Source: Lachnospiraceae bacterium (GTDB lineage: Bacteria > Bacillota > Clostridia > Lachnospirales > Lachnospiraceae). Taken from it: DNA of 64,000 nt. Location of the stretch: NCBI GenBank assembly GCA_024698705.1, contig JAILQX010000050.1, positions 1-64,000 on the forward strand, in the 5' to 3' direction. The notes under the pieces were generated by a model. That model searched no databases. It saw nothing but the letters and a program-made list of their open reading frames with translations, and was not told the DNA's origin. Of this stretch, positions 1 to 64,000 are shown in pieces (within the stretch, counting starts at the first letter, position 1; every line of letters starts with the position of its first letter). Position numbers and translations under genes: made by a program.

Positions 1-120
1 GTATATTTTTTTTGAATATACGAATGTTATCATCAAAAATATACGATCAACATACGAATACTGCCAAAAAATATACAAAAAGGTCTTTTTGAAAATCATA
101 AATGCTTTATTTTACGCTGT

Positions 121-1740
121 TTACAGGTTCTGTGACTTCAACGTCGGGAACAGCAGCACATCTCGAATCGCAGGGCTATCCGTCAGCAACATAGTCAGAC
201 GGTCTATGCCATAGCCTATGCCGCCTGTAGGTGCCATACCGATCTCAAGTGCGTTGAGGAAGTCTTCATCGGTGTGGTTTGCTTCTTCATCACCCATGTC
301 TGCAAGAGCATCCTGTGCCTTGAAACGTTCTCTCTGATCAATGGGATCGTTGAGCTCTGAGTATGCATTACACATCTCCCAGCCGTTTACGAAAAGCTCA
401 AAACGCTCAACATAACCTTCTTTGTCGGGCTTTTTCTTTGTAAGCGGAGAAATCTCAATCGGATGATCCATAACGAATGTAGGCTGAAGGAGATGCTCTT
501 CAACAAACTCTTCGAAGAAGAGATTGAGAATATCACCCTTCTTGTGATGCGCTTCAAATGCTACACCCTTTTCCTTAGCGATAGCCTTGGCTGCATCGTC
601 ATCGGCTATCTGATCGAAGTCCACTCCCGCGTACTTCTTGACTGCATCTATCATGGTCATACGCTCAAACGGCTTTCCGAAATCAAGCGTAAGTTCACCG
701 TAATTGAATGTCGTGGTTCCGAGTACTTCCTGAGCTACGTGACGGAACATGTTCTCTGTAAGGTCCATCATGCCGTAGTAATCGGTATATGCCTGATAAA
801 GCTCCATGAGTGTGAACTCGGGATTGTGTCTTGTATCGAGGCCTTCGTTTCTGAATACTCTTCCGATCTCATATACTCTCTCAAGGCCTCCGACAATGAG
901 TCTCTTTAAGTATAACTCAAGCGATATACGAAGGTTCAGATCCTCATCGAGCGCATTGAAATGTGTCTGGAAGGGTCTTGCTGCAGCACCGCCCGCATTG
1001 GCTACGAGCATGGGTGTCTCTACCTCCATGAAGCCTAAAGCGTCCAGATAATGTCTGATGCTTGATATGATCTTTGATCTCTTTACAAAAGTATCCTTTA
1101 CTTCAGGATTCATGATCAGGTCCGTATATCTCTGACGATATCTTATATCGGTATTGGTAAGACCGTGGAACTTCTCCGGAAGCGGCTGGAGGTTCTTTGA
1201 AAGGAGAGTCGTCTCAGTAGCATGGATGGAAATCTCACCTTTCTGAGTTCTGAACATGTATCCCTTTACGCCCACGATATCGCCGACATCGTATTTCTTA
1301 AAATCAGCATATGCTTCTTCTCCGAGACCGTCTTTTGAAACATATACCTGAACATCACCCTTTAAGTCGCTCACATTGCAAAATGATGCCTTACCCATGA
1401 CACGCTTAAGCATGATACGGCCTGCTATGCTCACATTGATCGGCTGTGCATCCATGATGGCACGTCTCTCATTGTAGTCTTCGTTTAATGCTGCTCTTGC
1501 TGTTGCTTCATCCATGCCGTCGGTATTAACTTCCGCTCTGCCGGCCAAAAGCTTACTCTCCAGCTCAATATATTCTGCCTTTGCATCTGTCGAATGATGT
1601 GTCTGGTCATATTTTGTTATCTGAAAAGGGTCCTTGCCTGCTGCCTGAAGGTTTGCAAGTTTTTCCCTCTTATTCTTTCTTATCTGGTTAAGATCGGGCT
1701 CCTGCGCCTGACCCTTGTTCTGCTGGTTCTGTTCTGCCAT
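121..1740 (-). CDS. lysS: lysyl-tRNA synthetase, class II
   Basis: Charges tRNA-Lys with lysine in the cytoplasm. The 539-residue protein has a charged N-terminal tail, an OB-fold anticodon-binding region at about residues 95-195 and a class II catalytic core after that. Visible core motifs are RVFRNEGLDTRHNPEF (motif 2) and GIGYGIDRLTML (motif 3) near the C terminus, both typical of LysS. It is slightly longer than the usual ~500 residues because of extra sequence between the N-terminal helix and the OB fold (about residues 65-95). The start is supported by AAAGGAG 8 bases upstream. It is the last gene of the argF-to-lysS run, behind greA as in many Firmicutes; a hairpin between the two genes may lower read-through. 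No T-box was seen upstream. Confidence 0.96.
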   Translation of the reverse strand: MAEQNQQNKGQAQEPDLNQIRKNKREKLANLQAAGKDPFQITKYDQTHHSTDAKAEYIELESKLLAGRAEVNTDGMDEATARAALNEDYNERRAIMDAQPINVSIAGRIMLKRVMGKASFCNVSDLKGDVQVYVSKDGLGEEAYADFKKYDVGDIVGVKGYMFRTQKGEISIHATETTLLSKNLQPLPEKFHGLTNTDIRYRQRYTDLIMNPEVKDTFVKRSKIISSIRHYLDALGFMEVETPMLVANAGGAAARPFQTHFNALDEDLNLRISLELYLKRLIVGGLERVYEIGRVFRNEGLDTRHNPEFTLMELYQAYTDYYGMMDLTENMFRHVAQEVLGTTTFNYGELTLDFGKPFERMTMIDAVKKYAGVDFDQIADDDAAKAIAKEKGVAFEAHHKKGDILNLFFEEFVEEHLLQPTFVMDHPIEISPLTKKKPDKEGYVERFELFVNGWEMCNAYSELNDPIDQRERFKAQDALADMGDEEANHTDEDFLNALEIGMAPTGGIGYGIDRLTMLLTDSPAIRDVLLFPTLKSQNL

Positions 1741-1811
1741 ATCTCTGCTCCTTTTATTATTCCGATATCCGCTGTCTGACCGGTGCGGATAAATTACCCT
1801 TTATATAAATA

Positions 1812-1837
1812 ACAGCTTCTCCGTTTAGAGAAGCTGT
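1812..1837 (-). terminator. hairpin between greA and lysS
   Basis: A perfect 10-bp inverted repeat (ACAGCTTCTC / GAGAAGCTGT) with a 6-base loop lies just after greA on the minus strand and is followed by an AT-rich but not pure-T stretch. It could be a weak terminator or attenuator between greA and lysS. Confidence 0.55.
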
Positions 1838-1851
1838 CCGGATCATCTTGA

Positions 1852-2334
1852 TCAATTAGATCTCTGGATCTCAAGTACTTTGTACTTGAACAAGCCTGCT
1901 GCCGTTTCAACCTTTACGGTATCTCCGACCTTGGCTCCTATAAGAGCTCTTCCAACCGGTGATTCATTGGAGATCTTACCTTTAAGGCTGTCCGCCTCGG
2001 TAGAACCGACTATCTTGTACTCACATTCTTCCTTTTCGGTCATATCTTTAATCTTGACACGGCAACCTACATTGATACGCTCAAGATCAACTTCATCTTC
2101 GTCTACAACTTCGGCATTCTTGAGGATTTTTTCAAGCTGCTCTATACGTGCTTCGATATCTCTCTGCTCGTCTTTGGCTGCATCATATTCCGCGTTCTCT
2201 GACAGGTCGCCCTGTGCTCTCGCTTCTTTGATCTTCTGTGCTACTTCCTGACGTCTTACTACTTTCAGGTTCTCAAGTTCTTCTTCGTACTTTTTGAGTC
2301 CTTCGTAGGTTAATATGTTCTTTTTTTCTTCCAT
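1852..2334 (-). CDS. greA: transcription elongation factor GreA
   Basis: Rescues backtracked RNA polymerase by stimulating transcript cleavage through the secondary channel. At 160 residues it has the normal GreA length. Residues 1-75 form the N-terminal antiparallel coiled coil, with the acidic tip region ([17 protein letters not shown]) that reaches the polymerase active site. The rest is the FKBP-like C-terminal domain ending in [20 protein letters not shown]. It sits between dusB and lysS. The start has AAGGG about 9 bases upstream. Confidence 0.96.
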
Positions 2335-2407
2335 CGTTCAAGCCCTTTTTCAGAAAATAATATTTATCCTGTAACCTAACGTATTATAGCCAACTTATGC
2401 CGCTGTG

Positions 2408-3370
2408 TCAAGGCATCAGCTCCGCTGCGACCTTAAGTATATCCTCCATGGTTTCAACCTCATTTATGCGTCGTCTCAAGGCTGCCGAGCCGGGTATCCC
2501 GCTGCTGTACCATGCCAGATGCTTGCGCATTTCCCTTACACCTATGTATTCGCCTTTGTATGCAAGGTTCAGATCTGCGTGTGTCTTCACTGTTTCATAT
2601 ATTTCCCGGCGTGTCGGCCTTGGCAAGGTCTCTCCGGTTTCCAGGTAGTGCATTATTTCCTTAAATATCCAGGGATTACCCTGTGCGGCTCTCCCTACGG
2701 CTACCGCATCACAGCCCGTGTATTCGAGCATGGCTTTCGCACTCGGTCCGTCAACCACATCACCGTTGCCGATAACAGGTATCTTCAACTTGGACTTTAC
2801 TTCGGCTATTATGTCCCAGTCGGCTTTTCCGCTGTAATACTGCTCTCTCGTTCTTCCGTGAACAGTCACCGCCGCTGCTCCGGATTCCTGGGCTATGTGT
2901 GCTATCTCCACTGCATTTATGTGGTCTTCGTCAAAGCCTTTTCTTATCTTTACCGTAACGGGCTTGTGAGTCCTTCCGGCCAGTTCCTCTACTATACGTC
3001 CGACGAGCTTAGGATCCCTCATGAGGGCACTTCCCTCTCCGTTGTTGACTACCTTCGGGACCGGACAGCCCATGTTTATATCCAGGATATCATACGGTCT
3101 GTCCTCTATGCGCAGCGTCTGTGCAGTCATTATGTCCGGATCCGAACCGAATATCTGAAGCGACACCACGCTCTCTTCGGGATGTATCTGAAGCAGGCTT
3201 TCCGTATTCTTATTGTTGTACATGATAGCCTTTGCGCTTATCATTTCCATGCAGACCATGCCTGCACCCATGCGCGAGCATATCAAACGAAATGGCAGGT
3301 CACTTACACCTGCCATAGGAGCCAGAATTATGTTATTTGCCGGCTTTACATTGCCTATCCTGAATTCCAT
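2408..3370 (-). CDS. dusB: tRNA-dihydrouridine synthase DusB
   Basis: FMN-dependent enzyme that reduces uridine to dihydrouridine in the tRNA D-loop. The 320-residue TIM barrel shows the hallmark MAGVSDLPFR near the N terminus, the active-site segment NMGCPVPKVVNNGEGSALM with the catalytic cysteine, and the FMN-phosphate region VIGNGDVVDG...GCDAVAVGRAAQGNPWIF. Length and motifs match the Firmicutes DusB/YacF group. Only two bases separate it from the coaX stop, so the two are probably translated from one mRNA; greA follows 73 bases later. Confidence 0.95.
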   Translation of the reverse strand: MEFRIGNVKPANNIILAPMAGVSDLPFRLICSRMGAGMVCMEMISAKAIMYNNKNTESLLQIHPEESVVSLQIFGSDPDIMTAQTLRIEDRPYDILDINMGCPVPKVVNNGEGSALMRDPKLVGRIVEELAGRTHKPVTVKIRKGFDEDHINAVEIAHIAQESGAAAVTVHGRTREQYYSGKADWDIIAEVKSKLKIPVIGNGDVVDGPSAKAMLEYTGCDAVAVGRAAQGNPWIFKEIMHYLETGETLPRPTRREIYETVKTHADLNLAYKGEYIGVREMRKHLAWYSSGIPGSAALRRRINEVETMEDILKVAAELMP

Positions 3371-3372
3371 CG

Positions 3373-4143
3373 TTATTTCCTGTTCTTGTTATATATGAGC
3401 CTCAGGCCCTCTAACGTCAATGCGCTGTCATATACCTGTATAAGATCGGTCTCCGCCGAAATGATCCTTCCGAGCCCTCCGGTCGCTACTACCTTCATGT
3501 CGTCAAATCCGGACTCCTTCCTGACCTGATTGATGATGTACTCGGTCTGTCCGATCTGTCCGTAAATGAGTCCCGCCTGCATACTTGAAATGGTCTCCTG
3601 CGCGAGGATCGACTTGGGTTTCCTGATCTCTATCTCCGGCAGTTTTGCTGTGTCTTCCCACAATGCCTTTGCGGACATACGTAATCCGGGAGCCGTGATA
3701 CCTGCCATGAATTCTCCGTTTGCCGAGATCAGATCGTAGGTCGTGGCCGTTCCGAAATCCAGTACGAGTATGGGGCCGCCGTATTTCTCATAAGCGCCCA
3801 CCGCATCTACTATTCGGTCAGGTCCTATCTCCTTTGGTGCCTCCGTCACTACCTTGATACCGGTTTTTATACCGACTCCGACTATGATGGGTTCCACTCC
3901 CAGATATTTTGAGATACCGCTTATCAGCGAATGCATCACGTTGGGCACAACGCTGGCTATGATACTTCCTTCGATACCGTTTTTGTCCACGCTATTCGCT
4001 TTGAGCAGTTCGATGATCTGTATTCCGTATTCGTCAGAGGTATGCTGTACCTTCGACATCATCCTGAATGACGTTACCAGCTCTTCGCCATCGTATACTC
4101 CGTAAGTTATATTGGTATTGCCTACATCCACTACAAATATCAT
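3373..4143 (-). CDS. coaX: type III pantothenate kinase
   Basis: First step of coenzyme A synthesis: phosphorylates pantothenate with ATP. The 256-residue protein has the ASKHA-fold signatures of Coa[17 protein letters not shown] at the N terminus, [16 protein letters not shown] and [11 protein letters not shown] in the middle, and ATGGLGRII near the C terminus. This type needs a monovalent cation and is not feedback-inhibited by CoA (family knowledge). It lies in the biosynthetic operon beside birA and dusB, a common Firmicutes neighbourhood. Confidence 0.95.
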
Positions 4144-4177
4144 ATCTAATCCTTTCCCGTTCAGACTTATGCCGGAC

Positions 4178-4534
4178 TTAATCCTCTCTTCCGAGTATGT
4201 CGTCTATATTTTCATGCAAAAAAAGTACTCTGTAATACAATGACAGGGATTGCAGCATCTCCTGCTTGGTATTGCGTATCTTATTGATGAGGAGTCCCGC
4301 GCTGATGTCGTCGTAAAGATAATCCTCTTCGGCTGCCGTGGTCTCGAATTCGAGATCTCCATCTTCATCAAATACGATCGTAAATATCCCGCCTACCTCT
4401 TCGGTAAAGAGCACACATATGATGTGCAGTTCCTCTTTGATGGATTCGGGTATCTTATCAAAATCCCTGTTAAAATAATATTTTTTCTCATAGGCATTGG
4501 CGCCGCAGAGTACAATCCTGTCATTATCCATCAC
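4178..4534 (-). CDS. DUF6145-like small acidic protein
   Basis: A 118-residue acidic protein of unknown function, with no signal peptide, membrane segment or catalytic motif that I can see. It resembles, from memory, a Lachnospiraceae-restricted family (DUF6145) found next to birA and coaX, but this assignment is not checked. Its start codon overlaps the birA stop by 4 bases (ATGA), which indicates translational coupling. The central part ([22 protein letters not shown]) looks like alternating beta strands, and the C-terminal 45 residues look helical. Confidence 0.75.
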
Positions 4535-5277
4535 TTCTCCTTATCGTAACCGTACACTCCCTGTACGGATACTTCTCCGGCATATACGGTCGTAACCTCA
4601 CCGTCCTCGCCTCTGACGAGCATTTCTCCCTTGCTGTTGATCCCTTCGCAGATCCCGTCATAAGCACCCTGCGGATTTTCCACTGTTACCTGTCTTCCTA
4701 CACTTACAAGAGCTTCATTGTATGTATCCACAAGTCCCGACAGGTCACCGTTCTCTCTGAAATCCTTAAGATATCCCTCCATGGCTTCCATGATCGCATC
4801 AAGAAGTGCATCCTCATCGATACACTCTCCCGTAGCCATGAATACACTGGTCGCCTTATCGGCAAGCTCCTCCGGCCATGCATCACAGGTAAGATTGATA
4901 CCGATGCCCACTATGAGATATTCTTTATCCGGTATGGCTTCGGTAAGTATGCCGCAGATCTTTCTGCCGTCTATGATGATGTCATTGGGCCATTTGATAT
5001 CTGTTTTGATACCAAATCCCGCTAACGCATCTCTTACTGCCAGTGCCGCGAGCAGTGTGATCATGGGACACTTGTCATTGTCCACACCCGCTTTAAAAAA
5101 CATCGACAGTATCAGTGACGTTCCGGGCGGAGACACCCACTGTCTGCCCCGTCTCCCTTTACCTGCTGTCTGATACTGGGCAGTGACAACACTCAGTTCT
5201 TCCGATGACCATCCGTCCGCTATCAGCCTTTTGGCATATTCGTTGGTGGAATCCACTTCATCAAGTCTTAGTTTCAT
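4531..5277 (-). CDS. birA: biotin--[acetyl-CoA-carboxylase] ligase
   Basis: Activates biotin to biotinyl-AMP and attaches it to carrier lysines of biotin-dependent carboxylases. The 248-residue protein begins directly at the catalytic domain (DEVDSTNEYAKRL) and shows the biotin-binding loop GKGRRGRQWVSPPGTS, KWPNDIIIDGRKICGIL and the small SH3-like C-terminal domain. There is no N-terminal helix-turn-helix, so this is a group I enzyme that should not act as a biotin repressor. It starts 3 bases after the argF stop and overlaps the next gene by 4 bases. Confidence 0.94.
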   Translation of the reverse strand: MKLRLDEVDSTNEYAKRLIADGWSSEELSVVTAQYQTAGKGRRGRQWVSPPGTSLILSMFFKAGVDNDKCPMITLLAALAVRDALAGFGIKTDIKWPNDIIIDGRKICGILTEAIPDKEYLIVGIGINLTCDAWPEELADKATSVFMATGECIDEDALLDAIMEAMEGYLKDFRENGDLSGLVDTYNEALVSVGRQVTVENPQGAYDGICEGINSKGEMLVRGEDGEVTTVYAGEVSVQGVYGYDKEK

Positions 5278-5280
5278 GGC

Positions 5281-6273
5281 CTAAAATGCTCCGAGTGTGG
5301 CTGCCATAACAGCCTTTATGGTGTGCATACGGTTCTCTGCTTCCTTAAATACAACCGACTGTTCCGACTCAAATACCTCATCCGTTACCTCAAGATCTTC
5401 GAACCCGAATTGCTCACCCTTTGCCTTGCCGATCTCGGTCTTCAGATCATGATATGCCGGCAGACAATGCATAAATACGGCATCCTTGCCTGCGCGTTCC
5501 ATTACGCTCTTTGTTACCTTGTAAGGTGTAAGATCCGCGATCCTTGCTTCCCACTCGCTGTCGGGTTCACCCATTGATACCCACACATCCGTGTAGACCA
5601 CATCCTTATCCCTTGTTCCTTCGACCGCATCCTCGGTAAGCGTAATGCTTCCGCCTGTTGTTGCCGCTATCTCCTTACAGGTCTTCACCAACTCGGGATC
5701 GGGGAAATATTTTTTGTTGGAGCACAATGTCAGATGCATACCCATCTTTGCACAGGTTACCATCCAGCTGTTTGCCATGTTGTATCTCGCATCACCCATG
5801 TATACAACTTTTATACCTTTAGTGTGTCCGAAATGCTCTTTTATGGTCAGAAGGTCTGCAAGCATCTGTGTGGGATGAAATTCATTGGTAAGTCCGTTCC
5901 AGACAGGAACTCCCGCATATTTTGCAAGCTCTTCAACTATTGCCTGGCCATAACCTCTGTACTCTATGCCTTCATACATGCTTCCAAGGACTCTTGCAGT
6001 ATCCGCGATGCTCTCCTTCTTACCGATCTGTGATGAATCGGGCTCAAGGTATGTTGTACCCATTCCGAGATCATGTGCGGCAACTTCAAATGAGCAGCGT
6101 GTTCTTGTAGATGTCTTCTCGAATATAAGTGCTACATTCCTGCCCTTCAGTACATCCACACGCTCTCCGTTTTTCTTCTTTGCCTTAAGCTCAGCTGCAA
6201 GGTTGACCAGATATTCTATTTCCTCCGGTGTATAATCCAGCAGTTTCAAAAAATGCTTTCCCTTTAAATTCAT
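5281..6273 (-). CDS. argF: ornithine carbamoyltransferase
   Basis: Condenses ornithine with carbamoyl phosphate to citrulline in arginine synthesis (or the reverse step in arginine catabolism). The carbamoyl-phosphate motif [10 protein letters not shown], the HPTQMLADL motif and the ornithine/catalytic motif HCLPAYHD are all present. The open frame extends 10 codons further upstream, but the start at 6273 is chosen because GGAGG lies 6 bases before it and [14 protein letters not shown] matches the family N terminus. It is the first gene of the argF-birA-coaX-dusB-greA-lysS run. Motifs do not separate ArgF from catabolic ArcB, but no other arc gene is in view. Confidence 0.93.
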
Positions 6274-6303
6274 GTATGTCCTCCATATGCCATAAAACAC
6301 CAT

Positions 6304-6334
6304 AAAGCCTTACTCCCTTCGGATGTAAGGCTTT
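6304..6334 (-). terminator. terminator after the SPFH gene
   Basis: A 10-bp perfect stem (AAAGCCTTAC / GTAAGGCTTT) with an 11-base loop lies between the SPFH gene stop and the argF ribosome binding site. The following T-tract is weak. It probably ends the NfeD-SPFH transcript or attenuates entry into the argF operon. Confidence 0.6.
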
Positions 6335-6369
6335 GATGGTTTAATATCTATCAATAGCTGTTCTGTATG

Positions 6370-7317
6370 TTACGCTTTCGGTGCTCCCACAGAATCATTT
6401 ATAACCTCTTTCATCGAGGTTGCCAGTCCGGCTAATCCCTGTATATCACTGGGGATGATGATCTTGGTAGCCTTGCCGTCTGCTGCCTTTTCAAATGCTT
6501 CAAGGCTCTTGATCTGCAATACTGCAGCATCTGCGCCTGCTTCTTTGAGCATCCTGATACCGTCGGCCTTTGCCTGCTGTACCTTTAAGATTGCTTCAGC
6601 CTCACCTTCGGCCTCACGGATCATTCTTTCCTTCTGAGCTTCAGCCTTGAGGATAGCTGACTGCTTCTCTGCTTCCGCTTCGAGGATAGCTGCTTCTTTC
6701 TTACCTTCAGCAACAGTTACGTTGGCTTTCTTTTCACCTTCTGCTCTTGTTACGGCCTCACGTCTTTCACGTTCTGCCTTCATCTGTCTCTCCATGGCAT
6801 TCTGGATCTCTGCCGGAGGGATGATGTTCTTAAGTTCGACACGGTTTACCTTGATACCCCAGGGATCTGTTGCCTCGTCGAGCGATGCTCTCATCTTGGC
6901 ATTGATGATCTCTCTTGATGTAAGTGTCTGGTCGAGTTCGAGTTCACCGATGACATTTCTCAATGTTGTTGAAGTAAGGTTCTCTATAGCCATCAACGGA
7001 TTCTCAACACCGTAAGCATAAAGCTTGGGATCTGTTATCTGATAGAATACTACGGTATCGATCCTCATTGTAACATTATCCTTGGTGATAACCGGCTGGG
7101 GTGCGAAGTCTGCAACCTGCTCCTTAAGAACAACCTTTCTCGCTATCTTGTCAAAGAAAGGCAGCTTGATATGAAAACCTACTGACCATGTGTCTTCATA
7201 TGCACCGAGTCTTTCTATGATATATGCATGTGCCTGAGGTACAACCTTGACATTTGCAATGACCACAAAAAGCAATGCTACCAGAATGATAATTATCAAT
7301 GTTACTAATCCGCCCAT
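6370..7317 (-). CDS. SPFH/band 7 membrane protein (stomatin-like, QmcA type)
   Basis: Membrane-anchored scaffold protein of the SPFH family, which forms large oligomeric assemblies at membrane microdomains. The 315-residue protein has one N-terminal membrane segment (about residues 4-24), then the SPFH domain with VPQAHAYIIERLGAYEDTWSVG and DPWGIKVNRVELKNIIPP, then a long charged coiled coil rich in EAEAEKQ-type repeats. It starts one base after the stop of an NfeD-family gene. This NfeD-stomatin pairing is widespread and NfeD is thought to be the partner of the SPFH oligomer. The substrate or exact role is unknown. Confidence 0.92.
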   Translation of the reverse strand: MGGLVTLIIIILVALLFVVIANVKVVPQAHAYIIERLGAYEDTWSVGFHIKLPFFDKIARKVVLKEQVADFAPQPVITKDNVTMRIDTVVFYQITDPKLYAYGVENPLMAIENLTSTTLRNVIGELELDQTLTSREIINAKMRASLDEATDPWGIKVNRVELKNIIPPAEIQNAMERQMKAERERREAVTRAEGEKKANVTVAEGKKEAAILEAEAEKQSAILKAEAQKERMIREAEGEAEAILKVQQAKADGIRMLKEAGADAAVLQIKSLEAFEKAADGKATKIIIPSDIQGLAGLATSMKEVINDSVGAPKA

Positions 7318-7770
7318 TTAATTTTCCTCCTTGTTTTGTTCCACTATAGCTCTAACGCCTTCAATCTTCTTAATGGTTATAAGTGCGTCCTTGGGTATCG
7401 TCATGCCGTCCTGTTCGGTCCTTGCCGTCCACTCCATACCGTCAACCTTGATCTTGCCCGTTGCCTTGATATTGTCGATCTCTTCGATAACATAAGCATG
7501 TTTTCCGACAAGTCCCTCGGCATTGGTCTTAACCCTGGTCTTGTTGAACCATTTTGATATGACCGGTCTTGTGAAATACAACAGCACTATACTTACTATG
7601 GCGAACACCAGTACCTGAACCACTATCGGTGCACCGAGCGCTGCAAGAATAAGTGCTGCCAGAGCTCCGGCTGCAAACCATATGGTCGTCAGACCCAATG
7701 TAAAGATCTCTACTACTACAAGAACTACAATGGCTACTCCCCATAATATCATCAACATCGTTGCATTCAT
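7318..7770 (-). CDS. NfeD family membrane protein
   Basis: Short NfeD-type protein (about 150 residues) with two or three N-terminal membrane segments (MLMILWGVAIVVLVVVEIFT and the AGALAALILAALGAPIVVQ stretch) and a C-terminal OB-fold domain (VKTNAEGLVGKHAYVIEEI...). The open frame runs 12 codons further, but 7770 is chosen because AGGAG lies 8 bases upstream. The stop abuts the SPFH gene start. Family knowledge places it as partner of the adjacent SPFH protein in membrane organisation or stress. Confidence 0.88.
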   Translation of the reverse strand: MNATMLMILWGVAIVVLVVVEIFTLGLTTIWFAAGALAALILAALGAPIVVQVLVFAIVSIVLLYFTRPVISKWFNKTRVKTNAEGLVGKHAYVIEEIDNIKATGKIKVDGMEWTARTEQDGMTIPKDALITIKKIEGVRAIVEQNKEEN

Positions 7771-7835
7771 ATGTTCATCTCCTGCCTTTCCGGTTGTTTG
7801 AATCACCTAATGACTATTTGTGTTGATATGTGCTT

Positions 7836-7864
7836 ATTATAACGTATATATTGCGTTTTAACAA
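7836..7864 (-). promoter_or_regulatory. sigma-A promoter of the nfeD-SPFH operon
   Basis: On the minus strand TTGTTA (7864-7859), a 17-base spacer and TATAAT (7841-7836) sit about 65 bases upstream of the NfeD start codon. Confidence 0.8.
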
Positions 7865-7980
7865 TAAAGTATGTATCGATATTCCGTTCTGTTTTTGCAC
7901 CATGGCAACAAAATATAACCTCATATTTGGTATGCGCCGTGCAAATACAAATAACCGTCCCCGTTTCACACTCTTTACGT

Positions 7981-8011
7981 AAAAAGACCGGAAGACTAAG
8001 ATCTTCCGGTC
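7981..8011 (-). terminator. terminator of the SleB-like hydrolase gene
   Basis: Perfect 10-bp stem (GACCGGAAGA / TCTTCCGGTC), 6-base loop, then TTTTT on the minus strand, 10 bases past the hydrolase stop. Confidence 0.9.
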
Positions 8012-8021
8012 ATGATTTCAT

Positions 8022-9107
8022 TTACCAGAATACGTGATCTCCTATCACATATCCGTCGTGCTTTCCGACTCTCTTGAAATGAGTTGCCGTTCCGACATTA
8101 CTCTGTCCGGCTATGGCTTCTCTGGCTGCCTGCATGCAGGAATCCTTTACTCCCGCACCAACCTGTGCTTCAACCTTGCCTGTTCCTGCCGGTCCGAACT
8201 GTCCCGATGCATATATAACACCTGCGACCGTATCGGGGTATGCCGAACTCCTTACTCTGTTCATGACAACCGCTGCTACGGCGAGCTGTCCTTCGTACGG
8301 CTGATTTCCTGCTTCACACTGTACCAGTGCTCCGAGCAGTACATCCTCTGTGGTACCTATTGCTGTAGGTCCGAAATTGGCTATCATCTTGGCCTTCTCT
8401 TCGCGTTCTCTCTTCTTACGCTCCTGTACATCGGCTAAGGTCTCGCCTTCATCCAACTTGAATTCTATATCGACATATTCCGCGGAAATGAATCCCTCAG
8501 AGCCTCCGAACTCTATCGAAAGCCATTCATCGGTATTTCTGTCCTCGTTTGTCTCAATGATATCGTCTTTTTTTACAAGACCATACACACCTGCAGTTTC
8601 ACTCGGCTCTTTACGAACCCTGAGCGCATCGGCCTTTATCGTTGCAAAGGAATGTCCCACATCCTCTGCCATGGCTTTTGCCTCATCTCCGAAAACCAGG
8701 TATTCATTACTTGCCCATCCGATCAGGTTACCGGATTGCAGCTTTGTCCATCCATCAGTAGTTTCAAGAATGGTTCCTCCGCAATCGGCATACATATAAC
8801 CGACAATGGAAGAATCTGTTGTAGGCTCTTCGCGCACATTCAGATAATTTTTTACGCTGGCCATTACCAGCCCCGACGGAGGTTCCTCCGTCTCCTCGTC
8901 CCCGTCTTCGGTATCTTCCTTGGGCGGTACGACAAAATCATCCGTTATATTGTCCAGGGAATCCAGCGCCTCTGCCGCTCCGCTGTTGAAGTCGGCTAAC
9001 GTCTCTATCCCGCTTGCGGCCATGGCCACACTTCCCGACATGGAAATGGCACATATTCCCGCAAATACACCTGCAATGCCGCGAAGAAGTCGTTTCCTTA
9101 TCTTCAT
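8022..9107 (-). CDS. secreted cell wall hydrolase, SH3b-SH3b-SleB domain
   Basis: Exported peptidoglycan hydrolase. After a signal peptide (KIRKRLLRG followed by a hydrophobic stretch to MAAS) comes an acidic linker, two SH3b-like domains (roughly residues 70-135 and 145-210), a short charged helix and a C-terminal Hydrolase_2 domain with CEAGNQPYEGQLAVAAVVMN and GQFGPAGTGK, the SleB/CwlJ lytic-transglycosylase fold. The start at 9107 is chosen over the longer frame because GGAGG lies just upstream and it places the signal peptide at the N terminus. SleB relatives act in spore germination, but this architecture is also common in vegetative wall turnover; its role here is not settled. Confidence 0.88.
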   Translation of the reverse strand: MKIRKRLLRGIAGVFAGICAISMSGSVAMAASGIETLADFNSGAAEALDSLDNITDDFVVPPKEDTEDGDEETEEPPSGLVMASVKNYLNVREEPTTDSSIVGYMYADCGGTILETTDGWTKLQSGNLIGWASNEYLVFGDEAKAMAEDVGHSFATIKADALRVRKEPSETAGVYGLVKKDDIIETNEDRNTDEWLSIEFGGSEGFISAEYVDIEFKLDEGETLADVQERKKREREEKAKMIANFGPTAIGTTEDVLLGALVQCEAGNQPYEGQLAVAAVVMNRVRSSAYPDTVAGVIYASGQFGPAGTGKVEAQVGAGVKDSCMQAAREAIAGQSNVGTATHFKRVGKHDGYVIGDHVFW

Positions 9108-9208
9108 AACAACCTCCGCAAATTGAAAGCACCCATTCATAATACATCAATTAACCAAATTAGTCAACAACGCCCCTTGCGGACGTAAGCCCGGCGGGAG
9201 CGGGGAAC

Positions 9209-9237
9209 AAAAAAAGCGGGAACCAAAAGGTTCCCGC
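9209..9237 (-). terminator. terminator of the KAP NTPase gene
   Basis: Perfect 9-bp stem (GCGGGAACC / GGTTCCCGC), AAAA loop (plus strand) and seven T residues on the minus strand, 15 bases after the KAP gene stop. A strong intrinsic terminator. Confidence 0.93.
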
Positions 9238-9251
9238 CTGCGTTTGTTGAT

Positions 9252-11222
9252 TTATTTGTTGGGCTGTGCTCCAAGGTAGACCATTACCTGATTGAGCATC
9301 TCTATGAAACTCTCCACAGCGATCTCTCTTGTTCTTCCTTCGATCGGGAAATACTCTCTGTTTGAAAGCATCTCTTTAAGTCTGCGAAGCTCGGAGATAT
9401 CATTCATGTAAAAGGCATTGATGCTGCCCATGTCATATACTGTGAGGAAGCCCTGTTTAACATCGTAGATGCCTTCAAGACTGCTCTTCTTGAGAAGTTC
9501 AACGATCCTGTCGATCGAAACAAATTCAGTAAATGACTTGTGATCAACGTAGTAGTTCTTCTTCTCCTGGCAGCTCTCAAGGAATATCTTGGCTGTCTCG
9601 TACTTGTTGTTGTCAACGGCTGCTGCAAGATTGAGTTCTCTGTTCTTCTCCTCTATCTTGGCTTCGATCGGTCCGTAAATCTCCATGTACTCACGTCTTG
9701 CATCTTCGGAAACGAAGGTTCTCGGCATCCTTGCGATCTCTTCGCATTCCTTTGACTTATCTATGAGACCGAGCATAACTGTCTGCGTCTCCATGAGGTC
9801 CCCGTCATACAATTTGTTCTTCTTCATAAGAAGGAGCATATCTATGATGTTCTGGAAATCAGAGAAAGCATATTTGCCATCCTTGAGCTCGTTACGAAGC
9901 TTGTTGATAAGTCTGTTGACTTCATCATCCTGCTTGAATCTCCAATCGCGTAACTCGCCGAGTGCCTTACCTGTTGATTCCTTCTTCTTTGTCTTTAAGC
10001 TGTTCTGCTCTTCGATCGTTACAACCTGCTTAACCGACTGACCAAACGCCTTGTCATCCCAGAATGTCTTCTTCATCCACTCGTCGATGAATCTGTGTCT
10101 TAAGATAGGCTCGCTCTCTTTGCCTTCAAAGATGATATAGTCTACGTTAAAGCCTGAATTCCAGGGAACAAGCTTCTTATTCTGTCCGATGGAACCTGAT
10201 AACCAGATACTGTACTGAAGGAATGAATCCGTGATCTCATTGTGATACTGTGCCGTACGGTAATTCTCTTCCGTCTTCTTGTAGATCATCTTGTACTTAT
10301 CGATCCAGCGAAGGAATATACGAAGGTTTCTGTTATCCGTTTCAAGGAACGACTTCTCGATCCTGTCAATGTTCTTGTTGAGGAATGCCTTGTAATCGTT
10401 CTCTCTTACATATCCCGTTGAACCTATCTCGGGATTGCCGTTGATAACCTCGAGGATGGTCTCTCTCAGACTCGGGAAATAAGGCAATGTCTTTCCTATA
10501 ACCTTTTCTCTGATGTCCTTATAGAAATAATTTATTGAATAAACGCTCTCATTGATCTTCTTGAGTTCTTCAATAGTGATCGGGCTCTCTCCGACAGGCT
10601 TTCCGTCGCTTGAATCAACAAGCATTCTTCCACCCATGAGGAGTGATATGTACTTGAGCTCCACATTGGAATTCGCATAGATCTTACCGATGTTCTCCTC
10701 GTCCGCAAGGATGATGACCTTACATCCGCAATGCTCGATGATATTGTCAACAAAACCGAGCACTTCGTTTACGGGGATAGTACATCTCTCAAGATCATCG
10801 AAGCACAGTACCACGTCTCTGATACGTGATATCTCCTTCATGCTGCTGATCTTGCTTATATCCACATTGATAACGTCCTTGATGGAAACGCTTACAGCCT
10901 TGCTCGCGATGGCAAGCAGACCACTTGTTTCTGCAATGGTCTTCTTTGCAATATTTGCCTTTTTGCTCTTGATCGTGATGAGGAAATTGGTCATCAACTG
11001 CTTAGCAAGAGCGTCAATTGACGAAATGCCGTAAAGTGAAATGTATATATTTGTCTTCTCTTCAACCGGAGGCTCTGTCATCGACTCAATTGCCGGAAGA
11101 AGATAATTCTCGTACAAATATGTTTTACCGGAACCCCAGGGGCTGTCTATAAGAACAGCATACTGCGCTTTGGGATCACGGATATAATCCTTCACACTTG
11201 CAATAATCTCTTCTCTTGTCAT
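9252..11222 (-). CDS. KAP family P-loop NTPase
   Basis: A 656-residue P-loop ATPase of the KAP group. Walker A is SPWGSGKT at residues 27-34 and Walker B is VVLCFDDLERC at 137-147, the KAP-type DDLxR sequence. The rest is a long, mostly helical, highly charged region with no clear membrane segment, unlike many KAP proteins that insert membrane helices after Walker B. A good ribosome site (GAGGTG) precedes the start. It stands alone between housekeeping genes, with its own terminator and a palindrome in its promoter region. Known KAP proteins include the F-plasmid phage-exclusion protein PifA, so a defence role is possible but only inferred. No partner gene is visible. Confidence 0.85.
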   Translation of the reverse strand: MTREEIIASVKDYIRDPKAQYAVLIDSPWGSGKTYLYENYLLPAIESMTEPPVEEKTNIYISLYGISSIDALAKQLMTNFLITIKSKKANIAKKTIAETSGLLAIASKAVSVSIKDVINVDISKISSMKEISRIRDVVLCFDDLERCTIPVNEVLGFVDNIIEHCGCKVIILADEENIGKIYANSNVELKYISLLMGGRMLVDSSDGKPVGESPITIEELKKINESVYSINYFYKDIREKVIGKTLPYFPSLRETILEVINGNPEIGSTGYVRENDYKAFLNKNIDRIEKSFLETDNRNLRIFLRWIDKYKMIYKKTEENYRTAQYHNEITDSFLQYSIWLSGSIGQNKKLVPWNSGFNVDYIIFEGKESEPILRHRFIDEWMKKTFWDDKAFGQSVKQVVTIEEQNSLKTKKKESTGKALGELRDWRFKQDDEVNRLINKLRNELKDGKYAFSDFQNIIDMLLLMKKNKLYDGDLMETQTVMLGLIDKSKECEEIARMPRTFVSEDARREYMEIYGPIEAKIEEKNRELNLAAAVDNNKYETAKIFLESCQEKKNYYVDHKSFTEFVSIDRIVELLKKSSLEGIYDVKQGFLTVYDMGSINAFYMNDISELRRLKEMLSNREYFPIEGRTREIAVESFIEMLNQVMVYLGAQPNK

Positions 11223-11269
11223 AAAAAAACACCTCTCTTAACCCTTCAATTTTGATATAAACCTTCACA

Positions 11270-11288
11270 TTTAAGGATATACCTTAAA
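11270..11288. promoter_or_regulatory. palindrome upstream of the KAP gene
   Basis: TTTAAGG-ATATA-CCTTAAA, a 7-bp perfect inverted repeat around a 5-base centre, about 50 bases upstream of the KAP start. It has the shape of an operator for a dimeric regulator; no matching site was noticed elsewhere. Confidence 0.4.
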
Positions 11289-11300
11289 AGCCTTTTCTGT

Positions 11301-12077
11301 CTACTGTTTTTTGCATTTTTCCGCTTTGTTTTTTTGCTGTTTTCTATGCTCGTACATGAGCAGCGAAGCTGCTATCGATGCGTTGAGCGATTCAACCTTT
11401 CCGCTCATCGGTATCAGCACATATTCATCCGCAAGAGACACCGTTTCTTCTTTGAGCCCTTTGCTCTCATTGCCGATCATAAATGCGCTTCTGTCATAAT
11501 CGGGTTCGTCGTAATCGCATTTGCCTTTAAGATGTGCGGCGTATATCCTGATGCCTTCTTTCTTCATGCTCCGAACCGTATCGGCTATACTGTCGGTATA
11601 CACAAAAGGGACTCTGTAGATGCTTCCCATTGTCGAACGTATCGTCTTGGGATTGTAGATGTCAACGCAGCCGCGGTTCAATATGATACCGTCGACTCCG
11701 GCTCCTTCTCCGGTCCTTACTATGGTTCCGAGATTGCCGGGATCCCTGAGATCCTCAAGTATCATGTACAGCTTTCCGTTTGCGATCATGTCTGCCTGTC
11801 TGTAGCTTTTCTGCCTCATGACACACATTATGCCCTGCGGCGTCTTTGTATCCGAAAGGCGTTTCATAAGAGCATCATCAACCACTTCCGTAATGCGCCC
11901 GGCGCATATTTCCGAATGTTCCTTAAGAAATGCTTCAGTAGCTATCGTTTCGACTGTCTCATCCGGATCGGCCTCAAGAAACATCTTGATGCCTTCAACG
12001 ATATAAAGCCCGCTCTCCCTTCTTGTCGGGGCATCGTCCCTTAACTTTATCAGTTCTTTTACCTTTTTAGCTGTCAT
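11301..12077 (-). CDS. TrmH/SpoU family RNA 2'-O-methyltransferase
   Basis: SPOUT-class methyltransferase that uses S-adenosylmethionine to methylate ribose in rRNA or tRNA. The N-terminal substrate-binding part contains ESGLYIVEGIKMFLEA. The knot-fold motifs are EDLRDPGNLGTIVRTGEGAG, FMIGNESKGL and PMSGKVESLNASIAASLL. The start is uncertain: 12077 matches the family N terminus but its upstream GGGG lies too close for a normal ribosome site. The open frame extends to 12116, but that part overlaps the pfkA terminator hairpin. A basic C-terminal tail follows the domain. Substrate unknown. Confidence 0.88.
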   Translation of the reverse strand: MTAKKVKELIKLRDDAPTRRESGLYIVEGIKMFLEADPDETVETIATEAFLKEHSEICAGRITEVVDDALMKRLSDTKTPQGIMCVMRQKSYRQADMIANGKLYMILEDLRDPGNLGTIVRTGEGAGVDGIILNRGCVDIYNPKTIRSTMGSIYRVPFVYTDSIADTVRSMKKEGIRIYAAHLKGKCDYDEPDYDRSAFMIGNESKGLKEETVSLADEYVLIPMSGKVESLNASIAASLLMYEHRKQQKNKAEKCKKQ

Positions 12078-12092
12078 ACCCCTATAATACAA

Positions 12093-12114
12093 GACGGGAT
12101 GAACCCATCCCGTC
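12093..12114 (-). terminator. hairpin after pfkA
   Basis: Perfect 9-bp stem (GACGGGATG / CATCCCGTC) with a 4-base loop, 27 bases past the pfkA stop; the T-rich tail is short (TTGTATTAT). Likely pfkA terminator. Confidence 0.65.
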
Positions 12115-12140
12115 ACTGTCCTCCGTATAAACTGTTTAAG

Positions 12141-13115
12141 CTACATGGAAAGTATCCTGCTCACTTCGTATTCATACTCGGAAATATTCTTCTCCATGCT
12201 GAGTGCTTCGTCTATGTCGAAATCCTTTATCACACCGTGGTTCATGCCGACAACCCTGTTTGTCTTACCTTCACAGAGTATATCCGCCGCATATGCCCCC
12301 ATGATGGATGCATAGTATCTGTCTTTACATGTCGGGCTTCCGCCTCGCTGCATGTATCCGAGGATCGTTGCTCTGGTCTCTATGCCTGTAGCTGCCTCGA
12401 TTCGTCTTGCCATGGATGTTGAATGTCCAATACCTTCGGCATTGATTATAAGATGATGGGTCTTGCCCTTTTTCCTGTTATTGATGATATTGTTGATGAT
12501 ATTCTGCTCGTTGAAATCATATTTTTCCGGAAGTAGGATATCCTCAGCTCCGTTGGCGATACCACACCACAATGCGATATATCCGGCGTTTCGTCCCATA
12601 ACCTCAATGATCGAGCATCTCTCATGTGATGAGGATGTATCCCTTACCTTGTCTATAGCCTGCATCGCGGTATTGACTGCCGTATCAAAACCGATCGTAT
12701 AGTCGGTGCAGTTGATATCCAGGTCAATGGTTCCGGGTATGCCTATCGTATTGATCCCGTGCTTCGAAAGTGCCTGTGCTCCTCTGTAGGAACCGTCACC
12801 GCCTATTACAACGACACCGTCTATGCCGTACTTTCTGCATATCTCAGCGCCTTTCTCCTGTCCTTCCTCTGTTGTAAATTCCTTACAACGGGCTGTTCCG
12901 AGTATGGTTCCGCCCTTCTGTATGATATCGGATACGCTGTGTCTGTCCATGTCGATTATCTCTTCATTGAGAAGACCCTGGTATCCCTTCTTTATTCCTT
13001 TAACCGCAACTCCGCTTACAATGGCTTTTCTGACTATGGCTCTTATGGCTGCGTTCATACCCGGAGCATCTCCTCCGCTCGTCAGAACCCCTATGGTTTT
13101 TATATTATCAGACAT
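12141..13115 (-). CDS. pfkA: 6-phosphofructokinase
   Basis: Phosphorylates fructose 6-phosphate to fructose 1,6-bisphosphate, the committed step of glycolysis. The ATP-binding GVLTSGGDAPGMNAAIRA, catalytic GTIDLDINCTDYTIGFDTA, the VMGRNAGYIAL motif and LGYMQRGGSP are all present. The conserved GGDGSY indicates an ATP- rather than PPi-dependent enzyme. The open frame continues 33 codons upstream, but 13115 is chosen: GGAGG lies 5 bases upstream and gives the usual 324 residues. It is downstream of dnaE, a frequent pairing in Firmicutes. Confidence 0.95.
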   Translation of the reverse strand: MSDNIKTIGVLTSGGDAPGMNAAIRAIVRKAIVSGVAVKGIKKGYQGLLNEEIIDMDRHSVSDIIQKGGTILGTARCKEFTTEEGQEKGAEICRKYGIDGVVVIGGDGSYRGAQALSKHGINTIGIPGTIDLDINCTDYTIGFDTAVNTAMQAIDKVRDTSSSHERCSIIEVMGRNAGYIALWCGIANGAEDILLPEKYDFNEQNIINNIINNRKKGKTHHLIINAEGIGHSTSMARRIEAATGIETRATILGYMQRGGSPTCKDRYYASIMGAYAADILCEGKTNRVVGMNHGVIKDFDIDEALSMEKNISEYEYEVSRILSM

Positions 13116-13206
13116 ATGTCCTCCGTTCCGCGTTCCGCGTTCCGTGCTTTTGTTACCACCTAATTTTAGTTTACTTTCCGGTCGATGTAAAGTGTGAGTT
13201 GGCTGT

Positions 13207-16200
13207 TCATACAAGCTTTACGTTATCTTCGCCGTACTTTTCGGTCAGCTTGCCGAGTATACCCGTTGCATTTACCTTAATATCCCGCAATGCTTTCATC
13301 TGCTTTGTATCGGAAATATAGATCACCACTTCATCGTTGCCCCCTTCACTGCCGAGCAGCTGCATGAGTCCGGCATCTTCACCGGCATAGGAATCCATAT
13401 CCTTAAATTTGATCCAGAGCTTGCGCCCGATATCCTCAAACGGTATGACAGTCTCAACAAAGAGTTCTGCGTTCTTCATATACTCCGCCCGTACACGTCC
13501 TTTTACAAATACCTTATTGTCATCCTTTATGTATTCGGAGTATTTTCTGTAGGCGCCCTGAAATGCTATCAGGCTGACACTTCCGACCATGTCCTCGATC
13601 TTGAATCTGGCCATCGCCTCACCTTTTTTCGTATACAATATCTGTTTGTCGGTCACTATCCCGCCTACCGTGGCAGTGTCATTATCCTTTACGACTGTCT
13701 GCCCCGTATCGTCCATGTACACGAAGTCCGTGGAAGTATTGGTGATATGTTTGCGCCATATTTCTTCATACTGCTCCATCGGATGGCCGCTTACGTAAAT
13801 GCCGAGTATCTCCTTTTCGAATCCCAGCAGTGTTTCCTTGCTGTATTCCTCGATGTCAGGCAGCTTTATCTCAAAATCATCCTTTATGTCGTCACTCACT
13901 ATATCAAAGAGTGACATCTGGCCGGCGATTCCGTGCTTTCTCTCATCGGCAACGGTATCGACTATCCTGTTGTATACACTCATGAACTGGTGTCTGTTTC
14001 CGCCCAGTCTGTCACAGGCCCCGCCTTTGATGAAGTTCTCTATGCTGCGTTTGTTGAGTACATCTATGTTCCGGACGATAAAGTCCTTTATATCCTTGAA
14101 ATGACCGTTTCTTTCCCTCTCTTCGACGATCGCGTCTATGACATTGCGTCCGACGCTCTTTATCGCAAGCAGTCCGTATCTTATGGATTGTCCGGATGGC
14201 GTAAATGTGGCATCCCCCTCATTGACGTCCGGAGGCAGCATGTTGATGCCCATCTTTCTGCATACGAGTATGTATTCCGATACCTTCGGGCTGTTATCGA
14301 TGACAGAGGTCATAAGTGCCGCCATGAATTCCACCGGATAGTAATACTTGAGCCATGCGGTCTGGTATGCAACGACCGCATAACATGCCGCATGCGACTT
14401 GTTAAATGCGTACTTGGCGAAATTGACCATCGAATCATAGATACCGTCCGCAACCTTCTCATCTATGCCCGAATTGACACAGCCTTTTATGCCTCTTTCC
14501 TCGCTGCCGTGTACGAAATACTCTCTTTCCTCATCTATGACGTACTGTTTTTTCTTGCTCATCGCACGTCTGATGTTGTCGGCCTGACCCATCGTGTAAC
14601 CTGCCAGATCACGCACGATCTGCATTACCTGTTCCTGGTATACGATACAGCCGTAGGTTCCGTTGAGGATGGGCTCCAGTTCTTCACAGGGATATGCGAT
14701 ACGACCTGTCGTATTTTTCCCTTTGATATACTGAGGGATAAAATCCATCGGACCCGGTCTGTAAAGTGAGATACCGGCGATTATATCCTCAAATGCTTTG
14801 GGTCTTAACTCCTTCATGAAGGATTTCATTCCGCCGCTTTCAAGCTGGAACACTCCTTCCGTTTTTCCGGTACCGATGTATTCGAGTACCTTCGGATCGC
14901 TGTAGTCGAGCTTGTCCACATCAATGGTTATCCCGTGCAGCTTCTCTATGCTTTTGACCGCATTGTCTATAACGGTAAGAGTCCTTAGTCCGAGGAAATC
15001 CATCTTGAGCAGTCCCAGCTCCTCAAGTGTGGTCATGACAAACTGTGTTGTGATCGAACCGTCGGCACCTCTCGAGAGCGGTACGAACTCATCAACCGCT
15101 TTGGGACAGATGAGGACTCCGGCTGCGTGCATGGATGTATGTCTGGGAAGACCTTCCAGTTTCATGCACATATCAAGAAGATCATGGGTGGTTTCATCCG
15201 AGTCGTATGCAGCCTTCATATCCGGATTCATCTTAAGTGATTTTTCCAGGGTGATGTTGAGCTCGTTCGGTACCATTTTCGCAAGATTGTCGCAGAATGC
15301 ATAGGACAGATCCATAACCCTTCCGACATCCCTGATGACACCCTTGGCGGCCATGGTTCCGAAGGTCACTATCTGTACGACCTTTTCTTTGCCGTATTTC
15401 TCACCGACATAATCTATGACCTCCTGTCGTCTTTCGTAACAGAAGTCTATATCTATATCCGGCATGGATACTCTTTCGGGATTCAGGAATCTCTCAAACA
15501 GAAGCTGGTATTTGACAGGGTCGATATTTGTGATATGCAGGCAATAAGCCACTATGGAACCCGCCGCAGATCCTCTTCCGGGTCCTACCGGTATCTTTTT
15601 GCTTCTGGCATAATTGATAAAATCCCATACTATCAGGAAATAATCCACATAACCCATACGCTCTATAACACCGAGTTCGTAATCCAGCCTTGCCTTTAAG
15701 GTCCCGTCATCATCGGGATACCGCTCTTCCAGACCGTTCTCACAAAGTGTCCTTAAGTAGGTTGTGGATGTAAATCCTTCGGGCACTTCAAAATGAGGCA
15801 GCTTCGTATTGCCGAATTCTATCTCGACATTGCATCTGTCCGCTATCTTCTGAGTGTTGTCTATCGCTTCGGGAGCATATTTGAACAGCTCCCTCATCTC
15901 TTCCTCACTCTTGACGTAAAACTCTTCGCCCTCGAACCTCATGCGGTTCTCATCCTTCATGGTCCTGCCTGTCTGTATGCACAGCAGCACGTCATGGGCG
16001 ACGGCATCCTCTCTGCTTGTATAATGGATGTCATTGGTCGCAACAAGCTTCACTCCGGTCTCTTTGCTGAGACGCAGGAGCATAGCGTTGACCTGAGCCT
16101 GTTCGTCTATCCCATGGTCCTGAAGCTCCAGAAAATAGTTATCTTTTCCGAAGATATCCACATATTTCTCTACGATCTTTTTGCCTTCCTCATACATGCC

Positions 16201-16647
16201 TCTGGCAAGATACCTCGGCAGTTCTCCGGCAAGACACGCAGAGAGTGCTATTATCCCCTCATGATATTGCCTAAGGACCTCTTCATCGACTCTGGGTCTG
16301 TAGTAAAAGCCTTCCGTAAAGCCTCTGCTGACGATCTTGCAGAGATTGGAGTAACCGGTATTATTTTCCGCAAGAAGAACAAGGTGATAGTATCTGCCCT
16401 CACCGGGATTTGTTTCCCTGTCGAATCTCGAGCCCGGCGCCACATAGACCTCGCAGCCAATTATCGGCTTGATGCCTTCTTTTCTGGCTTCCTTATAAAA
16501 GTCGATGACACCGTACATAACACCGTGGTCCGTGATGGCCGCGCTGTTCATCCCAAGCTCCTTTACCTTCTTTACGTATTCAACTATCTTGTTGGAACCG
16601 TCCAACAGGCTGTATTCCGTATGCGTATGCAGATGGACAAATGACAT
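13207..16647 (-). CDS. dnaE: DNA polymerase III alpha subunit, DnaE type
   Basis: Catalytic subunit of replicative DNA polymerase, DnaE rather than PolC type because no internal exonuclease domain is present. The 1146-residue protein starts with the PHP domain (HLHTHTEYSLLDGSNK), followed by the polymerase core with GPGRGSAAGS and the catalytic PDIDIDFCYERR, then fingers, a helix-hairpin-helix region and a C-terminal OB-fold region. In Firmicutes with both enzymes DnaE extends primers before handing over to PolC. GAGGAG lies about 9 bases before the start. The pfkA start follows 91 bases downstream. Confidence 0.97.
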   Translation of the reverse strand: MSFVHLHTHTEYSLLDGSNKIVEYVKKVKELGMNSAAITDHGVMYGVIDFYKEARKEGIKPIIGCEVYVAPGSRFDRETNPGEGRYYHLVLLAENNTGYSNLCKIVSRGFTEGFYYRPRVDEEVLRQYHEGIIALSACLAGELPRYLARGMYEEGKKIVEKYVDIFGKDNYFLELQDHGIDEQAQVNAMLLRLSKETGVKLVATNDIHYTSREDAVAHDVLLCIQTGRTMKDENRMRFEGEEFYVKSEEEMRELFKYAPEAIDNTQKIADRCNVEIEFGNTKLPHFEVPEGFTSTTYLRTLCENGLEERYPDDDGTLKARLDYELGVIERMGYVDYFLIVWDFINYARSKKIPVGPGRGSAAGSIVAYCLHITNIDPVKYQLLFERFLNPERVSMPDIDIDFCYERRQEVIDYVGEKYGKEKVVQIVTFGTMAAKGVIRDVGRVMDLSYAFCDNLAKMVPNELNITLEKSLKMNPDMKAAYDSDETTHDLLDMCMKLEGLPRHTSMHAAGVLICPKAVDEFVPLSRGADGSITTQFVMTTLEELGLLKMDFLGLRTLTVIDNAVKSIEKLHGITIDVDKLDYSDPKVLEYIGTGKTEGVFQLESGGMKSFMKELRPKAFEDIIAGISLYRPGPMDFIPQYIKGKNTTGRIAYPCEELEPILNGTYGCIVYQEQVMQIVRDLAGYTMGQADNIRRAMSKKKQYVIDEEREYFVHGSEERGIKGCVNSGIDEKVADGIYDSMVNFAKYAFNKSHAACYAVVAYQTAWLKYYYPVEFMAALMTSVIDNSPKVSEYILVCRKMGINMLPPDVNEGDATFTPSGQSIRYGLLAIKSVGRNVIDAIVEERERNGHFKDIKDFIVRNIDVLNKRSIENFIKGGACDRLGGNRHQFMSVYNRIVDTVADERKHGIAGQMSLFDIVSDDIKDDFEIKLPDIEEYSKETLLGFEKEILGIYVSGHPMEQYEEIWRKHITNTSTDFVYMDDTGQTVVKDNDTATVGGIVTDKQILYTKKGEAMARFKIEDMVGSVSLIAFQGAYRKYSEYIKDDNKVFVKGRVRAEYMKNAELFVETVIPFEDIGRKLWIKFKDMDSYAGEDAGLMQLLGSEGGNDEVVIYISDTKQMKALRDIKVNATGILGKLTEKYGEDNVKLV

Positions 16648-16670
16648 ACATTAACTCCTCAAAATAAAAC

Positions 16671-16696
16671 AAATACAGGGTCAAAGCCCTGTATTT
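16671..16696 (-). terminator. terminator between HD-GYP gene and dnaE
   Basis: Perfect 10-bp stem (AAATACAGGG / CCCTGTATTT) with a 6-base loop, followed on the minus strand by GTTTTATTTT. It ends the HD-GYP transcript 55 bases after its stop and 24 bases before the dnaE start. Confidence 0.8.
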
Positions 16697-16751
16697 ATTT
16701 TATCACTCTTTATGATCACATTCTACAAGATATCCGATCCAGGATCACATC

Positions 16752-17849
16752 TTACAAAATGGAAACTATACTGATATTATGCTCCTTCATAAGATCCACA
16801 AACTCTTCGCCGCACTTGATCACCGGCTTTGAAAGCCTTTGCTTGTTGATAAATACGATATCGCCCTCTCTTCCGTCGCTTAAGCGCACTCTGTTGAGCA
16901 GGTAAGTGTTGACGATGTTCTCAAGAAATACCATTATCATCCTTGTATCGTACTTCTGGAGTCCTTCCTGTTCGAAGACCTCAATGACCTGGAACGGTGA
17001 TAAACTTCCTCTGTATATCCTGACAGCCGTCATGGCCTCGTATACGTCTGCTATGGCTACCATCTTTGCATACATATCCATCTTGTCACCGGTAAGTCCG
17101 AGCGGATATCCGCTGCCGTCAACCTTCTCATGATGCTGATATGCCGCAAGCTTTACGTGTATATTGATGTCGTAATCCTTGAGCAGCTTGTACCCTTCCG
17201 CCGGATGTGTCTTTACAACCGTATACTCCTCATCCGTCAGCTTCGCCGGCTTTTTGATGATGGTCTCGGGTATCTTGAGCTTGCCTATGTCATGCATGAC
17301 ACCGCATTGTGTTGCTATCTCTATCTGTTCGGGATTAAGACCGAGCCATTTGCCGAACACATTGCATATCAATCCCACATTGAGGCTGTGTGCAAATGTA
17401 AGATCATCGTACTGCTTCATGTTCCTGATCATGTCAAAAACATTGACATCACCTGTCGGTGGATGAAGCATCTCGGTGATATTATCCATGATCGAAGTCG
17501 TATCCGGCGGTATGTTTCGTTCCACAACATCTGAGAGGAACGACTTCAATTCGCCTACGGTATTCTCGAAGTTCTCTTTGAATACCTTGTACTCTTCGGT
17601 CTGCTTCAGTCTCTGGGAATATGACATCTTCTCGGGATCGGTCTCGATCTCCTCTTCTTCCGCGTCATCTGCGGGCATATCGGGGCAATCCAGTATGAGA
17701 ACATTCTGGATACCGTAAAATGTCAGTTTTCCTATGGTTTTGTCAGTTAGTTTCAACCCTTCCGGGAGGATCAGCTGATCGGCTTCATTGTAAGCATCAG
17801 CCTCAAGTACCATTCCGGGTGTAAGTTTTGAAATGTGGACTTTTCCCAT
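16752..17849 (-). CDS. HD-GYP domain phosphodiesterase
   Basis: Predicted cyclic-di-GMP-type phosphodiesterase. The 365-residue protein has an N-terminal DUF3391-like region (residues 1-60), an acidic linker, and a complete HD-GYP domain: HDIGKLKIPE at 186-195 with the HD metal ligands and HHEKVDGSGYP at 239-249, then IADVYEAMTA. There is no signal peptide, membrane segment or receiver domain, so the input signal is unclear. It stands as a single gene between metK and dnaE with its own terminator. Confidence 0.9.
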   Translation of the reverse strand: MGKVHISKLTPGMVLEADAYNEADQLILPEGLKLTDKTIGKLTFYGIQNVLILDCPDMPADDAEEEEIETDPEKMSYSQRLKQTEEYKVFKENFENTVGELKSFLSDVVERNIPPDTTSIMDNITEMLHPPTGDVNVFDMIRNMKQYDDLTFAHSLNVGLICNVFGKWLGLNPEQIEIATQCGVMHDIGKLKIPETIIKKPAKLTDEEYTVVKTHPAEGYKLLKDYDINIHVKLAAYQHHEKVDGSGYPLGLTGDKMDMYAKMVAIADVYEAMTAVRIYRGSLSPFQVIEVFEQEGLQKYDTRMIMVFLENIVNTYLLNRVRLSDGREGDIVFINKQRLSKPVIKCGEEFVDLMKEHNISIVSIL

Positions 17850-17884
17850 ACATTTATCTCCGCTTTCAGTATTTATAATTATAA

Positions 17885-17921
17885 ATAAAAAAGCCCCAAA
17901 CTGTCAATCAATTTGGGGCTT
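17885..17921 (-). terminator. metK terminator
   Basis: Perfect 10-bp stem (AAGCCCCAAA / TTTGGGGCTT) with an 11-base loop and a run TTTTTTATTTAT on the minus strand, 25 bases after the metK stop. Confidence 0.92.
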
Positions 17922-17946
17922 CACAACTTATTTACATTTCAGGCAC

Positions 17947-19131
17947 TTATGCGAGATACTTCTTCAGAATATCTGTCTTGTCGAGTGCCTCCCAGGGAAG
18001 GTCGAGATCATTTCTTCCGAAGTGTCCGTAAGCAGCTGTCTGCTTGTAGATCGGACGTCTGAGATCGAGCATCTTGATGATACCCGCGGGTCTGAGATCG
18101 AAGTTCTCTCTTACGATCTCAACAAGCTTCTCATCGCTTAATTTTCCTGTTCCGAATGTATCCACACGTACTGATGTGGGAGCTGCAACACCGATCGCAT
18201 ATGAGAGCTGGATCTCACATTTGTCCGCAAGTCCTGCCGCTACTATGTTCTTTGCCACATATCTTGCCGCATATGCTGCGGAACGGTCTACCTTTGTGCA
18301 GTCCTTTCCTGAAAATGCTCCGCCGCCGTGACGTGCAAATCCGCCGTAGGTGTCTACTATGATCTTTCTTCCCGTAAGTCCTGCATCACCGTGAGGTCCG
18401 CCGATAACAAATCTTCCGGTAGGATTGATGAAGAACTTTGTATCATTGTCGATCAGTTCCTTGGGAAGTATCGGATCGAATACATACTTTTTGATGTCTT
18501 CATGTATCTGTTCCTGTGTAACATCCTCATCATGCTGTGTTGAAAGAACAACGGCTTCGAGTCTGACCGGCTTGTCATTTTCATCATATTCAACGGATAC
18601 CTGTGTCTTTCCGTCGGGTCTGAGATACTTAAGTGTTCCGTTCTTACGTACCTCTGTAAGCTTCAGCGCAAGCTTATGTGCCAGAGCTATCGAATAAGGC
18701 ATGTAAGAATCTGTCTCGTTGGTAGCGTAACCGAACATCATACCCTGATCACCGGCACCCGTATCGAGATCGTCCTTAATATCTCCGCTTTTTGCTTCAA
18801 GAGCCTTGTCAACACCCATTGCTATATCGGGTGACTGCTGGTCAAGTGCTACGAATACCGCGCAGGAATTGCCGTCGATGCCCTTCTTGCCGTCATCATA
18901 ACCTATATCCACAACGGTCTTACGTACGATAGCAGGAATGTCAAGCTGAGCTTTCGTTGTAAGCTCACCCGTTACAAGAACAAATCCTGTACAGCTTGTG
19001 GTCTCACAAGCTACACGGCTCATGGGATCCTGCTCAAAGCAGGCATCAAGTATAGCGTCTGACACCATGTCGCAGACTTTGTCGGGATGTCCTTCTGTCA
19101 CCGACTCAGATGTGAAAATCTTTTTTTCCAT
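17947..19131 (-). CDS. metK: S-adenosylmethionine synthase
   Basis: Makes S-adenosylmethionine from methionine and ATP. The 394-residue protein starts with [16 protein letters not shown] and shows [16 protein letters not shown] (ATP/methionine loop), [20 protein letters not shown] and the glycine-rich GGGAFSGKD near the P-loop. It is full length and intact. Its expression is expected to fall when S-adenosylmethionine is abundant, through the SAM-I riboswitch directly upstream. A truncated relative of this gene lies at 63442-63588. Confidence 0.97.
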
Positions 19132-19176
19132 ATGATTCCTTTCTCAGAGAAGTAACAGTTTTTCTGTTTTCTCTGT

Positions 19177-19331
19177 AAAAAAAAAACCGCTTATTCATAA
19201 GCGGATCCGATAAGTTCAATTGATACTCAAATCCTCTTATTGTTCGACGTACTCGCTCAGGTTGGCACCTTCCTTACAGGGGTTGCCGTGGCTTCCTCGG
19301 TCCTATGTACCTCCACCACTCTGAATAAGAG
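19177..19331 (-). promoter_or_regulatory. SAM-I (S-box) riboswitch with terminator, upstream of metK
   Basis: On the minus strand the aptamer spans 19331-19234. P1 is formed by CTCTTATT (19331-19324) and AATAAGAG (19241-19234). Inside are CAGAG, GGTGGAGG, GAAGCCACGGCAACC and AAGGTGCCAACC, the core of the S-box class. The expression platform is a hairpin (CCGCTTA / TAAGCGG, 19204-19187) followed by ten T residues (19186-19177). Known mechanism: S-adenosylmethionine binding stabilises P1, the terminator forms and metK is switched off. Confidence 0.95.
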
Positions 19332-19366
19332 AAACACACAATATTAAGTTCTTGTATCTGTCAGTT

Positions 19367-19395
19367 ACCTTACACTGATATTAAGTCTTTGTCAA
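19367..19395 (-). promoter_or_regulatory. promoter of the riboswitch-metK transcript
   Basis: TTGACA (19395-19390), a 17-base spacer and TAAGGT (19372-19367) lie about 35 bases before the aptamer. The -35 box is perfect and the -10 box is weak. Confidence 0.6.
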
Positions 19396-19555
19396 TATGC
19401 TTTTATGTCGGAGTCTTATTTTTTTCATTGTGTCGTTATATTATTCTTTTATCCGTTCAGACGCTTTTTCTGCCGTTATGTTGTTATTTCGTCCCGTCAA
19501 ATGTACTGATAAAATGATAATATGCATTTGACAATATATTTCGGAGGTTATAAAA

Positions 19556-19879
19556 ATGACTATCAGCGGAATGCCGTTAAAGACATTACGGAATCTGCAT
19601 AAAATGACAATAGATGATCTGGTGAAAAAGTCAGGAGTCAGTAAAACAACCATTCGACAGATAGAAAAGGGAGAAGCCAATCCCCAATACGAAACATTGG
19701 TCCTTTTAGCCGATGCCCTTGATGTTCCCATGGATGTGCTTTGTAACAGAAATATCAATATGTACAGGATCGGTGATAAAGGTGACAGTATCCTGATCGA
19801 GTACACTTCCGCGGGAAATAATTCGAAGCTGGCCGGTGTGATAGAATATCTGCAGTTAATGAACAGATTTGACAGATAA
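19556..19879 (+). CDS. small XRE-family transcriptional regulator
   Basis: A 107-residue DNA-binding protein. Residues 6-65 form a Cro/C1-type helix-turn-helix with KTLRNLHKMTIDDLVKKSGV, SKTTIRQIEKGEANPQYETL and LADALDVPMD. The C-terminal 40 residues have no recognisable domain. GGAGG lies 8 bases before the start. It is a single plus-strand gene with a hairpin terminator 40 bases after its stop. A palindrome at 19982-20010 could be a site for it, but no copy was found in its own promoter region. Confidence 0.88.
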   Translation: MTISGMPLKTLRNLHKMTIDDLVKKSGVSKTTIRQIEKGEANPQYETLVLLADALDVPMDVLCNRNINMYRIGDKGDSILIEYTSAGNNSKLAGVIEYLQLMNRFDR

Positions 19880-19919
19880 AACGCATATCTGTTAGGCGGG
19901 GGTTCCGGCCTAATAAAAT

Positions 19920-19953
19920 AGAAGCCATGACGCGACATGGCTTCTGTCATTTT
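19920..19953 (+). terminator. terminator of the XRE gene
   Basis: 10-bp stem (AGAAGCCATG / CATGGCTTCT) with a 6-base loop, followed by GTCATTTTTC on the plus strand. Confidence 0.8.
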
Positions 19954-19981
19954 TCGGGAAAATACCCCTATAAATGGGAGG

Positions 19982-20010
19982 ATGCCAAGTATACTTGGTA
20001 TACTTGGCAT
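19982..20010. repeat. perfect 12-bp inverted repeat
   Basis: ATGCCAAGTATA - CTTGG - TATACTTGGCAT, containing the nested palindrome CCAAGTATACTTGG. It is followed on the plus strand by TTTTATTAT, so it could be a second terminator or an operator. The region 19880-20197 otherwise holds only hairpins and a possible micro-ORF. Confidence 0.75.
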
Positions 20011-20016
20011 TTTATT

Positions 20017-20103
20017 ATGAAAAAGTTATTATTGAAACTAAAATCGCTTCTCTTTTATAGTACTTATTGTAAAGGAGGAATTTGTCTAAATAATGTTATG
20101 TAA
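20017..20103 (+). CDS. possible 28-codon micro-ORF
   Basis: An ATG frame of 28 codons starting MKKLLLKLKSLLFYS and containing two cysteines (YCKGGICL). It is short, basic-hydrophobic at the N terminus and followed by a terminator hairpin. It lacks a ribosome site; the only SD-like sequence (AAAGGAGG, 20071-20078) lies inside it and points to no well-spaced start. It may be chance. It is listed because the segment sits between two hairpins and has the form of a small transcription unit. Confidence 0.2.
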   Translation: MKKLLLKLKSLLFYSTYCKGGICLNNVM

Positions 20104-20139
20104 ATTAACTCTCCGTAAATTAATTATGAACAAAATATG

Positions 20140-20165
20140 AACAAGCGCCCGCAAAGGCGCTTGTT
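20140..20165. terminator. bidirectional terminator before ppiB stop
   Basis: Perfect 10-bp stem (AACAAGCGCC / GGCGCTTGTT) with a 6-base loop; T-rich on the plus side (TTCTGATTTTTTTT) and AT-rich on the minus side. It probably serves ppiB. Confidence 0.75.
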
Positions 20166-20197
20166 TTCTGATTTTTTTTCATTTTTTACTTGTTTTT

Positions 20198-20719
20198 TTA
20201 TATTTTTTCAGGTTCCGGATATTCAACTCCGAATGTTTCAACCGTCATGGATCTGATAACCTGCGGCTCGATCGGCTTGTCACCCCAGTCGGTCTTCGTT
20301 TCCGCTATCTTGTTGACAACATCCATGCCTTCGATAACCTGTCCGAATGCGGCATATGCACCGTCAAGATGAGGTGATGTCTTATGCATGATAAAAAACT
20401 GTGATCCTGCAGAGTTTGGATCCGTGGCTCTGGCCATTGAAAGGACACCCTCGGTGTGCTTCAGATCATTTGCAACACCGTTCTGAGCGAATTCACCCTT
20501 TATCGAATATCCGGGACCGCCCATTCCTGTTCCGTCGGGACATCCGCCCTGTATCATAAATCCCTTTATAACTCTGTGAAATATAAGTCCGTCATAATAC
20601 TTTTTGTTGATGAGACTGATGAAATTGTTAACGGATATCGGGGCTGTTTCGGGATACAGCTCTGCCTTCATCACGTCTCCGTTTTCCATTGTGATCGTTA
20701 CTACCGGTTTTTGTGCCAT
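20198..20719 (-). CDS. ppiB: peptidyl-prolyl cis-trans isomerase, cyclophilin type
   Basis: Cytoplasmic proline isomerase that assists protein folding. The 173-residue single-domain cyclophilin shows FHRVIKGFMIQGG with the catalytic arginine, GTGMGGPGYSIKGEF, GVLSMARATDPNSAGSQFFI and HLDGAYAAFGQVIEGMDVV. There is no signal peptide. It is monocistronic and divergent from the GNAT gene at 20803. Confidence 0.95.
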   Translation of the reverse strand: MAQKPVVTITMENGDVMKAELYPETAPISVNNFISLINKKYYDGLIFHRVIKGFMIQGGCPDGTGMGGPGYSIKGEFAQNGVANDLKHTEGVLSMARATDPNSAGSQFFIMHKTSPHLDGAYAAFGQVIEGMDVVNKIAETKTDWGDKPIEPQVIRSMTVETFGVEYPEPEKI

Positions 20720-20802
20720 AGCTATTTCCTTTCCGAAATAATTGTTTTATGATATGTACATGGCTATTGTAAACTAAAACCGAGGTTTTTGAAAGATTTA
20801 TT

Positions 20803-21660
20803 ATGCGTCAACAATTACTGCGTGCGATCTATTACGTCACGATGGACCATTTTGTAACAATTCCACAGGCTCTTACCGCGGATCTGGCCTACCACGGCAT
20901 AAAGATCTTTCAGGTTCCCTATCATTCAATAGACAAGTTTCTTCCGCCCAAAAATATGACGCCGAAGAACGTGCTGATCCTCTGTGATATACCCGAACTT
21001 GCCAAAGCTTTCCTTGATGGCGGTTACTACGTGGTCGCGGTTTCGCATATCGACAATAAGGGGCAGCATTTCCCCGGGATAAACTTCTGTGTTGAGGATT
21101 TTACCGAGATAGAATGGTTTTATTTTGTAAAATACTGGCAAAGATATGCCGGTGTTCCCTGGCATATAATGGATACGGAACGCTGCAAGATACGAGAGAT
21201 GTCTCCGGATGACCTGAATGCACTGTACGATATGTATACGGATAAGCGTATCTGCGAGTATACCGAGGATCTGTTTGAAAACCGCATGCATGAGCTGGCT
21301 TATATAAAGGATTACGTCAAGGGAATGTATCATTTCTACGGCTTCGGCACTTGGATCGTGGAAGACAGGTTTACGGGCAATATGATAGGAAGAGCCGGCT
21401 TCAATTACAGGCCCGGATTTGAAGATCCCGAACTCGGCTTTGTGATAGCACCTTCAAGATGGCGTCACGGATATGCCTACGAGGTATGTACCGCCATAAT
21501 AGATTACGGGAAAAGAGAATTCGGTTTCACCCGAATACACGCATTTGTCCGTCCGGAAAATACCGCTTCGGTCTGCCTTCTCGAAAAACTGGGCTTCAGG
21601 ACCTGCGGAAGATATACGATCAATGATGCGATACATGACAGATGTGTGCTTGAACTTTAA
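20803..21660 (+). CDS. GNAT acetyltransferase with N-terminal extension
   Basis: A 285-residue protein. The C-terminal half (about residues 125-285) is a RimJ/RimL-like GNAT domain with CKIREMSPDDLNALYDM, ELGFVIAPSRWRHGYAYEV (acetyl-CoA-binding strand and loop) and RPENTASVCLLEKLGFRTCGRYT. The N-terminal ~120 residues are a separate domain that may be a degenerate hydrolase-like or Rossmann-type unit (NVLILCDIPELAKAFLDGGY); I do not recognise it. The start lacks a well-spaced SD (GAGG lies 15 bases upstream), so a slightly different start is possible. Substrate unknown. Confidence 0.82.
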   Translation: MRQQLLRAIYYVTMDHFVTIPQALTADLAYHGIKIFQVPYHSIDKFLPPKNMTPKNVLILCDIPELAKAFLDGGYYVVAVSHIDNKGQHFPGINFCVEDFTEIEWFYFVKYWQRYAGVPWHIMDTERCKIREMSPDDLNALYDMYTDKRICEYTEDLFENRMHELAYIKDYVKGMYHFYGFGTWIVEDRFTGNMIGRAGFNYRPGFEDPELGFVIAPSRWRHGYAYEVCTAIIDYGKREFGFTRIHAFVRPENTASVCLLEKLGFRTCGRYTINDAIHDRCVLEL

Positions 21661-21674
21661 ATATGTCATACAAT

Positions 21675-21702
21675 AAAAAAAGCCGCTTATGCGACTTTTT
21701 TT
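21675..21702. terminator. bidirectional terminator between GNAT and crh genes
   Basis: AAAAAAAGCCGC - TTAT - GCGACTTTTTTT, a convergent-gene terminator with A and T runs on both flanks. Confidence 0.88.
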
Positions 21703-21711
21703 ATTCGGCAT

Positions 21712-21966
21712 TTATTTGCCGCTGAGATACTTTTCAATCCCATCTATGGCTGCTTCTTCATCAGCTCCGTCTACAAGGGCATTCACCTTCTCACCTATAT
21801 CAAGTCCGAGGCTCATCATACCCATTATGCTTTTGGCATTGACCTTCTTATCTCCCGTCTCGAGATAAATAGAGCTTTCATACTGGCTTGCAACCTGTAC
21901 AAGCATGGCAACCGGCCTTGCCTCAAGACCATTCTCCAATCTGATGGTAATCTCCTTTGTTATCAT
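21712..21966 (-). CDS. crh: HPr-like protein lacking the active-site histidine (Crh type)
   Basis: An 84-residue HPr-fold protein. The usual phosphorylation site His15 of HPr is glutamate here (NGLEARPV, Glu15), so it should not carry phosphate in the sugar phosphotransferase chain. The regulatory serine is kept exactly at residue 46 (VNAKSIMGMMSLGL). This matches Crh, the catabolite-repression HPr that is phosphorylated by HPr kinase and acts with CcpA. The context supports it: whiA-rapZ lie directly upstream, as in the Bacillus yvcJKL-crh cluster, and hprK is in the same operon. The symbol is assigned by analogy; Bacillus Crh has Gln at this position. Confidence 0.85.
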   Translation of the reverse strand: MITKEITIRLENGLEARPVAMLVQVASQYESSIYLETGDKKVNAKSIMGMMSLGLDIGEKVNALVDGADEEAAIDGIEKYLSGK

Positions 21967-21988
21967 AATTTCTCCTCTCGCAATGGCG

Positions 21989-22930
21989 CTACCTTAATTC
22001 CGATGCCAATTCACTCAGCTTCCTCAATCTGTGATTAACACCGCTTTTCCCAACCGGCGGATCAAGTAACTCCCCTAATTCCTGCAAAGATGCATCAGGA
22101 TGCCCCTGTCTGACTTCGGCAATCTCCCTAAGATTGTCCGGAAGCCTCTCAAAACCATAGAGCTTCTGAATCAACTGTATATCCTCTATCTGTCTTGTCG
22201 ATGCAGCAACAGTCTTTGCTATATTGGCAGTTTCACAATTAACCCTGCGGTTAATCGAATTACCCATTTCCTTAAGTATGCGAAGATTCTCGAATTCCAT
22301 AAGGGAAACCCTGGCTCCGCATATACCGATAAAATCAACTATGGCGCTGCCCTCTTTAATATATACAACAAAATACTTCTTTCGGCAAATGATTTTTGCT
22401 TCAAGTTCGAACGTCGCCATAACGTCGATTATCTGCTGTGCCTGCTCCCTGTTCTCACAAACCATCTCAAGATGATATCCCTTCTTCGGATCGCTCATGG
22501 ATCCGGTGCACAGAAACGTCATTCCGAGGAATGCACTTCTGCAGCAGGAATTCTTGATAAGGATCGCATCGACCGATCTGTGAAAACCTTTGAAAACTCC
22601 ATCCCTTCCGAGTATCCCGGTCCCTTTCAGAATGTTGACCGCGTCATCTTTATCGCTGATCACGATCTCATAAGGGCCGCTTTTTTCATCATCCGGTCCG
22701 TCCCCGATTTCAGACACGCTATTTATATTATATGTTTTTCTCAATAAAGTAAAGCATTTTCTGTAAAGAGATCTTCTTTCAATGCTTATGACCAGTTCTT
22801 CCCTGCCGTCTTTAGTGCGCCGCAGTGAGCCGCAATGGTTCAAAACTGTGGCTATCTGTGCTATCTGACAGTGTCTCGGTCCGGGTGCGGTCTTCGCTAT
22901 TTCTTCTTTTACATCCGATGAAAATGACAT
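21989..22930 (-). CDS. whiA: sporulation/division regulator WhiA
   Basis: DNA-binding protein related to LAGLIDADG homing endonucleases. It controls sporulation in Streptomyces and affects division and chromosome segregation in Bacillus. The 313-residue protein has the N-terminal segment FSSDVKEEIAKTAPGPRHC, the central degenerate LAGLIDADG fold (FLGMTFLCTGSMSDPKKGYH) and a C-terminal helix-turn-helix (REIAEVRQGHPDASLQELGE...GVNHRLRKLSELA). It overlaps rapZ by one base and precedes crh by 22 bases. The genomic link rapZ-whiA-crh is conserved; YvcK, usually between them, is absent here. Confidence 0.95.
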   Translation of the reverse strand: MSFSSDVKEEIAKTAPGPRHCQIAQIATVLNHCGSLRRTKDGREELVISIERRSLYRKCFTLLRKTYNINSVSEIGDGPDDEKSGPYEIVISDKDDAVNILKGTGILGRDGVFKGFHRSVDAILIKNSCCRSAFLGMTFLCTGSMSDPKKGYHLEMVCENREQAQQIIDVMATFELEAKIICRKKYFVVYIKEGSAIVDFIGICGARVSLMEFENLRILKEMGNSINRRVNCETANIAKTVAASTRQIEDIQLIQKLYGFERLPDNLREIAEVRQGHPDASLQELGELLDPPVGKSGVNHRLRKLSELASELR

Positions 22931-23790
22931 TATTTGATATCCCTATGTGACAGATTAAGTCCGTAGTCTCCCTTGTCCTTCATCCGTTCATACAATTTAT
23001 TGGCCAATGTTACCGATCTGTGATGACCGCCCGTACAGCCTATTGCGATAACAAGCTGGTATTTGCCCTCGTTCACATATCCGGGGATCAGAAATTCCAG
23101 CATGTCTTCAAGCTTGTCCAGAAAGACCTCTGCATCCCCCGATTGCATAACATAGTCCTGTACCGGTTTATCATTACCCGTAAGGTATTTCAGTTCATCT
23201 ATATAAAACGGATTCGGTAAGAATCTGACGTCAAATACCAGATCGGCATCGGACGGTATACCGTTCTTAAAGCCGAAGGAAACGATATTGACCATCAGAC
23301 TGTTGTATGACTTGTCCCCTACAAATATCCTGTCCATCTCTTCCTTGAGATTTCGGACCAGAAGATGTGACGTATCAAATATATAATCGGCTTCAGCCTT
23401 GATCGGAGCGAGTATCTCACGCTCCATCCTGATGCCGTCTTCTATCCTGATGTTTTTGGAGGTCTGAAGCGGATGCAGTCTTCTTGTCTCCTTGTATCGC
23501 TTTATAAGCGTCTCATCGCTTGCATCCATAAAGATGATCTCGCAGGAATAACCGTTATTTTGCAGCTTATCAAGACTTTCCTTGGCCACGGCAAAATTCT
23601 GATCTGCCCTCACATCCAGTCCGAGCGCTACTTTCTGTATCTCTCCGTTCGGATCGCAGATCAGTTCAACAAATTTCTCTATAAGCAGGACAGGGAGATT
23701 ATCCACACAGTAAAATCCCATGTCTTCCAGCATTTTCATGGCAGTTCGTTTGCCGCCGCCACTCATTCCCGTCACAACAACAAATCTCAT
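22930..23790 (-). CDS. rapZ: RNase adapter / nucleotide-binding protein RapZ (YvcJ)
   Basis: P-loop protein; in enterobacteria RapZ targets small RNAs of amino-sugar synthesis to RNase E, and Bacillus YvcJ binds and hydrolyses GTP. The 286-residue protein has Walker A GMSGGGKRT at residues 8-16, DNLPVLLIEKF, and the C-terminal domain with FLPNPFYIDELKYLTGNDKPV and IAIGCTGGHHRSVTLA. It overlaps murB by 4 bases and whiA by 1 base, so expression is coupled. A regulatory RNA partner in Clostridia is not known to me. Confidence 0.94.
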   Translation of the reverse strand: MRFVVVTGMSGGGKRTAMKMLEDMGFYCVDNLPVLLIEKFVELICDPNGEIQKVALGLDVRADQNFAVAKESLDKLQNNGYSCEIIFMDASDETLIKRYKETRRLHPLQTSKNIRIEDGIRMEREILAPIKAEADYIFDTSHLLVRNLKEEMDRIFVGDKSYNSLMVNIVSFGFKNGIPSDADLVFDVRFLPNPFYIDELKYLTGNDKPVQDYVMQSGDAEVFLDKLEDMLEFLIPGYVNEGKYQLVIAIGCTGGHHRSVTLANKLYERMKDKGDYGLNLSHRDIK

Positions 23791-24701
23791 TTAAACTCTC
23801 CAAGAAATATAACCTCGGGCTCCAGTCTGATTCCGCTGCTCTTCAATACCTTATCCTGCACATCCATGATAAGCCTGTACATATCATTTCCCGTGGCATG
23901 ATCCGCATTGATCAGAAATCCCGCGTGCTTCTTTGAAACCTCTGCTCCACCGACGCGATAACCCTTTAAGCCCGCATCGGCTATAAGTTTACCCGCATAA
24001 TTGCCCTTCGGACGCTTAAATGTAGATCCTGCCGAAGGATATTCAAGCGGCTGTTTATCTCTTCTCTTCATATTAAGGTCACGCATGATGCCGTCAATGA
24101 CATCCCTGTCTCCGTATAAAAGCTGGAATGTTACCTGCAATATGACAAAGCCTTCCTTTTTTGCCCTCGAATTCCTGTATTCAAATTCCATCTCCGCATT
24201 GGAGAAATTCCTGATCTCCCCATTGGGTGTAAGCGCTCTGACCTGATATGCGACCTGCTTGATCTCTCCGCCGTAGGCACCCGCATTCATAATGACGGCA
24301 CCGCCGACTGTACCGGGTATACCGCTCGCGAATTCCATGCCTGTCAGATTGCACTCCATCGCCTTACGTGAAACGGCGCTTAAAAGCGCGCCGGATCTGG
24401 CTACGATCCTGTTGTCGTCATGAACCCTTATCTCATTGAACAGCGAACCGACCTCAATGATCACTCCCCTGTATCCTTCATCCGATACAAGGATATTGCT
24501 TCCGTTGCCCAGCACAAAATAAGGTACATTCTCTGCCCTCAACATGGTTATGAGTTTTACAAGTTCCTGCTCGTTGGCGATCCTCACAAATATGTCGGCG
24601 TTGCCGCCGATCTTAAAGGTCGTATGCTCAGCCATTGGCTCATTTACAAGAATGCGCTCTTTTTCAATTATGGAGTTGATCTTTTCGATTAATCCTTCCA
24701 T
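23787..24701 (-). CDS. murB: UDP-N-acetylenolpyruvoylglucosamine reductase
   Basis: FAD enzyme that reduces enolpyruvyl-UDP-GlcNAc to UDP-MurNAc in peptidoglycan precursor synthesis. In 304 residues it shows the FAD-binding segment MAEHTTFKIGGNADIFVRI, YFVLGNGSNILVSD, ASGIPGTVGGAVIMNAGAYG and the active-site region YPSAGSTFKRPKGNYAGKLI, followed by HAGFLINADHATGNDM. This is the type IIa form common in Firmicutes. Its start overlaps the glucokinase gene by 13 bases. Confidence 0.96.
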   Translation of the reverse strand: MEGLIEKINSIIEKERILVNEPMAEHTTFKIGGNADIFVRIANEQELVKLITMLRAENVPYFVLGNGSNILVSDEGYRGVIIEVGSLFNEIRVHDDNRIVARSGALLSAVSRKAMECNLTGMEFASGIPGTVGGAVIMNAGAYGGEIKQVAYQVRALTPNGEIRNFSNAEMEFEYRNSRAKKEGFVILQVTFQLLYGDRDVIDGIMRDLNMKRRDKQPLEYPSAGSTFKRPKGNYAGKLIADAGLKGYRVGGAEVSKKHAGFLINADHATGNDMYRLIMDVQDKVLKSSGIRLEPEVIFLGEFK

Positions 24702-25636
24702 GTATCGTATACCAGTTTTGCCGAACCGTATATGCCCGCATCATTTCCGAGTGTTGCAAGAGCAAACTTTGCTCCCCTTGCTCCCGGGAATACGTACCTG
24801 TCATAATACGGTTTCATATAATCTATCAATATCTGTCCGGCTCTTGAAACTCCGCCGCCTATGACAAAGATCTCGGGATTTACGACATTGGCTACTGCCG
24901 CAAGACCTTTACCGAGATATTCACCGTAAACTTCGGCTACTTCAACTGCCAGGGCATCTCCTGCCTTAACGGCATCCCATACATCCTTTGCACTGAAATC
25001 CTTATCTCTTAAAACACTCGGCTTGTCGCTTTCAGCAAGTTTTCTGCCTGCTATCCTTACAACGCCTGTTGCAGATGCATACTGCTCAAGACAGCCGTGT
25101 CCCTTACATCCGCATTCGTCCGGCTCGTCGTCCTCAAGATGGATATGTCCTATCTCACCGCCTGCTCCCGTAGCACCGCAGACGATCTTTCCGTTTATGA
25201 TGATACCTCCGCCGACTCCGGTCCCCAGAGTTACCGCAACCATATCATCATAACCCTTGCCGCCGCCTCTCCACATTTCTCCGAGTGCCGCGACATTGGC
25301 GTCATTGCCTGCTTTTACTGGTACTCCAAGGATCTCACTGAGTTCTGAGGTTATGTGACGCTCACCCCATCCGAGATTTGCTGCCATGAGGACCGTGCCG
25401 TCATCCGTAACAGGTCCGGGAACACCTATCCCCACACCTACTACGTCAGCAAATGCGATATCCTTCTTAGCTGCTTCTTCCCTGATGCTTTCCGCAATAT
25501 CTCCTATGATGTGATCACCGCAGTCTTCCTTGCGGGTGACTATCTCCCACTTGTCGACCAGTTCTCCTTCCGGTGTGAATAATCCAAGCTTGACCGTGGT
25601 TCCTCCCACATCAACGCCAAATAAATACTTTGCCAT
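24689..25636 (-). CDS. glk: ROK family glucokinase
   Basis: Phosphorylates glucose with ATP. The 315-residue protein has the phosphate-1 motif FGVDVGGTTVKLGLF, the sugar-binding NDANVAALGE and GAGGEIGHI, and the ROK zinc signature CGCKGHGCLEQYASATG. No helix-turn-helix precedes it, so it is an enzyme rather than a ROK repressor. It sits between hprK and murB, within the operon that also encodes the Crh-like protein, so glucose entry and catabolite signalling share a transcript. Confidence 0.93.
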   Translation of the reverse strand: MAKYLFGVDVGGTTVKLGLFTPEGELVDKWEIVTRKEDCGDHIIGDIAESIREEAAKKDIAFADVVGVGIGVPGPVTDDGTVLMAANLGWGERHITSELSEILGVPVKAGNDANVAALGEMWRGGGKGYDDMVAVTLGTGVGGGIIINGKIVCGATGAGGEIGHIHLEDDEPDECGCKGHGCLEQYASATGVVRIAGRKLAESDKPSVLRDKDFSAKDVWDAVKAGDALAVEVAEVYGEYLGKGLAAVANVVNPEIFVIGGGVSRAGQILIDYMKPYYDRYVFPGARGAKFALATLGNDAGIYGSAKLVYDTWKD

Positions 25637-25657
25637 AATAACCTCTTTGTCTTATCT

Positions 25658-26599
25658 TTATTCTTCGTCTTCTTCTCTTCTCTGGGCAAGCGAATTTCTG
25701 ACTCTTTCATACAATACCTGTGCCGCGTTGTAACCCATCTTCTTCTGACGATGGTTGACTGCTGCGGACTCACAGATGATCGCCAGGTTACGACCCGGTC
25801 TGATCGGTATGCTGTGGCACACTACTTTATTGCCAAGATATTCGATATATTCCTCTTCAAGTCCAAGTCTGTCGTATTCCTTGTCCTTATCCCACTCCTC
25901 AAGTTTGATAACGAGATCGATGTTCTGTGTTTCCTTGACGCTTGAAACACCGAACAGAGTCTTTACATCGACGATACCTATACCTCTGAGCTCTATAAAA
26001 TGCTTTGTTACCGCGGGTGCGGTACCGATAAGCGTCTCGTCGCTGACCTTTCTGATCTCAACAACATCATCGGTCACAAGACGGTGACCACGCTTGATGA
26101 GCTCAAGTGCGGCTTCCGATTTACCTATGCCGCTTTCACCGGTTATCAGCAATCCTTCGCCGTATACATCGACCAGAACACCGTGAACCGTGATACACGG
26201 TGCCAGTTTGACGTTCAACCATCTGATGACTTCCGCCGTAAATGCACTCGTCGCCTTCTTTGTCATAAGGACCGGCACCTTTTTTTCCTCAGCCGTCTTC
26301 ATGAATATGTCATCCGGAACGAGCTCCCTGCAGAATATGACCGCAGGAATGGGGTATGAAAGCAATTCCTTATACACTTCCTCCCTACGTTCTTCGGAAA
26401 GGCTTTGCATATATGTATATTCCACAAAACCTATGATCTGAATTCTGGTCGCATCAAAATGCTCAAAATATCCGGCCATCTGCAACGCCGGTCTGTTGAT
26501 ATCCGGCTGGGTGATCTTTGTCTTGCTGATATCTATATCAGGTGTGAGATTATCCAGCTTCATCTTTTCAATTATTTCCGATAGTTTTACACTTGCCAT
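25658..26599 (-). CDS. hprK: HPr kinase/phosphorylase
   Basis: Bifunctional enzyme that phosphorylates or dephosphorylates Ser46 of HPr (and Crh) in response to glycolytic intermediates. The 313-residue protein has an N-terminal receiver-like domain, the P-loop GESGIGKS at residues 154-161, RGHRLVTDDVVEIRK, and the family signature LRGIGIVDVKTLFG near 205-220. The C terminus ends in an acidic tail. It lies 21 bases upstream of glk and four genes upstream of the Crh-like target, 70 bases after uvrC. Confidence 0.96.
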   Translation of the reverse strand: MASVKLSEIIEKMKLDNLTPDIDISKTKITQPDINRPALQMAGYFEHFDATRIQIIGFVEYTYMQSLSEERREEVYKELLSYPIPAVIFCRELVPDDIFMKTAEEKKVPVLMTKKATSAFTAEVIRWLNVKLAPCITVHGVLVDVYGEGLLITGESGIGKSEAALELIKRGHRLVTDDVVEIRKVSDETLIGTAPAVTKHFIELRGIGIVDVKTLFGVSSVKETQNIDLVIKLEEWDKDKEYDRLGLEEEYIEYLGNKVVCHSIPIRPGRNLAIICESAAVNHRQKKMGYNAAQVLYERVRNSLAQRREEDEE

Positions 26600-26669
26600 A
26601 ATCCGTATCTCCTATACTTGGGAAGCTTATCCAGATATTTTTACCTGTTGCTTAATAATTCTATCATAT

Positions 26670-28559
26670 TCATTTACCGTCTGCACCTGTTGAGTGAAAA
26701 TATCTGTATATTTCCTCCGCTATATGAAAAGGTATCTCAGGCAGTTCTGCGAGTCTTTCCGGATCCGCGTTTTTGATATCCTCTATGCTGTCAAAGGATC
26801 TCATCAGCGCTTTCCTTCTGGTCTCTCCGACTCCGGGGATGTTGTCCAGCACCGATCTTACCTGATCCCTGCTCCTTAGGGAACGATGATACTCAATGGC
26901 AAATCTGTGCGCCTCATCCTGTATCCTGGTTATCAGCTTAAAGCCTTCACTGTGCGTATCTATGGGCAGTTCCTCGTTATTGTAATACAGTCCTCTTGTC
27001 CTGTGGTTGTCGTCCTTTACCATACCGCAGACCGGGATATCGAGTTTCAATTCCTCCAGTACCCGGAGCGCTATATTTACCTGTCCTTTTCCTCCGTCCA
27101 TCAGAAGTACATCCGGATATTTGGTAAAGCTGCCAAAGCCCGCATCTTCGCCTTTTTCGGCCATTTCCCTGTTTTCTTCTATGCCGTGCGTGAACCTTCT
27201 GGTCAATACCTCTTTCATGCAGGCATAATCGTCCGGTCCGCTTACCGTCTTTATCTTAAACTTTCTGTAATCGCTTTTCTTGGGCTTTCCGCGTTCAAAT
27301 ACTACCATGGAACCCACATTTTCAAATCCGCTGATATTGGAGATATCAAATGCTTCCATCCTTTTTATGTCACGTATTCCGGTAAGTTCCTCTATCTCCT
27401 TTACCGCGCCGATGGTACGTCCTTCCTCACGCTTTATCCTGTCTCTGTCCTGCTTTAGGATTGTCATGGCATTCTTCGCCGCCAATTCCACAAGTTTTTC
27501 CTTGGTACCGATCTTCGGGATGACGATATATGTCCTGCTGCCTCTTCGCTCACTCAGCCAGCTTTCAAGAAGTCCTCTGTCCTCTATATCCTGCTGAAGC
27601 ATTATTTCCCTGGGTATGAACGGAGTTCCCGCATAGAACTGCTTAACAAATTCACCGAGGATCTCGCTCTGCTCCCTGTCTTCCACACCTCGCATGTAGA
27701 AATGCTCTCTTCCGATCAACTTGCCGTCCCTGACAAAGAATACCTGGACCACGACATCATTTTCTATTCCGGCCATTGCTATGATGTCCTTGTCCTCGCC
27801 GTCCGAATCCGTCATCTTCTGTTTCATGCCGACAGCCTTCACATTGGCTATCATATCCCTTACGGCAGCCGCCTCTTCATATTCCATATTCTCTGCGTGG
27901 CCTGCCATCTTCTGTTCCAGCTCGGCTACGACCTCCCTGCAGTTTCCTGTCAGAAGGTCCACTGCTTTCTCAACTTTTTCCATGTATTCCTGTTTGGAAA
28001 TATATCCGACACACGGTGCACTGCAAAGCCCCATCTGGTAATTTAAGCAGGGTCTGTCCTGCACTTTCACACCTTCCTTTATCGACTTGTTGCAGGTCCT
28101 CAGTCCGAAAAGCTTATTGATGAGTTCTATGGTTGAATTGACGGGGAGTTCTCCCGGATAGGGCCCGAAATATCTCGATCTGTCCTTCTTCATCTGACGT
28201 GTTTTCATGACACGCGGAAAATCCTCACCGAAGGTCACCTTTATCATGGGATAGGTCTTGTCATCCATGAGCATAGTATTGTACTTCGGACGGTATTCCT
28301 TTATCAGGTTGTTCTCAAGAACGAGCGATTCCATCTCCGAATCGGTCAGTATGTATTCAAAATACGCTATCAGACTGACCATCCTGTCTATCCACGGCCC
28401 GCGTCCCACATTTGTACGAAAATAAGAACGAACACGATTGTGCAGGTCTTTTGCCTTACCCACGTAAATGATCGCATCGCTCTTATCATGCATAATATAC
28501 ACCCCCGGCTCATGGGGGAGTTTATGAAGTTCTTCCTGTATGTCAAAGAGTTTTTCCAT
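26670..28559 (-). CDS. uvrC: excinuclease ABC subunit C
   Basis: Makes both incisions in nucleotide excision repair. The 629-residue protein has the N-terminal GIY-YIG nuclease (PGVYIMHDKSDAIIYVGKAK), a cysteine-containing region (CNKSIKEG...CLNYQMGLCSAPC), the UVR segment near residues 205-240 for UvrB contact, the RNase H-like second nuclease (RRMEAFDISN-type segment IKRMEAFDISNISG and LLMDGGKGQVN), and a C-terminal helix-hairpin-helix (NIPGVGETRRKALMRSF). It starts 16 bases after the ftsH stop. Confidence 0.96.
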   Translation of the reverse strand: MEKLFDIQEELHKLPHEPGVYIMHDKSDAIIYVGKAKDLHNRVRSYFRTNVGRGPWIDRMVSLIAYFEYILTDSEMESLVLENNLIKEYRPKYNTMLMDDKTYPMIKVTFGEDFPRVMKTRQMKKDRSRYFGPYPGELPVNSTIELINKLFGLRTCNKSIKEGVKVQDRPCLNYQMGLCSAPCVGYISKQEYMEKVEKAVDLLTGNCREVVAELEQKMAGHAENMEYEEAAAVRDMIANVKAVGMKQKMTDSDGEDKDIIAMAGIENDVVVQVFFVRDGKLIGREHFYMRGVEDREQSEILGEFVKQFYAGTPFIPREIMLQQDIEDRGLLESWLSERRGSRTYIVIPKIGTKEKLVELAAKNAMTILKQDRDRIKREEGRTIGAVKEIEELTGIRDIKRMEAFDISNISGFENVGSMVVFERGKPKKSDYRKFKIKTVSGPDDYACMKEVLTRRFTHGIEENREMAEKGEDAGFGSFTKYPDVLLMDGGKGQVNIALRVLEELKLDIPVCGMVKDDNHRTRGLYYNNEELPIDTHSEGFKLITRIQDEAHRFAIEYHRSLRSRDQVRSVLDNIPGVGETRRKALMRSFDSIEDIKNADPERLAELPEIPFHIAEEIYRYFHSTGADGK

Positions 28560-28575
28560 CAGAGATTATTCTCCG

Positions 28576-30615
28576 TTATGAATCCTGTTTTGAATCTTCT
28601 TCCTCTTTTTCTTTTTCTTCTTTTTCTTCCACTTCAGGAAGGCCCTTGAGTTCTCTGAATATCTTCATGAATTCCTTGCCTGTGATGGTTTCCTTCTCGA
28701 TAAGGAACTTTGCAAGTTCATCCATAACGTCACGGTTGTCCGTGATCATTTCCTTTGCTTTACCATAGCAGTCTGCGATTATCTTTCTGACTTCCTCGTC
28801 AAGTGCTGCGGCTGTCGTATCGGAACAGTTGAGCTGCGCTCCTCCGCTCAGGTACTGGTTTTCTATCGAAGCAAGGGCCATCGGTCCGAACCTGTCGCTC
28901 ATACCTGCAAGAGCTACCATGTTGCGTGCAAGCTTGGTTGCTTCCTCTATATCGCTCGCGGCACCGTTCGTAATGCTGCCAAACACTATCTCTTCCGCGG
29001 CACGTCCGCCCATATAGGTAGTTATCTTCTGAAGCAGATCTTCCTTGCTGTCGAGATATTTTTCTTCTTCGGGAACCTGCATAACATAACCGAGCGCACC
29101 CATGGTCCTGGGTATGATGGTTATCTTCTGTACCGGTTCGCTGTTCTTCTGCAAAGCGGCAACAAGAGCATGACCGATCTCGTGATAAGATACGATCTCC
29201 CTCTCTTTCTTGCTCATGATACGATCCTTCTTCTCCTTGCCGGCAATAACCTGCTCAATGGCTTCCATAAGGTCCTTCTGGCATACGAATTCACGTTTGT
29301 TCTTTACGGCATTTATGGCCGCTTCATTGATCATATTTGCAAGATCGGATCCTACGGAACCTGCTGTCGCAAGCGCCAGTTCGTGCAGATCGACAGTCTC
29401 ATCCATCTTAACATCCTTGGCATGGACCTTGAGGATGGCTTCCCTTCCTTTTACATCCGGTCTGTCAACGATGATCCTTCTGTCAAAACGTCCGGGTCTT
29501 AAGAGCGCTTTGTCAAGGATCTCGGGCCTGTTGGTCGCTCCGAGCACAAGTACACCCTTGCTTGGATCGAAACCGTCCATCTCACTCAACAACTGGTTAA
29601 GTGTCTGTTCTCTTTCCTCATTTCCTCCGCCGTATTTTGAATCACGGCTTCTTCCTATGGCATCTATCTCATCTATAAATATGATACACGGTGCGTTTTT
29701 ATTGGCTTCCCTGAACAGATCCCTTACACGGCTTGCTCCGACACCTACATAGAGCTCTATGAAATCGGAACCTGTAAGTGAAAAGAAAGGTACATGCGCT
29801 TCACCGGCAACAGCCTTGGCAAGCAGTGTTTTACCTGTTCCGGGAGGTCCCACGAGAAGGGCTCCCTTAGGCAGCTTCGCACCTATGGATGTATATTTGG
29901 TGGGGTCGTGAAGGAAATCAACCACCTCAACCAGTGATTCCTTGGCTTCATCAACACCTGCCACATCCGCAAATGTAACTCCCGTCTCTTTCTGTACATA
30001 AACCTTTGCATTTGACTTGCCCACACCCATCGGTCCGCCGCTTCCGGCTATCTTCTTGTAACCGTAGCTTATAAGGAAATAAAGCAACAGTATCGGAAGT
30101 ACATAGGTCAGAAGAATAGACAGTAATAAGCCCGAATTGTCAGGTATCTCGGGATCGATGTGAACACCCGCCTTGAGCAGTCTTTCCGTAAGTACGTCAT
30201 TGCTCTCGGCTATACCGGTGTAATATGTCAGTTGTGATTTCCGGGAATTTGATCCGAACATGTCAAATACCGGAGCATACAGATCATTGGCAGCATCCTT
30301 GTTGCCTTCATCCGATACCGGTATGATCTCGAGTTTGTCACTGTTCATGTATACAGTGTCAACTTTGCCTTCTTCGAGCATCTGCACAAAAGCATCATAG
30401 GTGATCTCTTTTGTGGTCTCATTGCCAAAGTTGCTCATGACATAGCTCATTGTCACCAAAGTGATAAGAGAAGCGATCAAAAGGAACAGAACACTCTGTC
30501 TTCTGGGCGGCATGCCCTTGTTACCGTTGTTATCCTGTCCCTTATTGTTATTATCGGAGCCGTCACCACCGCTGTAGTTACCGGATCCTTTGTTTTCATT
30601 TTCGTAATTATCCAT
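28576..30615 (-). CDS. ftsH: ATP-dependent zinc metalloprotease FtsH
   Basis: Membrane-bound AAA+ protease that degrades damaged membrane and regulatory proteins. The 679-residue protein has an Asn/Gly-rich cytoplasmic N-terminal tail of about 38 residues, membrane segments at 41-60 and 162-184 around an external domain, Walker A GPPGTGKT at 256-263, Walker [12 protein letters not shown] and the second-region-of-homology arginine fingers. The zinc motif HEIGH at 478-482 has Ile where most FtsH have Ala. The acidic C-terminal tail is rich in Glu and Lys. It is the first gene of the ftsH-uvrC-hprK-glk-murB-rapZ-whiA-crh run and has a good promoter. Confidence 0.96.
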
Positions 30616-30678
30616 ATCCGTACCTTCTGTTCTGAACGCTGACCTGTAAAGCCCGCGATATATGCCACATTTTTCTTA

Positions 30679-30707
30679 ATTATATGGATAGTACGGTATA
30701 AAATCAA
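30679..30707 (-). promoter_or_regulatory. sigma-A promoter of the ftsH operon
   Basis: TTGATT (30707-30702), a 17-base spacer and TATAAT (30684-30679) on the minus strand, about 63 bases upstream of the ftsH start. Confidence 0.8.
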
Positions 30708-30744
30708 TTAAATTTCTGTGAAAAATTGTACATAAAATATGAAA

Positions 30745-31482
30745 TCAAGCGTCTAAGTCAGGTACGAAACCGGGCATCAGCTGTAATTTGAACAGATTCG
30801 CCGCGTGCTTCCTGTCTATCAGGGCCTTGTGTTCCTCATTGTCTATTACGCCTTCCCTGATGTATCTGTCCAACTCCGCATATGTAAATCCGAGGTTATC
30901 CTCATCGGTCTTTCCGCACAGTCCGTCGCTTGGAACCTTGTCAACCAGCTCATCGGGAAGTCCGAGATATCTTCCTATCGCTTTAACCTCCTGAACGGTG
31001 AGGTTTGCACACGGACTGAAATCTCCTGCGGCATCACCGTATCTTGTCGAATATCCCACATAATCCTCCGACAGATTGCAGGTGTTGGCCACGCGTCCGT
31101 TATTACTCTGTGATATTGCATAAAGGGTTGCCATCCTTATTCTCGGCGGGAGGTTGATCCTTGTCTGATCGCTCATTGGCAGATCGGCAGGAAATGCATG
31201 CTTTATGCCTTCTACCGCTTCTTTTATATTGACTTCGTAATTCTTTATACCAAGGTGGTTCACGAGAAGCCGGGCCTTATCTATATCAGGCTGTTCACCG
31301 TTTGGCATCAGCACCCCGATGACTCTGTCCCTGCCGAGCGCCTTTACGCAAAGTGCAGCCACAACGGAGCTGTCCTTTCCTCCGGATATGCCCAAAACCG
31401 CGTTGCATCCTTTACCGTTCTGTTCAAAGAACTCTCTTATCCATGCAACACACTGTTCTGTTACCTTCTCTACATTAAACAT
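30745..31482 (-). CDS. nadE: NAD+ synthase, ammonia-dependent
   Basis: Amidates nicotinic acid adenine dinucleotide to NAD+. The adenine-nucleotide alpha-hydrolase P-loop GISGGKDSSVVAAL is near the N terminus, followed by GVLMPNGEQPDIDKA, CNLSEDYVGYSTRYGDAAGDFSP and the C-terminal DELVDKVPSDGLCGKTDED substrate loop. There is no glutaminase domain, so ammonia is the direct nitrogen donor. The frame is open further upstream, but 31482 is chosen for AAAGGA 6 bases before it. It follows the LiaF-like gene by 25 bases. Confidence 0.94.
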   Translation of the reverse strand: MFNVEKVTEQCVAWIREFFEQNGKGCNAVLGISGGKDSSVVAALCVKALGRDRVIGVLMPNGEQPDIDKARLLVNHLGIKNYEVNIKEAVEGIKHAFPADLPMSDQTRINLPPRIRMATLYAISQSNNGRVANTCNLSEDYVGYSTRYGDAAGDFSPCANLTVQEVKAIGRYLGLPDELVDKVPSDGLCGKTDEDNLGFTYAELDRYIREGVIDNEEHKALIDRKHAANLFKLQLMPGFVPDLDA

Positions 31483-31507
31483 ATGATTTCCTTTCCCCTG
31501 ATAGGGT

Positions 31508-32212
31508 TTAGCAGTATGTAACGGATACGTCACCGAAGGCCACGTTTCCTTCTATCCTTACCTTGGGTTCGCCGTTTGTCAGGCTCTTGTTCTTTTCTTC
31601 AACAGCACCGAAGATCGGAACCGCCGAATTGGTCACATACCAGCCCTTCGGTACATACAGGCTTACCGAACCGAACTTGACATCCACGTTGATAACAGCC
31701 TCGCCTTCTTTGATCACGGTATCATCAAAATAGATCTTCAGATCACCGAAGTAGCATGATACATTTGCTTTTTTGAAGTCATCGGCCACAACATATTTTG
31801 TTCCCGATGAAAATGCCGTACTGAATCTGAATTCATTGTCAACCTGGTTTTTATCTTCGGTTCCCTGCTTGTCTTCTATCTCTCTGTAATTGCCTATATG
31901 GCCGTTTCTTTTGTTGCCGAAGAGCATCCCGAGACCGAGCGTTCCGAAGAGTGCCGCCCAAAGTACCGGCCACGGTGTTATCTTATCAAACAGCGGCAGC
32001 TCATCAAAGATAATGCACAAAAATGCCGTGGGAAAAAGTATGCTGCCCCATTCTCTTCTCTTGAGTCCGTCTATAAGCCACATAACGATCAGTGCGCCGA
32101 CAACGACTCTCCACATTCCGAAATCTTCAAAGAAATCAAACTTTCCGATAAGCATCAGGAATGCTGCTACCAAAAATATAATTCCCCAGATATAATTTCT
32201 TCCTTTTCTCAT
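31508..32212 (-). CDS. LiaF-like membrane protein
   Basis: A 234-residue membrane protein with about four N-terminal hydrophobic segments (residues 8-110) and a C-terminal cytoplasmic or external beta-rich domain resembling the LiaF/DUF2154 cell-wall-active antibiotic response domain (NVDVKFGSVSLYVPKGW and RIEGNVAFGDVSVTYC). It overlaps the LytTR gene by 4 bases. In the Lia system LiaF restrains a two-component response to envelope stress; here the partner is a LytTR-only regulator, a frequent pairing in Clostridia and streptococci. The signal is not known. Confidence 0.85.
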   Translation of the reverse strand: MRKGRNYIWGIIFLVAAFLMLIGKFDFFEDFGMWRVVVGALIVMWLIDGLKRREWGSILFPTAFLCIIFDELPLFDKITPWPVLWAALFGTLGLGMLFGNKRNGHIGNYREIEDKQGTEDKNQVDNEFRFSTAFSSGTKYVVADDFKKANVSCYFGDLKIYFDDTVIKEGEAVINVDVKFGSVSLYVPKGWYVTNSAVPIFGAVEEKNKSLTNGEPKVRIEGNVAFGDVSVTYC

Positions 32213-32670
32213 ATGTTACTCCTTCTTTCGTCCAGTCTTTCCATTAATGACCGGTAATAATGCCTTGATACATAAACCTGTTTGTGTGTGTTCCTGAACG
32301 CCACTTCACTTGATGCCGTAAGATTTCTGTCGATGGAAAATATCTTTGCCGTGTTTAAGATGGTCGATTTCGACACCCTCATAAAATTCCTCGGCAGAAG
32401 ATCTTCCAGTTCGTACAACTTGTATCCCACTTCATAGATATCATCCGCAGTGTGAGCGACGATCCCCTTGTCGCAGGTTTCAAAGTACAGTATCTCGTCC
32501 AGTGAAAGATAAACCCTCACATCGCCCTTATAGAACTCAAAACTTTTCTGTCCCTTTGTTGCCTCGACTATAATGTTCTGAAGTTGTGCTATGTCGCCTG
32601 TAAGTTCGGGAGTCCTGATTATGACTTCCTGCTCATCCAGGTTTTCATCCAGCTCAATACGTATCTTCAT
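32209..32670 (-). CDS. LytTR domain DNA-binding regulator
   Basis: A 153-residue protein with no receiver domain; about residues 45-150 form a LytTR DNA-binding domain (VYLSLDEILYFETCDKGIVAHT, YKLYELEDLLPRNFMRVSKS, VYVSRHYYRSLMERL). Stand-alone LytTR proteins coupled to small membrane proteins form LytTR regulatory systems, where the membrane partner acts as inhibitor. The overlap with the LiaF-like gene fits that model. It is the first gene of LytTR-LiaF-nadE; autoregulation is likely but not shown by a clear direct-repeat site. Confidence 0.88.
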   Translation of the reverse strand: MKIRIELDENLDEQEVIIRTPELTGDIAQLQNIIVEATKGQKSFEFYKGDVRVYLSLDEILYFETCDKGIVAHTADDIYEVGYKLYELEDLLPRNFMRVSKSTILNTAKIFSIDRNLTASSEVAFRNTHKQVYVSRHYYRSLMERLDERRSNI

Positions 32671-32758
32671 GCTACCATTCTACCTATTATCCGGTCGAAG
32701 TAAACAGTTTGAAACTAACAGGTTATCATTAAACGCGTAAGAAGTAACATTTTTTAAC

Positions 32759-34243
32759 TCAACGTTTGTGGTATTTCATATTATCCGCTTCATATTTGGG
32801 CTCACACGTAAGGTGAAGATCCAGTTTCTTGAATATCTTTTCATCCACGGATGACAGAAGGACCGAAGAGTGCGCCTCACAGCCTTTGAGCTTGGGTATC
32901 TGCTCAAGCGCCAGTTTGGCATCTTTATTGGTAAGAGCCGAAATGGACAATGCTATGAGTATCTCGTCCGTGTGAAGTCTCGGATTTCTGCTTCCGAGGT
33001 ATCCCGTCTTCAGCTTCTGTATGGGTTCGATAGCCTCCGGACTTACCAGATGCTGTTTGTGGTCGATACCCGCAAGTTCCTTGAGTGCATTCATGAGCAC
33101 CGCCGCCGAAGCTCCCAGAAGATCCGTGGTCTTGCCGCTTATCAGTGTTCCGTCCGGAAGTTCTATTCCCGCGGCGGGATGTCCTGTCTGGGCTTCTCTT
33201 TCAAGTGCCACATTTACTACCGCCCTGTCCTCCACGGTCAGATAAGCCTGCTTCATGATCAGTTCAAGCTTATAGAGTATATCCTTAACATCCTTGCCCC
33301 TCTTCCTGTCACAGAGGCACTGATAATATCTTCTTATTATCTCCTGCTCGGACGCCTGCCTGCACACTTCATCATCTATGATACAGTTGCCTGCCATATT
33401 GACGCCCATGTCAGTCGGAGATTTGTACGGGCTTGTTCCGAGGATCTCCTTGAAAATAACATTGAGGACCGGGAATATCTCGACGTCCCTGTTATAGTTG
33501 ACTGTCGTTTCACCGTATGCTTCAAGGTGGAACGGATCTATCATATTTACATCATTGAGATCCGCTGTTGCAGCCTCATAAGCCATGTTGACCGGGTGCT
33601 TGAGAGGCAGGTTCCATATCGGAAATGTCTCAAACTTCGCATATCCTGCCTTGATGCCCCTCTTATTTTCATGATAAAGCTGTGAAAGACAAACGGCCAT
33701 CTTGCCGCTTCCCGGTCCCGGAGCAGTTACGACCACCAGCGGCTTTACCGTTTCTATATATTCATTTTTTCCGTATCCGTTTTCACTGACTATCGTAGCG
33801 ACATCACTCGGATAACCGGGTATGTTGTAATGCCTGTAGGTTTTGACTCCCATCTCTCCGAGCCTTGTCATGAACTTGTCCGCAGAAGCCTGTGAATTAT
33901 ATCTTGTCACACAGACACTTCCGACATAAAGTCCAAATCCCTGAAATGCATCCATGAGTCTCAGCACATCTTCCTCATAGGTTATGCCCCAGTCTCCTCT
34001 GATCTTGTTGGATTCGATATCTTCCGCACTTATCGCGATAACAACCTCCGCCTGATCCTTTAACTGCATGAGCATCTTCAGTTTACTGTCCGGTTCGAAT
34101 CCCGGCAGGACTCTCGATGCATGATAATCATCAAACAGCTTGCCACCGAACTCAAGATAAAGCTTACTGTATCTTTTGATCCTTTCCTTGATGTGTTCAG
34201 ATTGCATTTTCAGATACTTTTCATTGTCAAACCCTAGTTTCAT
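32759..34243 (-). CDS. DUF1846 family protein
   Basis: A 494-residue member of the DUF1846/UPF0371 family, with the family N terminus KLGFDNEKYLKMQSEHIKER and the conserved stretch VVTAPGPGSGKMAVCLSQLYHE, which resembles a nucleotide-binding loop. Other conserved parts are KHPVNMAYEAATADLNDVN and SPTDMGVNMAGNCIIDD. Its biochemical function is not known to me. No signal peptide or membrane segment. It is monocistronic and its upstream region (34244-34563) is filled by the 80-bp tandem repeat array. Confidence 0.9.
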   Translation of the reverse strand: MKLGFDNEKYLKMQSEHIKERIKRYSKLYLEFGGKLFDDYHASRVLPGFEPDSKLKMLMQLKDQAEVVIAISAEDIESNKIRGDWGITYEEDVLRLMDAFQGFGLYVGSVCVTRYNSQASADKFMTRLGEMGVKTYRHYNIPGYPSDVATIVSENGYGKNEYIETVKPLVVVTAPGPGSGKMAVCLSQLYHENKRGIKAGYAKFETFPIWNLPLKHPVNMAYEAATADLNDVNMIDPFHLEAYGETTVNYNRDVEIFPVLNVIFKEILGTSPYKSPTDMGVNMAGNCIIDDEVCRQASEQEIIRRYYQCLCDRKRGKDVKDILYKLELIMKQAYLTVEDRAVVNVALEREAQTGHPAAGIELPDGTLISGKTTDLLGASAAVLMNALKELAGIDHKQHLVSPEAIEPIQKLKTGYLGSRNPRLHTDEILIALSISALTNKDAKLALEQIPKLKGCEAHSSVLLSSVDEKIFKKLDLHLTCEPKYEADNMKYHKR

Positions 34244-34272
34244 CGATGTCTCTCTTTCTACAAATGTTTTAG

Positions 34273-34571
34273 GTGCTCCGTAGGAGCACTACATTTATTG
34301 GGAACGCTCGCCCATTGAAAGTTCGCCTTCGGCGAAGAGCTCGCGCCTTGTCATAAGATGCCGCTCGCGGCAGATTTCTTATGACCGGTGCTCCGTAGGA
34401 GCGCTACATTTATTGGGAACGCTCGCCCATTGAAAGTTCGCCTTCGGCGAAGAGCTCGCGCTACATAGCGCCCTTGCAGGGCACTACATTTATTGGGAAC
34501 GCTCGCCCATTGAAAGTTCGCCTTCGGCGAAGGGCTCGCGCTACATAGTGCTCCGTAGGAGCACTACATTT
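34273..34571. repeat. 80-bp tandem hairpin repeat array
   Basis: The conserved core TACATTTATTGGGAACGC recurs at 34290, 34405 and 34485; a fourth, partial copy at 34565 breaks off after TACATTT. The last three are spaced exactly 80 bp apart. The first gap is 115 bp because a nested hairpin (GTCATAAG / CTTATGAC with TGCCGC / GCGGCA inside, 34350-34385) is inserted. Each unit holds a GTGCTCC-GTA-GGAGCAC type hairpin and a TTCGCC-TTC-GGCGAA hairpin. The last copy contains the stop codon of the histidine kinase gene. Degenerate relatives lie at 39109-39138 and 48340-48443. Confidence 0.92.
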
Positions 34572-35985
34572 CGTCATCATCAAATACGGGAAGTGAGAAT
34601 ATAAACTCTGTTCCCACACCTTCCGTACTGATAACGTTGATGTTCTCCTGATGTGCCTTGATGATCTCCTTCGTTATGGCAAGTCCCAGACCTGTGCCTT
34701 TTTTGTCCTTGCCTCTCGACAGATCCGTCTTGTAAAATCTGTCCCAGATCAGCTTTAAGCTGTCTTTGGGAATACCTATTCCGCTGTCCTTTACGGATAC
34801 AAATACTTTATTTTTCTTTTCGGTAGTCTCTATCTTGATGACCGAATCCTGATACGAGAACTTGATCGCGTTATCCAGCAGATTATAGAGGACCTGCTGG
34901 ATCTTATCCAGATCCGCTTCGACCAGAAGCTCTTCGCCCGTCAGTACCAGATCAATGGATATCTTTTTCCTGTGAAGTGTTCCCTCAAATGATTCTACAA
35001 CATTTTTGATTATCGTATTGATATCAAATATGCTTTTTTCAAGTATCATGCCCTTTGTGCTCAGATTGTTGAGCGATAAAAGACCGTTGGTCAGCTTTGT
35101 AAGCCGGTCTGTTTCATTGAGTACGACCTTAAGGTATTTCTCATGCATCTCAGGCGGTATCGTTCCGTCTATCATCGCTTCGAGATAGCCCCTGATGGAT
35201 GTCAGAGGCGATCTGAAATCATGTGATACATTGGCTACAAATTTCTTCTGGTCATCCTCGGCCGTCGCCACTCGATGTGCCATATATGAAAGCACTGCTG
35301 CCTGATATCCGAGTTCATCATCGCTGTCCACCGAAAGCTCGTAGTCCATATCTCCGGCCGCATAATGCTCCGTTGCTTCCGTGATCTTCTTTATGGGAAG
35401 ATATACAAATTCCGTAAAGAACAGGAGGATGATCAGTGAAAGTAAAAACAGCAGTATGAGCAACAGGTATGATATCGAAAGCAATGCCTCCCTTGACTCC
35501 TGAAGTGACTTCATCGAAATATGGATCACCACATAACCCTTTACGGTAAAGTCCGTGGTTATGGGCGCATATACGCTCAGCATTTCCTCATTGAAACTTC
35601 CGAAAAAATCTCCGGTCGTATAATACGAACCAAGCGTGATCGTGGAATCAAAGTTCTCCACGGTCCTCTCTTCGTCAATATTGATCGGCTGCGAAGAATC
35701 CAATATGAATCTTCCTGACGGATTGATGATCCAGATCGTCGCTCCCAGATATGTATCCAATGCATCCAGCTGCTTCTGGACCGAATCAAGTGACACCTGA
35801 TTATTGTACAGGTCCGTGGCATAGGTATTGGCTATCAGTGTCGCTTCCTCATACAGATGTTCCGCTTTTTCACGCTTGAGATGCTCCAGTGTCATGGAAG
35901 ACGCAAATGTCGTCACCATTATGAAGCCGAATATTCCGTATATGATATATGCAAGTATAAGTTTCAGATAGAGGGTTCGCCTCAT
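34564..35985 (-). CDS. sensor histidine kinase
   Basis: Membrane histidine kinase of 473 residues: membrane segments at about 8-30 and 170-192 flank an extracytoplasmic sensor domain of ~135 residues, then a HAMP segment, the phospho-acceptor H-box with His255 in VSHDFRSPLTSIRGYLEAM, and the ATPase domain with N-box QVLYNLLDNAIKFS, G1 VSVKDSGIGIPKD and G2 GKDKKGTGLGLAI. It overlaps the response regulator gene by 4 bases. Its last codons (Glu-Met-stop) run into the 80-bp repeat, whose CTA supplies the TAG stop. The stimulus is unknown; the architecture resembles envelope-stress sensors. Confidence 0.94.
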   Translation of the reverse strand: MRRTLYLKLILAYIIYGIFGFIMVTTFASSMTLEHLKREKAEHLYEEATLIANTYATDLYNNQVSLDSVQKQLDALDTYLGATIWIINPSGRFILDSSQPINIDEERTVENFDSTITLGSYYTTGDFFGSFNEEMLSVYAPITTDFTVKGYVVIHISMKSLQESREALLSISYLLLILLFLLSLIILLFFTEFVYLPIKKITEATEHYAAGDMDYELSVDSDDELGYQAAVLSYMAHRVATAEDDQKKFVANVSHDFRSPLTSIRGYLEAMIDGTIPPEMHEKYLKVVLNETDRLTKLTNGLLSLNNLSTKGMILEKSIFDINTIIKNVVESFEGTLHRKKISIDLVLTGEELLVEADLDKIQQVLYNLLDNAIKFSYQDSVIKIETTEKKNKVFVSVKDSGIGIPKDSLKLIWDRFYKTDLSRGKDKKGTGLGLAITKEIIKAHQENINVISTEGVGTEFIFSLPVFDDDEM

Positions 35986-36686
35986 GCTCTTACCTCAAAT
36001 TTGTATCCGATGCCCCAGATGGTTGAGATCTTCCATGCATCATGATCGTTTATCTTTTCACGCAGACGCTTGATATGCACATCCACGGTCCTGGTGTCAC
36101 CCATGTATTCATAACCCCAGATCTGGTCGAGCAGCTGCTCTCTTGTAAATACATGATTCGGACTTGAAGCCAGGAAATAAAGCAGTTCCAGTTCCTTGGG
36201 CGGCATATCCACGTTCTTTCCCATGTAAAGTACCGAATAATTGGTCCTGTTGATGACAAGATCCGGATATTCCACGCGTTTCTCCGCCGTTTCCTTGACG
36301 GGCTCACTTACCGTCTTGTATCTTCTGAGGACCGACTTTACTCTTGCGACCAGCTCCTTTGAATCAAACGGTTTTTCCATATAATCATCGGCGCCCAGCT
36401 CAAGACCGAGTACCTTATCAAATACCTCACCTTTTGCGGAAAGCATGATGATCGGGATATTTCCCTTCGCCCTCACTTCCCTGCAGACCTGATAACCGTC
36501 TATTCCCGGAAGCATAAGGTCAAGAAGTATGAGATTAGGCTCATAGCTGTCAAGCGCCTCAAGAGCAGACTCACCGTCATTGAATATCTGCGTATCAAAA
36601 CACTCTTTTATAAGATACAGCGATACAAGCTCGGCTATGTTATTGTCGTCATCAACTATCATGATCTTCTGTTTGTTAACCGCCAT
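35982..36686 (-). CDS. OmpR/PhoB-family response regulator
   Basis: Receiver domain (IMIVDDDNNIAELV with acidic pocket, phospho-acceptor Asp in LILLDLMLPGIDGYQVC, conserved Lys in MEKPFDSKEL) followed by a winged-helix DNA-binding domain (VFTREQLLDQIWGYEYMGDTRTVDVHIKRLREKI). The frame also opens at a GTG two codons earlier, but the ATG at 36686 has GGAG 5 bases upstream. It is co-transcribed with the histidine kinase and lies 24 bases downstream of mutS2. Confidence 0.94.
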   Translation of the reverse strand: MAVNKQKIMIVDDDNNIAELVSLYLIKECFDTQIFNDGESALEALDSYEPNLILLDLMLPGIDGYQVCREVRAKGNIPIIMLSAKGEVFDKVLGLELGADDYMEKPFDSKELVARVKSVLRRYKTVSEPVKETAEKRVEYPDLVINRTNYSVLYMGKNVDMPPKELELLYFLASSPNHVFTREQLLDQIWGYEYMGDTRTVDVHIKRLREKINDHDAWKISTIWGIGYKFEVRA

Positions 36687-36710
36687 GTTCACTCCATTCC
36701 GGGTTATCCC

Positions 36711-39095
36711 CTATTTGTCCTTAAATACCGCTATCGTAACACCGGCATCACCTTCGCCGTATTCACCCCTGCGATAAGATTCAACGTACCCCGTCTTTTT
36801 AAGATGCTTTTCCACAGCCTGCCTGAGTGCTCCGGTTCCTTTGCCGTGAACGATCCTTACACTTGGCAGATGCGCCAGATACGCATCGTCGAGATATTTG
36901 TCCAGCTCATTTATAGCTTCATCCACTGTCTTGCCGAGAAGATTGATCTCGGTCGATACATTTATGGATTTGCTCATCTTTATCTGTGAAAGGCCCGATC
37001 CCGACTTGCCTTTTTTCTTATATGCGGGTTCGTCTTCATCCATGAGTTCCAGATCGTCAACATTTACCTTTGAACGGATTATACCGCATTGTACGAACAG
37101 ATTTCCCTTTGCATCCGGGAGACTGTTTACCGTTCCCTTAAGACCCATGGAAATAACCCTGACATCGTCACCGAGCTTTAGGCTTTCCGGTTTGATATTT
37201 CGTTTCTTTACGGTTTCTTTCTTAAATGAAAGCTTGGAGTTGTTATCATTGATCCTGTCACGGACTTTGCTTCTGCCCTGCTCAAGTTCCCTGATGTCCA
37301 TGCTTCCGCCGGTCTTGTTGAACAATGTGATCGTCTCATCAGCCAGATCTTTGGCTTCTTTGAGTATTTCCCCTGCCTCTTCCCTGGCCTCTCTGAGTAT
37401 GGATTCTTTCTGTTCCTCAAGTCTGCTGTTCTTCTTTGCCAGATCCTGTTCGAGCTTTTTTATCCTTTCTTTGGATTCGGCTATATCGCTTCTTTCCTGT
37501 TCCATTATGATACGCTTGCTCTCAAGATCGCTTATGATGTCCTCAAAGTTTTCCTTGTCCGCTTCTATCTGAAGCTTGGCAGCTTCTATGATGTTGTCCT
37601 TCAGACCCAGACGCTTTGAGATCGCAAATGCATTACTCTTGCCCGGAAGTCCTATCAGAAGCCTGTATGTCGGCGACAGCGTATCCACATTGAATTCACA
37701 GCTCGCATTTTCCACAAAATCCGTTGTCAGCGCATATATCTTCAGCTCACTGTAATGAGTTGTCGCCATGGTCCTGATGCCTCTGTCATGAAGATGATTT
37801 AAGATCGCGATCGCAAGCGCCGCTCCCTCGGTGGGATCCGTTCCCGCACCAAGCTCATCAAAAAGACACAGACTGTTTTCATCGGCCGCCTTAAGTATGG
37901 CAACGATATTCTTCATATGAGAAGAAAACGTCGACAGGCTCTGTTCTATGCTCTGCTCATCTCCGATGTCCGCGTAGACCTTCTTAAATATCGAAAGCTC
38001 CGATCTGTCTCCGGCAGGTATATGAAGGCCCGCCTGTCCCATAAGGGTCAAAAGTCCGACTGTTTTAAGAGAAACCGTCTTACCTCCGGTATTGGGCCCT
38101 GTGATTATGAGCAGATCGAAATCCTTTCCAAGCCTCACATCTATCGGTACGACCTTATCCGCAGGAATGAGCGGATGTCTGGCCTTTCTTATATTGATGA
38201 CATGATCTTCATTGAATACCGGTGCCGTTGCATTGTACTCAAGTGCCAGTCTTCCCTTTGCAAATATAAAATCCAGTTTCGTCATGAGCTTCTGGTCGTT
38301 GATGATATCCTCTGTATGCTCTCCGACCTCTGCGCTCAATCCCGCAAGTATCTTCTCTATCTCTTTCTGTTCTTCGAGCTTAAGCTCTCTGATACGGTTA
38401 TTCAGGCTGACTATGGCTGCAGGTTCTATAAATAAAGTAGAACCCGATGAAGACTGATCGTGGATCATGCCCGCAACCTGATTTTTATACTCCGCTTTTA
38501 CCGGAATACAGTATCTGTCACCCCTCATCGTTATGACGGCATCCTGAAGGTATGTGCGCAGTGACCCGTTCACCATGCTTACAAGCTGTGTATGGATCTT
38601 TTCGCCTGCATTTGCCATTTCACGCCTTATGCCCTTTAAGTTCGACGAAGCATCATCAGCCATGTCTTCTTCACTTATGATGCACCTGTGTATCTCTTCC
38701 GAAACTGGTGAAAACGGCATCAGGCCTTCAAACAGCTCCGTAAGAGTATCGTCCTGTTCGTCATCACGTTCCTTTCGGCCATATGTCTTGACGCGGTTTA
38801 CATTATCAAGAAATGCGGCTACCGTCAGAAGCTCCGGTTGTGACAGGCACGAACCTATGTCAAGTGACTTCATCATCAGAGTGACATTCTTATTGTTGCC
38901 AAAATTGATCCCGTCCTTCTTTATGAGCCTGTCAAATGCATCCGCGGTATTGCGCTGTGCCTCTCTGATCTCATCTATATCCGCAACCGGAACAAGCTTC
39001 ATACACCTGTCTTTGCCAAGAGGCGATGACGCATATGAAGCCAGCTTTTCCGTTATTTTATTGTACTCCAATACACTCAGTACTTTTTGATTCAT
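36711..39095 (-). CDS. mutS2: endonuclease MutS2
   Basis: MutS paralogue that acts against recombination intermediates and, in Bacillus, rescues collided ribosomes. The 794-residue protein has core and lever helices, an ATPase domain with Walker A ITGPNTGGKTVSLKT, LCLFDELGAGTDPTEGAAL and MATTHYSELK, a long charged coiled coil, and a C-terminal Smr domain (INLLGKTVDEAINELDKYL, VRIVHGKGTGALRQAVEKHL). It lacks the mismatch-recognition domain of MutS, as expected. It is upstream of the two-component genes; repeat material lies just before its start. Confidence 0.95.
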   Translation of the reverse strand: MNQKVLSVLEYNKITEKLASYASSPLGKDRCMKLVPVADIDEIREAQRNTADAFDRLIKKDGINFGNNKNVTLMMKSLDIGSCLSQPELLTVAAFLDNVNRVKTYGRKERDDEQDDTLTELFEGLMPFSPVSEEIHRCIISEEDMADDASSNLKGIRREMANAGEKIHTQLVSMVNGSLRTYLQDAVITMRGDRYCIPVKAEYKNQVAGMIHDQSSSGSTLFIEPAAIVSLNNRIRELKLEEQKEIEKILAGLSAEVGEHTEDIINDQKLMTKLDFIFAKGRLALEYNATAPVFNEDHVINIRKARHPLIPADKVVPIDVRLGKDFDLLIITGPNTGGKTVSLKTVGLLTLMGQAGLHIPAGDRSELSIFKKVYADIGDEQSIEQSLSTFSSHMKNIVAILKAADENSLCLFDELGAGTDPTEGAALAIAILNHLHDRGIRTMATTHYSELKIYALTTDFVENASCEFNVDTLSPTYRLLIGLPGKSNAFAISKRLGLKDNIIEAAKLQIEADKENFEDIISDLESKRIIMEQERSDIAESKERIKKLEQDLAKKNSRLEEQKESILREAREEAGEILKEAKDLADETITLFNKTGGSMDIRELEQGRSKVRDRINDNNSKLSFKKETVKKRNIKPESLKLGDDVRVISMGLKGTVNSLPDAKGNLFVQCGIIRSKVNVDDLELMDEDEPAYKKKGKSGSGLSQIKMSKSINVSTEINLLGKTVDEAINELDKYLDDAYLAHLPSVRIVHGKGTGALRQAVEKHLKKTGYVESYRRGEYGEGDAGVTIAVFKDK

Positions 39096-39108
39096 TACTT
39101 GTTTATCC

Positions 39109-39138
39109 GTGCCCCTTTGGGCACTACCTTGGGGAACG
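39109..39138. repeat. short copy of the mosaic hairpin repeat
   Basis: GTGCCC-CTTT-GGGCAC followed by TACCTTGGGGAACGCTACATTT, matching the hairpin plus GGGAACGC and CTACATTT blocks of the array at 34273-34571. It lies between mutS2 and the phosphoesterase gene. Confidence 0.6.
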
Positions 39139-39190
39139 CTACATTTTATTTTATCAATAATCGGTTTTATTTACAATGAATCCAACGTCC

Positions 39191-40132
39191 TTATCTTACG
39201 GTTATATACATGCTTTCCCCTTCATAGGCTGCTCCGGTTATCAGCTGGAGCGTGTGGTCGTTCAGCATATCCCTGTGATAGAAATGTACATGTCCGGCAA
39301 GGACCAGTTCTACCGGGCTGTCCCCGGCCAGTACAAGATCCAGAAACTGCGCGGTCGTCTCATTGGGATAGCAACCGTTTACGCCCATGGTGACCCTTGA
39401 CTTTCCGGCATCCGAAGGTCCCCATACCTCGATACACTTGTCAAGCAGGGATGTATCATCCGTCAACGGCTCTATCGGAACATGTAAAAGCAGGATAACG
39501 GGTTTCCCTTTTTCGGATATTTTCCTGTATGCACTCAACGCCTCCGCGGATATCTGACTGTTTTCATCGTCGGCTGCAAAAAGTATCAGGTCATCATACT
39601 CTTTCACCTGATATGAAGCATCGCCGTGAAGTTCATCAAGCCTAGGCAGATATTCACTGTAAGCCTTTTCGGAGAAATACTCCGTTCCATACTCAAAATC
39701 ATGATTGCCCATATAATAGATATACGGTACCCCAGGCTTTTTCAGCTCTTTTGTAAGGTAATCGATCGAATCGTACATAGCCGAATCAATGATATCTCCG
39801 CCCAGTACAAGGATGTCCTCTTTTCTTGAAGATGCATCCTTCATGATACTGTCAAATGTTTCCGTCGCGTCCATACCGTTGTGCCTGAACATCTCTTTTC
39901 TGGATGCAGCCTTGTCAAGGACATCGGGATCCCTGTCATCACACAGTGACATATGTGAATCCGCCAGGAAATAAATCTTAAACTCTCCGTCAAAGCCCCT
40001 GATATCGACCTCTTCCTGCCTTACGGTAAGCTCTGCTTCCTTGCCCGAACACCCGCAAAAAAGCAGTGTGAATATACATATGATATAAACAATAGATTTT
40101 TTTATTCCGTTTCTCCCGATATCTTTGGCCAT
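39191..40132 (-). CDS. metallophosphoesterase lipoprotein
   Basis: Predicted surface-anchored calcineurin-like phosphoesterase. From the chosen start the protein begins with a lipoprotein signal (IVYIICIFTLLFCGCSGKE, lipobox FCGC) and then shows the five metal motifs: FLADSHMS, LGGDIIDSA, YMGNHDFEYG, LLHVPI and LAGHVHFY. About 313 residues. The frame opens 31 codons further upstream inside queT, but the Met at 40132 places the lipoprotein signal correctly; it overlaps queT by 31 bases and has no strong SD, suggesting coupled translation. Substrate unknown. Confidence 0.85.
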   Translation of the reverse strand: MAKDIGRNGIKKSIVYIICIFTLLFCGCSGKEAELTVRQEEVDIRGFDGEFKIYFLADSHMSLCDDRDPDVLDKAASRKEMFRHNGMDATETFDSIMKDASSRKEDILVLGGDIIDSAMYDSIDYLTKELKKPGVPYIYYMGNHDFEYGTEYFSEKAYSEYLPRLDELHGDASYQVKEYDDLILFAADDENSQISAEALSAYRKISEKGKPVILLLHVPIEPLTDDTSLLDKCIEVWGPSDAGKSRVTMGVNGCYPNETTAQFLDLVLAGDSPVELVLAGHVHFYHRDMLNDHTLQLITGAAYEGESMYITVR

Positions 40133-40614
40133 ATCTTTGTCATGGCCTTCATAAACGGTATTCCTATTCCGTAACATGCTATCGCTTCTCCCGCCATTAT
40201 TGTGAGAACCATTATTCCTATACATCCGAATGTGGTCGTAAAATTGCCCATGGATGTAATCCCATAACCGTAATACAGTACAAACGGTATCACTGCCGCA
40301 TTTACAAGAACCGTCGGCAGAGGATAAAGATACTTATGCTTCTTGGGTATTTTTCCTGTGATCAGTGCTGCCACAAGAGTTGCCAATGAGCCGAATACCA
40401 CATCGATCCAGGCTCCGCTGTAGATATTGGCAAGTAGACAGCCTACAAACATTCCCGGTATTGCCGCCGGTGTGAAGTAGATGAGTACACAAAGGGCTTC
40501 GGACGCCCTGACTTGGATCGCATAAGAGGAAAACTCCCAGGTTGCAAGCGTTAATACTGCGTAGACAGCCGCGATCACAGCTGCCTGTGTGATAAATCTG
40601 ATCTTTTTATTCAT
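40102..40614 (-). CDS. queT: QueT-family transporter (ECF S component for queuosine precursor)
   Basis: A 170-residue membrane protein with about five or six hydrophobic segments and the QueT family N terminus IRFITQAAVIAAVYAVLTL followed by QVRASEALCVLIYFTPAAIPG. QueT proteins are substrate-binding subunits of energy-coupling-factor transporters and salvage preQ0/preQ1 or queuine for tRNA modification (family knowledge). The preQ1-I riboswitch directly upstream supports this. No EcfA/EcfT genes are in the window, so it must share an energizing module encoded elsewhere. The next gene overlaps its 3' end. Confidence 0.9.
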   Translation of the reverse strand: MNKKIRFITQAAVIAAVYAVLTLATWEFSSYAIQVRASEALCVLIYFTPAAIPGMFVGCLLANIYSGAWIDVVFGSLATLVAALITGKIPKKHKYLYPLPTVLVNAAVIPFVLYYGYGITSMGNFTTTFGCIGIMVLTIMAGEAIACYGIGIPFMKAMTKIWPKISGETE

Positions 40615-40619
40615 TTTTT

Positions 40620-40660
40620 CTCCTAGTTTTGTTTATAGTGAGGATGGTCACGAACTCACT
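40620..40660 (-). promoter_or_regulatory. preQ1-I type riboswitch controlling queT translation
   Basis: On the minus strand a 6-bp stem AGTGAG / CTCACT (40660-40655 and 40642-40637) closes a 12-base loop TTCGTGACCATC, followed by the A-rich tail ATAAACAAAACTAGGAG. This is the compact H-type pseudoknot plan of class I preQ1 riboswitches. The AGGAG ribosome site (40624-40620) ends the tail, 5 bases before the queT start, so ligand binding would hide it. Confidence 0.72.
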
Positions 40661-40774
40661 TATTGATAATACAAATCACATGGTAGCATCATTTTTTGAT
40701 TTTGGAAACCGCTACTTGCATAAAATTAGATAAATATCGCATAAATCTGATATGGTTTTTTAGTTTCGTTAAAC

Positions 40775-40780
40775 TATAAT
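40775..40780 (+). promoter_or_regulatory. -10 box immediately before the MATE start codon
   Basis: TATAAT ends 6 bases before the ATG at 40787, and no SD sequence lies in between, so the transcript would begin at or next to the start codon. The -35 region is poor. Confidence 0.45.
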
Positions 40781-40786
40781 TACGAT

Positions 40787-42148
40787 ATGGCAAAGATAAA
40801 TATAAAATCTAAGACTATCAATATGACTGTCGGAAATCCCACGGGACACCTTGTCAGGTTCGCATTGCCGATGCTTATCGGAAATATCTTCCAGCAGGTA
40901 TACAACCTTGTGGATTCCATAATAGTGGGCAGATACATAGGCAGCTCGGCTCTTGCCGCCGTAGGGGCCACGGGTTCTGTCTGCTTTCTGTTTTTTGCGC
41001 TCTGCAACGGCGTGGGAAACGGTGGCGGTATCGTCACATCACAGTATTTCGGCCGCGGGGATGAGGGTAATATAAGAAACTGTATGACCAACACCGCTTA
41101 TATCATGTTCGGTATGTCACTTGTGATAGGTACTATCGCATTTTTCCTGGCCAGACCGATATTGAACCTGCTCGAAACACCGGCTTCGATCATGGATAAC
41201 TCACTTATTTACCTGCAGCTGCAATGTATAGGCCTTATATTTGTTGCGTTGTACAACTATGCGTCAAGCATGTTGCGTGCACTCGGCGACTCGAAAACTC
41301 CGCTGTATTTCCTTGTATTTTCATGTCTTGTCAATACGGGACTCGATCTTCTGTTTGTCCGCACATTCAATCTCGGAGTATTCGGAGCAGCCCTTGCGAC
41401 TGTTATTTCCCAGCTTATAAGCGGTGCGCTCTGCCTTATATTTGCATTCCGTACCAATGAATATTTTACATTTACAAAAGAAAATTTCAGATTCAGAAAA
41501 GATATATTTGTTCAGACCGTCAGGATCGGCGTTCCGCTTTCAATGCAGTTCTCGCTGATAGCTATATCATGCATGGCTCTGCAGAGAGTCGTCAACGACT
41601 TCGGGCCGGTTGCGATCGCGGCATTTACCGCCACGAGCAGGATCGAGCAGCTGATCCATCAGCCGTATCAGACATTGGGATCTTCACTCTCAACCTTCTC
41701 AGGCCAGAACTACGGTGCCAGAAAGAATGACCGTGTTATAAAGGGCTTGAAGATCAGTGCTTTGATCATGACCGTATTTTCTCTTCTGATGCTGCCTGTC
41801 ATGCAATATCTCGGCAAGGGCATCGTAAGCATCTTCGTGGAGGATGCCGAAGTCATAGAAATGGGTGCCAGAGCTCTTCTTATAACCAGCTGGTTTTATA
41901 TTTTCCTGGGTATGATCTATGTGGTAAGGGGTGTGTTAAACGGTATCGGCGATGCCGTGTTTGCCATCATAAACGGCGGGTGTGAGATCCTGTGCCGCCT
42001 GACCCTTCCGATTTTTTTCACGATGATCCCCGTGATGGGTCTGTGGGGAATATGGTGGTCCGTGGGAGCCACGTGGATGCTGAGCGGCATCACGGCATAT
42101 TTACGCTATGTGTGGTACAAAAAAAGTCATTTGTCCGTCGACAAATGA
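40787..42148 (+). CDS. MATE family efflux transporter
   Basis: A 453-residue integral membrane protein with 12 predicted helices in two related halves. MATE features are LVRFALPMLIGNIFQQVYNLVDSIIVGRYIGSSALAAVG at the N terminus (read as several motifs: LPMLIGN, QQVYNLVDS, GSSALAAVGA) and GVPLSMQFSLIAIS opening the second half. It is expected to export cationic drugs or metabolites in exchange for Na+ or H+. It may be read from a leaderless mRNA, and its last 9 codons lie inside the terminator hairpin at 42120-42155. Substrate unknown. Confidence 0.93.
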   Translation: MAKINIKSKTINMTVGNPTGHLVRFALPMLIGNIFQQVYNLVDSIIVGRYIGSSALAAVGATGSVCFLFFALCNGVGNGGGIVTSQYFGRGDEGNIRNCMTNTAYIMFGMSLVIGTIAFFLARPILNLLETPASIMDNSLIYLQLQCIGLIFVALYNYASSMLRALGDSKTPLYFLVFSCLVNTGLDLLFVRTFNLGVFGAALATVISQLISGALCLIFAFRTNEYFTFTKENFRFRKDIFVQTVRIGVPLSMQFSLIAISCMALQRVVNDFGPVAIAAFTATSRIEQLIHQPYQTLGSSLSTFSGQNYGARKNDRVIKGLKISALIMTVFSLLMLPVMQYLGKGIVSIFVEDAEVIEMGARALLITSWFYIFLGMIYVVRGVLNGIGDAVFAIINGGCEILCRLTLPIFFTMIPVMGLWGIWWSVGATWMLSGITAYLRYVWYKKSHLSVDK

Positions 42149-42155
42149 CTTTTTT
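42120..42155. terminator. convergent terminator overlapping the MATE 3' end
   Basis: AAAAAAGTCATTTGTC - CGTC - GACAAATGACTTTTTT, a perfect 16-bp arm on each side. It serves the MATE gene on the plus strand (its stop codon is inside the 3' arm) and the zinc-ribbon gene on the minus strand. Confidence 0.95.
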
Positions 42156-42170
42156 GTTTTATGCACGGTA

Positions 42171-42602
42171 TTATATATTTATCGTTTCTACCTTTTTGAA
42201 TCCTCTTATCTTGGCGATATCTTTGGCCTGACTCTTCGTTATGTCACTGGCAACACAGATCTCCTCGCCCGTCAGAACATCCTTGATGTCGAACTCTCTG
42301 TATTTTGCCGCCTTATCATATTTGATATAAGGCTTGAGTTCCTGCTGACAACCCGGATTCGGATCGTTCATAACAGATTGGGCCGTCTTCTTGTCGATCG
42401 GCTTGTCATCTGCGCAGATAGGGCATCCCAGGATGTACTTGGTTCCCATGGGTAAGAGCGGAATGTAATCAAGATGACCCCATCTTGTATCCTTTACAAC
42501 TGCTTTCTTATATGTCCTTCCGCAAATACTGCACTGCTCCGGATTTCCGAAATAACCCATAAGCTTTGTAAAATGATATGTTCCGTAAACAACTGTTCCC
42601 AT
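42171..42602 (-). CDS. zinc-ribbon domain protein
   Basis: A 143-residue soluble protein. Two CxxC knuckles (C24/C27 in CSICGRTY and C60/C63 in GCPICADD) frame a segment LDYIPLLPMGTKYILG, which resembles small zinc-ribbon proteins of the zinc_ribbon_15 type. The C-terminal half is basic (DIKDVLTGEEICVASDITK, SQAKDIAKIRGFKKVE) with no known domain. It has an excellent promoter and shares the terminator with MATE. Function unknown; nucleic-acid or protein binding would be a guess. Confidence 0.8.
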   Translation of the reverse strand: MGTVVYGTYHFTKLMGYFGNPEQCSICGRTYKKAVVKDTRWGHLDYIPLLPMGTKYILGCPICADDKPIDKKTAQSVMNDPNPGCQQELKPYIKYDKAAKYREFDIKDVLTGEEICVASDITKSQAKDIAKIRGFKKVETINI

Positions 42603-42654
42603 TATTTCTCTCCTATACTACATACTCCGTTGAAATCTCTTTACAACGACTGTA

Positions 42655-42683
42655 ATTATAGCTTTTCATGACAGTTATGTCAA
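42655..42683 (-). promoter_or_regulatory. consensus sigma-A promoter of the zinc-ribbon gene
   Basis: TTGACA (42683-42678), 17-base spacer, TATAAT (42660-42655) on the minus strand: both hexamers are perfect. Confidence 0.9.
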
Positions 42684-42787
42684 ATGTATTAATTTTCATC
42701 TCTTTCGTATTTATTTAACTGTTTACCGCTATTATATTTTACAAATAGATTGTATAATGGTATGGAAAATACATGTGTGAGGTGCCT

Positions 42788-44287
42788 ATGAAACTCAGCT
42801 CTTTATTATCCTATAAAAGCATCTGCATCCAGTGCCATGACAATCCCGATGCCGATGCTCTGGCTTCCGCCTACGGATTGTATGTGTACTTCAAGGAACA
42901 CGACGTTGAAGCATACATCGTTTACGGCGGAAGAAATCAGATAACCAAGCCGAATCTTCTGCTCATGATCAAGGAGATCGGTATACCGGTTTCATTTTTT
43001 CCGGAGACATTCCATATACGTAACGGCCTTTTGCTGACGGTCGACTGTCAGCCCGGTCAGGGTAACGTTTCCCCCATACGATGCAATAAAGTAGCCTGTA
43101 TCGATCATCATCAGCGCTATACCAATATTGATATGAGCGATATCCGTCCTTATCTGGGAAGCTGCGCCACTCTCATATGGAAGCTTCTTAGCGAAGAAGA
43201 CTTTGATTTTTCCGCTCATCCGGAGCTTTCCACGGCTCTTTACTACGGTCTGATGACTGATACCGGCAATTTTATAGAATCACTGCATCCCATGGATCGT
43301 GATATGAAGGACAGTCTGCATTTTGACAAGAATCTTATAACACGGTTCATTAATTCCAATATTTCCATTAAAGAGCTTGAGATAGCGGGGATCGCACTTA
43401 TACGACATATCTACAATGATGATCACAGGTTTGCCGTTGTTCATTCAGAGGCCTGCGACCCGAATATCCTCGGGCTTATCAGTGACCTCGTACTGCAGGT
43501 GGACAAGATCGATACCTGCTGTGTATACAATCATGTGGATACCGGTTTCAAGATCTCCGTAAGAAGCTGTATCAAAGAAGTCCGTGCCAATGAACTGGCC
43601 GAATACATCACTCAGAAGATCGGCTCCGGCGGCGGTCATACCGATAAGGCCGGAGGATTTATATTTGAAAACCTCTACGAATCGCTTTATCCCACGATCA
43701 ATACCGAGACCTACTTCGGTCTGCGCATGACCGAATATTTTGACAGTATCGATATCTTCTACGCCAAGGAAATGAACGACGATATTTCCGATATGCCGTT
43801 ATATGAGAAGAAAAATGTCACCGTTGGTTTTGTGGATCCGACGGATTTCCTTCCGATAGGCGCAAATATCGTCATCCGTACCCTGAAAAGCGATACGGAG
43901 ACCAGAGTTGACAATGACTTCTACATACTTTTGGGTGTTAACGGCGAGGTATATCCTCTTAAGAAACATCTCTTTGATTCCATTTACGAGATACACGGGG
44001 AGCCTTATTCTTACGAAACCAATTATGCTCCCACGATCCGTACCAATCTGGACGACAAGGTATTTAACCTTGAGGATTATGCCAAAACCTGTTCTCCCCG
44101 CCGCAACACATTTGTGTACGCCAAGGAACTGGATCATGCCGTAAAAGTATTTCCTCTCTGGAATGAGGAAGAATACATACTCGGTAATCCCGGGGATTAT
44201 ATGGTACATCAGAAGAACAACCCGAAGGATGTATACATCATCCCACGCGATACGTTCAACATGACCTACACTTTATATGAACAGTAA
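42788..44287 (+). CDS. DHH-family phosphoesterase with C-terminal extension
   Basis: A 499-residue protein. The N-terminal ~310 residues are a DHH/DHHA1 phosphoesterase like NrnA: CHDNPDADALASA, DCQPGQG, the DHH triad in CIDHHQRYTN (106-108), YYGLMTDTGNF and the DHHA1 GSGGGHTDKAGGF. Such enzymes cleave short oligonucleotides, pApA or cyclic dinucleotides. The remaining ~180 residues are an extra domain ending in NPGDYMVHQKNNPKDVYIIP and DTFNMTYTL, which I do not recognise as a named family. The start at 42788 is chosen because GAGG precedes it; the frame opens five codons earlier. Confidence 0.88.
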   Translation: MKLSSLLSYKSICIQCHDNPDADALASAYGLYVYFKEHDVEAYIVYGGRNQITKPNLLLMIKEIGIPVSFFPETFHIRNGLLLTVDCQPGQGNVSPIRCNKVACIDHHQRYTNIDMSDIRPYLGSCATLIWKLLSEEDFDFSAHPELSTALYYGLMTDTGNFIESLHPMDRDMKDSLHFDKNLITRFINSNISIKELEIAGIALIRHIYNDDHRFAVVHSEACDPNILGLISDLVLQVDKIDTCCVYNHVDTGFKISVRSCIKEVRANELAEYITQKIGSGGGHTDKAGGFIFENLYESLYPTINTETYFGLRMTEYFDSIDIFYAKEMNDDISDMPLYEKKNVTVGFVDPTDFLPIGANIVIRTLKSDTETRVDNDFYILLGVNGEVYPLKKHLFDSIYEIHGEPYSYETNYAPTIRTNLDDKVFNLEDYAKTCSPRRNTFVYAKELDHAVKVFPLWNEEEYILGNPGDYMVHQKNNPKDVYIIPRDTFNMTYTLYEQ

Positions 44288-44344
44288 CTATCAGCGCTGA
44301 CGGGTGTCAATGTGAATACGTGCCGGCGGCTAAGAATACGTGCT

Positions 44345-44375
44345 GACGGGTGTCATATGGCGCCCGTCTTTTTTT
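44345..44375 (+). terminator. terminator of the DHH gene
   Basis: GACGGG / CCCGTC stem with further G-U and G-C pairs inside, followed by TTTTTTT on the plus strand. The sequence GCTGACGGGTGTCA at its 5' side is duplicated at 44296-44309. Confidence 0.82.
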
Positions 44376-44376
44376 G

Positions 44377-44385
44377 TGTTATAAT
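44377..44385 (+). promoter_or_regulatory. extended -10 promoter of the TM1266-ECF operon
   Basis: TGTTATAAT, an extended TGnTATAAT element directly after the DHH terminator. The -35 region is poor, as is usual with extended -10 promoters. It places the transcript start near 44392. Confidence 0.7.
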
Positions 44386-44397
44386 ACTTTTTGAGGT

Positions 44398-44507
44398 ATA
44401 TCAGCCGAAAGCCTGATATGCTTCCCCACATCAAAGAACTCCTTATTCTGAAACAAAGGCTTTGCCTGCGCTAAGATCGTTCTGTGGGATCATTTGTGGA
44501 AAGGAGG
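44398..44507 (+). promoter_or_regulatory. structured 5' leader before the TM1266-like gene
   Basis: Two hairpins are visible. The first is ATATCAG / CTGATAT capped by C-GAAA-G (44398-44419). The second is a long-range stem CCCACA + GAAC with GTTC + TGTGGG (44425-44439 and 44479-44488), with an asymmetric bulge. A second TGTGG (44495-44499), just before the AAAGGAGG ribosome site, could compete for CCCCACA, which suggests a switch. It does not match the riboswitch classes I can recall by eye (SAM, TPP, FMN, THF, preQ1, ZTP, cobalamin). Confidence 0.5.
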
Positions 44508-44514
44508 AAATGAC

Positions 44515-44793
44515 GTGGAAGAGAAAATAGCTATCATCGGTTTATTTGTTGAAGACTATGAATCCGCAACAGCCGTCAATGAGCTGCTACACAAAAACGG
44601 CAGCAAGATCATCGGCCGGATGGGTATTCCCTACAGAGAACAGGGACTCAATATCATTTCAGTCATAGTTCATGCAACCGGCGATGAGATCTCCGCTCTT
44701 TCAGGTTCATTGGGACGGTTAAAAGGTGTGACCGTCAGATCAATGCAAACATCTATCTCACAGAAAGGAATCAACGATCATGAAGAAATTTAA
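44515..44793 (+). CDS. TM1266-type iron-only hydrogenase system regulator-like protein
   Basis: A 92-residue ACT-like protein resembling the TM1266 family found near [FeFe]-hydrogenase genes: IAIIGLFVEDYESATAVNELLHKNG and IISVIVHATGDEISALSGSLGRLKGVTV. The start is a GTG at 44515 with GGAGG 7 bases upstream; no upstream ATG fits. Here it is coupled not to a hydrogenase but to an ECF transporter gene, whose start overlaps it by 14 bases. Small-molecule binding by the ACT-like fold is inferred from the family; the ligand is unknown. Confidence 0.82.
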   Translation: MEEKIAIIGLFVEDYESATAVNELLHKNGSKIIGRMGIPYREQGLNIISVIVHATGDEISALSGSLGRLKGVTVRSMQTSISQKGINDHEEI

Positions 44794-45322
44794 TACCAGA
44801 TCGCTCGCATACGCAGCGATCCTTCTTGCTATCTGCATAGCAAGCCAGTTTTTTAAGAACCTGTCCGTATACATCACAGGTCCCATCATAAATGCGTGCC
44901 TTATAATATGTGTTCTGACAGCGGGTCTGCCGTGGGCGATCATCCTGTCGATAATCACTCCGATAACAGCATTTATCATCACAGGGAACCCCCTCATGAG
45001 TGCGATCCCGATCATAATGCCCTGCATAATGGTGGGCAATGCGATCCTCGCTATCTGTGTGGCTCTCTTAAAGGATAAATTCGGTGAAAAAGCAGGCCTT
45101 CCGATCTCCATGGTTATCGGATCTGTCCTGAAATTCATATTTATGGGCGTTGTGATCTCGCTCATCATAATCCCGAACCTGTTACCCGAGAAAATGCTTC
45201 CGAAGATCAACGTATTTCAGATGACATTTTCCGTAACACAGCTGACAACCGCGCTTATCGGTTCGGTACTCGCCTATATCATATGGCTTCCGCTTAAAAA
45301 GTCACTCAAGAACGAGCAGTAA
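44780..45322 (+). CDS. ECF transporter S component
   Basis: A 180-residue membrane protein with about six hydrophobic helices, similar to substrate-binding subunits of energy-coupling-factor vitamin transporters: RSLAYAAILLAICIASQFFK at the N terminus, GPIINACLIICVLTAGLPWA and PCIMVGNAILAICVALL. AAAGGA lies 8 bases before the start. The vitamin cannot be named from sequence. It shares the leader and operon with the TM1266-like protein, so the leader ligand, if any, may be related to the transported compound. Confidence 0.85.
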   Translation: MKKFNTRSLAYAAILLAICIASQFFKNLSVYITGPIINACLIICVLTAGLPWAIILSIITPITAFIITGNPLMSAIPIIMPCIMVGNAILAICVALLKDKFGEKAGLPISMVIGSVLKFIFMGVVISLIIIPNLLPEKMLPKINVFQMTFSVTQLTTALIGSVLAYIIWLPLKKSLKNEQ

Positions 45323-45327
45323 AAAAT

Positions 45328-45356
45328 ATGCCTCCCGATCTAAACTCGGGAGGCAT
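45328..45356 (+). terminator. terminator of the ECF gene
   Basis: ATGCCTCCCGA / TCGGGAGGCAT, a perfect 11-bp stem with a 7-base loop, followed by TCTTTATA. Confidence 0.88.
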
Positions 45357-45409
45357 TCTTTATACTTGTGTCTTTATGTCCAAATGATCGACAATGTGTG
45401 ATCCGTCCG

Positions 45410-45508
45410 GATGGCCGAGATGTCAGCTTTTTGATCTGTCTGAAAGTCCGGAATGTCAGCCTTTTAATCTGTCCGAACATCCGGCCTATCAGCCTTTTAA
45501 TCCGTTTG
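45410..45508. repeat. 33-bp tandem repeat at the 3' end of the FakA-like gene
   Basis: The block TCAGC(C/T)TTTT(A/T)AATC-type sequence recurs with an exact 33-bp step (TCAGC at 45423, 45456 and 45489), each copy followed by a CTGTC or CCGTT variant and TCCGG. The copy at 45489 contains the gene's stop codon, so the extra copies lie downstream of the coding region. Confidence 0.8.
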
Positions 45509-45779
45509 TCTGTCTGATCATGTCTTCCACAACTATGTCGTATATCTCGCCGACAGTGTTGCAGTATTCAAGGATCTTCCAGGGCTCATTTGTATGGAAA
45601 TGGATCTTTACCAGATCCTCATCACCTGCAGCTATCAGGCTGTTGCCCTCAAAATTTTCTGTAATATAATCTGCGATCTCATCTTCATCAAGATCTTTAT
45701 CTCTTCTGTCGATCAGTAACTGTGTATCATATCTGTACGCAAACTGATCATCCTCAGCATCGATTGACTGTACACCCAT
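45489..45779 (-). CDS. stand-alone FakA/DAK-like domain protein
   Basis: A 96-residue protein that resembles only one part of the ~550-residue fatty-acid kinase FakA (YloV, DAK-like family), namely the segment around GDEDLVKIHFHTNEPWKILEYCNTVGEIYDIVVEDMIRQ (shown here in pieces: GDEDLVKIHFHTNEPW and GEIYDIVVEDMIRQ). The kinase DAK2 domain is missing. It has its own promoter and an SD (GGAG, 10 bases upstream), so it is probably expressed rather than a random fragment. It could bind a FakB-like partner or be a decayed remnant; the sequence does not decide. Confidence 0.7.
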   Translation of the reverse strand: MGVQSIDAEDDQFAYRYDTQLLIDRRDKDLDEDEIADYITENFEGNSLIAAGDEDLVKIHFHTNEPWKILEYCNTVGEIYDIVVEDMIRQTNGLKG

Positions 45780-45839
45780 TTGTCCGGTTCTCCTTTTTGT
45801 AGATTTTTTCAGCCTGTTTTCGCGGCTGTAAACGAAATA

Positions 45840-45868
45840 AAAATATCATACGTTCCCGTTATTGTCAA
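45840..45868 (-). promoter_or_regulatory. promoter of the FakA-like small gene
   Basis: TTGACA (45868-45863), 17-base spacer, TATTTT (45845-45840) on the minus strand. Confidence 0.75.
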
Positions 45869-45928
45869 CTAACTTTGCCTTCTGACTAGGCGCTTACCGC
45901 CTTCTGCTTTCTGCCGCTGCTACGGTTG

Positions 45929-45937
45929 TGCTATAAT
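45929..45937 (+). promoter_or_regulatory. extended -10 promoter of nudC
   Basis: TGCTATAAT (TGnTATAAT), about 64 bases upstream of the nudC start. No convincing -35 box. Confidence 0.6.
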
Positions 45938-46000
45938 ACATTCTGTTGTATCACATATGATATGGATCACAGTATCATTTATTATAGATCGGAGGTTTTC

Positions 46001-46846
46001 ATGATCCAGGACATTGCACCTTCTGTATACCACAACGAGTATTCACCCGTTCCACCAAATGAAAATGACTTTGTATTCGCCTTTGACGGCCGGACCATCC
46101 TCGTCAATATTTCTGACGGGATCATTTCCTGCCCAAGGGTGAAAGATCTGTCGGAAAATGAACGACACGATCTTCAATATCTTTTTCGTATAGATGAGAA
46201 ATGTGATTTCCTGTATACAGGCGCTTCAAAGCTTGAAGTTCCCGGTTTTTCGTACGAAACCGTCACTTCATTCAGACGCAACGGTCCCAAGCTGATGAGT
46301 TTTGCCGGCATGACGGCATACCATCTTTATGTCTGGTATTCCGCAAACCGCTTTTGCGGAAAATGCGGCAGCAAAACACACATCACGAGTAAAGAAAGAT
46401 CCCTCAAATGCGACAACTGCGGCAATATCATTTACCCAAGGATATCTCCCGCCGTTATCATAGGGATCACCGACGGGGATAAGATCATAATGACAAGATA
46501 TGCGGACAGAGAATACAAAGGTCGCTCTCTGGTCGCAGGTTTCTGTGAAATAGGTGAGACCGCCGAGGATACGGTCAGACGCGAAGTTATGGAAGAAGTG
46601 GGCCTTAAAGTCAAAAACATACGATATTACAAGAGTCAGCCGTGGGGCTTTGACGGCGGACTTCTTCTCGGATTCTTCTGCGATCTTGACGGCAGTAATG
46701 AGATCACACTTGAAGAAGACGAACTTTCTATAGCCGAATGGATCTCCCGCAGCGAGATCACGGACGAGCATCGCTTCTTAAGTCTCACCGAAGAGATGAT
46801 CATGCTCTTCAGGGACGGAAAAGAACCCGGGAAGAATCCCCGTTAA
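46001..46846 (+). CDS. nudC: NADH pyrophosphatase, Nudix family
   Basis: Predicted NudC: hydrolyses NAD(H), or removes NAD caps from RNA. The 281-residue protein (from 46001, with GGAGG 5 bases upstream) has an N-terminal domain, a four-cysteine zinc ribbon (CGKCGSK at about 119-122 and CDNCGNIIYPR at 137-140), the Nudix box GFCEIGETAEDTVRREVMEE in the middle, and the NudC signature SQPWGFDGGLLLGFF (SQPWPF in most members). The longer frame upstream is rejected because it lacks a ribosome site. Monocistronic on the plus strand. Confidence 0.92.
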   Translation: MIQDIAPSVYHNEYSPVPPNENDFVFAFDGRTILVNISDGIISCPRVKDLSENERHDLQYLFRIDEKCDFLYTGASKLEVPGFSYETVTSFRRNGPKLMSFAGMTAYHLYVWYSANRFCGKCGSKTHITSKERSLKCDNCGNIIYPRISPAVIIGITDGDKIIMTRYADREYKGRSLVAGFCEIGETAEDTVRREVMEEVGLKVKNIRYYKSQPWGFDGGLLLGFFCDLDGSNEITLEEDELSIAEWISRSEITDEHRFLSLTEEMIMLFRDGKEPGKNPR

Positions 46847-46860
46847 GTTCAGAAAACGTA

Positions 46861-46911
46861 AAAGCAGGTATTGTTGAAAACAGCTATTGTTAAAAGCAGG
46901 TATTGTTGAAA
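46861..46911. repeat. short direct repeats after nudC
   Basis: AAAGCAGGTATTGTTGAAA occurs at 46861-46879 and 46893-46911 with a degenerate copy (AACAGCTATTGTTAAA) between them. Confidence 0.75.
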
Positions 46912-46984
46912 GCCTCTTCTATTCGATGGAATAAACATTGATCTAAGTTCCTTTTCGTTCGTTTTCGTTCTTTTGGTTACTCTT

Positions 46985-47165
46985 TAAGATATTTCTTAGG
47001 ATTTGACTCGTATTATCTTACTTATTTGCTTTTTATTTGTTTATCAGACATTGAATTAAGATAAGTGATAAGTTTTTCTCGATTGTATCTTACTTTCTTA
47101 TATGATTTCCTAAACCACTGTTCTAAAACTAAGATATTATAATCATTTCTATTCATTTTATCTTA
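46985..47165. repeat. paired-heptamer array, side A (three 36-bp units)
   Basis: Three units of TAAGATA-N22-TATCTTA start at 46985, 47057 and 47130. In each, the two heptamers are perfect inverted copies 29 bp apart, and successive units are 72 and 73 bp apart. The 22-base interiors differ completely. The surrounding DNA is AT-rich with no gene. The array ends 74 bp from the 3' end of the PD-(D/E)XK gene. Confidence 0.9.
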
Positions 47166-47169
47166 ACCT

Positions 47170-47209
47170 TCAATATAATCCCGCGCGAGCACGCTCATAT
47201 ATCCCGTAT
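47170..47209 (-). pseudogene. remnant of a second PD-(D/E)XK gene 3' end
   Basis: This 40-base stretch matches the last 40 bases of the nuclease gene (47240-47279) at most positions (AATATAA, CCCG, GCGAGC, ATATATC, GTAT) and on the minus strand still reads LARDYI near a stop, parallel to LARGYI of the intact gene. It looks like the tail of a lost tandem paralogue. Confidence 0.6.
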
Positions 47210-47238
47210 CCATCATTATCCGTGTGATCTCTTCCACT

Positions 47239-48060
47239 TCAAATATAACCCCGAGCGAGCTTTCTTATATATCTGGTATTTAACGGATATTTGGATGTTT
47301 CAAATGTGTATATGATATCCTTTCCGGAAATATATCCGTTGTTTTCATATCCTCTGATTTTTCCAAATGCATTATTTCTGTATTCAAGATCATCCATCAT
47401 CCCAAAATGTTCCCATATGATCTCTTTTCTGTCACTCATACGTAAAATAGTAAAGTCGGGATGTACCACACCTATTTTATTCAATACGATCGGCTTCTCG
47501 TAAAGATACGGTATTTGAAGATCATCCAATATTTCTGCAATGATCACCTCCGATTTGGAACGCATTTTTTCACCACGCATTGTATAAAATTCGAAAGCAT
47601 TTTCTCTGAATTCCGGGTTGTTATATTCCTGTTTAAGCCATTTTTGAATATACTCTTCATCACTCTCTATCGGCGGCACGGCTAAGATTCTTTCTCCTTC
47701 AGCCATCATTTCATATGCACTTACCCACGGATCCGAATCATGATATTTCAGATAGCTCTCCAACAGTGAGATTTCCTGTTCCAACGCATCGATCAAATTT
47801 CTGTCATATTCCTTTTGTGCAAGTTTTTGCGCCAGCCCCATGTTCCTACGGTTGATGTATTTACCGTTTTTGTCCTGCAGATCCTTCCTGATATGATATC
47901 TGTATGAGCCCTTTTGTTTATAGAATCGGAGTTTTCCTTCCGGTAGCCGCTCCATTTCCTTCATAACCTTATCCCTGATATCTGTTAAGGATTCAATTCT
48001 TTTTGCTATATACCCTGTTATGTTTATAATAATCACTCCTTTACTTTGATGTATGATCAT
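47239..48060 (-). CDS. predicted PD-(D/E)XK nuclease-like protein
   Basis: A protein of up to 273 residues. The N-terminal half is basic and helical, with a coiled-coil stretch near residues 76-105. The C-terminal half has the order expected of a PD-(D/E)XK nuclease: SKSEVIIAEILDD (Glu171), LYEKPI, VHPDFTIL (Asp202) and KEIIWEHFG (Glu217, in the position of the ExK motif, with His in place of Lys). The family call is by eye. The ATG at 48060 has no ribosome site; a strong AAAGGAG (48042-48036) lies just inside and would fit ATT or ATA codons at 48033-48025, so a non-AUG start is possible. The gene is flanked on both sides by paired-heptamer arrays. Confidence 0.72.
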   Translation of the reverse strand: MIIHQSKGVIIINITGYIAKRIESLTDIRDKVMKEMERLPEGKLRFYKQKGSYRYHIRKDLQDKNGKYINRRNMGLAQKLAQKEYDRNLIDALEQEISLLESYLKYHDSDPWVSAYEMMAEGERILAVPPIESDEEYIQKWLKQEYNNPEFRENAFEFYTMRGEKMRSKSEVIIAEILDDLQIPYLYEKPIVLNKIGVVHPDFTILRMSDRKEIIWEHFGMMDDLEYRNNAFGKIRGYENNGYISGKDIIYTFETSKYPLNTRYIRKLARGYI

Positions 48061-48081
48061 TTGTATGAATCGCTGGTACTT

Positions 48082-48346
48082 TAAGATAAAAACATGCTTT
48101 TTATTGTTTTTATCTTATAATTCAACACTCATCGTGTTTTTATGCACTATGAATTAAGATACATTTGAAAATAATAGATTGGATATCTTACCCAACAACA
48201 ATTTCAGCCCCAATTTTAGTCTGAGATGATAATAAAGTAAGATAAATCAGCCTTTTTAGTTATATTGATCTTAAAAAGGAAATTGTCTTCTTCTTGAAAA
48301 TGCTCATAGTTAAGAGGTTATGTTTGTTTTAGATATGATTCTCTTA
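48082..48346. repeat. paired-heptamer array, side B (four 36-bp units)
   Basis: Units start at 48082, 48155, 48238 and 48311 (steps 73, 83, 73). The first two are TAAGATA-N22-TATCTTA, the third ends GATCTTA, and the fourth is TAAGAGG-N22-TCTCTTA, where both halves changed T to G at the same position. The spacing inside each unit is always 29 bp between heptamer starts. Interiors are not conserved. The rest of 48061-48601 holds the mosaic repeat remnant and a terminator but no gene. Confidence 0.88.
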
Positions 48347-48443
48347 AACGGAACGCTCAACGTTTAAAACTCGTCTTCGGGGAATGAGACTAGTCTTCGA
48401 TGAATAAGATTCGCGCTGCATAGCCCTTCAGGGCACTGCATGA
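48340..48443. repeat. degenerate copy of the mosaic hairpin repeat
   Basis: Blocks GGAACGCTC, CTCGTCTTCGGGGAATGAG, TTCGCGCTGCATAGCCC and the hairpin GCCC-TTCA-GGGC followed by ACTGCAT match, in order, the GGGAACGCTC / TTCGCCTTCGGCGAA / CTCGCGCTACATAG / GCCC-GGGC blocks of the array at 34273-34571. It abuts the last paired-heptamer unit. Confidence 0.65.
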
Positions 48444-48524
48444 AAATGAATCAGATACTACATCTTTCGCATATGATACCAAAGGAACCTGCACAATGCA
48501 ATAATTTCTTGGTTTCCATGTTAC

Positions 48525-48565
48525 AAACCGGCAGACTGCCTCTGATCAAGGCTGTCTGCCGGTTT
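48525..48565 (-). terminator. terminator of the GNAT gene at 48602
   Basis: Perfect 12-bp stem (AAACCGGCAGAC / GTCTGCCGGTTT) with a 17-base loop, 36 bases after the gene stop; the tail is TTTGTAAC. Confidence 0.75.
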
Positions 48566-48601
48566 AATGTATACGTGCATAATAGATTACTGCTTATTTT
48601 C

Positions 48602-49054
48602 CTAAAGTTTGTACTGCATAAAGTTTCCGTTTTTGACAAACCCGAAATCCGTATAGAGCAGAACTCCCATATCGGAAGCCGTGATCTGTACCGCACCGCA
48701 GCCGTAGTCCCTTGCTTCGTCCACCACTCTTGAAAGCAGTTCTTTTGCAATCCCTTTTCGTCTGTAATCAGGATCAGTAAACATGCTTGACAGCAGACCC
48801 AGTCGTCCGCTGGGGCAGCCGAAATACGGCGGTTTCTCAACAAATGACATTCCGCTGGTTCCTACGATCCGATCACCGTCCATGGCAAGCCACGATACAA
48901 AAGTCCCGTCTGCCATATGCCTGTTGTAATAATCCTTGAGCGACGGAACAAGGTCGATATCTTCCGTAGCACCTTCTTCACGAAGCTGTCTTATGCGAAG
49001 ACCTATAAATGTATCCAGTTCCTTGTCCGTAAGTTTCTTATAAACCAATTCCAT
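48602..49054 (-). CDS. GNAT family N-acetyltransferase
   Basis: A 150-residue acetyltransferase fold: MELVYKKLTDKELDTFIGLR at the start, VSWLAMDGDRIVGTSGMSF, LSSMFTDPDYRRKGIAKELL (acetyl-CoA pyrophosphate loop RRKGIA) and DMGVLLYTDFGFVKNGNFMQ near the end. The start at 49054 is preferred because GGGAGG lies 7 bases upstream; an in-frame ATG five codons earlier overlaps that site. Substrate unknown. It follows the MFS gene by 48 bases on the same strand. Confidence 0.88.
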   Translation of the reverse strand: MELVYKKLTDKELDTFIGLRIRQLREEGATEDIDLVPSLKDYYNRHMADGTFVSWLAMDGDRIVGTSGMSFVEKPPYFGCPSGRLGLLSSMFTDPDYRRKGIAKELLSRVVDEARDYGCGAVQITASDMGVLLYTDFGFVKNGNFMQYKL

Positions 49055-49102
49055 GATCCTACCTCCCATTTATCGTTCTATATGTGTACCGTTCTTTAAC
49101 CT

Positions 49103-50200
49103 CTACCATATCTCAAAAAACCATCCTGCAAGCGGTGAAAGAATGATCATGATGACCGAAAAAGTGAATTCTTCGATGGATATGAGCGTAGCACGCTGCT
49201 CACTCGGAAACATATCCTGAAGGATAGCATTTGTCCTTATCTGGAGTGCATCATCCGCAAGCGCCGCCAGGAAACCGCCTATTACCATGACAATACATAT
49301 GCCGCTGTGTTCCAGACATATTCCGCCGAGTATCACCAGAAATGCCACAACAAACACGCTTCTGTATCTTGCCTTCTTGAACCCGAGTATAAGTTTGGAA
49401 CCCAGGACTCCTCCCATTTCCATGATGAGAAGTGCCGGTCCAAGGAGCCAGCCGGGGATCCCGGCATTCGGAAGTTTTGCCTGCAGGAAAAATAACAAAA
49501 GTATGTCCAATGCCCCCACAAGCGAATTGGCAAACATCAAAAGTACCGTCTTGCTTGTATTTTTCAGGAAATAAAAACTTTCCTTGTAGCAATCCCAAAC
49601 CATGGTCATTACATGTCCAAACGTAAGCCTCCTGTCATATTCTTTCCCTTTTATCTCAGTAAGTGAAGACAAAACCAGGATCTGGGCCACACCGAATACC
49701 AGGCTTACACCGTACGAGATCCTGTGTCCCAGAAAGATCGCAAGTCCCGCTGCCAATGTCGATATTCCGCTGCATATACGGTAAATGATCATCTGGTTGG
49801 AAGCATATCTCTCATATCCCGCTTCGACTCCGACACGCTTCATGGAATCATAGGCAAGTGCATCGCCCGATCCCGAAGCAAAATTATAGTTCAACGCCCT
49901 GATGCCTGTGGACAGGCAAACCGTAAAAAGGTTGAAAGAAAATATCATAACGAGATCGGATATGATGGCCATGATCGTGCTTACGATAAGCATCCGCTTC
50001 CTGCCAAACACATCCGCGAGCACACCCGAAGGGATCTCAAATATGAGGCTGACAATATGGAATGCCGTTTCGGCAACTCCGATCTCTACAAGAGAAAAGC
50101 CTCTGGCGGCAAGTATCGCCACCCACGCTCCCGTGAGGGAAACCTGCCCAAGCACGGAAGACAAATATAATCTGTTTATCTGTTTTTTGATATTAAACAT
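49103..50200 (-). CDS. MFS transporter, probable drug efflux
   Basis: A 365-residue major facilitator protein, shorter than the usual ~400 residues, with 10-12 hydrophobic helices. The MFS motif A region is present as SGVLADVFGRKRMLIVST between helices 2 and 3. It belongs by shape to the group of small multidrug exporters. Translation probably depends on an elaborate leader: two overlapping 29-codon ORFs precede it, the second ending inside this gene, and its GTTAAGGAGAT ribosome site is paired in a stem. That arrangement suggests induction by a translation inhibitor. Followed by a GNAT gene on the same strand. Confidence 0.9.
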   Translation of the reverse strand: MFNIKKQINRLYLSSVLGQVSLTGAWVAILAARGFSLVEIGVAETAFHIVSLIFEIPSGVLADVFGRKRMLIVSTIMAIISDLVMIFSFNLFTVCLSTGIRALNYNFASGSGDALAYDSMKRVGVEAGYERYASNQMIIYRICSGISTLAAGLAIFLGHRISYGVSLVFGVAQILVLSSLTEIKGKEYDRRLTFGHVMTMVWDCYKESFYFLKNTSKTVLLMFANSLVGALDILLLFFLQAKLPNAGIPGWLLGPALLIMEMGGVLGSKLILGFKKARYRSVFVVAFLVILGGICLEHSGICIVMVIGGFLAALADDALQIRTNAILQDMFPSEQRATLISIEEFTFSVIMIILSPLAGWFFEIW

Positions 50201-50282
50201 AAAAAAATCTCCTTAACTTCTGTGATCTTATCGAATCGTTAAGGAGATAATGCGCTTTATAAATGTTTTGGAAAACTGTCAT
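50193..50282 (-). CDS. leader ORF 2 of the MFS gene
   Basis: A 29-codon ORF beginning MTVFQNIYKAHYLL. Its ATG overlaps the stop of leader ORF 1 (ATGA) and its TAA lies 6-8 bases inside the MFS gene. A ribosome crossing it would open the stem that hides the MFS ribosome site. SD-like GGAAGG lies 2 bases upstream, so it is mainly expected to be translated by coupling. Confidence 0.5.
   Translation of the reverse strand: MTVFQNIYKAHYLLNDSIRSQKLRRFFYV
50207..50248 (-). promoter_or_regulatory. SD-sequestering hairpin of the MFS leader
   Basis: Perfect 11-bp stem ATCTCCTTAAC / GTTAAGGAGAT with a 20-base loop. The 3' arm is the ribosome binding site of the MFS gene (AAGGAG, 10 bases before its ATG). 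Confidence 0.82.
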
Positions 50283-50368
50283 ATCCTTCCAAAAATGGGC
50301 GCACTATCCCCGTAAGGAGTAGTGTAGTAACCATTCTGAAGTTGGATATTAAGTGTTTTCCAATACAT
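50279..50368 (-). CDS. leader ORF 1 of the MFS gene
   Basis: A 29-codon ORF beginning MYWKTLNIQLQ and rich in Tyr, Thr, Pro and Gly in its middle (NGYYTTPYGDSAP). It has a good ribosome site (GAGG 8 bases upstream) and its TGA overlaps the start of leader ORF 2. It is the first translatable frame after the promoter at 50394-50422. The form is that of attenuator peptides that stall ribosomes in the presence of an antibiotic; the inducing drug cannot be read from the sequence. Confidence 0.55.
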   Translation of the reverse strand: MYWKTLNIQLQNGYYTTPYGDSAPIFGRI

Positions 50369-50393
50369 ATCCTTTTCCTCTTTATTTGCTATG

Positions 50394-50422
50394 ATGATAC
50401 ATCCGTTGCTCTGTTTTGTCAA
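50394..50422 (-). promoter_or_regulatory. promoter of the MFS leader transcript
   Basis: TTGACA (50422-50417), 17-base spacer, TATCAT (50399-50394) on the minus strand. It predicts a leader of about 185 bases before the MFS start. Confidence 0.8.
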
Positions 50423-50458
50423 ACGCATGCGCAGGACATACCTAATTTAGCGATAATG

Positions 50459-51385
50459 CTACTTTCCTTTTATCTCTATCCTGTCCAGTATTCCCTGAAC
50501 CGATACTCCCGGGTGTGTAAGATACATCCTGATCACATCTTCCGTAAATGTTTTCTGAAGGCCCGTTTTCTTCTGTATCTTCTCCGGACTGTATCCTTTT
50601 TTCACGTATTTTATGATGCGATTAACGCTTGCATATATTTCATGATCGACCGTAAGCGCCGTCTTTGTGTCAGAAACATCGTTTCCCGTAAGAGCTGCCG
50701 TCTTTGCACCGGATCCGTCATTCCCTGTAAAGCCTGCCGTCTTTGCACCGGATCCATCATTCTCCGAAAGGACTGCCGTCTTTGCACCGGATCCATCATT
50801 CTCCGAAAGGACTGCCGTCTTTGCGTGGCCGTAGTATATCCTCACAGGCTTTCGTTCCAACAGTCTGTTCCAGCTGTTTTCTATCTCCGTGCCCCGATGC
50901 ATTTCCAGTTCATAGAGCGGATTCAGGTCTCCCACAAACACTTCTCCCGTGTCCAGCATCAGAGATATGCTGTCGTCACTGTGTCCGGGCGTATGGATCA
51001 CCTCACCGTCGAAACCGAGTTCAGCCAGGAATCCTCTAGATCCCTCCACATTCACCATACGTGCCTCGCTGTCTTTGACAGGGACGAAACCGGACCTGTT
51101 TTCTTTGGCAAATATCCCGTCACTGACGTGGGTGAAATCCTTCTGCACATCCATTATCACAAGCCGGGCCCCCCTGTCGGCTATCTGCTGTGCGATCCCC
51201 ATATGATCCGGATGATAATGTGAGATGAGGATATGATCGATATCCTGCATTCTCTCATCTGCCTCACCGAGGGCGTGACAAAATGCATCAAATGTCCCCG
51301 CCCATCCGGTATCAAACAGCAGTTTTCCCCTGCTGCCACAGATCAGATATGTGTTTGTGTTTGAGTACCTTAATTCCTTGATCAT
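50459..51385 (-). CDS. metallo-beta-lactamase-fold hydrolase with internal repeats
   Basis: A 308-residue MBL-fold protein. Metal ligands are visible in SHYHPDHMG (55-63), TPGHSDDS (132-139), FVGDLNPLY (150-158) and YYGHAK (185-189). Directly after the last His comes a block of 13-residue repeats (AKTAVLSENDGSG and variants, about residues 188-245), then a short helical C-terminal domain (KYVKKGYSPEKIQKKTGLQ). The repeat is a 39-bp minisatellite, two copies identical. It lies 18 bases downstream of an ABC-2 permease gene and is probably in that operon. Substrate unknown. Confidence 0.88.
   Translation of the reverse strand: MIKELRYSNTNTYLICGSRGKLLFDTGWAGTFDAFCHALGEADERMQDIDHILISHYHPDHMGIAQQIADRGARLVIMDVQKDFTHVSDGIFAKENRSGFVPVKDSEARMVNVEGSRGFLAELGFDGEVIHTPGHSDDSISLMLDTGEVFVGDLNPLYELEMHRGTEIENSWNRLLERKPVRIYYGHAKTAVLSENDGSGAKTAVLSENDGSGAKTAGFTGNDGSGAKTAALTGNDVSDTKTALTVDHEIYASVNRIIKYVKKGYSPEKIQKKTGLQKTFTEDVIRMYLTHPGVSVQGILDRIEIKGK
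50651..50824. repeat. 39-bp coding minisatellite
   Basis: Four copies plus a partial fifth of a 39-bp unit encoding AKTAVLSENDGSG-like 13-mers. The two copies nearest the catalytic domain are identical at the DNA level; the others have drifted. The frame is kept. Confidence 0.9.
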
Positions 51386-51403
51386 ATACTCCCCGAAAGA
51401 CCG

Positions 51404-52204
51404 TCATGATCCCGTTCCGTTGTATTTTCTCGCGCCGCGCATCCAGATCCGATAGCTCATATAGAACCAGAGCACGCCTATCACGGGTGATATCCATGAA
51501 AGCATCGGAACCTTATCGGGTCGCAGTATCACCAGACTCGGATAGTACGCGATAAATGCAATGGGAAACAGGAACGTAAATAAAAACCGGAATACCGGAT
51601 TGAATATCGTCACCGGATATTTTGCATATTCACGCAACCTGAATGTGAGATCCAGTACATAAAACGATCTGTCTATCCAAAAGCAGGTGGCTGCTGCTGC
51701 GTTCTGCATTGCCATCATGAAAAGCGATGCCGTGATGGCAAATATAACTGTCTTTATTATACTAAAAAATGTCACAGGCAGTCCAAGTTTATTCCACGCA
51801 TAAACAAGTGTGGCTATCCCGAATCCGAACTGTCCCAATCCTTTTGCATCAAACACCTCCGATTCATAGTAGAAGAAGAGGTTGATCGGCCTGAAGCAAT
51901 ATTTGATGAAGTCACCGTTGTAGACATTCATACGCAGGCTCCAGTTGTTGTCCAGCATGCATTGCATCGGAGTGATTGCAATCAGCGAGAAGCCGTACAG
52001 AAAAAGCATCTCATTGTAACTCCACCCGTTTATGGAAGAAAAATTACTGAACATGATCTTAAATGACACAAATCCGACCACATTTGTCAGTATCATTCCC
52101 ACCATGGAAATGATAAAGTCCGCCCTGTAGCTCATCTTGCTCTTAAGATCCTGAACAAGTATCTTAACGTATATCCTTAAATAAAAAGATAATCCTCGAC
52201 TCAT
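51404..52204 (-). CDS. ABC-2 family permease subunit
   Basis: A 266-residue membrane protein with about six helices, resembling the COG3694-type permease of three-gene ABC-2 exporters: MSYRADFIISMVGMILTNVVG near the N terminus, NGWSYNEMLFLYGFSLI, and NPVFRFLFTFLFPIAFIAYYPS near the end. It pairs with the permease at 52209 (4 bases away) and the ATPase at 53009. Such exporters move drugs, lipids or polysaccharide-linked compounds; the substrate is not identifiable. Confidence 0.88.
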   Translation of the reverse strand: MSRGLSFYLRIYVKILVQDLKSKMSYRADFIISMVGMILTNVVGFVSFKIMFSNFSSINGWSYNEMLFLYGFSLIAITPMQCMLDNNWSLRMNVYNGDFIKYCFRPINLFFYYESEVFDAKGLGQFGFGIATLVYAWNKLGLPVTFFSIIKTVIFAITASLFMMAMQNAAAATCFWIDRSFYVLDLTFRLREYAKYPVTIFNPVFRFLFTFLFPIAFIAYYPSLVILRPDKVPMLSWISPVIGVLWFYMSYRIWMRGARKYNGTGS

Positions 52205-52208
52205 ATCT

Positions 52209-53012
52209 TCAACCTCCGTTTACCGTTATCTGTCTGAGAGATATCTTCCAGAAGCCTACACTGAGCAGGTAAAGCATGACTGCCCAAAATGCCTGAAGCT
52301 CCAAGATTGGCAGTACATCACATATTTCCGGCGAATTCATCAGCAATATGCTGAGCGGTCCGTCATAAACTGCCTTAAAGGGCAGTACCGAAGCGACTTT
52401 TGCCAGTCCCTCGGGAAAGAATGCCAGCGGTATGGTCGCTCCCGAGAATAAGAGCACTATGACCTGCTTCATGATATTGATACCCCAGATCGATTCACTG
52501 TACAGGCAGATCGTTCCCACCATAAAATCAATGCTGTAGTTGATCATCACTGCCAGTATTATCGATATGATAAAGTAAAGCAGATTTATCCCCAGCGGTA
52601 TCGCTTTGGTAACACATTCAACTATGATGAATGTAGGTATAAATGTTGTAAGAAACTGCATAATTGTCGGTCCCGTATATGACCAGAACAGATAACTTCT
52701 GTATTCCATGGGGCGTACAAGATCCAGGACTATCTTACCGGACTGTACGTTACGCCCCATTTCCCACACCGTATACATTTCCATAAAATTGAAGATCGCC
52801 GTTGCAAGTACCAGGTAAATGAGAGTACTTTCGAAGGTCATGCCGTTTACAACGGGTGTGGGTGACGATGCAAAGATCGATCTCCACAGGAAATATATAA
52901 CGGTCAGATATATGATATTTCCGAATATCATAACGATCGTAGCCAGCCTGAAGCCAAGCTCCTCTATGATACCGGCCCTTGTCAGAGCCAGATATTTGCG
53001 CATTTTACTCAT
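52209..53012 (-). CDS. ABC-2 family permease subunit
   Basis: A 267-residue membrane protein with about six helices, resembling the COG4587-type partner permease: KYLALTRAGIIEELGFRLAT at the N terminus, EMGRNVQSGKIVLDLVRPMEYR in the middle and LFSGATIPLAFFPEGLAKVAS, the usual ABC-2 periplasmic-side loop. It overlaps the ATPase gene by 4 bases and is followed 4 bases later by the second permease, giving an ATPase-permease-permease operon. Confidence 0.88.
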   Translation of the reverse strand: MSKMRKYLALTRAGIIEELGFRLATIVMIFGNIIYLTVIYFLWRSIFASSPTPVVNGMTFESTLIYLVLATAIFNFMEMYTVWEMGRNVQSGKIVLDLVRPMEYRSYLFWSYTGPTIMQFLTTFIPTFIIVECVTKAIPLGINLLYFIISIILAVMINYSIDFMVGTICLYSESIWGINIMKQVIVLLFSGATIPLAFFPEGLAKVASVLPFKAVYDGPLSILLMNSPEICDVLPILELQAFWAVMLYLLSVGFWKISLRQITVNGG

Positions 53013-54019
53013 ATTCCCTCCGTATAGATCCTCTTGATGACTTCTTCCGTAGAGATCTCCTCCAGTTTCATATCCTTGATGGAACCGTTCTCCTGAACCC
53101 CGGAAAGAACGTCCATCACCTTGATCCTGTCTTCATTAATTACCAATGATACCCAGTTGTTTTCGGTACTGATACTGATCCCGTAGGGAGAGAATCTCTC
53201 CTCAAGCGATGTGATGAAATCATCCGTCATCTGGGAAGAACGTATCCTCAGGCTTAACGTTCTGTAGGAACCGAAGACCTTTTTGAGATGCTCCATATCA
53301 TTGTCATACAGCATCTTTCCTTTATCTATGATCACTATCCTTTTACACAATGCATCCACATCACCCATATCGTGAGTCGTAAGTATGACCGTTGTGTTCT
53401 TCTGCTCATTTATGGCTGCGATCAGATCTCGGATATTGCTCTTCATTGCCACATCCAGACCGATCGTAGGTTCATCCAGAAATACAACCTCCGGACTGTG
53501 GAGAAATGATGCCAGGATATCGCTGAGTGTACGCTGTCCGAGTGACATCTGTCTTACAGGCTTGTGCAAAAGTGGCTCCAGGTCCACGATCGAAGCATAA
53601 AAATCAAGCATATCGTTATAGTTTTTATCTTCTATCATATAGATATCCTTGAGAAGCTTGAATGATTCGACAAGCGGCAATGACCACCACAGCTGTGAAC
53701 GCTGTCCGAATACGACTCCGATCTTTTCACAGTTGCTTGTCCTGTCTTCCCATGGTGTTTTTCCGTTGACCATGATCTCTCCGCTCGTAGGCTTGAGTAT
53801 ACCGGTCATTATCTTTATGGTTGTTGATTTTCCGGCACCGTTTGGTCCCAGATAACCCACTATCTCTCCTTTTTTGATCTCGAGTGAAACATTGTCTACC
53901 GCAGTAACTGTTTTATAATCTCTGGAAAATAGATCCCTTATGCTGCCTTTCAGGCCTTCATGTCTGTTCAGCACTTTGAATTCTTTTGTGATATTTTTCA
54001 GGACTATGCTGTTCTCCAT
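53009..54019 (-). CDS. ABC-2 exporter ATP-binding protein
   Basis: ATPase subunit of about 336 residues, COG4586-like. Walker A GPNGAGKSTTIK, the LFGQRSQLWWSLPLVESF Q-loop region with the tryptophans typical of this subgroup, signature MSLGQRTLSD (instead of LSGGQ), Walker B VVFLDEPTIGLD and the switch TTHDMGD. The start at 54019 is preferred because GGAGG lies 8 bases upstream. It is the first gene of an operon with two permeases and an MBL-fold gene, and is divergent from an AraC regulator. Confidence 0.92.
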   Translation of the reverse strand: MENSIVLKNITKEFKVLNRHEGLKGSIRDLFSRDYKTVTAVDNVSLEIKKGEIVGYLGPNGAGKSTTIKIMTGILKPTSGEIMVNGKTPWEDRTSNCEKIGVVFGQRSQLWWSLPLVESFKLLKDIYMIEDKNYNDMLDFYASIVDLEPLLHKPVRQMSLGQRTLSDILASFLHSPEVVFLDEPTIGLDVAMKSNIRDLIAAINEQKNTTVILTTHDMGDVDALCKRIVIIDKGKMLYDNDMEHLKKVFGSYRTLSLRIRSSQMTDDFITSLEERFSPYGISISTENNWVSLVINEDRIKVMDVLSGVQENGSIKDMKLEEISTEEVIKRIYTEGI

Positions 54020-54239
54020 TCCTGTTTCCTCCTTTGTTTTTTGATTATTCATAACTATATATGGAATTATGGCGATTGACTACCCATAAAATTACCCGTT
54101 TTTATAACAATATTACACTGTACATATCAGGGCACTTATGATAATAATGGTAATAAAGAACTCAGGATATGAATATTATCATTCGGCAATATATGGGATC
54201 ATCGTCCGGAAATGTCCGGCAAATGAAAGGATATCTGAT

Positions 54240-55181
54240 ATGCGTAAAGAATGGATGGGACTTATACAAAGAAACAGTGACGGCTCCGAAACACTCAACT
54301 ACAATGATGAGTCATTTCCGGCTTATATCCACAACGGCTGGATAGTTCCCGGAGCAACCTGGGGAAATGTGGTACATTTTCATGAGGATCTTGAATTTGT
54401 TACCGTTGTTGACGGAAGGGTCGGATTCAGCGTGAACGGAAAAAATATCGTGCTGGAAAAAGGCGAATCCATCATGATCAATTCCAAACAGATACATTTT
54501 ATATATACAGTCAATGAATCCAAGAGTAAATATATCGTATATATCCTGCATCCGAGGCTTCTCTGCTCTTCGTTTCCCGTAGAGCAGCAATATGTGGATC
54601 CCATAATCAACAATGAGAATGTTCCATACATACACTTTAAGACCGGGACATCATGTGCCGCCAAAATGGAAACAGCAGCCCGTGAGATGCTTGCTTCCAT
54701 CGGAAACAATTTCCTGATAACAAAGTCATTTTTTGTTGTCTGGGATATTGTAATCAATTACATGAGTGCTGAGATATGCTTTGATAATGTGGAGCGTAAC
54801 GATCAGTCGGTTGATATCATTAAGAATATGCTTGATTTTACACGCGAGAATCTGGATAAGAATATCACTCTCGATGACATAGCCGAAAGCGGCGGAGTCA
54901 GCAAGACATACTGTAATGCATTGTTTAAAAAGTTCACCAACCGCTCTCCGGTGGAAAACCTGCTCCATACCAGAGTTGAACGTGTTGCGGAGCTTCTCCT
55001 GAACACAGAACTCCCCATGTCGGATATTGCGGAAAAGACCGGCTTCTCAGGTGCCAGCTATATGTCTGAGATATTCAAACGCTATTACAAGGTTTCTCCG
55101 CGCGAATACCGCAAGCGCAAGGGCAGCGTCGTGGATCTTATCGAAAAGGCCCTTGAAGATAAGTACTGCGTAAAGCGATAA
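54240..55181 (+). CDS. AraC-family transcriptional regulator
   Basis: About 313 residues. The N-terminal cupin-like domain contains WGNVVHFHEDLEFVTVVDGR and KGESIMINSKQIHFIY. The C-terminal ~100 residues carry two AraC helix-turn-helix units (ITLDDIAESGGVSKTYCNAL and MSDIAEKTGFSGASYMSEIF followed by the KRYYKVSPREYRKR signature). The start at 54240 has AAAGGA 8 bases upstream; the longer frame lacks one. It is divergent from the ABC-2 exporter operon, which it likely controls. Ligand unknown. Confidence 0.9.
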   Translation: MRKEWMGLIQRNSDGSETLNYNDESFPAYIHNGWIVPGATWGNVVHFHEDLEFVTVVDGRVGFSVNGKNIVLEKGESIMINSKQIHFIYTVNESKSKYIVYILHPRLLCSSFPVEQQYVDPIINNENVPYIHFKTGTSCAAKMETAAREMLASIGNNFLITKSFFVVWDIVINYMSAEICFDNVERNDQSVDIIKNMLDFTRENLDKNITLDDIAESGGVSKTYCNALFKKFTNRSPVENLLHTRVERVAELLLNTELPMSDIAEKTGFSGASYMSEIFKRYYKVSPREYRKRKGSVVDLIEKALEDKYCVKR

Positions 55182-55189
55182 ACCCTTCG

Positions 55190-56098
55190 TCACAGATCCG
55201 CGATCTCGGTCTGTTCCCTGCGATTACCGATCTCTTTAGCCAGTTCCATAAGTTCCTTTATCTTACGGGTAATGTATTTTCCTTCATGATAAACGATATA
55301 ATTCTGTTTATACATATTGATATCTTCCACATCGCAGGAGCTCACAAAGCCGGATACGATGCTGTGATATACCAGTTCTTCGGGAAGGATCGTTATCCCG
55401 AGACCCTCATGGACAGCACGGACGATCGCATGTGTTGATGCACTCTCCATGGTCGGTTCTATAGGGAGACCGTGTGCATTGAACAGAACATCCATATAAT
55501 TTCTCCCTGATGTTCCCTTTTCCCTCAGCAAAAATGAGTCGTTTCTCAATTCCTGCAATGATATGCTCTTTAGCTTACCCCTGGGGTCGTCAGGCGGCAA
55601 AAGAAGGACCAGCTTATCCTTGTAAAATAATTCGCATTTGACATGCTTCTTCGGAACATAACCTTCCATCATCGCAAAATCTATCTGATTTTCAAAAAGC
55701 TTCTGCTCGATCGTGGCATTGTTGCTGACAATGGATTTCACTATAACCTTTGGATACTTTTTTTTGAATTCCAACACAAGAGGCGGCAATATGACACTGC
55801 CCATTCCGATCGTTGCACCGACACGGATGGTCTCATTTTCATTTAACTCCAGCATCTCGCCTTCAACATGTTCAAACGCCTCCACCGCCTTCGTAGCATA
55901 ATGGAAAAACTTATCTCCGGCTTCTGTCGGCTTCAGCCTTTTATTGATCCTGTCAAAAAGCTTTACACCGTAATACTCTTCGGTCTCATGTATCGCACGG
56001 GTTACCGTAGGCTGCGTCATATGCAGATTATCCGCGGCTTTAGTAATACTCATCGTCTTATAAACTTCTATGTACAGCTTCAGATTTCTTAGTGTCAT
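55190..56098 (-). CDS. LysR-family transcriptional regulator
   Basis: A 302-residue regulator. The N-terminal winged helix is NLKLYIEVYKTMSITKAADN with LHMTQPTVTRAIHETEEYYG, and the effector-binding domain follows (IRVGATIGMGSVILPPLVLEF; FAMMEGYVP; EGLGITILPEELVYH). It is divergent from ktrB with a 101-base gap and convergent with the AraC gene. Control of ktrBA is possible from position but LysR proteins of this group (CysB/CbbR-like) more often control metabolic genes. Confidence 0.92.
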   Translation of the reverse strand: MTLRNLKLYIEVYKTMSITKAADNLHMTQPTVTRAIHETEEYYGVKLFDRINKRLKPTEAGDKFFHYATKAVEAFEHVEGEMLELNENETIRVGATIGMGSVILPPLVLEFKKKYPKVIVKSIVSNNATIEQKLFENQIDFAMMEGYVPKKHVKCELFYKDKLVLLLPPDDPRGKLKSISLQELRNDSFLLREKGTSGRNYMDVLFNAHGLPIEPTMESASTHAIVRAVHEGLGITILPEELVYHSIVSGFVSSCDVEDINMYKQNYIVYHEGKYITRKIKELMELAKEIGNRREQTEIADL

Positions 56099-56199
56099 AT
56101 CGCTCCTTATGCCCTTTTAGGTATTATTTTAATAAAAAAATAGCATTTTACGTATTTATTTTCAAGTATTATCATTGGAAAGGATTTTAGGAGAGAGTC

Positions 56200-57552
56200 A
56201 TGAAATTTCGCAAACTGAGGTTTTTATATAATCTGAATATCAGTCAGATAATAGCAGGTGTGTACGCCCTGCTTATCATCATCGGCGCGATCCTGCTGGA
56301 TCTTCCGTTTGCGACCGTTTCCGGCAAAAGCGTAGGTGGCCTGACTTCCCTCTTTACATCCACATCCGCTGTCTGCGTTACTGGTCTTTCAATTGTTGAT
56401 ATCTGGTCAACATTTTCACTGTTCGGCCAGTTCGTAATACTCATCCTTATGGAAGCCGGCGGTCTCGGCTTCATGTCGATCATCTCGATATTATTCTATA
56501 TAACCGATAAAAGTGCCAATATCCGTTCGCTTTCCCTGATCGCCGAATCTCTCGGAACCGATATCATCACCGATATACTCAGGGTCCAGAAAAGACTGCT
56601 GATCGGTTCATTCAGTTTTGAATTGATCGGAACGGTACTGCTTTCCATACGTTTCATACCCGTTTTCGGCGTGGGAAAGGGCATATGGTTCGGTATATTT
56701 CATTCCGTATCCGCTTTCTGCAATGCAGGCTTCGATCTGATGGGTATATTATCTCCCGGCGGAAGTCTTGTATCATGGGCACATGATCCCGTTGTCCTTC
56801 TAACCATAGCATCACTGATAATAATCGGCGGCATAGGTTTCCTTGTATGGAACGATATGGTATTTGCTCGTCAGATCAGAAAATGGTCGATCTATACCAG
56901 GATCGTCATACTTACAACCGCTTTACTGTTAGTTGCTTCAACGATCTGCTTCATGTGCTTTGAGTTTAACGCCCCTGCATTTGACGGAATGACAACCGGT
57001 GAAAAGCTCGTCAATTCATTTTTCCAGGCAGCAACGACCCGAACCGCAGGATTTGCTTCAGTCGATCAGGCCGATCTGACTCCGCTGTCCGTAATGCTTA
57101 CCATGTTTCTGATGATCGTCGGCGGTTCGGCCGGCTCTACAGCCGGCGGCATCAAGACCGTAACCCTGATGATCATACTCAAAACGCTTGTCTCGAACCT
57201 TACCGGAAAAAAGAATGTCACGATCTTCAAACGGACCATAACCTCTGACCAGATACAGAATGCCTTTACGGTAGCGGGAGGTTTTCTTCTCCTTTCCGGG
57301 ATCGGAGGATTTTTTATAGAACTTACATCAGCGGCAGGGTTACGCGCTTCTTTCTTCGAGAGCATATCCGCACTGGCAACCGTAGGGCTTTCACTCGGAG
57401 TAACGAGCGCATTGTCACTGTCATCCAAACTGCTGTTGATCGTACTCATGTATATCGGCAGAGTCGGTCTTCTGACTCTGACCATAGGCTTTTTCAAAGT
57501 AAAAGAAAATCCAAACATCAGGTACCCTTCGGTCAAACTGATGATCGGATAA
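56200..57552 (+). CDS. ktrB: potassium uptake channel subunit KtrB/TrkH
   Basis: Membrane subunit of a Ktr-type K+ transporter, 450 residues, with four M1-P-M2 repeats. Selectivity loops are recognisable as TSTSAVCVTGLS, FHSVSAFCNAGFDLM, QAATTRTAGFASVD and ESISALATVGLSLG, each with the conserved glycine. The gene has GGAGAGAG before its start and is followed after 13 bases by its regulatory partner ktrA. It probably moves K+ with Na+. No c-di-AMP riboswitch was seen upstream. Confidence 0.94.
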   Translation: MKFRKLRFLYNLNISQIIAGVYALLIIIGAILLDLPFATVSGKSVGGLTSLFTSTSAVCVTGLSIVDIWSTFSLFGQFVILILMEAGGLGFMSIISILFYITDKSANIRSLSLIAESLGTDIITDILRVQKRLLIGSFSFELIGTVLLSIRFIPVFGVGKGIWFGIFHSVSAFCNAGFDLMGILSPGGSLVSWAHDPVVLLTIASLIIIGGIGFLVWNDMVFARQIRKWSIYTRIVILTTALLLVASTICFMCFEFNAPAFDGMTTGEKLVNSFFQAATTRTAGFASVDQADLTPLSVMLTMFLMIVGGSAGSTAGGIKTVTLMIILKTLVSNLTGKKNVTIFKRTITSDQIQNAFTVAGGFLLLSGIGGFFIELTSAAGLRASFFESISALATVGLSLGVTSALSLSSKLLLIVLMYIGRVGLLTLTIGFFKVKENPNIRYPSVKLMIG

Positions 57553-57565
57553 AACGGAGGTTTAT

Positions 57566-58219
57566 ATGAAATCATTTGTTGTAATCGGACTTGGATTGTT
57601 CGGAACCAAACTGGCTACAGATCTGTACGAAGCCGGCCACTTTGTCATGACAATTGATAAAAATGAAGAGGTATCGGAAATGATAGCCGACAAGGTATCA
57701 AAGGCTGTTACCCTCGATGCCACCAACCGTAATGCGTTGTCACAACTGGGCATCAGCAAATATGACTGTACGATCGTCAGCACCTCCGGCGACCTTGCTT
57801 CATCGGTCCTGATCACCATGAACCTCAAAGCTCTTGATGCCAAACACATCATATGTAAGGTCCATGATGAGACCGACCGCGAGATACTCACCACTCTCGG
57901 CGCTTCGCTTTGCATCATACCGGAGCACATCGGTGCTTCCAATCTGTCACATACGCTTACGGGAAGAAATATCCTTGATTTCACGCAGCTTTCGGACCTT
58001 ATCAGCATCGTAGAACTGTCCATTCCGAGGAGCTGGATAGGGCACAGCATTTCCGACCTCAACGTACGTTCCCGCTATGGACTGAATATCATAGCCCTGC
58101 GCCGCAACAACTCGATCCATGTCGAATTTGATCCCAAGCAGCCTTTGGTACAGGATGATATCCTCGTGATCGCCGGAAAAAACGATACCTTGCAAAAATT
58201 CATCTCATCCAACAGATGA
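57566..58219 (+). CDS. ktrA: potassium uptake regulatory subunit KtrA/TrkA
   Basis: Cytoplasmic gating ring subunit of 217 residues. An RCK_N Rossmann domain (FVVIGLGLFGTKLATDLYEAG, DKNEEVSEMIADKV, ATNRNALSQLGI) binds ATP/ADP or NAD(H), and a C-terminal RCK_C domain (LNVRSRYGLNIIALRRN, GKNDTLQKF) often binds c-di-AMP in Firmicutes. GGAGG lies 7 bases before the start. Co-transcribed with ktrB. Confidence 0.94.
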   Translation: MKSFVVIGLGLFGTKLATDLYEAGHFVMTIDKNEEVSEMIADKVSKAVTLDATNRNALSQLGISKYDCTIVSTSGDLASSVLITMNLKALDAKHIICKVHDETDREILTTLGASLCIIPEHIGASNLSHTLTGRNILDFTQLSDLISIVELSIPRSWIGHSISDLNVRSRYGLNIIALRRNNSIHVEFDPKQPLVQDDILVIAGKNDTLQKFISSNR

Positions 58220-58241
58220 GTTCTGACGTTCTATTTTAAGA

Positions 58242-59213
58242 TCAATAATTCAGATTGTCATACAGATACTGTAAGATCTCAATATGGTCTTTGCATTGCT
58301 TGATATCCTTCTGCATGAACTCAGTCGCTTCACTTGCATAGATCGTTTGGGACATGCTCTGACCATCGCTGCTGTATTCAAAGGTCACTGCATCCAGATT
58401 GCCTATCACACCCAGCATGATATATGACATACCACGCATCTTATTTTCCAGATATTCCAGTCTGTCTGAAGGTATCTCTTCCTTCAGCTTTATCTTCCAT
58501 GTATACGGCTGTTCCTGTGAAAGCAGCTCGTTTTCGTAGGGACCTAATATCTCTGCCAGGTGAAGCGCATTCGCTGTCCTGTTATTTGCGGAAGGATCTC
58601 CCATATAATCATGCCTTGTTTCATAGATGGATGACACCATAACCGATATCCTCTGACCATCGACCCAAACAGGTCGATCGTTGATCTCAACCACCTGAAT
58701 CTCATTTGCATCAGTCAGGACGATCTCAAAGGCATGATCACTGGCCGGACTGTACAATACTTCATTGACATAGATCGAAGTTACACCGTCCTTCTGAATA
58801 ACAGTAGGATTGGCCAGGCCAACTGAGCTGTCCGTTACAGTCCCGCTCAGGATAAGCTTGTCATCTTCCACGGATGTCTGCAACGTTGTAGCCTCAAGCG
58901 GCACTCTGTTCCCCACCAGATAAAGCCGCACAAATACGATCACTCCGATCAAAACCAGCGCCCCCGCTATACTTGCGCAAACTATGATCCTGTTGCGTTT
59001 TTTATTCTTTTTCAGAAAATCTATTTCCCTGGTTTCGCCGGGTGTATCCAAAGCCTCTTCCCCCTCGGGCTTTTTCATGTTTTCCAATGCGCTCCTGCAG
59101 GCTTCACACTCCGCGATATGCTCTTTTATCAGTTCATCACTCTCGGGACTGGTCAGCCCGTCCACATAAGAAGGCAGCAGATCTTTTATCACGGCACACG
59201 GTATTTTATTCAT
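58242..59213 (-). CDS. zinc-finger anti-sigma factor
   Basis: A 323-residue membrane protein. The N-terminal cytoplasmic part has an anti-sigma zinc finger (IKDLLPSYVDGL with HIAECEACRSAL, the HxxxCxxC motif), followed by one membrane segment near residues 75-97 and an extracytoplasmic domain of about 220 residues with no recognised family (possibly DUF4825-like at its C-terminal end). It overlaps the sigma factor gene by 8 bases. Expected to hold the sigma factor inactive until an envelope signal. Confidence 0.87.
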   Translation of the reverse strand: MNKIPCAVIKDLLPSYVDGLTSPESDELIKEHIAECEACRSALENMKKPEGEEALDTPGETREIDFLKKNKKRNRIIVCASIAGALVLIGVIVFVRLYLVGNRVPLEATTLQTSVEDDKLILSGTVTDSSVGLANPTVIQKDGVTSIYVNEVLYSPASDHAFEIVLTDANEIQVVEINDRPVWVDGQRISVMVSSIYETRHDYMGDPSANNRTANALHLAEILGPYENELLSQEQPYTWKIKLKEEIPSDRLEYLENKMRGMSYIMLGVIGNLDAVTFEYSSDGQSMSQTIYASEATEFMQKDIKQCKDHIEILQYLYDNLNY

Positions 59214-59676
59214 TTACATCCTCTTCCTTTCCAAGCTTATCTTTTCCCCTGTAAAATGTAACTCTCGCCCAGTTTTCATTCCGTCCCAGGACTTCACCTA
59301 TTTCCTTAAATGACAGATCTCCGAATATCCTCAGATACATAACCTCTCTGTATGGTTCCTCAAGCGAATGCAACCGCTTTAAAAGGGACAAGTGCTGCAG
59401 GTTGTCTACAACCGTTCTTTCCGCGGAATCGGTCGTTTTGTCGGTATCCATGAGATCTTCGTGCTCAGGATGCTTGCGGCGGTAGGTCAAAAGCGAGTTC
59501 TTTGCGATGGAACACAGCCATGTGGTGATCTTGCAGCTTCCGTCATACCTGTCCACTGTACGTATCGCCTGATAAAATGTTTCCTGCGTGAGCTCTTCCG
59601 CAAGGGAGTCATCATGCGTAAGCGACAGCAGATATCGATATACTGCTTTGGCATGATCACGATATATTTCATCCAT
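59206..59676 (-). CDS. ECF-type RNA polymerase sigma factor
   Basis: About 156 residues. Region 2 (IYRDHAKAVYRYLLSLTHDD, LAEELTQETFYQAI, ITTWLCSIAKNSLLTYRRK) and region 4 (LEEPYREVMYLRIFGDLSFKEIGEVLGRNENWARV) are both clear, with nothing between them but an acidic linker. The frame also opens at ATG 59691, which has no room for a ribosome site; 59676 has GGAAG 8 bases upstream and fits the family N terminus. Paired with the overlapping anti-sigma gene. Confidence 0.9.
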   Translation of the reverse strand: MDEIYRDHAKAVYRYLLSLTHDDSLAEELTQETFYQAIRTVDRYDGSCKITTWLCSIAKNSLLTYRRKHPEHEDLMDTDKTTDSAERTVVDNLQHLSLLKRLHSLEEPYREVMYLRIFGDLSFKEIGEVLGRNENWARVTFYRGKDKLGKEEDVNE

Positions 59677-59716
59677 AGACTGCACTTCCATCACCTCTTT
59701 TCTATAACGTTAATGC

Positions 59717-59745
59717 AAAAAAAAACCGGTTCGTTACAAAACCGG
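59717..59745 (-). terminator. terminator of the HAD nucleotidase gene
   Basis: CCGGTT / AACCGG stem with an 8-base loop and nine T residues (59725-59717) on the minus strand, ahead of the sigma factor gene. Confidence 0.82.
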
Positions 59746-59773
59746 GAAAAAATTTTTAAATTTTTTTCTCAAT

Positions 59774-60379
59774 TCATGCTCCTTCTCTTACCTGTTTACT
59801 GATACTTTCCCAGTCATAATACCGCCTGTAATTGCCATTCGGAAATACACACTCCTGATTCCACGGACGGTCAAATACCATTACCTTAAGATCCGGAAGG
59901 TGATCAAAAAACTTAAAGGCCTTCGGTGAATCCTCTATCGCGATATCAAATCTCATCTTCATGTAGTCTTCGATCTCAAGACTGAAATCGCTGTTCTTTA
60001 TAAAGCTGTCTCTTCCGTATTTGTTCAGGCAGTAAAGTTTGATCCGTTCAAATCCATGGTTATCAAGCCATTCACGGGACGGCTCATAAGCACTGAAAGG
60101 GCGTCCGGTTATGACCGATACCTCCCATCCTCTGTCAAGCCAGTCGTTAATGACCTTTGAGGCTCCCGGTGTTTCATCATACGCAAGAAGCCTCTCCGGT
60201 TTGTGTCCCTCGATCATCAGTTCCTCATACTGTTCATCGGGAAGCGAAAAAGACTTATCCAGTTCAAAATATTTTATTTTCTCATAAGGCACATCTTTTC
60301 CGAAAAAATCTGCCAAAAGCTCTGAAAAATATCTTGCTGTCTCACACAGACAGTCATCATAATCAACATATATCTTCAT
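59774..60379 (-). CDS. HAD-like 5'-nucleotidase (NT5C type)
   Basis: A 201-residue HAD phosphatase. Motif I is YVDYDDCLCET with nucleophile and acid aspartates, motif II is VSVITGRPFSA and motif III/IV is FDIAIEDSPKAF. The arrangement resembles NT5C-type deoxynucleotidases and the YqfW group. No signal peptide. It lies between the sigma factor and a GNAT gene on the same strand with its own terminator. Substrate not determinable. Confidence 0.82.
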   Translation of the reverse strand: MKIYVDYDDCLCETARYFSELLADFFGKDVPYEKIKYFELDKSFSLPDEQYEELMIEGHKPERLLAYDETPGASKVINDWLDRGWEVSVITGRPFSAYEPSREWLDNHGFERIKLYCLNKYGRDSFIKNSDFSLEIEDYMKMRFDIAIEDSPKAFKFFDHLPDLKVMVFDRPWNQECVFPNGNYRRYYDWESISKQVREGA

Positions 60380-60424
60380 AACTAAACCTCACATTTCCGA
60401 CACAAACCCTGCCAGACCCGGGCA

Positions 60425-60913
60425 TCAGCGATGCAGTTCATAATCAACAAGTGTCATCTTATCATTTACGGGCTTTTCTTCTCCTACCCGTACAAATCCG
60501 CACTTCTCATAAAGATGACAATTTGCGGGTTCCTGCAATATGGTATCCAGTTTCCATGTCTTAACGCGAGGCAGGATCTCAAAAGCCTTCTGTATTGCAG
60601 TGTAACCGATCCCCCGGTTCTGAAACGCCGGCAGGATAAATATCGGACTGATAAATGCCACATATTTTTCATTGGGATCGTTGTGACCTATATTTATAAC
60701 ACCGACTTTTGTCCCGTCCAGCATGATAAAATAATATTTTCTGTTCTCCACTTCAAATCTTCTGCGGATCCTCTCTATCGGCTCTATAGCCGGAGAGCCT
60801 TCATCATGATATTTTTCATATAAGGGCATAAAGCTTTCAACCTGCATCCTGTACAGTTCCTGAATTTCATCTTCGGTGACTTCAAGTAGCTTCACTTCTT
60901 TCATAGTATCCAT
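60425..60913 (-). CDS. GNAT family N-acetyltransferase
   Basis: A 162-residue GNAT protein: VKLLEVTEDEIQELYRMQVES at the N terminus, MLDGTKVGVINIGHND, FILPAFQNRGIGYTAIQKAF (acetyl-CoA loop QNRGIG) and NCHLYEKCGFVRVGEE. AAGGAG lies 8 bases upstream of the chosen ATG. The neighbouring genes do not reveal the substrate. Confidence 0.88.
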   Translation of the reverse strand: MDTMKEVKLLEVTEDEIQELYRMQVESFMPLYEKYHDEGSPAIEPIERIRRRFEVENRKYYFIMLDGTKVGVINIGHNDPNEKYVAFISPIFILPAFQNRGIGYTAIQKAFEILPRVKTWKLDTILQEPANCHLYEKCGFVRVGEEKPVNDKMTLVDYELHR

Positions 60914-60968
60914 ATATTATCTCCTTCTTTTGACATGCTCTCTTCTTTCCCGGTGTCCTATATCCGAT

Positions 60969-61922
60969 TTACCACGTTCTGTCTCCTGCCTGTTTCCACG
61001 CATTAAAAGCATCTTCCCAGGTGCTCACTTTAAACGGTCTTTCGGTATCTCCTATTTCCTGTGCATATTTTTCCGCAAAATTCAGGAAGAAAACAAGGTG
61101 CTCTCTTGCTGTAAGGAGTTCTTTTATGATAACTTCACTCCACACCTTTGCTTCCGTGTACTGAGAACTTTTCTTCAAAGCTTCCACATATTCCTGTTTT
61201 GAAAACTGAAGTCTGATCTCTTCGAGTTTTGTTTCTCCGTTTTCCGTGACGGAAAGAACGGAATAAGGGATGCTGTCCATGATCGCATCCAAGGGCAATC
61301 CGCATGAACCCGGATTGATCAGCAGTACATTTTTCTCAGGCGATCCATAACTCCATTGTACATGAGAGTGCCCGAAGATATAAACGCCTTCTTCGAGTCC
61401 GGATACTCTTTTTTGAAATACGGGATCGTGATCAAGTATTTCACTTATATCATGTCGCAATATATCCGGCGTGACCTCTGAATCCTTATATCTTTTTGCA
61501 AGGATCCCGGGCCCGATCTTTCCAAACTCATACTCTCCCAAAAACAGATCGGAAGAATGGGCGACATGGATCTTTACGCCATTTTCCGCAAATTCAAGTC
61601 TTTCCGGCCATGAAAACATGGCTTCCAGATTATCTTTACCGATATTTCTGTAATTCCAGTAAGAGATCTGCATCTGCCCGTCAGTCCAGGTGCTCTGATC
61701 CTTTCCGATCAGATCTTCAAGATATCGCTCTTCATTTCCGCGAACGATCTTCTTGTGAGAAATATCCCTGAGCACCCTGATACATTCATCGGGCCATGCT
61801 CCGCTCAGGCAGTAATCACCTGCAAATATAAACCTGTCTATCCCACGTTTTCCGGCATCCCTGAGCACTTCAAGCAATGCCGGGAGATTTCCGTGTATGT
61901 CCGAAACAATTGCAATTTCCAT
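60969..61922 (-). CDS. metallophosphoesterase family protein
   Basis: About 317 residues, cytoplasmic, calcineurin-like fold: IAIVSDIHGNLPALLEVL, FIFAGDYCLSG, IVRGNEERYL, IHVAHSS and YIFGHSHVQWSY carry the metal ligands. The C-terminal ~90 residues form an extra helical region (TAREHLVFFLNFAEKYAQE). The start at 61922 has AAGGA upstream and the motif order begins at residue 4; the 31-codon extension upstream is in a different, decayed gene. The stop of the truncated Nudix ORF lies one base before this ATG, so translation may be coupled. Substrate unknown. Confidence 0.88.
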   Translation of the reverse strand: MEIAIVSDIHGNLPALLEVLRDAGKRGIDRFIFAGDYCLSGAWPDECIRVLRDISHKKIVRGNEERYLEDLIGKDQSTWTDGQMQISYWNYRNIGKDNLEAMFSWPERLEFAENGVKIHVAHSSDLFLGEYEFGKIGPGILAKRYKDSEVTPDILRHDISEILDHDPVFQKRVSGLEEGVYIFGHSHVQWSYGSPEKNVLLINPGSCGLPLDAIMDSIPYSVLSVTENGETKLEEIRLQFSKQEYVEALKKSSQYTEAKVWSEVIIKELLTAREHLVFFLNFAEKYAQEIGDTERPFKVSTWEDAFNAWKQAGDRTW

Positions 61923-61923
61923 T

Positions 61924-62085
61924 TTATTTCCTTCCCGGAATACAGAGCCAGTCTGCATTACCCTCTTTCCGTTTCTGATATACTGTGACTGAATATGAAA
62001 TCGCTCCACCGGCAAACGTTAATATGATCTTTTCATGTCCGACTTTACTCCTGATCCATTGAATGTAATTCTTTGTCTGTTCCAT
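61924..62085 (-). pseudogene. truncated Nudix-family ORF (53 codons)
   Basis: An ORF with a good ribosome site (AAGGAG 8 bases upstream) begins MEQTKNYIQWIRSKVGHEKI and continues ILTFAGGAIS and ADWLCIPGRK, which looks like the N-terminal part of a Nudix hydrolase (FAGGAI and W..PG landmarks). It stops before the catalytic Nudix box. It ends one base before the phosphoesterase start. Confidence 0.6.
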
Positions 62086-62117
62086 TTACCGGTCTCCTTT
62101 TATATCGTTGATCACAA

Positions 62118-62246
62118 TCACTTTGATCGGCTCGTTTTCTTTATCATTTCCCTTATGCCGGCATCCACATACGATTCTCCGGATTCCACGTGTCCGCCGG
62201 GAAGCGTATAACCCTGCCGGTCTTTCTTGATCCGATTCAGTGGAGT
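62118..62246 (-). pseudogene. decayed Nudix core fragment
   Basis: A stop-to-stop frame without start codon reads RQGYTLPGGHVESGES and then YVDAGIREM before drifting into KKTSRSK and a stop. This is a Nudix box (GGHVESGES...REM) that lacks the expected EExG end, so the gene is broken. It is separate in frame and content from the truncated ORF just downstream. Confidence 0.65.
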
Positions 62247-62282
62247 CTATGTATTTTAAACAATATATAGTATCCCAAATGT

Positions 62283-62957
62283 TTAATTTGAAAACGTTCC
62301 TGATAATCTTCCGACAGCGATTATATTTCCGCTGTTTCCTTCTGCATCTGTATCCAGTGCTTTAAAGTTCTCCTCAAATTTCATATTCGATGCGTTGAAG
62401 GCTCCCTTTACTCTTTCAACCGGCGCTTTAAGAGCAACAACATAAACTTCATATGTACGAGTCGCTCCGCTTGGTGGATATGGTCCCACATATTCTGATT
62501 CCGGGGCCCAGCCCTCATCAAGACTTGTCTCCGTCACATTGTCAGATTTCCAATGCATAAAGTGCCAGGAAACCGGATCATCCATTATAATGACATAAAG
62601 CCCGGCGCCATCAACCGCGCTCCACTGAAGCTGAGGCGATTTATTTGAGCCCTTGTCAGTATTAGATATGACATCATTCCAGACACCATCATTCAAACTG
62701 GTTGAAGTCACGTCAAAAGAGTTGTAGTCATCTATAAATGCATTATACTTTGGAGTACTTTCTGCTTCGGCAGCTGTTGATACGGTATCCTCTGTCACAG
62801 CTTCTTCTGATGTTTCTTCTTCAGTAACAACTGTATCGATACTACTCTCAGTGACAGAGACGCTCTCTGTAGCAGATTCGCTTACATCACCTGACGAGCT
62901 ACATCCTGCACATAAAGCTAAAATCATAATACCTAATAATATGGCCTGTTTCTTCAT
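62283..62957 (-). CDS. PEBP-like (YbhB/YbcL) lipoprotein
   Basis: About 224 residues. A lipoprotein signal (KKQAILLGIMILALCAGCSS, lipobox CAGC) is followed by a Ser/Thr/Glu-rich linker of ~50 residues and a phosphatidylethanolamine-binding-protein fold: SPQLQWSAVDGAGLYVIIMDD, PVSWHFMHWKSDN, GPYPPSGATRTYEVYVVAL and NIIAVGRLSGTFSN. The start at 62957 has GGAG 9 bases upstream and puts the signal at the N terminus. Role unknown; the family binds small ligands or lipids. Monocistronic. Confidence 0.88.
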   Translation of the reverse strand: MKKQAILLGIMILALCAGCSSSGDVSESATESVSVTESSIDTVVTEEETSEEAVTEDTVSTAAEAESTPKYNAFIDDYNSFDVTSTSLNDGVWNDVISNTDKGSNKSPQLQWSAVDGAGLYVIIMDDPVSWHFMHWKSDNVTETSLDEGWAPESEYVGPYPPSGATRTYEVYVVALKAPVERVKGAFNASNMKFEENFKALDTDAEGNSGNIIAVGRLSGTFSN

Positions 62958-63384
62958 GATCATTTTCTCCTTTAATGTTATCAAATTGATATCACGGATG
63001 TGTTATCACACATCCTTTTCTGTGTTACCTTATAATTCTAACATCGTTTAAACAAAACAAAAACATCATCTTTCCCTGATCCGCATATTCCTTAATTTCT
63101 TGATAGCGACTTCTTGCCTCCTCGTATATAAATGTTGGGGTAAGTATGTTTGATTCCTTTTTATGTTTCATTTGAATTTCTTTCTTTTTTAATCTTTGTG
63201 GGGTTTCGATGCTTTTACGGCAGTTGGTGCTTGCAGCATCGGGATCAGAAGTTTTTGAAGAATCGATGTCCCGCCCAAAGGAGGGACATCGCAATAAATA
63301 TATAGATCTCAGAACCTGTATAGATTCAAGATATTATAACTATTCCCATATTCATTCCTCTTTCACAAACATAATAATTATGTA
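62958..63384. other. gene-poor stretch with an unrecognised short ORF
   Basis: No gene is recognised here. A minus-strand frame at 63025-63294 (89 codons; inner ATG giving 48 codons starting MKHKKESNILTPTFIYEEAR) has no good ribosome site and no known relative. A 9-bp inverted repeat CGATGTCCC / GGGACATCG (63264-63272 and 63283-63291) lies at its 5' end. Confidence 0.5.
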
Positions 63385-63416
63385 CAAAAAGAGACACATC
63401 GTAAAGATGCGCCTCT
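63385..63416 (-). terminator. terminator behind the metK remnant
   Basis: AGAGGCGCATC - TTTAC - GATGTGTCTCT then TTTTT on the minus strand. The two non-Watson-Crick pairs are G-U only when read as minus-strand RNA, which fixes the strand. Confidence 0.82.
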
Positions 63417-63441
63417 TCTGATAAGCGATATAAATTCGTTA

Positions 63442-63588
63442 TTATGCAAGATATTTCTTAAGATCATCTACCTTGTTTAATGCCTCCCAGGGAAGCTTAA
63501 GATCGTTTCTTCCGAAATGTCCGTAAGCAACTGTCTGCTTGTAGATAGGACGTCTTAAGTCTAGCATCTTGATCATGCCGGTCGGATC
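63442..63588 (-). pseudogene. metK C-terminal remnant
   Basis: On the minus strand this reads [39 protein letters not shown] and DDLKKYLA followed by a stop, closely matching the last ~47 residues of the intact MetK at 17947-18090. The first ~345 codons are missing: just upstream the sequence passes directly into the 5' part of a SAM-I aptamer, so an internal deletion of more than 1 kb joined riboswitch to gene end. Confidence 0.92.
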
Positions 63589-63668
63589 TCGCTCGGGTCG
63601 GCACCTTCCTGTCAAGGGGTTGCCGTGGCTTCGCAGATCCTATGTATCTCCACCACTCTGAATAAGAG
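63589..63668 (-). promoter_or_regulatory. truncated SAM-I riboswitch
   Basis: CTCTTATTCAGAG (63668 onward), GGTGGAGATACATAGGA, GCGAAGCCACGGCAACCCC and GGAAGGTGCCGACC follow in the same order as the functional S-box before metK. The 3' P1 strand and the terminator hairpin are missing, so it cannot switch in the normal way. Confidence 0.88.
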
Positions 63669-63717
63669 AAACGACAATATTCAATTCTTGTATCTGACAT
63701 ACACGCTGCAAAACTAT

Positions 63718-63723
63718 TGTCAA
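63718..63723 (-). promoter_or_regulatory. -35 box upstream of the metK remnant
   Basis: TTGACA in the position equivalent to the metK promoter, with the shared downstream block AGATACAAGAA. The -10 region (TATGTC) is poor. Confidence 0.45.
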
Positions 63724-63798
63724 CAGTCAATGGATATGTTACTGTATGCCTTATGACATTTTCTTTTGGATTAGTATGGTTTGATCCCATCCTTCATT

Positions 63799-64000
63799 TT
63801 ATTCTGTTGGTGTAAAGAACCTGTCAAGCTTTACAAGGCATTTATATAACATCCTCTTCTCGTCATCATCAAGGTCCTTAACAGCAGCCTTTATCATCTT
63901 TTTATGAAAGTCGCGGTGATGGTAAAATGCCTTCTTTCCTCTTTCCGTGAGTGTAGTATATACAACTCTCTTATCCTCTTTGCTGCGGTTTCGTTCAATG
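63799..64000 (-). CDS. MarR-family regulator, C-terminal part
   Basis: Partial gene whose 5' end lies beyond the window. About 66 residues can be read: the wing end and dimer helices of a MarR winged helix, with NRSKEDKRVVYTTLTERGKK (wing and DxR-type motif) and HKKMIKAAVKDLDDDEKRML before a C-terminal KLDRFFTPTE. The pattern VxLTxxG followed by LxxxExxxL is typical of MarR proteins. Confidence 0.8.
   Translation of the reverse strand, partial: IERNRSKEDKRVVYTTLTERGKKAFYHHRDFHKKMIKAAVKDLDDDEKRMLYKCLVKLDRFFTPTE

Follow-up and report, generated by a model that had tools for sequence, protein, structure and literature searches.

Helically phased arrays of inverted heptamers accompany a family of predicted PD-(D/E)XK proteins in gut and rumen bacteria

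Results

Paired heptamer units around a predicted nuclease-fold gene

The window analyzed here, a 64,000-nucleotide stretch of a Lachnospiraceae contig (JAILQX010000050.1), carries on its minus strand a gene at 47239-48060 that was defined by its open reading frame, an alignment and an AlphaFold2 model and encodes a protein of 273 amino acids. Its two neighbors were assigned by Pfam to NUDIX and GNAT. Units of a spaced inverted heptamer, TAAGATA-N22-TATCTTA, lie on both sides of the gene. Downstream, a pattern search located an array of three such dyads (46985-47165) at steps of 72 and 73 bp, all of them exact in an exact-pattern search (46985-47020, 47057-47092 and 47130-47165). The upstream array (48082-48346), which ends 21 bp from the start codon, contains four dyads at steps of 73, 83 and 73 bp. 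Two of these were also found by the exact pattern (48082-48117 and 48155-48190), and a mismatch-tolerant search retrieved the other two, at 48238-48273 with one mismatch in the right half-site and at 48311-48346 (TAAGAGG...TCTCTTA) with three mismatches. In this last unit both halves are altered at position 6, from T to G, and a second change is found in the left half; the shared position of the change had been pointed out in the initial annotation of this DNA. The step lengths given there were reproduced, and so was the count of 11 exact heptamers, which are spread over 446 bp of array and not over the approximately 345 bp stated at the time. Five exact and two variant units compare with a mean of 0.00 and a maximum of 0 exact units in 100 dinucleotide shuffles of the window, and we take the paired units around the gene to be real. 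Elsewhere in the window, two SAM riboswitches scored above the Rfam gathering score, both on the minus strand (19234-19331 and 63566-63668).

For the window protein, AlphaFold2 predicted an N-terminal coiled-coil hairpin with a beta tip (approximately residues 12-130) and a C-terminal PD-(D/E)XK nuclease fold (approximately residues 150-273), with a mean pLDDT of 92.5 and a pTM of 0.72. The invariant residues of a 66-row alignment include R167, S168, K169, E171, E188, D202, W216, E217, H218 and D223. Based on the predicted fold and on invariant residues that resemble an active site, we attribute the protein to the PD-(D/E)XK superfamily, with putative catalytic residues and a putative nuclease activity. 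In structural comparison the fold resembles TnsA of Tn7 and the EDxHD homing endonuclease I-Bth0305I, the matches being modest, as rows for the coiled coil reached equal Z scores. Foldseek with the model gave no match with E below 0.001. A sub-threshold RecX_HTH1 was the sole entry in a Pfam scan of the window protein, in which neither an HUH/Y1 transposase domain (Y1_Tnp) nor, at E <= 1, a Nop domain was found. The initial annotation had considered a defense or an element-maintenance module. Defense is not supported, the likeness to PADLOC candidates being confined to the C-terminal nuclease domain (PDC-S68 in 66 of 66 members, PDC-S69 in 39). Finally, a 30% relative is encoded at 407-1135 of the phage-collection record MT839528.1, a 4.2-kb fecal contig labeled as bacteriophage.

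Association of arrays and gene across relatives

The family is known from 413 related loci, in gut and rumen bacteria, counted in one scan. The best 80 of these 413, together with the window and a second copy from the source genome, made up a set of 82 loci, to which a detector tolerant of mismatches was applied with dinucleotide shuffles as controls; locus L055, an artefact caused by a run of N, was dropped from both loci and shuffles. Arrays of at least two units were present in 66 of 82 loci compared to 2 of 82 shuffles, and arrays of at least three units in 49 of 82 loci compared to none of the 82 shuffles. These counts lend strong support to the proposal of an array dedicated to the nuclease-like gene. 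Homologues without a detected array, which would speak against it, are represented by 15 of the 82 loci, in addition to L055, against the 66 that have them; one of these 15 (L033) does show an array in a search for repeated inverted heptamers. When 14 loci from congeners were added and a wider range of steps was allowed, 61 of 96 loci had at least three units. At L097 and L099, the array is 1.85 kb away from the counted gene and its dialect, that is, its half-site heptamer, probably belongs to another homologue. A class-wide profile search matched 58 of 393 genomes, several of them with at least six matches each; many of the weak matches spanned the nuclease domain only. The longest array seen, from about position 2703 of locus L191, comprises 15 units, mostly at a 53-bp step.

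Helical phasing and the dyad axis

All 237 of 237 steps, taken from 61 loci, deviated by no more than 2 bp from a multiple of 10.5 bp. They fell into five classes, 51-54, 61-64, 72-75, 83-86 and 94 bp, corresponding to five to nine helical turns. Steps inside related arrays are not independent, yet eight loci mix classes and remain in phase, and with one median step per locus R was 0.86 at a period of 10.5, compared to a maximum of 0.43 in 20,000 uniform draws. In a second set 113 of 114 steps were in phase (68 of 69, by tally, for the 17 loci outside the 237-step set).

The half-sites are mostly found about 15 bp to each side of the dyad axis (about 12-18 bp), with few exceptions. Averaged over 78 arrays, the GC content was 0.18 at the axis versus 0.53 at 4-7 bp from it, and it was lower at the axis in 71 of 78 loci; gap middles had 0.515. 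The commonest axis centers were AAAA and TTTT. The interiors of the units had been described as not conserved. This is not wholly so, as in the family an A/T tract marks the dyad axis in the 78 arrays; in the window, the low GC content (23-26%) along the whole of the arrays hides any such tract. The helical phasing and the centered A/T tract together argue for recognition of double-stranded DNA.

Arrays elsewhere in the source genome

The source genome contains 18 exact TAAGATA-N22-TATCTTA units at seven places, one of which is the window, while the reversed-pattern control gave none. With up to two mismatches, 62 units were found compared to 20 in the reversed control, and further arrays of this type, built from one- and two-mismatch units, are located on contigs C17 and C26. 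Arrays of the TAAGATA dialect mostly consist of three units at steps of 72-74 or 83 bp. They are intergenic, as are the other arrays elsewhere in the genome, apart from one single-unit match inside an open reading frame and one array overlapping a short one. The initial annotation had treated the same pairs elsewhere in this genome as grounds for doubt. They are indeed present; since the geometry of these further arrays is the same and the reversed control gave zero, they enlarge the finding and do not undo it.

A single-sequence search detected two homologues of the protein in this genome, window copy included, and a profile search gave three matches. The second homologue adjoins another site, ACAGATA-N21-TATCTGT, which occurs 58 times in the genome at no more than one mismatch and was absent from the reversed control. 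No homologue was seen in any of 20 other stretches of the genome that had been chosen for arrays or single units, and among the fetched array stretches only that of the second copy itself contained one. One ACAGATA array (G000:C35:15263-15636, L113) combines 61-bp with 72-73-bp steps, a difference of one helical turn. Another, of two units (L015, 9331-9438), precedes an rpsT-like open reading frame, with a type II/IV secretion ATPase gene (pilT-like) just beyond. On contig C54 (L019, 8191-8367), inverted GCCACGC pairs 30 bp apart recur at an 88-bp step, which is outside the phased classes.

Genome-private dialects

Many different half-site heptamers were found across the family loci, close relatives having the same one. 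Privacy was measured across the genus for the TAAGATA and ACATCGG dialects. Compared to the 18 TAAGATA units of the source genome, 18 of 19 congeners had none and the remaining one a single unit, and ACATCGG was represented by 153 units in congener G011 and by none in 19 other genomes. Units of a TGACTAA dialect numbered 22 and 15 in two Butyrivibrio genomes. A homologue of the protein is present in 9 of the 20 genomes of the genus, source genome included. The other genomes of the genus contained no orthologue of the window copy, the closest protein outside the source genome being 38% identical. The cognate gene of each dialect was assigned by nearness, an assignment that is uncertain for the Butyrivibrio dialect. 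Half-site and protein variation were correlated to a similar degree for the beta tip (rho 0.43), the coil (0.46) and the nuclease domain (0.40), so the correlation is not specific to the beta tip.

Array copies and turnover

Array copies without the gene are scattered through all four genomes checked. The source genome contains three array pairs that are 79-84% identical, and a solo copy of the downstream window array, 84% identical and in reverse orientation, lies at G000:C42:13043-13223. Homology in the three paralogous pairs extends for about 5 to 50 bp beyond the arrays, with neither a shared terminus nor a visible target duplication, and the ends of the copies reveal no transposition mechanism. 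The arrays of G011, including both that flank its gene, can be aligned to each other as copies, in either orientation, of a single composite array; no homologue of the protein was present in the eight other stretches fetched from this genome.

Two slots are conserved between the Butyrivibrio genomes (L162/L171 and L167/L172). One array present in both genomes differs by three units between flanks that are 93-99% identical. An orthologous homologue present in both has upstream arrays (L165, 2002-2371, and L170, 1999-2189) that share a dialect but are otherwise unlike, which would fit an exchange of the array alone, with gene and dialect retained. At one slot the array is found in one genome only, with other DNA in the sister genome. 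Synteny between L164 (about 1890-1980) and L169 breaks at the array, as if arrays were points of recombination. No clean empty site was found among the three differing slots of the sister genomes. These slot comparisons show array turnover.

In summary, the firmest statement to be made is that the nuclease-fold family and phased dyad arrays go together, that the dialects are genome-private and that arrays also occur without the gene.

Discussion

A gene and its scattered arrays as a proposed single system

We consider the gene and its scattered cognate arrays to be two halves of one system, in which the predicted nuclease would spread the arrays or keep them alike, and we estimate the probability of this reading at about 50%. 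It is likely that the dyads are bound by the protein as double-stranded DNA, probably in dimeric form, and the half-sites are likely recognized by the coiled-coil/beta-tip domain, reading 7-10 bp. The PD-(D/E)XK domain would then cut or nick the bound DNA, and cleavage would lead to the copying of arrays to new intergenic places and to their being kept alike. Of the mechanisms considered, we hold this one most likely, with dimer formation, cleavage and cleavage-driven copying as its putative steps. Of the two functions put forward in the initial annotation, element maintenance, taken here together with spread, is the one that fits best. No description of such a system was found in the literature searched, many journals lying outside its coverage.

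Persistence of the gene next to comEC suggests a host benefit beyond spread. comEC, which encodes the DNA uptake channel, is the upstream neighbor in the same orientation in 35 of 80 loci, one representative being confirmed by Pfam (Competence, E 1.3e-42). Four more of the 80 have holA downstream and truncated sequence upstream, and a congener locus (L125) also has comEC. A tree of the 82 proteins was labeled comEC for 39, with the four holA loci counted, and other for 34, nine being left unlabeled for short flank. The comEC label changes 4 times on this tree, compared to a shuffled mean of 24.5. One large clade has therefore likely remained in the comEC slot through vertical inheritance even as its dialect changed. 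On the tree, the window copy falls outside this clade.

This neighborhood makes it possible, if doubtful, that the arrays serve as a password in DNA uptake, marking self DNA for a nuclease that reads them during natural transformation and that would either cut unmarked DNA or process marked DNA for recombination. Private dialects dispersed through the genome recall the DUS dialects of the Neisseriaceae (PMC3630211). DUS, however, occur in thousands of copies, compared to the 15 to 153 units found here. Furthermore, the window copy and 33 other labeled copies are not at comEC, a genome may have several copies, double-stranded dyads would be unreadable on single-stranded incoming DNA, and the linkage may reflect one old insertion that was passively inherited. 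The fuller version, that a ComEC-linked nuclease and co-evolving phased arrays mark self DNA in Lachnospiraceae-type genomes, each lineage having a dialect of its own and several mutually orthogonal systems coexisting in one genome, and are read at uptake, seems to us slightly more doubtful still.

The position of the arrays relative to the gene would suit operators or nucleoid-organizing sites, bound cooperatively on one face of the helix, with repression of the gene's own promoter, shaping or regulation of other intergenic DNA and a nuclease fold used for binding only. In 33 of the 34 loci where an array has at least three units and both flanks extend for at least 1 kb, an array is present upstream of the gene (upstream only in 26, both sides in 7, downstream only in the remaining 1). 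In 38 of 47 loci, less than 150 bp separate the nearest upstream unit and the start codon, and cooperative assembly on one face typically goes with phasing of this kind. Such a role is nevertheless unlikely in view of the invariant residues resembling an active site, and regulation alone hardly explains copies of whole arrays. Arrays elsewhere in the source genome, moreover, have no promoter preference or orientation bias, their neighbors being tandem in 14, divergent in 4 and convergent in 2 cases (window pair counted), against 56, 14 and 9 for the background in the same stretches.

A classical transposon, with arrays as element ends, the PD-(D/E)XK protein as transposase and solo arrays as non-autonomous derivatives, would account for the three and four units flanking the window gene, the TnsA-like fold and the arrays without gene. 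We regard it as improbable, given the upstream-only arrays of 26 of the 34 well-flanked loci, the three paralogous pairs without shared termini or target duplications, and the copies at comEC, which seem to stay in place. No transposase partner was noticed among the conserved neighbors of the family loci.

Very improbable, finally, is the structured-RNA reading of the initial annotation, and likewise an RNA-guided array of CRISPR or TIGR type: the 73-bp period and 36-bp units are regular and good folds were obtained for 2 of 7 window units as RNA and for one (at 48082) as DNA, but the steps are quantized to helical turns of DNA, 5 of 7 units are at shuffle level as RNA and 6 of 7 as DNA, no Rfam family reached the gathering threshold at the arrays in a scan of the window, and the window protein has no Nop domain.

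If the system of gene and cognate arrays is as we propose, many genomes of gut and rumen bacteria contain a nuclease-fold protein and private DNA addresses whose pairing has gone unrecognized. With a recognition code that has diversified naturally into dozens of dialects, the rules of protein-DNA specificity could be learned directly. The system would also be a new case of a protein and its dispersed sites changing together, possibly one of self-recognition in DNA uptake.

Comparison with known systems

With REPIN/RAYT systems (REPtrons; TnpA-REP) the present one shares a protein gene accompanied by dispersed, mostly intergenic inverted repeats of matching type, the coexistence of different groups in one genome and the co-variation of repeat and protein. 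Dispersed intergenic inverted repeats were found here with one type per cognate gene, as judged from nearness. REPs, however, are palindromic, and an HUH enzyme processes them in single-stranded form (PMC8266576, PMC3116915). The arrays described here are instead phased in double-stranded DNA, with up to 15 dyads of spaced half-sites around an A/T center, and the protein is a predicted PD-(D/E)XK protein instead of an HUH enzyme. Because two defining features fail, the HUH domain being absent by Pfam and stable hairpins being absent in 6 of 7 window units, we do not file the window system under REPIN/RAYT.

The likeness to DUS/ComP of the Neisseriaceae consists in a short sequence that is private to a lineage and scattered over the genome and, in one clade, in the neighborhood of an uptake gene. 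Here, dyad arrays take the place of thousands of single short words, with 18, 58, 22, 15 and 153 units counted, and a nuclease-fold protein that of a pilin. TnsA of Tn7 and I-Bth0305I (EDxHD) have in common with the window protein a fold of the PD-(D/E)XK type, and the ends of Tn7 carry arrays of multiple sites. The present system differs in that no intron or intein setting was seen and in that its arrays are dispersed without the gene. An insertion sequence, a MITE or a Tn7-like element is improbable, as the three paralogous pairs showed no defined termini with target-site duplication. TIGR-Tas was set aside because the window protein has no Nop domain (Pfam, E <= 1), and CRISPR-Cas because the units consist of inverted heptamers around interiors that vary, not of identical direct repeats with unique spacers. 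Lastly, SF1 helicase/AAA nucleases and PADLOC PDC-S68 have a related C-terminal nuclease domain; the family described here differs from them in having no helicase part and in having an N-terminal domain and arrays of its own.
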